22,474 bases of DNA from Chrysochromulina tobinii (taxonomy: Eukaryota > Haptophyta > Prymnesiales > Chrysochromulinaceae), in contig JWZX01002831.1 in assembly GCA_001275005.1 (NCBI GenBank), forward strand, positions 1 to 22,474. The letters are read 5' to 3'. How positions within the stretch are numbered: position 1 is the first letter of the stretch; the number at the start of each line of letters is the position of its first letter. The position numbers and the translations under genes were made by a program. Below the pieces are notes generated by a model, which saw only the letters and a program-made list of their open reading frames with translations, did not search any database and was not told the DNA's origin. Shown here piece after piece: positions 1 through 22,474 of the stretch.

Positions 1-648
1 GGCGGCGGCGGCGAGGTGGGCGCGGAGGCACTCTCGAAGCGCGCAGCCAAGCGCCAACGAAAACGAGAGCTCGCGGAGGCGGCGGCGATCGCTGCGCAGC
101 CGATCGCATCCGGCTTTGGGCACAGGCTACTCGTGCAGATGGGGTGGGGCGGCACGGGTACCCCCCTGCAAGAGGGCGGCATCGCCAGCCCCGTCGCTGC
201 TGTAGGCTACGGCGGTGGCGGTGGCGGCACCGCGGCGCTGGCGGCGGCGGGGGGCGGTGGGAAGCATCGGGGGTTGGGGCTGGGTGCCGAGGCCGAGGGC
301 GCTCTCGAGGTGCTGTCGACGGCCGAGGTGGAGGCGGCCGATTCCCACAGGGCGCTTTCCCGCAATGAATTCCCACAGGGCGCTCTCGATGTGGAGGCGA
401 CCGAGGCGGCCGATGGTCACGGCGGGAGCAGCAACAGCAAGCGCCAGCGCCGGCAGAAGGAGCCGACGGCGGCCATCACGACACGCATCCCCGCCGCCGA
501 GGCCGTGGACGATCCGTGGCTCGCGATGCCGCGGATGTGGCGCGTCGAGCTGCGGATGGCGACGCCGAGCGACGAGATCGACGTGCGGAGGGCGCTCGAG
601 AAGACGCGCGGCGTCGCCGAGGTGCTCCGCGCTGAGCCGGTCGATTAA
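1..648 (+). CDS. 3' part of an unrecognised low-complexity protein (5' partial)
   Basis: The frame is open from the first base of the window to a TAA at 646-648, giving 215 visible residues. No ATG lies near the left edge, so the true start is probably outside the window. The visible N-terminal part is basic and helical (SKRAAKRQRKRELAEAAA), followed by Gly/Ala-rich sequence with a poly-Gly run. A short duplicated segment comes next, then a second basic stretch (NSKRQRRQKE). The C-terminal 50 residues are the most protein-like part (WLAMPRMWRVELRMATPSDEIDVRRALEK). The basic patches would suit a nuclear protein, but that is only a guess. I do not recognise a family. The region is very GC-rich, so several frames are open by chance; this frame is chosen for its balanced C-terminal composition and clean stop. 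Confidence 0.45.
   Translation, partial: GGGGEVGAEALSKRAAKRQRKRELAEAAAIAAQPIASGFGHRLLVQMGWGGTGTPLQEGGIASPVAAVGYGGGGGGTAALAAAGGGGKHRGLGLGAEAEGALEVLSTAEVEAADSHRALSRNEFPQGALDVEATEAADGHGGSSNSKRQRRQKEPTAAITTRIPAAEAVDDPWLAMPRMWRVELRMATPSDEIDVRRALEKTRGVAEVLRAEPVD
341..384 (+). repeat. 16-bp direct repeat, 28-bp period, inside the first gene
   Basis: ATTCCCACAGGGCGCT occurs at 341-356 and again at 369-384. The period of 28 bp is not a multiple of three, so the two copies are read in different frames (DSHRAL and EFPQGAL). This looks like a recent local duplication in a low-complexity coding region. Confidence 0.85.
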
Positions 649-983
649 AGGAGAAGGAATAAAATTGCAACTTCTTTGAGAAAGGGTCAGTTGAATCGAC
701 ACACAAGGTACCGACCAGCCACTACCACGCAACTTCTTTGCAATAGAGAATAGTTGTGGGCTGCGCACGGATTGACTCTTATAGCGTGATTTTCCCCGCG
801 GGGCTTGTTTGTCTTTTGGGTGAAGCTCCAGGATCATTACATGTAGGCTCCCCCAGTGCCCCCCCCGGAGTCTGCAGTGGACCTTCGTGCACGTTTCAAA
901 GTGCAGTTTCCGAGTTTCAGAGCTGACCTTTTCGCGAACTCGAAGTTCCTCGCATTTGGTTGCTTGTGGCTTGGTCTCAAAGG
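649..983. other. Intergenic gap, no gene seen
   Basis: This is a lower-GC spacer between two same-strand genes. It carries a 12-bp near-tandem motif, GCAACTTCTTTG, at about 664 and again at about 730. It probably holds the 3' UTR of the first gene and the promoter or 5' UTR of the PDZ gene. Short frames on both strands here have no recognisable protein character. Confidence 0.5.
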
Positions 984-1841
984 ATGGAGGCGGTTGTGCT
1001 GCCCTGGAACGTGGCGACCCCACCGAAGCAGCGACGACTAGGGCATCGAAGATGCCGCCCCTATGTGCCTTGCATCGACGCTCATGCCGTCTCGTTTGGT
1101 GAACGGCAGCGGCAATGCCAGCAAGATCTTGAGGAGGCCATCCAGAATTCACAAGCGGTACGTGAGCAGACCAAACCTATAACAAGGGCGTGTAAGGAGG
1201 GCGTGGGACGCCAGACGCTGGTACCAGCGCAGAAGCTATCGACCCGTCGGTGGTGCCAACACTGGGTGACCACACTAGAGGCCGCCGTGAGCGACGGCAT
1301 AGAAGTTGACCTGCCAGATAGCTTGCTGCTCTCAGGAGTGCAGCGCATACTCGAGATCGAGAGGCTAGCAAAGCAAGCAAGAGCGGACACAGGGCATGTG
1401 CTAAGCAAAACCCTAACCATTCAACTCGCTCCAGACGACAAGGTCGGCATGACCGTGAACGACTTCAACGAGGTGGTCGCGGTGGATCCCTTATCGCCGG
1501 CGGCCAAGGCGGGCGTCGACGCCGGCGACCTGATCCTCTCAGTCGATGAAGTTGAGTGCACAGAGGGTGTCACCGTGGCCAAGTTGTGGATGGATGGTGC
1601 TTGCCGTCCCGTCCGCAAGCTTCGCATCACCCGGGTTTCCAGGCCTACACCCGCACCGCCGTTGGCTCGATGGCTGTGCCGATGGCTGTGCCGTCGGATG
1701 TTATGCACAGAGCCGCTCGCGCCAGTGAGACCCCCGCCGCACCAATCGAAGGTTAGCTGCCCTAACCTCCAAGACATTGAGGAAAAGGCTGAGGGAGAGG
1801 CCTGCAAACCACTTCAGTTCCCCGGGGCGGCGCTTTGGTAG
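984..1841 (+). CDS. PDZ-domain protein
   Basis: The predicted product is 285 aa from the first in-frame ATG at 984; the frame extends a little upstream but has no earlier ATG. A single PDZ domain spans about residues 142-218. Its signature is a GMTVNDF carboxylate-binding-loop-like stretch, then EVVAVDPLSPAAKAG and DAGDLILSVDEVE, the usual beta2/alpha1/beta3 pattern of PDZ folds. PDZ domains bind C-terminal peptides and act as scaffolds or in regulated proteases; no protease domain is visible here. The N-terminal half is partly helical (RQRQCQQDLEEAIQNSQ) with no known domain. The C-terminal tail is Pro/Arg-rich and includes a DNA duplication (GATGGCTGTGCC twice near 1670) encoding repeated RWLCRWLCRR. 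The first 40 residues are low quality, so the real start may be an upstream exon. It converges on the gene at 2114. Confidence 0.6.
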   Translation: MEAVVLPWNVATPPKQRRLGHRRCRPYVPCIDAHAVSFGERQRQCQQDLEEAIQNSQAVREQTKPITRACKEGVGRQTLVPAQKLSTRRWCQHWVTTLEAAVSDGIEVDLPDSLLLSGVQRILEIERLAKQARADTGHVLSKTLTIQLAPDDKVGMTVNDFNEVVAVDPLSPAAKAGVDAGDLILSVDEVECTEGVTVAKLWMDGACRPVRKLRITRVSRPTPAPPLARWLCRWLCRRMLCTEPLAPVRPPPHQSKVSCPNLQDIEEKAEGEACKPLQFPGAALW

Positions 1842-2113
1842 AGACTAGAGTCGGGGCTGCTTTTGTAATTTACCCTGCCGTTACCAAACTGGGAAGATGA
1901 AGATGATGAGAGTGGAAACTAAATGAAAAAACGCAGAGCGGAGTTTCGCATAACCATGCCATGTACTGCTGATTTGAAGAGCTACGGCTAGTATCCATTA
2001 GAAAAGATGAGGTCCGCGCGTGGACACGAGATACCCGTGTACAGAAACACACACTTCTCGTTTCCATCTTTAAACACTAGGTTGTCTGTTCGCTTCGTCC
2101 GATGCATTTGTCG

Positions 2114-5100
2114 TTAGACCGCGCCGGCTTGGCCCTTGGCGCCGGGCACGCCCTCGAGAAAGTGGTAGACGCCATGCACGGATTTTCCCATCTTCAGCGG
2201 ATCCCCCCTGATATAAGGACCTCCACCTGGCGCAGGACCGCGATTCCATGCCGCCTCCGCAGCCTCGTAGGCTGCCCGGATGGAGAAGGACTTTCGATGC
2301 GCCTCCAGCTCCTTACCGATGAACTCATAGAAGCCCTTTGCAAAGGTGGCGGCGGCGGAGTCCTCGACGGGCGTCGAGTAGGCGATGACCGAGATGTGCG
2401 GGAAGCGCTGGTGGAGCGGCAAGGCGAGCGATTCGTACATCGAGCACGCATTCAGAAAGATGCACTCGAGCGAGTTCTTGATGGGCGTGAGCTTGGCGAT
2501 GAGCTCGATGAACCGTTGCGAATCGAGCTCCATCGCGCGCCCGTCATCATCATCGCCAATAAAGAGCAGCTTGCCCCTCGCGCTCGCCCCCTCGCCGTGG
2601 CCCGAAAAGTGAAGGATGCGGGGCGACAGTCCCACGTCGGAGGCGCCCTTGCCAAACAGGACCTCCTCGACATCCTTCAGGCGCGCCGCCGGGCGCACAT
2701 CACGCTCCGTATGATGGATTGCAAGCATAGTCTCGCGCATCTCCTTATCGAGATTGAGTTGCTGCACCCGTACCTTCTTCTTCTGATTCGGATCGCCCTC
2801 ACGGTCGCGTACGGCGTACATGGGTGCGCAGTAGATGCCGAGCAGTGTGACAGTCTGCATCTCGCGCGTCGACTTCGAAGGCCGAAAGAAGGATTTCTGC
2901 AGGTGGCACAGGCATTGTGTGGGGCAATCGTTGGTATACTCAGTCGCACTCGGTCGCACTCGGTCGCACTCGGCTGCCGTCAGCGGTCGCACTCGCCTGC
3001 AGTAAATCGCGCAGGAGCACGCGCTCGTACGGATCGGCATGCAACATGCTCAGGAGGATCTCTCGCGCGCTCTCGCTCAGCTGCGACGCGTCCAGCCGCT
3101 GCTTGACGATCCCATCGACGATTTTGGCCTGTGTTTCCCACTCAGTGTCACGCACGCCGCCGAGCATCTCGACGGAATCGCCGCTGGAGTCGACTGTCCA
3201 AATTAGGAAACAAGGGCACGGCACAATCCGGGGTCTTTGGGTGAGAGGGCAGCAGGTCCAGGCAGAGGGCCGAGGGAGGCGAGGGATCGAGACCCGGTCA
3301 TTCACAGAGACTCTTGCCGCCTGTGAAGAGCTCGAAGAGCACGAGGCCGCATGCCCACACGTCGACGGCACGAGTCATCATCACGGGCTTGTTGTTCTGC
3401 CTCGCGTAGGCCACTTCGGGGGAGACGTACTCGGGCGTGTAGTTGGGCATAGAATGCTCCGTGTTCTCTTCGACGACTGAGTCGTAGTCGATCAGCCGGA
3501 TTTGATCGGCGATCCGCAGAAAGTGCTGTAGCTTGATGTCCGTGTGCACTTTCATACAGTTCTCATGTAGGGCGTTCACACACTGGAGCAGCTGCCACGC
3601 ATCCGCGCGCTGGTACATGCCGTGCTCGTCGTTCTTGCGAACCTTTGAGATGCTCTCCCCCTTCTCGAGGACGAGCACTCGCTTCCCCTGATGAGGTGGC
3701 TCATTGCATATGAAGTGGTCGAGCAACTGCGGCGCCGTCGATGGCGACTTCTTGTTGAGATCTTCCAGCGTCTTCACCTCGAGCTCGCCCATGGCGAGGC
3801 TTTCAGTCACCTTCACGGCGACGGCCTTGCCGGTCACCAAGTCGTCGGCGATCGCCACGCGCTTCGCATTCGTCACATACTTGGTCAATAAATAAGTGTC
3901 CTTGAACAGCGTACCCGTGCTCACGGCGCCCGGCGCGCGTCGTAGCGCGTCCTGCACCTCGCGCAGGTCGTCGAGCCAATCAATCTTGTCGCGTCCCTGG
4001 CGCAGGAGTATCTGCGCCACTCTCGATTCCGGCCCGGGCACTTCGAGGTGCGTGTGTTTGAGGATGATGAGGCACACCTCGCGATGGTGCTGGGACGGTC
4101 CGGCGAACAGGGCAGTGAGTGGCCACCCGAGGCAATCCGTGGCACGGCACTCGGGGGCTCATAGGCAATCGGTGGCTCTGAGCGAGCATGCAAGAGCAAT
4201 CACCTTCGACGGCCCGGCGAAGATGGCCGCCTCGAGCGCGTTCAGGCACAGGCGCGATTCGCCGTCGGAAGAGGCCGACGGGAGGTCCTCGAAGGAGGAT
4301 GCATGCTGGCTCGAGACCGAGCGTGAGAGCGAGAGCGGCAGCGGCTCAGCGATGCTTCCGAGGCTCTCGTGCCCCGAGCTCGACCTGCGTCTGCTCTTGC
4401 TGAAGCTCTGATCGCGTCGCGGCATGGTCGACTCTCCCTCGCCCTCCGGGGCCACCGACTTGACTGTCTGATCGTCGGGGTCGAGGTTAAGGATCACCCG
4501 CTGCTTCTCAATGTCGCTCTCCTGAAGGCACCAGCATCGGCAATCCGTGTTCATCAGTCGCAATCCACGGCAATCCGTGCCCAATCAGTCGCAATCCGCG
4601 GCAATCTGTGCCCATCAGTCGCAATCCGCGGCAATCCGTGCCCATCAGTCGCAATCCGCGGCAATCTGTGCCAAGCACCTGTACGAGTTCCTTGTCGAAG
4701 AGCGTACGCACAATCGCCGTGATGCCCGCCTGGCATGCGGCCACGAGGAGGGACGCGCCATTCTTGGCGCGCGCGGCCAAGAGCGCGTCGGTCATGGGCT
4801 TATCCTCGCTGTGGAGCACCAGGCACACGCAGCGTGCGATCAGCCGATTGGATGCCTCGGCCTCCTCCTCGGAACGACTCTCTTGCTCGGGAGCGAGCAT
4901 CGCGAGGGTCACTTGGGCCGCGAGCGTGCGTGCCACGCCCTCACTCAGCAGCGGCTGGTCGGTCTCCACGTCGTAGTACCACAACGGCGCGCTACGAGTG
5001 ACGAAACTCGGCTCCTTCGCCTTCGCGCCCTTTGCCCGCTCCGCCCTTTCGGCCTTCGCCACGGCCTTCGCCTTGGCCTCCAGCAGCAGCGGCTCGTGCT

Positions 5101-8014
5101 GATCGTGCTCTGCGGCCGCGGCACGCACCGCCTTCTCGTCGGCCTCGGTCCATTTGGGCAGGAAGAGTTGGAGGGTGGGCAAGTCGCTGAAGCAGTTCGC
5201 CTCGTGCTTCTCAAAGGTGGCCATCACTGGCGCTGCGTCGGGCGCGAGCTCAGGATGGCGCACCGTCCCACGGAGCAGGAGCTGCGGGTGCAGCAGCAGC
5301 TGCGCCACGAGGAGCTCCACGAGCGTGACGCGGAACTGCCAGTCGCTCGAGCGCAGCAAATAGCATTGGTACGCCCGTTGGCAAGGAGTGAGCCCAAAAT
5401 AATCTCGCCACTCGAGGATCTTTCGCAGCTCGGCACGGAGCTCGGCGAGCTTCGTCTTCGTCATGTCCTTCAGCTCGACCGTCGAGGGGAGCAGCTTCCA
5501 AATCTTGTCCAGGTCGGCGTACATCACATCCCAATGCAGCTGCGAGTGCGAGCGCTCGGCGCGCGCAGCTCTGGGATCATCCTTCAATGAGTCGCCACGG
5601 CCTACGGGCCGGCGCATGCCGCCGTCAACGCTGTCGCCAACACCGCCCGGCAGATCGCCGCCAACGCCGGCGCTGGCGCCGACGCCGACGCCGTGACTGC
5701 TGCTCCCGTCCGCGCCGCCCGGGCCCTCCGCAGCGCACCCGGGGAGCTGGAGCTTCACACCAAGCTGCTTCACACCAAACGACGAGGGACGAGCGCGTGC
5801 CGCTGGGCTGGCCGGTATGCTGGCCGGTATGCTGGGCTCCGCCTGGGCTCCACGCCACAGTGATCGCCACCGTGATCGCGGGTGGTCCTTCCAAGCCGGG
5901 CACTCGTAAGCCAGCAACTCCTCAATGTCCGCGGCTTTGGGTAACGAGTCCTGCGCGCCTTCCTTCGAGCACGAGATGACCGCAGCCGCGTGTGCCCAGA
6001 GTAAGCAGCGGATGTTCGAGTGGCCCAGCACCGCTGCGGCAATGAACCCTCCAACGAAGGCGTCGGCCGCACCAATGTTGTCCTTCACCATGTGCTTCGA
6101 TCGCGGGACTACAAGGAGCTCGTCACGCTCCGCGAGCATGCCGCCAGCGCCAGCGCCCTCCTCGTCGTCTTCGCCCTCCTCGCCGCCGCCCTCTGTGATC
6201 GGGCTCGAGGCCGGGCGCGCGAGCGAGCTCATGAGGGCACGATCGAACGAGGTCTGCTGGACGAGGATCCGCTGGGGGCGCGTGGCCACTACGGCCGGGT
6301 CCGCCGCTCGTGGGTTGCCCACCACTACGGCCGTCGGATCCCACCCGACCTTCTTGGTGGCGCCAAACACTGCGCCCGTTTGGGCCCTGTGTCCGCCGCC
6401 GGCACCGGCGCCGCGCCACCGGCCGTTGCCCAGCCACGAATGGCCGCGTCGCTCGCGGAACACGTGCGCGATCGGGCAGGTGATCACGACGGCGCTCAGC
6501 TCCGCCCACTTGGAGAGGATCTCGTCGGCGGCCATCTCGGCGTCCGCGAGCGTCACAACCCGGCGGGCGACCCAGTTCAGAAGGTTGGGCGCGTCGTGCC
6601 CGTCGAGGAAGAGTATGTCGACGGATCGCGAGCCGAGGATGCGAAGTGCCGTATCGAGCGACTCAGAGCCCATGCGCAGAGGGGCCGCTCGGAAGGCGAT
6701 CGTCACGCCGTGCTCATTGGCCGCCTCGATGGCTTTGAGCATCACCTCCGCACGGAGCTCGAGCTGCAGCAGCAGCAGCGGGCCCGACGGATGCGGGCCG
6801 GCATTGGGAGTGCCTGGCACCGCGCCGCTCGGCTTCTGTGCCGCCGCGAAGATGGCGCGAGCGTGCTGCAGCTCGACGAGCCCCACCTCGTAGTTCGCCT
6901 CCGGGCACGTGACGGTGTACTTGACGGTGCCTTTCCCCCGGTGGCCTACGATTTGAACGGCAGTCCCCGTGTTTATCTCCTTCTCGACCGGCACGAAGCG
7001 GCGCTCCTTGCCGTCGCGACACGCCACGCGCACGAAGCAGTTGGAGCCCAAGCCGCCGCCGCCGCCGCCGCCGCCGCCGTCCGCTCCACCAAGATTCCAC
7101 TCGTCGAACTCCTGCTGCGTGATCTGGACGTTCTTCTCGGTGCTCGAGTCGAAACGCTCCCCAAGCACCTCCGCGAGCTTTGGGTGCTCGAGCAGTTGCC
7201 CCTTGCCCTCTACGTCGACCATCTTCCACTCGAGGCCGCGCGTGGCGGCGCGAGCGGCGGCGGCGGCGCCCTCCTCGGTGGCGCCACCGCGCACGGAGGC
7301 CGAGTGCACCGTGTTGCGCCGCAGCTCCTGCTTGAGGGAGTAGCCGAGGTCGTCGTTTCCCACGCGGCCCACGAGCGCCGTCTTCACGCCTAGGCGCGCG
7401 ATCGCGACCGCCTCGTTCATCCCCTTGCCGCCGGGCTGGTGCGAGAGCGATCCAAAGTCGCTCGAGTCCAGAGTTGGCCACTCGCCCATCGCGCGCGCCT
7501 TGATGTCCATGTTGATCGAGCCGAAGACCACCACGTCGATGTCCTCGATCTTCACATCGATGGCCTCTTCGGGCACGCTGTAGTCGGTGGCGGCGCTGCT
7601 GCCGCTGTCCATGCGATGCATTTCGGCTTCCGACCTGCCACTTGACCGACTCGACCAGCGCGAGATCGGGAGTGCGCGCGTGGCTTTCTTGAAGGATGGG
7701 CGCCGCGCGATCGAGAGTGCGCGTGTGACCCGCTGGGAGGATGGGCTGGAGCCACTTGTGTCGCTCGGGCCGGCCTCTGCAAGCGTCAAATAAGGCCTCT
7801 CTGGCGTCTCGTCAACCTCCGTGTTCGCCATCATAGCTGCTGCACTGGGCGCTGGCCGCTCCTCCACGATCAGCCGCGAGCATGTGAGCAGCGGCACGAC
7901 CCACTGCACGAAGCCGAGGAACCACCGGTCAAGCAGCGCTCCAATCCCCGTCGTTGTGGCCAGTCCGGTGAGCGCCCCAACTCGTCTCGACAGCTGCTGC
8001 CAGAGCGACGTCAT
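2114..8014 (-). CDS. PfkB-like / ankyrin-like / protein kinase / CHAT protease fusion protein, 5 exons
   Basis: Spliced product 1805 aa. Exons (minus strand): 8014-4679, 4521-4204, 4089-3306, 3193-2997, 2896-2114; every junction keeps phase. ATG at 8014 is the first ATG in a longer open frame. Residues 30-50 are hydrophobic, a possible membrane anchor. A PfkB/ribokinase-like fold (about 161-700) has VVVFGSINMD, PGGKGMNEAVAIARLG, an NTGTAV strand and DNIGAADAF (Asp651 as candidate catalytic base); two long insertions split it. Residues 702-1080 match nothing I know. Weak ankyrin-like units lie near 1085-1112 and 1206-1230. The kinase domain (about 1285-1535) has VAVKV (Lys1311), VHTDIKLQHF (Asp1402), IDYD (Asp1419), SPE and DVWACGLVLFELF. 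The C-terminal CHAT domain (about 1557-1790) has HFSGHG (His1645) and FLNACS (Cys1696), the expected His-Cys dyad. Family knowledge: CHAT proteases often work as triggered effectors. That kinase and sugar-kinase parts gate the protease is inference. Splitting into two genes is possible but less likely, since exon frames join cleanly. Confidence 0.7.
2897..2996 (-). other. GC-AG intron between kinase and CHAT exons
   Basis: The exon ends ...GATTTACTGCAG and the intron starts GCGAGT; it ends CCACCTGCAG before AAATCC. Phase is 0 on both sides. No GT donor gives an in-frame join. The 100-nt intron carries GAGTGCGACC units: one overlaps the donor, and three more are in tandem (plus-strand 2941-2971). 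It links the kinase C-lobe (RVLLRDLLQ) to the CHAT exon (KSFFRPSK). Confidence 0.7.
3194..3305 (-). other. 112-nt GT-AG intron inside the kinase domain
   Basis: Donor CTCT|GTGAAT and acceptor CTAATTTGGACAG|TCGAC, with a branch-like CTAAT and a pyrimidine-rich stretch. The phase-1 join restores GGKSLF-DSSGD at the end of the kinase large lobe. Confidence 0.8.
4090..4203 (-). other. 114-nt intron with flanking near-repeat, removes an in-frame TGA
   Basis: Donor TCGAAG|GTGATT and acceptor CCGTCCCAG|CACCAT, phase 0. Splicing joins NALEAAIFAGPSK to HHREVCLIILKH, a good ankyrin-like helix pair. Without splicing, a TGA at 4159-4161 interrupts the frame. The last 18 nt of the upstream exon and the last 18 nt of the intron are near-identical (TTCGCCGG-R-CCGTC...AG). 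Confidence 0.65.
4522..4678 (-). other. 157-nt GT-AG intron filled with 30-bp tandem repeats
   Basis: Donor GTACAG|GTGCTT and acceptor GTGCCTTCAG|GAGAGC, phase 0, joining DKELVQ to ESDIEKQR. The reading frame runs on into the repeats for about 50 codons before a stop, which makes the upstream exon look longer than it is. Confidence 0.7.
4540..4672 (+). repeat. 30-bp minisatellite, about 4.4 copies, within an intron
   Basis: The unit is GCAATCCGCGGCAATCCGTG followed by CCCATCAGTC. Copies differ by A/G and C/T changes, and one copy has an extra A (CCCAATCAGTC). Within each unit the GCAATCCG core is itself doubled. Related GGCAATCCGTGGC and GGCAATCGGTGGC cores appear at about 4132 and 4163 in the neighbouring intron. 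Confidence 0.9.
7059..7080 (-). repeat. Poly-glycine coding trinucleotide run
   Basis: A CCG/GGC trinucleotide run encodes a poly-Gly stretch inside the first PfkB insertion, just before GLGSNCFVRVAC. It is likely length-variable and marks a flexible linker. Confidence 0.75.
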
Positions 8015-8034
8015 CGTACACGCAGAAGTGTATA

Positions 8035-8058
8035 GACTTGACTTGACTTGACAGAAGT
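8035..8058 (+). repeat. GACTT pentamer repeat followed by TGACAGAAGT, just upstream of the fusion gene
   Basis: GACTTGACTTGACTTGAC spans 8035-8052 and is followed by AGAAGTTCAG. It lies 21 nt upstream of the ATG of the minus-strand fusion gene, so probably in its 5' UTR. The same pentamer and the 10-mer TGACAGAAGT recur at 9266-9308. Confidence 0.75.
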
Positions 8059-8205
8059 TCAGTGCTGCTGCTGTGAAACACACGACGCGCACACTCTCCG
8101 GACCCCCAAGCACGAGGGCCTCTATCGCTATGGACGGAGGTGTGGCCGACACAACCTGGTTACACAGGCCGTTAATCGGCAGAAGGTGGGGGCGAGGCAA
8201 CCACC

Positions 8206-9189
8206 TCACCACCAAAGAGTAATCTGATAGTACGGACCGCTGTTCGCGGCAGCGGCCGCTGCGGCAGCGCGGACGCGCGAGCGCCTCGGTGCCGGTACGC
8301 CTGCTAGCAGCAGTGTAACCTTTTTCTCATACGCCGCGCGTGCAGCCTCCTGCAGCCGCGAGCGTCCCGCTGCCACGGCCGCGCGCCTTGCGTGCGGCGG
8401 TGGTGGCAGTGGCGGAGGCGTCGGTTGTGGTGGTGGAGCCAGCTGTGGTAGTGGTGGCGCGGGCGGTGGCTGGGATAGCAGCGGTGGTGGCAGTGGCGGT
8501 GTCGTCGGTGGTGGTGGCGCCAGCGGTGGTGGTGGTGGCGGGGCAGATGGGTATCCTAGGCCCGGTTGGTAAGATACGGCACTCCTGAACACGAACGGTG
8601 GTGTCGGCATCGGTGGTTGTGGCATCGGTGGTGGTGGTGGCTTCGACGGTGGTGCGGGCATCGACGGTGGCGGCGGTGAATCCATCAGGAGATCCTCTGT
8701 GTGCTCTTCTGGCCACTGGATGTTGTGAGCGCTGGGCGGTACGTGCTGCAGAAGAGGTTCTGGGGTTGGCATGGACAGTGGCGGTGTCGGTGGCGGTGGT
8801 GTCGACGGCGGTGGTGGAAGTGGCGGCGACGAGTGGGTGGCGGAAGCAGCATCGTTCTGCTGCTGCTGGAAAACGTTCTGCTGCTGCTGGAAAAGGAATT
8901 GCCGGAACTGCTGGAGGTTGCGCGGAAGCGTGCCAGACGGAGTCGGCAGAGCTTCGTGTTGGTTGGCGCCAGCCAGGCCCGGCGGCATGTTGATCGTCGC
9001 GAAGGAGCTCGTGCCAGCAGGCATGCTCGAGGCAAGAGCGGTAGCACTAGGAGGGTCCCAGCCGCGCGGGGAAATGCCAAACGGGGTCGATGGAGATGCG
9101 GATTGGTTGGGGTCGGTCAGGCCTGACGGTGGGAGCGGGTTGGTGCGGGTGCCCGGAGAGAAGGCGGTGAATTGGTCGAGCGGCGGCAT
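8206..9189 (-). CDS. Proline/glutamine-rich low-complexity protein
   Basis: A single open frame of 327 aa from ATG at 9189 to a stop at 8206. The N-terminal third is Ser/Pro/Thr-rich. Residues about 95-115 are glutamine-rich, with a duplicated VFQQQQN-type unit encoded by a 21-bp repeat near 8868-8905. The middle is dominated by polyproline tracts (PPPP runs alternating with Met, Ala, Thr), and a basic Ala-rich C-terminal helix (RSRLQEAARAAYEKKVTLLL) follows. Such polyproline tracts bind SH3, WW or profilin-type partners in other proteins, but no WH2, FH2 or other diagnostic domain is seen. Its stop is 191 bp upstream of the fusion gene's ATG, and its start faces the GH3 gene across a hairpin-containing spacer. 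The long frame could partly reflect codon bias; the balanced start region and the QQQQN repeats favour a real gene. Confidence 0.5.
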   Translation of the reverse strand: MPPLDQFTAFSPGTRTNPLPPSGLTDPNQSASPSTPFGISPRGWDPPSATALASSMPAGTSSFATINMPPGLAGANQHEALPTPSGTLPRNLQQFRQFLFQQQQNVFQQQQNDAASATHSSPPLPPPPSTPPPPTPPLSMPTPEPLLQHVPPSAHNIQWPEEHTEDLLMDSPPPPSMPAPPSKPPPPPMPQPPMPTPPFVFRSAVSYQPGLGYPSAPPPPPPLAPPPPTTPPLPPPLLSQPPPAPPLPQLAPPPQPTPPPLPPPPHARRAAVAAGRSRLQEAARAAYEKKVTLLLAGVPAPRRSRVRAAAAAAAANSGPYYQITLWW

Positions 9190-9243
9190 GGCGTGGGCGG
9201 CGGAGTGTCGGGGACACGTGGACAGGGTCTCCCCCGTATGGGC

Positions 9244-9297
9244 TTCAGTTCAGTTCAGTTCAGTTGACTTGACTGAACTGAACTGAACTGAACTGAA
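9244..9297. repeat. Perfect 22-bp inverted repeat made of pentamers (hairpin) in a divergent spacer
   Basis: The left arm, 9244-9265, is (CAGTT)4 with a TT lead. The right arm, 9276-9297, is its exact reverse complement, part of (GAACT)5. The loop is GACTTGACTG. It sits between the divergent starts at 9189 (-) and 9445 (+), where it could form a stem in DNA or in either 5' UTR. TGACAGAAGT follows at 9299-9308. Confidence 0.95.
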
Positions 9298-9444
9298 CTG
9301 ACAGAAGTGGAGTCTCAAGATATGACATTTACTTTTGGGCACAAGACGTATTTTTCGGCGACACATGGCAGAAGCAGACTGCAATGAGAGCGCGGATTCG
9401 TTTCGGGTCGCGTCGAGGCTTGGGGTTCGTCAACGCGGATCATC

Positions 9445-12276
9445 ATGTTGTATTCCCACTCGCTATGTATCGCGACCATCGTCGCGTCCCTCCTGCCCGT
9501 GGCCCGCTCGGGATGCACAGTTTCCAACATCAAGTGCTACGTTGACGACGATCAGCGTGTCCTGGCAGCCAAGCAGGCTCAAGACGGGGCGGTGACCCAA
9601 GAGTGGTGTGCGAGCTACTGTCACGTGAACAACTACAAAGTTGCGGGCGTGGAGGCCGGCGATCAGTGCTTCTGCGCCGACAAGCTGCGAGACGATGCTC
9701 GAGCCGCCTCCGCCGGTGACTGCTCCGAAACCTGCAGTGCCGACCCCGACGAGGCGTGCGGCGGCCAATGGCGCATCGGCGTGTTCGAAGTCAACTGCTC
9801 AGGTGCTCCCATACCGCGGCCAAAGTCGCCGCCGTACCTCAACAACCCGTGCCAAAACGCGAGCTCGCCGCAGTTTTCGCTGCCCTGGTGCAACTCCACG
9901 CTGCCCATCGACGATCGCGTCCGCGACATGGTCTCGCGCCTCACGCTCGCCGAGAAGATCGATGCGCTCGACACCACGCAAAAGTCGCTCAAGTCGCTCG
10001 GGCTGAACCCGTACAATTGGTGGTCGGAGGGGACGCACGGCATCTCGCACGTGCGCAACGACGAGACCACGCCCTACGAGACCAACACGGCCTTCCCCAT
10101 CACGACCGCCATGTCCTTCAACCGGTCGTTGTGGAAAGCGACCGGTAGCCTGATCGGTCGTGAGGCCCGAGCCTTCATGAACGCGGGTAACGCGTGGTCG
10201 ACCTACTGGGCGCCGGTGATCAACCTGGCGCGCGAGCCGCGCTGGGGGCGCAACATCGAGACGCCCGGCGAGGACCCGTACCTGACAGGCGAGTATGCGA
10301 CCGCCTTCGTGACCGGCTTTGAGACGTCCGAGGACGACCCCAAGTACATCCAGGCACGTCGCGTCTGATGGCGCGCCTGATGGCGTCTGATTGCGTCCGG
10401 TGGACCTGGATCGCATACGAGTCGCCCCAACCACCTCCAGGCATGCCCCCTCCGCTAACCTCTCTGGTGTGTCTCTGGTGTGGTGTCGGTGCAGGCGAGC
10501 GCGTGCTGCAAGCACTACGTGGCCAACTCGATGGACTCGTCGACGGTGGCAGGCGAGCATCACGAGCGCTACGAGTTCAACGCGAACGTGACCGACCAGG
10601 ACCTAGTCGACTCGTATCTGCTCCCCTTCCAGGCGTGCGTCGAGAAGGGCCATGTGTCGGGCCTGATGTGCTCGTACAACGCAGTCAACGGCGTGCCCTC
10701 GTGCGCGAACACGTGGCTACTCCAGACCGTCGCGCGCGACGCGTGGGGCTTCGACGGTTACATTACGAGCGACTGCGATGCCGACGCGAATGTGTACGAT
10801 GCGCACCACTACACGAAGACGCCCGAGGAGGCAGTGGCGGCCGTGCTGCATGCGGGCACTGACGTGGACTGCACGTCTTTTGTGGGCGAGCACGCGCAGA
10901 AGGCGCTCGACCAGAAGCTGATCACCGAGGCCGACATCGACAAGCGCCTGTTCTACCTCTTCCGCGTGCGCATGCGGCTCGCCCACTTCGATCCGCCGTC
11001 GGCGCTCACCCGCATCCCGCCCTCCGCCGCGTGCACCGACGCTCATAAGGAGGCGGCGCGCGACGGCGTGCGCCAGAGTGTGACGATGCTCAAGAATGTT
11101 GCAACCCGGCTGCCGCTCTCCGCCGGCGCGATCCAGACCATTGCCGTCCTTGGCCCGGTGGCCAACCTCTCCACCGACATCGCGGGCTACTACGGCGGCA
11201 ACAACTGCAACGACGACTATCCCAATATGGTCGATGCAATCGCCGAGGTGGTCCCCCATACACTGACGGCGATGGGTGTGAAAGACGTCAAGACGGATGA
11301 CGAGAGTGGTATCCCGGATGCGGTGGCGAAGGCCAAGGCGGCTGACGTCGTCGTACTCTGCCTGGGCACGGACCTCTCGTTGGCCAGCGAGGGCAACGAT
11401 GCCGTCGACATCACCTTCTCGAAGGGGCAACTCGCGCTGCTCGCGCAGGTGACGGCCGCCGTCGAGAAGCCCGTCATCGTCCTCACGTTCACCGCCACGC
11501 CGCTCGACCTCACGCCGCTCCTGACGAACCCAAAGGTCGGCGCCCTGGTTCACGTGGGCCAGCCGTCGGTGCAGACTCGCGGCGTGGCTGACGTGCTCTT
11601 CGGGCACCGGTCGCCGGGGGGACGCACGATCCAGACCGTGTACCCCGGGAGCTACCAGCATGAGATCTCGATCTTCGACTTCAACATGCGCCCGGGGCCC
11701 TCGGTCTGGGCGCGGCCTGACTGCCCGGCAGGCACACCCACCGCCGAGTGTCCCCGGGGCACCAACCCGGGGCGCACGTACCGCTTCTACACGGGCGATG
11801 CAGTGATCCCCTTCGGGTTCGGCCTCTCGTACACCACGTTCACGTACAAGATCAGCGCGTCGCCCGCGAGCCTCTCGCTCACGCCCCTGCGCGCGCTGCT
11901 CCGCGAGACGTACAGCACGACCGGCACGCACTTCCCGCGCCTGAACGACGTGCCCCAGGCCGTCGGGTACCAGGTGACCGTGACCAACACGGGCAACGTC
12001 GACGCGGACGACGCGGTGCTCGGATTCCTCACGCCGCCCAACGCGGGCAAGGACGGCATGCCGATCAAGACCCTCTTTGGCTTCGAGCGCGTGCACGTCA
12101 AGGCGGGCGAGTCGGTCACCGTGTGGCTCTACCCGAGCATGACTGACTTTGCGTTCGCCAACATCAAGGGCGAGCGCGTCGCCGTGGCGGGCACGTACAC
12201 CGTGAGCTTTGGCGTGCGCGAGACCGCCGCCCTTGGCATGGGCTACGTCGAGGCGACGCTCGAGGCGCGTGACTGA
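9445..12276 (+). CDS. Secreted WSC-domain GH3 beta-xylosidase-like glycoside hydrolase, 2 exons
   Basis: Exons 9445-10353 and 10495-12276 give 896 aa. Residues 1-22 form a signal peptide (hydrophobic IATIVASLLPVA). Residues 24-118 are a WSC domain with ten cysteines (CASYC, GDQCFCADK, CSETC, NC), a putative carbohydrate-binding module. The rest is a plant-type GH3 enzyme like BXL beta-D-xylosidases and alpha-L-arabinofuranosidases: PYNWWSEGTHGISHV, NLAREPRWGRNIETPGEDPYL, CCKHYVANSMD, MCSYNAVNGVPSC and YITSDCDAD, where Asp396 is the expected nucleophile. The second GH3 subdomain follows (VAVLGPVAN-like ATIAVLGPVANLS region, LGTDLSLASEGND). A fibronectin-III-like C-terminus is recognisable from YQVTVTNTGNVDADD and FGVRE. 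It probably acts in the secretory pathway or outside the cell on xylan- or arabinan-like glycans; substrate is inferred from family resemblance. The intron 10354-10494 is GC-AG, joining KYIQ to ASACCKHY in phase 0. Confidence 0.9.
10354..10494 (+). other. 141-nt GC-AG intron in the GH3 gene
   Basis: Donor ATCCAG|GCACGT and acceptor GTCGGTGCAG|GCGAGC, with a clear CTAAC branch site at about 10455. Only this join yields the conserved GH3 CCKHY motif in frame. Next to the donor are imperfect GCG(T/C)CTGATG repeats at about 10361-10400. Confidence 0.85.
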
Positions 12277-12514
12277 CGTGCAGCTGCCGAGCTGCGCGGC
12301 CGGGGCGAAGGCTATAGGCTTTTGAGAGCCAACGATCGGAGTGTCGCCGCTAAGTACCATGTTACTCAAGACTCAAGATGAAGTTGATGTGAACAGGTGA
12401 GAGTTTGGAGACGTTTCAGGGGGTACCCTCTGCAGAAGTTGTGTAGCTTCGGAGGTTGCTGCGCAACATTTCGAAGCGCCATGGTGAGCGCTTCTGCCTC
12501 ACACGCGTCCCTAG

Positions 12515-13317
<803 letters not shown>

Positions 13318-13855
13318 TCGGCCAACTCGCGGCTCGCTGCTTGCGGCGGCGAATCGCCCCTTTTGCTGAAGGCTTTGGCTTCCGTCCGTGCGCTTGGGTG
13401 CGGCGCGACCGCGCCCGCCCCGGCGCTCTACCGGCCTTATGCCTGCGCGTGCGCTCTCTTCTTGCCATGAGTATGACCGGCGCGGGGTGCGGCATCGATG
13501 TTGCCGCGTACTCTCTTCCCGCGCCCACAAAATGTATGCGCGCGGTGCCCTGTGCTACTCTGGGGCCCCTCGCTGGCGCTGCACCTGGGCTCACCTGGGC
13601 CCCCGAACACGTGGCGGCGTGTTTCTCAAAGGTGTCGACCGTTTCTTTTGATGCAGGACAGACGACGGACAGGAGTAAAAAGTAGTTCACATCTTCTACC
13701 TGTACCAATGGAATGACTTCTACTAAATCCCTTCAGGAGCTACGCCGACGTCCGGACCCACTAACACTGTGCACGAAAGACGACGCACTCGTCAGCGGGC
13801 CGCGTCGCCGAGGGCCTCCCGATATGCACGCTCGGGGGCGTGCACCGCACTTATA
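13318..13855. other. Convergent intergenic region, no gene seen
   Basis: These 538 bp lie between the converging 3' ends of the Rab6 and FAD synthase genes. The open frames here lack family resemblance and start at non-ATG codons or are arginine-rich. Small repeats include CACCTGGGCT/CACCTGGGCC near 13578 and two ACGCTCGGGGGC copies at about 13828 and 13868. It probably holds both 3' UTRs. Confidence 0.55.
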
Positions 13856-14752
13856 TCAACTTACTGGACGCTCGGGGGCCCCCGCCGCGTGCGCGGGCGC
13901 GGGTGCGCCCGCCGCCGGCTTCTTTTTGGAGGCGGTGCGCCCCGCACGCTCGAGCGAGCCGTCGGTGAGCTCCCATGCGGCACCGTAACTGCCGTCCGGC
14001 CGCATCAGGGCCGGGTTGCGCGCCGTGTTGGTCGACTTGCCCAGGGACGTGTACCCAGCGTCGTACAGGCTGCAGTACGGGAGCGCGTAGGTGCGCAAAA
14101 AGGCCCAGACGTCGGCGTAGCTCCACGCGAGGATCGGGTTCACGCGCATGAATGGCGGCATCCAGTCCGACGAAGGGCAAAAGTCCGATTGGCCGGCGGC
14201 GTTCGGATCGTCCTCGCGTGTGCCGAGAACGAAGGCGCGCGCGCTGTGGTCAGCGATGCACTTGGTGAGGCCCTCGACGAAGCCCACCTGGTAACTGATG
14301 CAGTCCAGATTGTGCCTCTGGATCGACTCGCGCACGAACGAAGCGACCTCGGGGAACTCGTCCTCCATCTCGAAGAAGATGATGCGCATCCGCTGGCTGC
14401 TGCCGCTCGCCTCGGAATGCCCGGCCAGCGCGGCGCGCATGAGGTGCAGGATGACGACGGCATCCTTGCCGCCGTTGAACGACACGACGACGCCATCTGG
14501 GCCGTACAGGCGCAGCGCGTCGCGGCACACGCCCAGCCCGCGCTTGAGCGCGCGGCCGAGCGGCGAGTCCACCTCGGCGTCTTGCCTCAGCCGCTGGTAG
14601 AGCGCGAGCGCTTCTGCGGCCTCGTCGGGTGCCGAAGCGGACGGTGCGCTCATGCGGGCGCTGCTGGCAGCGATCGCGGATTTGTCGGGCAGCACGGTCG
14701 GGCGCAGCAGGACGGCTGCGACGGCGAGGATGTTTGGCAAGCTCCAAGGCAT
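13856..14752 (-). CDS. FAD synthase-like enzyme (PAPS-reductase/adenylyltransferase fold)
   Basis: The product is 298 aa from ATG at 14752; a non-ATG codon three residues upstream was not used. The motifs are those of the PP-loop FAD synthases of eukaryotes (yeast FAD1 / FLAD1 C-terminal domain): SFNGGKDAVVILHL (PP-loop at about 92-97), IIFFEMEDEFPEV, GTREDDPNA (about 177-183), FMRVNPILAWSYADVWAFLR and YCSLYDAGYTSLGKSTNTARNP. This family transfers AMP from ATP to FMN to make FAD. The related PAPS reductases share the fold, but the GTRxDDP and YTSLG motifs favour FAD synthase. Residues 1-33 are hydrophobic with few acidic residues, a candidate organelle-targeting or signal sequence; alternatively translation starts at the Met after it (MSAPSASAPDE), giving a cytosolic form. 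A basic Ala/Pro-rich tail closes the protein. The molybdopterin-binding-like N-terminal domain of animal FLAD1 is absent, as in fungi. Confidence 0.88.
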   Translation of the reverse strand: MPWSLPNILAVAAVLLRPTVLPDKSAIAASSARMSAPSASAPDEAAEALALYQRLRQDAEVDSPLGRALKRGLGVCRDALRLYGPDGVVVSFNGGKDAVVILHLMRAALAGHSEASGSSQRMRIIFFEMEDEFPEVASFVRESIQRHNLDCISYQVGFVEGLTKCIADHSARAFVLGTREDDPNAAGQSDFCPSSDWMPPFMRVNPILAWSYADVWAFLRTYALPYCSLYDAGYTSLGKSTNTARNPALMRPDGSYGAAWELTDGSLERAGRTASKKKPAAGAPAPAHAAGAPERPVS

Positions 14753-14825
14753 AAAGAGCACCGCGACGGGGGGGAACTTGTCGCAAAGTTCGCAGGGTGT
14801 TTTGGTCGCCGCATGCAGCCGCTGT

Positions 14826-14846
14826 GGGGGAGGGGGGGAGGGGGGG
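14826..14846 (+). promoter_or_regulatory. G-run cluster upstream of the FAD synthase gene (possible G-quadruplex)
   Basis: Three long G runs (5, 7 and 7) are separated by single A residues, and AAGTGGAAAGGG follows. The cluster lies 74-94 bp upstream of the minus-strand ATG at 14752, with the G-rich strand being the non-template strand of the opposite direction. A regulatory role is inference. Confidence 0.4.
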
Positions 14847-15006
14847 AAGTGGAAAGGGTGTCTAGGGGCATACTATATGCTGCACGATCCAAAAACCAGC
14901 CTGTCACATGGTCTGGAGAACCTATCTTCCACATGCGAGGCGCGTGGCGACGTTCTGACTCCTGATCGCGGGGACGAGACCGCGCTCATCCTGGACGAGA
15001 CCGAGC

Positions 15007-16406
15007 TCAAGAGAGAGGCATGCATAGAGGTCCATGTGCAATGCTCTCGAAGGCCTCATACTCGGGCGACTCTGTTCCGTCGCGCTGCGCGCCCGCCGTC
15101 AGACCCGACCCGAGGCGTTTGCGCCCGAGGCCCCAGGTGCCCTGCACCAATAGGACCTCGAGGCCAAAGCCCTGTCGAGAATTTGTCACCGCCCTGTTGA
15201 AGTGGCGTCAGGATCAGCACGAAGGTGCCGATGATGCGGGCGTTGCGGGCGCTGCGGGCGCTGTGAGCGCTGTGGGCTAGCTGTGGGCCCCATGAAATAG
15301 ATGATATTGTAATGGTGGGTCGGTATGGGGTGCTTCGCAACGGCCTGTGCCCCCAGCATAAGCATGACGTCGAGCGCGATTGCTTCGCCCAGATTTCCAA
15401 TGGCCGTGTTGTCTGCTCCGGCAAAGAGCTCGTTGACTGCCTTCACTCGGGCAACCGCGTCCTTGCCCTCCAGTGTGGCTATGAAGTTGTCCCCGATGTC
15501 GGGTTTGTTGAATAGCGAAGCGCGCGTTGAGAGGAATGTGCGCGCGTGGAAGAGTGACTTGTCGCCGCCCGTGGCGCATGCCAGCCCATAGGCATGGAGG
15601 ACCGATGGGTTCGCTTCGGGCCGCATCGCGTCGTAGTGCTTGTCCTGCTTGCTGCTTCCCTTTCGGGTGCAGATGGATGATGACCGTGGGTGGCGACGCA
15701 AGCTGCGCCTCAATGTGGTCGAACCATAACTGGAGGTGACGAGTCGACCGATGTCGCGCTGGGATAAGTACACTGGCTTGCTCTCCAGCGTCTTCCGCAT
15801 AGGTGAACGAGGAACCGGACAGTATGTATTATCCATACAGCTCCAAGTCGATGTCGTGCACGTGTACCCTTATGTCGCCCGCCAGGGGGTCCATCGCCGA
15901 AAGGACGATGGTCTTGATATTGTCACCATCGGCGCGCTGCGCGTTAATCGCCTCCATCTCCTTGGGGGGCCACGTGGCGGAGCCGCCCCAACGTGTGCTC
16001 TTGATGTTTACCGAACGAAAACTGTTTTGTACTTCGGCTCAAGCTTCGGCTGGCGCGTCTGAATCAGCGTCCTTGAGCGTCACGAAGGACTCGGATATAT
16101 TTATTTAGGTCCGATGATCTGCTTGTACTGGTCTGGGGTCATTTCTGGAGGCAATTGGTAAATCGGCGCGATGCCCAGCACGGGCTCCTCTGGCATCGCC
16201 TCTTGTTCGGCCTCATCTGCCTCTTCGAGATCATCACGGGCTTCTTTGGTCTTCTTCTTTGGTACCTTGAGCTTCTTCTTTGGTACCTTGAGCTTCTTCT
16301 TTGGTACCAACATCTCGAAGTCGGAGTCGGGATCGAGGTCGGGATCGAGGTCGGGGTCGGAGTCGGAGTCGGAGTCGGAGTCGGAGTCAGGTGAATCGAT
16401 CTGCAT
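15007..16406 (-). CDS. Acidic multi-exon protein of unknown family
   Basis: Likely exons: from 16406 or further upstream to 16129; 16021-15839; 15729-15282; 15171-15007. The first in-frame ATG is at 16406, but the frame is open upstream to 16535, so a 5' exon may be missing; from 16406 the product is about 357 aa. The N-terminus has an acidic Asp-Ser/Asp-Pro tract, then three KKKLKVP-type basic units (possible nuclear signal), then a Glu-rich stretch. The remainder looks globular: RWGGSATWPPKEMEAIN, KTIVLSAMDPLAGDIRVHVHD, HYDAMRPEANPSVLHAYGLA, LGEAIALDVMLMLGAQAV and GFGLEVLLVQGTWGLGRK. I recognise no family. Two introns are good: 16022-16128 (CCA|GTACAA to AAAACAG, phase 2) and 15730-15838 (CT|GTATGG to CACCTCCAG, phase 2). 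The third, 15172-15281, needs a GC donor and is uncertain. Part of exon 3 is arginine-rich and could be mis-modelled. Confidence 0.5.
15230..15280 (+). repeat. GCGGGCGCT-type 9-10 bp tandem repeat in a probable intron
   Basis: Imperfect units GCGGGCGTT, GCGGGCGCT, GCGGGCGCTGT, GAGCGCTGT and GGGCTAGCTGT run between about 15236 and 15285. If read through in frame they give a QRPQRPQRP tail, which is unlike the rest of the protein and suggests the repeat is intronic. Confidence 0.7.
16251..16308 (+). repeat. 21-bp tandem repeat encoding KKKLKVP units
   Basis: CTTCTTCTTTGGTACCTTGAG is perfect at 16251-16271 and 16272-16292, with a third partial copy at 16293-16308. A neighbouring GGAGTC/GGATCGAG array (16318-16390) encodes the Asp-Ser/Asp-Pro tract on the minus strand. 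Confidence 0.9.
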
Positions 16407-16499
16407 CTGGCCTGCGTCTGAAGAGGCGTCCGAGCGACGCGCGGAGCGCGGAGCGAGGAAGATATCTGTGCTCGACACCGTCGTCACGCGACGGTGTTG

Positions 16500-16840
16500 A
16501 GTGCGTCCTTTGCGTTCCCCAAAGGGGGCACGCCATCAGGCGCGTGCTGCGTGTCGCGTGTGCGCCGCGCTGCGAAAGTAAGTTGCTCACGTTTGAGCAG
16601 TATGTGCAGACGATTGTAGTTCAACTGTGTCTTTAAGAGATATTTCCATGTTACATTGACGACGGTATAGGGAGTACTCTAGGCTACTACAATTGTCATA
16701 ACGGATCACACCTTCACAAATTCACACTTCGCGTGGAAGGGCAAGGGCAAGGGGCTGGGAGCTCCTAGCGCAGCGCTCCGTGCTACGGTGGCCGTCACTA
16801 GCCGCTAGCCGCCAGAGCACGACTTGTAGCGCTCGCTGGG
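16500..16840. other. Divergent intergenic region, lower GC
   Basis: This spacer lies between the divergent acidic-protein and SPX genes. The part from about 16600 to 16730 is distinctly AT-richer than the coding DNA around it and probably holds promoter elements, but no consensus box can be assigned. A missing 5' exon of the acidic protein could lie on the minus strand at 16500-16600. Confidence 0.45.
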
Positions 16841-17734
16841 ATGAAGTTCGGCAAGCTTATGGCACTCGAGCTGGCGGCGGACGGCTTGACGGCGTGGCCC
16901 AGCGTGCGCTACAAGTTGCTCAAGATACGCATCGAGCAGCGGAAGGAGCAGGAGTCGACGCTCTTCCAGACCGGCAGCTTCAAGAAGGCGCTGCGCGAAG
17001 ACCTGCTCGCCATCAATGCGTTCTGGGCGGAGCGCGAGAGCGAGCTGCTGCGTGCGCGTGCAGCTCTCCACGATCACGATGACACAGACCACCACAAGCT
17101 CGTGCGCTCCACCTTCAAGTGGCTGACGCTCAACTACCTGGCCGTGCTCAAGATTAGCAAGAAGCACGACAAGAAGACGCACTCCTCGCTCCTCGATGCC
17201 ATCTCCAAGGTGCTCCTGACCGAGCCGTTTGTGAAGGCCCTCACTTCGAGCGCGCTCTTTGCCGACCTCGATGCTCCCGCTGCCACGGGCGATCCGCCGG
17301 TCGCCGCAGCGGCGTCCTCGATGATTGTACAGCTTTTGGGACGCGGCTCCGAGCGGTATTTCCCGCATTCGCTGCTCTCGCGCTTCGACGCAGCCGACTT
17401 GCGGCTCGCGGCGTCAGACGTCAAGGGCACCCTTGCCGCCGAGTCGGACGGCGAGGACGAACCCGAGGTCACGCAGCGCGAGCGCGAGGCTTCCACAGCG
17501 TGCGCGGACAGCAGCGAGTGCAGCCGTCGCATACACGAGAGCTGCGAGTCCTCCGAAGATGTTGATCGAGGGCGCCCACAAATCAGCAGCAGTCGCGGCG
17601 GCGACAGCAAGCGGGGCAGCAGCCCTGCGCGACGGCTGAGCTCGGCCGGTCACTTGAACCCGTTCGTCGCAGCCTTGTGCGTCGTGTGCCTCGCTGTGTT
17701 GTGTTCGGTGTTCTGTGAGGAGTTCGTCTTGTAG
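16841..17734 (+). CDS. SPX-domain protein with C-terminal membrane anchor
   Basis: Single-exon product of 297 aa; ATG at 16841 opens directly into the canonical SPX start MKFGK. The SPX domain spans about residues 1-135: YKLLKIRIEQ in the N-terminal helices, then FKKALREDLLAINAFWAERESELL, and the basic NYLAVLKISKKHDK (98-111). In known SPX domains this last helix supplies the lysines of the inositol-pyrophosphate pocket, so a phosphate-sensing role is likely. A Ser/Glu-rich, low-complexity linker follows (about 195-270). Residues 274-297 (PFVAALCVVCLAVLCSVF...) form a single hydrophobic segment near the C-terminus, as in tail-anchored proteins. No EXS, MFS, RING or VTC catalytic domain is present, so this is a stand-alone SPX with an anchor. 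Which membrane it occupies cannot be told. Confidence 0.85.
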   Translation: MKFGKLMALELAADGLTAWPSVRYKLLKIRIEQRKEQESTLFQTGSFKKALREDLLAINAFWAERESELLRARAALHDHDDTDHHKLVRSTFKWLTLNYLAVLKISKKHDKKTHSSLLDAISKVLLTEPFVKALTSSALFADLDAPAATGDPPVAAAASSMIVQLLGRGSERYFPHSLLSRFDAADLRLAASDVKGTLAAESDGEDEPEVTQREREASTACADSSECSRRIHESCESSEDVDRGRPQISSSRGGDSKRGSSPARRLSSAGHLNPFVAALCVVCLAVLCSVFCEEFVL

Positions 17735-17951
17735 ATATTTTGTCGTTGCAGAAAGTTTGTTAATGAACGCGTCGGGCGACAATATCGGGCGCCTAGAAGT
17801 TCAAGTTGACTTCCAAGTAGAACTCCCCGCTGGCGCGGGGGTTCGTTAGGTCATCCGCCTACGTGCGTCTTGTAGGCAACGCCGCTGCGCAGAATAAGAA
17901 CGATTGCCGGAGCTCGTTTCACAGGGAAGACGTGTACAGACGAATCCAACG

Positions 17952-20900
17952 ATGTCTTCCAAGCCTTCCAGGCCGTCGTCAGCAGGCTCGGCGAGCAAGC
18001 CATGGGAAGGACAGCTCGCAGGCCTCGCCAACGTTCTTAGCGACTCTCAGCATGCCACCCTCGATCTCGCGGTGCCTCCGCAGCCTGCGCCCGTGCCATG
18101 CTATGCGCAGCCCAAGCGGCCACACCCTCCTATGCCACCCACCATCCTCTTGGCATCGGCCACCGCAGATCAGACTCGCGTACGAGTGCTCTCGCCGCGC
18201 ATGCAGCTCGTCGTCAAAGCCGCCGCCGCCGTCGCTGCGAATCACGTGAGGAGTGTGGTGCACGTGCGAGGCGTGCGCGAGGCGCAACGGACCGCGCGGC
18301 CGTCGAGCGCTCCCGTCTCGAGGGAGCCCCCATCGTCGCACGTGCCCGCAGCTGCCCGCACCGCCGCCGAGGCGGCCGCCGCGCCGGCGCCGGCTGACAG
18401 CGGCCAGCTCGGCCAGCTCGTCGTCGGCCAGTTCGGCCATCACCTGCCCGCCACCGCCCGCACGAGCGGCGAGCACCAGCGCCTATGGAAGCACAAGTGG
18501 CGCTCGAAGCAGAGCGCGCGCGATCGGGGCGACGCGCAGTTTTTCGAGCAGGTCAAGGCGCTGACAGACAGGGACACTCAGATCAGGGGTAGCCAGTATT
18601 CGGCCTTCCGCGACTTGGGCAACGAGCGGCAGAACGAGCTGCTGCTGCTGCAGAGCGAGCTGCAGCTGCTGCGCCAGCAGGTGCGCGCGGATGGTGGAGA
18701 GAGCGAGAGGCAGCATGCGCGCATCGCCGAGCTCGAGCAGCAAGCGTCACTCGCCGAGGCACAGGCCGAGGACGAGGAGGAGTATACCCTATGCGTGCAG
18801 TACATGCGTGCGCGTCTGTCGAAGCGGCGGCCTCACCTCGAGAAACGCCTCGCCTTCCTTCGCTCGAAGCTGATCGTGGCGGCGGTGGACCACCAGAGGC
18901 TCAAGGAGGTGATGGAGGTCGCGCTCGCGTACGAAGGACGCATCGCCGAGCAGCTCGTCGAAGCAAAGGAGCGTGCTGCTGCACAGCGCGTCGCCAACGA
19001 CGAGCGTCGCAACAAGCTGCGGGATGAGCTAGCGGACTCGAGTACAGCGCGTCGAGTGCGCCAGATCGAGGCGATGAAGCAGCGCCCAGGTGGTGCGAAT
19101 GAGCTGGTGATGGCCGGTCTGAAGCAGATGGTGCAGCTCGAGCACCACGAGGGGCGGGTGAGTGAAATATGAGTGCCCTCTGAGTGCCCTCTGAGTGACC
19201 TTTGTGTGCCCTGTGAGTGCCCTCTGAGTGACCTCTGAGTGCCCTCCGAGTGCCTTCGAGTACCTCTGAGTGTCCCTCGTGGAGCATCTCGATGCATCTC
19301 GATGGCCAGGTCGACCTGGCCCACGACCAGGAGCGCGCGGCGCGCAAGGCGGATGCAAAGTACGAGGCGGGAATGGCGCAGGCCGAAGCACGCCGAAAGG
19401 AGAGTTGCGTCTCGCCGGTGCTCCATATGCAGCAGAGGCAAGCGGGGCATAAGAAGGAGGCGTGGGAGAAGCTGTGCGTGATCGCGGACAGCGAGTCGCT
19501 CAAGGGCGTGCTCGAGTTTTGGGAGGAGAGTGTGGACACGCGCGCGACGCTTGACCAGCTCGAAAACGACCGCTCGTTCAACAAGCAGTTCTTCATCAAC
19601 CAGCTGGGCAAGCTCGAGGCGACGCTGCACGACCAGCGCGAGTCGAACACAGAGGCGCGCAAGGCTTTCGACGACCATCTGGATGCGATCGCGCGCAAGC
19701 ACGCTGCCGCCCTCGACCTCGTGCGGGTGTGGACGCGCCGTTGTGAGCGCATCGAGACCCTCTCAAATGACGCCAGCACGATCCTCAACCGCGTGGCGGT
19801 GGCGCTGACGAGTGCCGCGGTGGTGGAGCGCGTGCCCTATGCAGCGTCCAAAGAGCTACGCACCAAGGGGAGGTCGATCGATGAGATGGCCCAGGCGCTC
19901 GTGGTGCTCAGTGCGCCTACCGTTGCCAAGGTGGCCCGGTTCAGCCTCTCGGAGGTCGCGCTCGAGACGCGGGGTGAGGCTGATGACGTGGAGAGGAGGA
20001 GCGACGAGGGCGACGACGGCGACGCGAAGAGCGACACGGGCAACGGGAGCCACGTGGAGAGCGAGGGGGGGAAGGCCCGAAGTCAACTCTCAGATCGGCA
20101 GAGCTTCGTCGGCAAGAAGGCGCGACAGTCGGAGGTGCACTCCGAGTCGGGAGCGAAATCGACGACCAGCTCAACGACAAGGCGGAGCCGCCGCGCCACC
20201 TTCTCGGAGAAGCAGCCGGCCATGTCGGAGTATTCGAGAGGGAGCGGCAACGGTCGTCCCACACGAGATGGCACCTTGTACTCGGCGAGTGTGTACGGCG
20301 GTGGGCGCAACCCCTCCACCCAGGTGCGTCAGGCGCGCATCCCCGTGGGCGTCCAGATCCTCCTCGGCATGTTGGGCGATGACGAAGTGGGCGCCCAAGA
20401 CGGCGCTCCCAAGCGCGTGCGTGTACGTGAGGAGGATCTCCTGTCTGCCCAAGCGACACTCCTGTCGGGCACGTGCGAGTTTGGTCTAGGTGTGCTGCTC
20501 GAGCAGATGAGAGAAGACGTGAGCGACGAGGCGCTTGCGACCGCGCAGCCGCCCGCGCCGGCGCTCGTGCAGATCGATGGCAAGGGACAGAAGACGCTCT
20601 CGACGAACATGCGCCTGCCCATGCATCTGCCCCACAGGGAGCTCGTCGAGGCGGAGCGCAAGCTCGCGCAGCTGCTGCACTCGAACACCGCCGCCGACGA
20701 GAGCTCGCCCCTCGGGCTGACTACCAGCGAGGCCGAGAGGAATGCGCTGCGCGACGAGATGCGACATGCGATGCAACAGGAAGAGGCGCGCCTTCGAGCC
20801 CTCGAGGAAGCCGAGCGGGCGGCCGAGGAGGCCGAGGAGGCCGAGATCGCCGCCGAGATTGCCGCCGAAGCCAAACGGTCGCTCGAAGAGGCGGAGGAGG

Positions 20901-21448
20901 CGGAGGAGGCGGAGGCGTTCGGCACGGCGTCGGGTGGCAGATACGGCGGTGCGGCAGGCAAGCGCGCCGTTGGTGGCGGGCTGCGCCGAGGCCGAAGCAC
21001 CGGCGCCTTGGCCGCCCCGGCGAACGACTTTGACTACCGGGGTGTCGACGTGGCGGGCCGTTTGGAGATGAAGCTCAAGGAGCTCAGGCTGCTCGTCGAC
21101 AAGTTAGGCACGGAGGAGGCGTACAAGCGCGCCAATTACAAGCCACCGCCCGCCCAGCCCAAGGGCGCCAAGGAGGGCGGCGCAGGCGGCGAGCCTGCCA
21201 CCGCCCCGATTGCGGCGCGGGCGGCCTCGACACGCAACGTCGAACGACCATGGAGCGCCGCTGACACGCAGGGTCCCGGGCCGGCGCCTGGCGCCGACGA
21301 GTCGTCTAGCAAGGAGGGCGCCTCCAAAACCTCGGTCCTCCGACCCGCGCCCCCGCCGCCGCGCCCGTCGACAGCGACGGCAGGGCAGCTGGCGTCCTCT
21401 CGACCGCGCAAGCTCACGATCACGAGCCAAGGCGGCGCTAAAAGGTAG
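17952..21448 (+). CDS. Long coiled-coil protein, possibly axonemal, 2 exons
   Basis: Exons 17952-19157 and 19310-21448 give 1114 aa; the start is the first ATG (MSSKPSRPSSAGS), following an open but ATG-less stretch. The N-terminal 150 residues are Pro/Ala-rich and disordered. From about 170 to 560 the protein is mostly heptad-rich coiled coil (RNELLLLQSEL-like NELLLLQSELQLLRQQV, ERQHARIAELEQQ, LKGVLEFWEESVDTRATLDQLENDRSFNKQFFINQLGKLEATLHDQ). A Ser/Arg-rich linker follows, then a second Ala/Glu coiled coil (EEARLRALEEAERAAEEAEEA) and a Pro-rich tail. The FWEE...FINQLGKLE region recalls coiled-coil proteins of ciliary docking complexes, but I cannot assign a specific one. The intron 19158-19309 (CGG|GTGAGT to GGCCAG|GTCGAC, phase 0) removes a stop and a minisatellite. 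A structural cytoskeletal role is the safest statement. Confidence 0.75.
19171..19278 (+). repeat. 11-bp minisatellite (GAGTGCCCTCT), 10 units, within an intron
   Basis: Ten consecutive units of 10-11 bp can be read from 19171 to 19278, with the consensus GAGTGCCCTCT and variants GAGTGACCTCT, GTGTGCCCTGT and GAGTGCCTTC. The array starts 13 nt after the GTGAGT donor and shares its GAGTG core, so it could have expanded from the donor. Confidence 0.92.
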
Positions 21449-21707
21449 ACCTTTCTCGGATAGGCGCTCGTCGAGCTTTATGCTCGTTTTCGCGTACTTA
21501 TTTCGTGAATACTTTTGTAACGCCCTTCGTTAACGCTTGTTAGCTAAATGGTTGCCTCGATGGTTGCCCGACCCGGACGTGGTCACACACCGCATCACTT
21601 GCATCTGTCGATCTGAACACAGCCACCCGTATCGTCGTACGTCGAGACTCCGCGAGTCGTCGCGGCGAGCCCCGCCCACGCCCTCACGCGCTCCCGTGGG
21701 CACTACT

Positions 21708-22474
21708 CTACGAGGAGCGCCGCGACGACGCGCGCCGCTTGGGCGCGCGCTGCCCCTCCTCGTCGTCTTCATCCTCGCCCTCCTCACCAGCACGCCCTCG
21801 CTTCTTGGCCTTGAGCTGCTGCCGCAGCGCCTCAATCTCCGCCTCCGCCTCCGCCTTGGCGGCCGCCATCGCCGCCATTGCCGCCTCCGCCTCCGCCTTC
21901 GCCTCCGCCTTCGCCGCCTCCGCCTCCGCCTTCGCCTCCGCCTTCGCCGCCTCCGCCTCCGCCTTCGCCTCCGCCTTCGCCGTTGCCATGGCGGCCGCTG
22001 CCTTCTCCTCGGCCTCGGCAGCCGCGCCGGCCATGCGCGCCGCCATCTGCTCGGCCATCCGATCGAGCTCTGCCTCGTGCTCCTCGATGCGCCGCCGCAG
22101 GTTGAGGTTTGGCACCAGCGCCGTACTGAGCGTCGCGCGCGTGAGCGGGCTGATGGGGTGCGGGCCGCGGAGGACCTCCTCAATCGCGCTGCGCTCGTAA
22201 GAATGCCCATCGGATGCGACCACTGGATCCTTCATCTTGTCGTACGTGATCGGGCATGTGAAATCAGCAGGCAACACCACGTTCAGCCCGACGGACTCGC
22301 GCCGCGCGCGCCGCGTCGCAGCCGTCCGCAGCTCAACGAGCCGCAAGTGCACACGTGCTGTCACCGCCTCATCTGTCGTGCCCATGGCCGTCGCCATCGC
22401 CAGCGCCGCCTCCAGTGCAGCAGCATCCTCGCCCGCCTCGGTGCGCTGCAGCCGCTCCGTCGCAACTGAGCGGA
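21708..22474 (-). CDS. U-box protein with hendecad coiled coil (5' open at window edge)
   Basis: The stop is at 21708. An ATG occurs at 22397, but the frame stays open and helical up to the window edge (TERLQRTEAGEDAAALEAALAMATAMG), so the real start may lie outside. Visible protein: a helical N-terminal segment, then a U-box at about residues 45-108 counted from the 22397 ATG (DFTCPITYDKMKDPVVASDG, HSYERSAIEEVL, PISPLTRATL, LVPNLNLRRRIEEHE). U-boxes recruit E2 enzymes, so a ubiquitin ligase role is likely. The C-terminal part is an Ala/Lys/Glu helix built from three exact 11-residue repeats, then an acidic patch (EEGEDEDDEEG) and a basic tail (PKRRASSRRSS) that could be a nuclear signal. It converges on the coiled-coil gene with a 259-bp gap. 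Confidence 0.85.
   Translation of the reverse strand, partial: RSVATERLQRTEAGEDAAALEAALAMATAMGTTDEAVTARVHLRLVELRTAATRRARRESVGLNVVLPADFTCPITYDKMKDPVVASDGHSYERSAIEEVLRGPHPISPLTRATLSTALVPNLNLRRRIEEHEAELDRMAEQMAARMAGAAAEAEEKAAAAMATAKAEAKAEAEAAKAEAKAEAEAAKAEAKAEAEAAMAAMAAAKAEAEAEIEALRQQLKAKKRGRAGEEGEDEDDEEGQRAPKRRASSRRSS
21880..21978 (-). repeat. Three perfect 33-bp tandem repeats encoding an 11-residue coiled-coil unit
   Basis: Perfect 33-bp copies lie at 21880-21912, 21913-21945 and 21946-21978 on a finer six-base CTCCGC/CTTCGC background. On the minus strand each encodes EAKAEAEAAKA in some phase, a hendecad. The flanking sequence extends the same pattern imperfectly. Confidence 0.95.

Follow-up and report, generated by a model that had tools for sequence, protein, structure and literature searches.

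Our analysis of the window (the whole of contig JWZX01002831.1, C1673, 22,474 bases, in a genome of 53.15 Mb and 2,253 contigs) places on its minus strand, from position 8014 to position 2114, a predicted gene of five exons whose splicing would give an unbroken frame of 1,805 amino acids, with the domain order PfkB/ribokinase, degenerate ankyrin, protein kinase and CHAT. Its parts are listed here in the direction of transcription, with the evidence for each in parentheses:

4679-8014, minus: exon 1, amino acids 1-1112; leader, PfkB domain with large insertions, first ankyrin-like block, linker and start of the second block (Pfam, structure model)
5900-7543, minus: PfkB/ribokinase-like domain, amino acids about 158-705, with PGGKGMN and GAADAF (Pfam, motifs, structure)
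5240-5527, minus: first ankyrin-like block, amino acids about 830-925, FGLTPCQRAYQC (relatives' profile, BLAST to P0007)
4522-4678, minus: intron 1, GT-AG, phase 0, a 30-bp minisatellite (splice model, comparison with P0001 and P0002)
4204-4521, minus: exon 2, amino acids 1113-1218; low-complexity insertion and part of the second ankyrin-like block (P0007 alignment, weak BLAST stretch)
4090-4203, minus: intron 2, GT-AG, phase 0 (splice model)
3306-4089, minus: exon 3, amino acids 1219-1479; end of the second ankyrin-like block, then most of the kinase (Pfam, splice model)
3194-3305, minus: intron 3, GT-AG, phase 1 (splice model, precise absence in P0001)
2997-3193, minus: exon 4, amino acids 1480-1545; C-terminal lobe of the kinase (Pfam, splice model)
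2897-2996, minus: intron 4, GC-AG, phase 0, the sole link between the kinase and CHAT frames (splice model)
2114-2896, minus: exon 5, amino acids 1546-1805; CHAT caspase-like domain, stop codon included (Pfam, structure, dyad check)

The four introns are 157, 114, 112 and 100 nt long and keep the frame (phases 0, 0, 1 and 0); the first three are of the GT-AG type and the fourth is GC-AG. Pfam searches of the spliced protein find PfkB (E = 5.6e-27), Pkinase (1.3e-20, residues 1381-1549) and CHAT (6.1e-7). The motifs and domains originally named for these three parts all lie on the minus strand. Taken by itself, the exon 3 frame (3298-4158) gives a weaker Pkinase match (5.9e-15), and intron 3 is supported by the improvement on joining that frame to its neighbours. 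Together the four introns (483 nt) contain 15 copies of the pentamer GATTG (10, 3, 1 and 1) and the five exons (5,418 nt) contain four; this is only mild support for the introns, since most copies sit in the intron 1 minisatellite. In each intron one GATTG starts 24-48 nt before the 3' splice site; the motif may be branch-site-like or derive from introners. The last part of exon 2 recurs at the 3' end of intron 2 (TTCGCCGG.CCGTC; 4090-4221), which would fit an origin of the intron by a small tandem duplication.

Three close relatives from other sources bear on whether the fusion is real. The first, P0001 (1,651 amino acids, on a JGI contig of 5,665 bases, 83% identity over 86% of the query), is one open frame that runs from the window's start methionine through the PfkB domain and the ankyrin-like region into the kinase. 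In place of introns 1 and 3 its sequence is joined precisely as the splice model joins the exons (LFDKGLIQ/ESDVEEQ and FTGGQSL/FDSSGDS, respectively; its contig may be genomic or RNA-derived). At intron 2, which holds a stop codon in the window, the frame of P0001 stays open. P0002 (96%, 23 member sequences) spans PfkB to a stop in intron 2, and P0003 (87%) spans PfkB to intron 1. Introns evidently vary between these relatives, as the copy number of the intron 1 minisatellite differs in P0002 and the whole intron is absent in P0001. Because P0001-P0003 keep the frame and order over the parts they cover, the region from PfkB to kinase is conserved as one frame, and a chimeric assembly is very unlikely. 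The splice model and the P0001 joins at introns 1 and 3 thus bear out the five exons and phase-compatible junctions of the original prediction, and the homologues are not always separate genes, the situation it had named as fatal to a fusion, since P0001 has everything from PfkB to the kinase in one protein.

The single-gene fusion is very probably real on these comparisons, and its two halves differ in strength; from PfkB to the kinase it may be regarded as firm, and from the kinase to CHAT, where it hinges on one predicted GC-AG splice, it is probable. P0001 reads into intron 4, its frame then departs from CHAT and its predicted protein ends out of frame; its DNA matches the window as far as position 2680, which lies about 217 nt into the CHAT exon. 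That out-of-frame end, the rarer type of intron 4 and an in-frame ATG in exon 5 just ahead of the first CHAT strand would suit two adjacent genes, a PfkB-Ank-kinase gene ending near 2990 and a CHAT gene starting from Met1558 (2860-2858). We consider this arrangement improbable, however, as the kinase and CHAT frames lie just 100 nt apart, the donor (CAG|GCGAGT) has a good context and a compatible phase, the kinase match crosses the 1545/1546 junction and completes the Pfam profile at residue 1549, and the same contig has a second apparent GC-AG intron, in a WSC-GH3 gene at 10354-10494 (CAG|GCACGT ... GTGCAG|GCG). The degenerate kinase and PfkB motifs and the minisatellite nature of intron 1 could alternatively mark a decaying gene or an assembly artefact, but this is highly improbable given that P0001, P0002 and P0003 (83%, 96% and 87%) keep frame and order wherever they cover it.

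The exon 5 frame alone matches the Pfam CHAT model at 4.9e-8, and the His-Cys dyad that had been read from the sequence is intact (His1645, 2599-2597, and Cys1696, 2446-2444), both residues being invariant in all seven aligned sequences. The predicted structure has the caspase-type fold (a moderate model, pLDDT 62), and its best structural match and closest solved CHAT structure is SAVED-CHAT (PDB 8tl0), well above Raptor and separase. By profile, dyad and fold the window protein is a predicted CHAT protease. SAVED-CHAT is a bacterial antiviral protease; the SAVED sensor type pairs with TIR (TIR-SAVED) or CHAT in bacterial antiviral systems. The window protein differs from it in having no SAVED match, with PfkB-Ank in that place and a kinase fold inserted. 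No CHAT paralogue close to exon 5 was found in the genome beyond the window itself.

The kinase in the middle of the protein is present as a fold, with the motifs VAVKV, HTDIKLQH, DYD, SPE and DVWACG, but it is probably weak or inactive, to judge from its altered motifs. The Lys of VAVKV, the HTD and the Asp of DYD are kept, the catalytic-loop Asn is His, DFG has become DYD and the glycine loop is unrecognisable. We dropped HTD as a mark of a dead kinase, since Sky1, an active kinase, has HTD as well. Searches of the genome for paralogues of the kinase exons returned only kinases at 3e-5 or weaker.

The PfkB domain keeps GGKGxN and the catalytic Asp of GAxD but has lost both ATP-site motifs of an active ribokinase, NxxE being DGHD and the TLGxxG loop being TCPIAH, and on this sequence basis we do not class it as an active ribokinase. 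Its model (amino acids 157-1112) has ribokinases as best structural matches (9zpu, TMt 0.82-0.85) and is weak outside the PfkB core (pLDDT 51). The metabolite sensing proposed at the outset may, because NxxE and the ATP loop are lost, amount to ligand binding or decoy recognition, not catalysis. Among the nearest known systems, plant FLN1 and FLN2 (PDB 8xzv and 8w9z) are PfkB folds with a role other than sugar phosphorylation; they belong to the plastid transcription complex and carry no effector domain. GAADAF was rejected as a family mark, as P0007 and the first PfkB domain of P0010 have GAGD and bacterial P0017 has GAAD.

The region after PfkB had been described as ankyrin-like helix pairs. 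No Pfam ankyrin model matches the window protein up to E = 1, so the term is used here for homology only, to the corresponding region of the relatives described below. A profile of the post-PfkB region of 10 relatives, scored among 321 sequences with 200 shuffles as control, matches the window protein at 37.8 bits (E = 1.4e-11; best shuffle 3.1 bits), and the match takes in the FGLTPCQRAYQC block and reaches the beginning of the second one. The full profile also hits two frames at TIR loci, L035 (39.4 bits) and L028 (39.3 bits), level with the window. Once TIR is cut from the profile, the score of the window protein is 34.9 bits (E = 2e-10; 2.7 bits for the best shuffle) and L035 and L028 drop out; the only other frame above 5 bits besides the window and P0007, whose cut still includes a few TIR residues, is L037 (23.5 bits).

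A whole-protein search led to P0004 (EukProt), which has PfkB, ankyrin repeats and TIR in one protein, and searches with P0004 and with a five-member alignment then led to P0005, P0006 and P0009-P0015. Each of the three protein searches scored only the 7,994-7,996 candidates with the most words in common with its query, so a protein that they miss may still exist in nature. P0007, from the same genome as the window, is a single frame of 1,505 codons with PfkB, ankyrin and a weak TIR match (E = 0.0028). Nine of the 11 relatives pass the Pfam TIR cut-off (P0011 barely), P0007 is weak and P0006 has none; 10 of the 11 have a C-x-x-E motif at the position of the catalytic Glu, which is where TIR enzymes carry that residue. 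These 11 do not stand for as many independent lineages (P0009 and P0005 share 79% identity, and P0012 is close to P0013) and two are incomplete or may be so, since P0009 begins inside PfkB and P0006 may enter an intron after a second TIR-like start. None of them shows a kinase or CHAT domain by Pfam or by phmmer with the window's own two domains, and the spliced window protein in turn has no Pfam TIR match up to E = 1. P0010 (EukProt, 1,695 amino acids) has two tandem PfkB and ankyrin regions followed by TIR, and P0007 and P0011 have, by eye, an IQ-like (calmodulin-binding) motif directly ahead of PfkB.

In the PfkB tree the window groups with P0006 and P0007 (SH-aLRT/UFBoot 86.8/92) and with P0011 (95.2/92), inside the family. 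The outgroups were P0016-P0018, which lack ankyrin and TIR, and the comparison rows from the genome were L009-L014 and L016 (mostly gaps); L015 was dropped as a fragment, and the remaining matches among the genome's 18 were left out save the window and P0007. Trees in which the window PfkB is forced outside the family, as its sister or among the others, are rejected (AU p = 0.009). The family node has support of 99.9/77, and had UFBoot 83 in an earlier tree in which P0001 and P0003 were misaligned at a PfkB insertion; both were omitted from the later one. An ordinary metabolic PfkB fused by chance was rejected, as the window PfkB groups with the PfkB-Ank-TIR proteins and not with the L-rows or P0016-P0018.

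The window protein thus has two of the features of the PfkB-Ank-TIR proteins, a PfkB domain nested among theirs and a homologous ankyrin region after it, and lacks the third, a C-terminal TIR. The members (P0004, P0005, P0007 and P0009-P0015) share with the window protein PfkB, an ankyrin-like block followed by an FG.TP.QRA-like motif, a second ankyrin block and an effector-type domain toward the C-terminus; the window protein differs in having kinase-CHAT for TIR, its ankyrin signal is weaker and its PfkB carries large insertions. Its architecture, which had seemed to stand alone, therefore has a front half common to this family. Because the window PfkB nests inside the family, the TIR was most likely replaced by kinase-CHAT on a PfkB-Ank front half, a polarity that assumes homologous TIRs among the members.

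The genome has ten CHAT matches, nine of them outside the window gene, and frames of seven loci were scanned. In L002 and L004 CHAT is accompanied by NB-ARC or NACHT at scores over the cut-off, in L008 the frame scan shows NB-ARC and CHAT comes from the genome CHAT search only, L003 has CHAT with weaker NTPase matches, and L005 and L006 have CHAT alone; the two scanned frames of L001 lie on the strand opposite its CHAT match. L002, L004, L008 and more weakly L003 are NLR-like CHAT and NTPase proteins in a probable microalga. They likewise carry CHAT in a large sensor-type protein, but with a STAND-type NTPase where the window has PfkB. The window protein has no Pfam match to NB-ARC, NACHT or a related NTPase up to E = 1. 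It has the NLR-type combination of a repeat scaffold (repeats by homology only) and a separable effector, and it is not classed as an NLR because the STAND NTPase is absent. On contig G000:C1172 three neighbouring same-strand frames are CHAT-like (by eye), TIR and CHAT (L028:565-3252 and L006:1333-2862), and perhaps form one CHAT-TIR-CHAT gene. The 10 other scanned frames of the window include none that looks like an immune partner and no gasdermin neighbour; a gasdermin search of the genome had no match, but its control matched nowhere either, which makes that result uninformative.

A review on fungi describes proteases (S8 or CHAT) that control gasdermins and occur in NLRs or as fusions with ANK, WD40, TPR or kinase-like domains (PMC12881547; see also PMC10197012). 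These fungal CHAT-NLRs and CHAT-ANK or CHAT-kinase-like proteins, which lie next to gasdermins, resemble the window in joining a protease effector to such domains; as far as they are described there (PMC12881547), the PfkB domain occurs in the window only, and the window has no gasdermin neighbour. For bacterial conflict systems, one target protein is described that combines CHAT with TIR, and the annotated domains include protein kinases (PMC10907252). Since such fungal and bacterial combinations are on record, kinase-CHAT or Ank-CHAT alone has precedent, and what is new is limited to the PfkB scaffold and the TIR-to-CHAT exchange upon it. We found no paper on PfkB-Ank-TIR or PfkB-CHAT proteins in searches of open-licence full texts.

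The reading we favor, at a probability of roughly 0.55, is that the protein is a one-chain, receptor-like sensor-protease switch, with a PfkB-Ank scaffold from the PfkB-Ank-TIR family and kinase-CHAT in place of TIR, in which CHAT would trigger defence or cell death; it is best read as resembling immune receptors but without the STAND NTPase. Gene structure, membership of the PfkB-Ank part in the family, effector swap, and the intact CHAT dyad and fold are computed results; autoinhibition, ligand, oligomerisation, substrate, immune role and cell death are inferred. The PfkB fold and two ankyrin-like blocks would be a sensor or scaffold inherited from a PfkB-Ank-TIR ancestor, and at rest CHAT would be kept inactive by this scaffold together with the kinase fold, which is probably weak or non-catalytic. 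The trigger might be a nucleoside- or sugar-like ligand, or a foreign protein docking on the PfkB or ankyrin surface; binding would rearrange or multimerise the chain, the kinase fold (perhaps purely structural) would relay the change, and the CHAT dyad would be switched on to cleave a host protein and so set off a defence or cell-death response.

The immune element of this reading is suggested by four things: the relatives carry in the same place TIR, a largely immune domain; the best CHAT match is an antiviral protease; other CHAT proteins in the genome are joined to STAND-type NTPases; and at one locus (L028 and L006) a CHAT-like, a TIR and a CHAT frame follow one another. A metabolic or stress regulator with no immune role, in which PfkB would bind or phosphorylate a sugar or nucleoside and CHAT would have a housekeeping role as protease or scaffold, comparable to separase or the Raptor caspase-like domain, seems to us rather unlikely in view of the loss of NxxE and the ATP loop, the TIR at the same position in relatives and a SAVED-CHAT match well above those to Raptor and separase. 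A wider form of the receptor-like switch is possible, and we offer it tentatively. The intracellular immune receptors described so far are mainly STAND NTPases with swappable effectors, and the PfkB-Ank proteins might be an unnamed class of them in protists, with a ribokinase fold in the place of the STAND NTPase and an exchangeable C-terminal effector, the window being a TIR-to-kinase-CHAT exchange. The fold might then read nucleoside- or ADP-ribose-like products of TIR enzymes in the same cell, so that TIR members would signal and the CHAT member would execute. If this is true, modular receptor evolution would extend to a protist family built on a sugar-kinase fold, TIR or CHAT on the same type of sensor would be a natural domain-swap experiment, and there would be a concrete candidate for the onset of programmed cell death in a unicellular alga, an old question for blooms and viruses.

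Elsewhere in the window, an 11/33-bp tandem repeat at 19159-19278, between two long plus-strand frames, is probably a minisatellite intron. By Pfam, the genome also has frames in which PfkB is joined to other enzymes, a beta-lactamase-PfkB frame at L054:3860-6520 and a myo-inositol-1-phosphate synthase-PfkB frame at L052:3510-6302.
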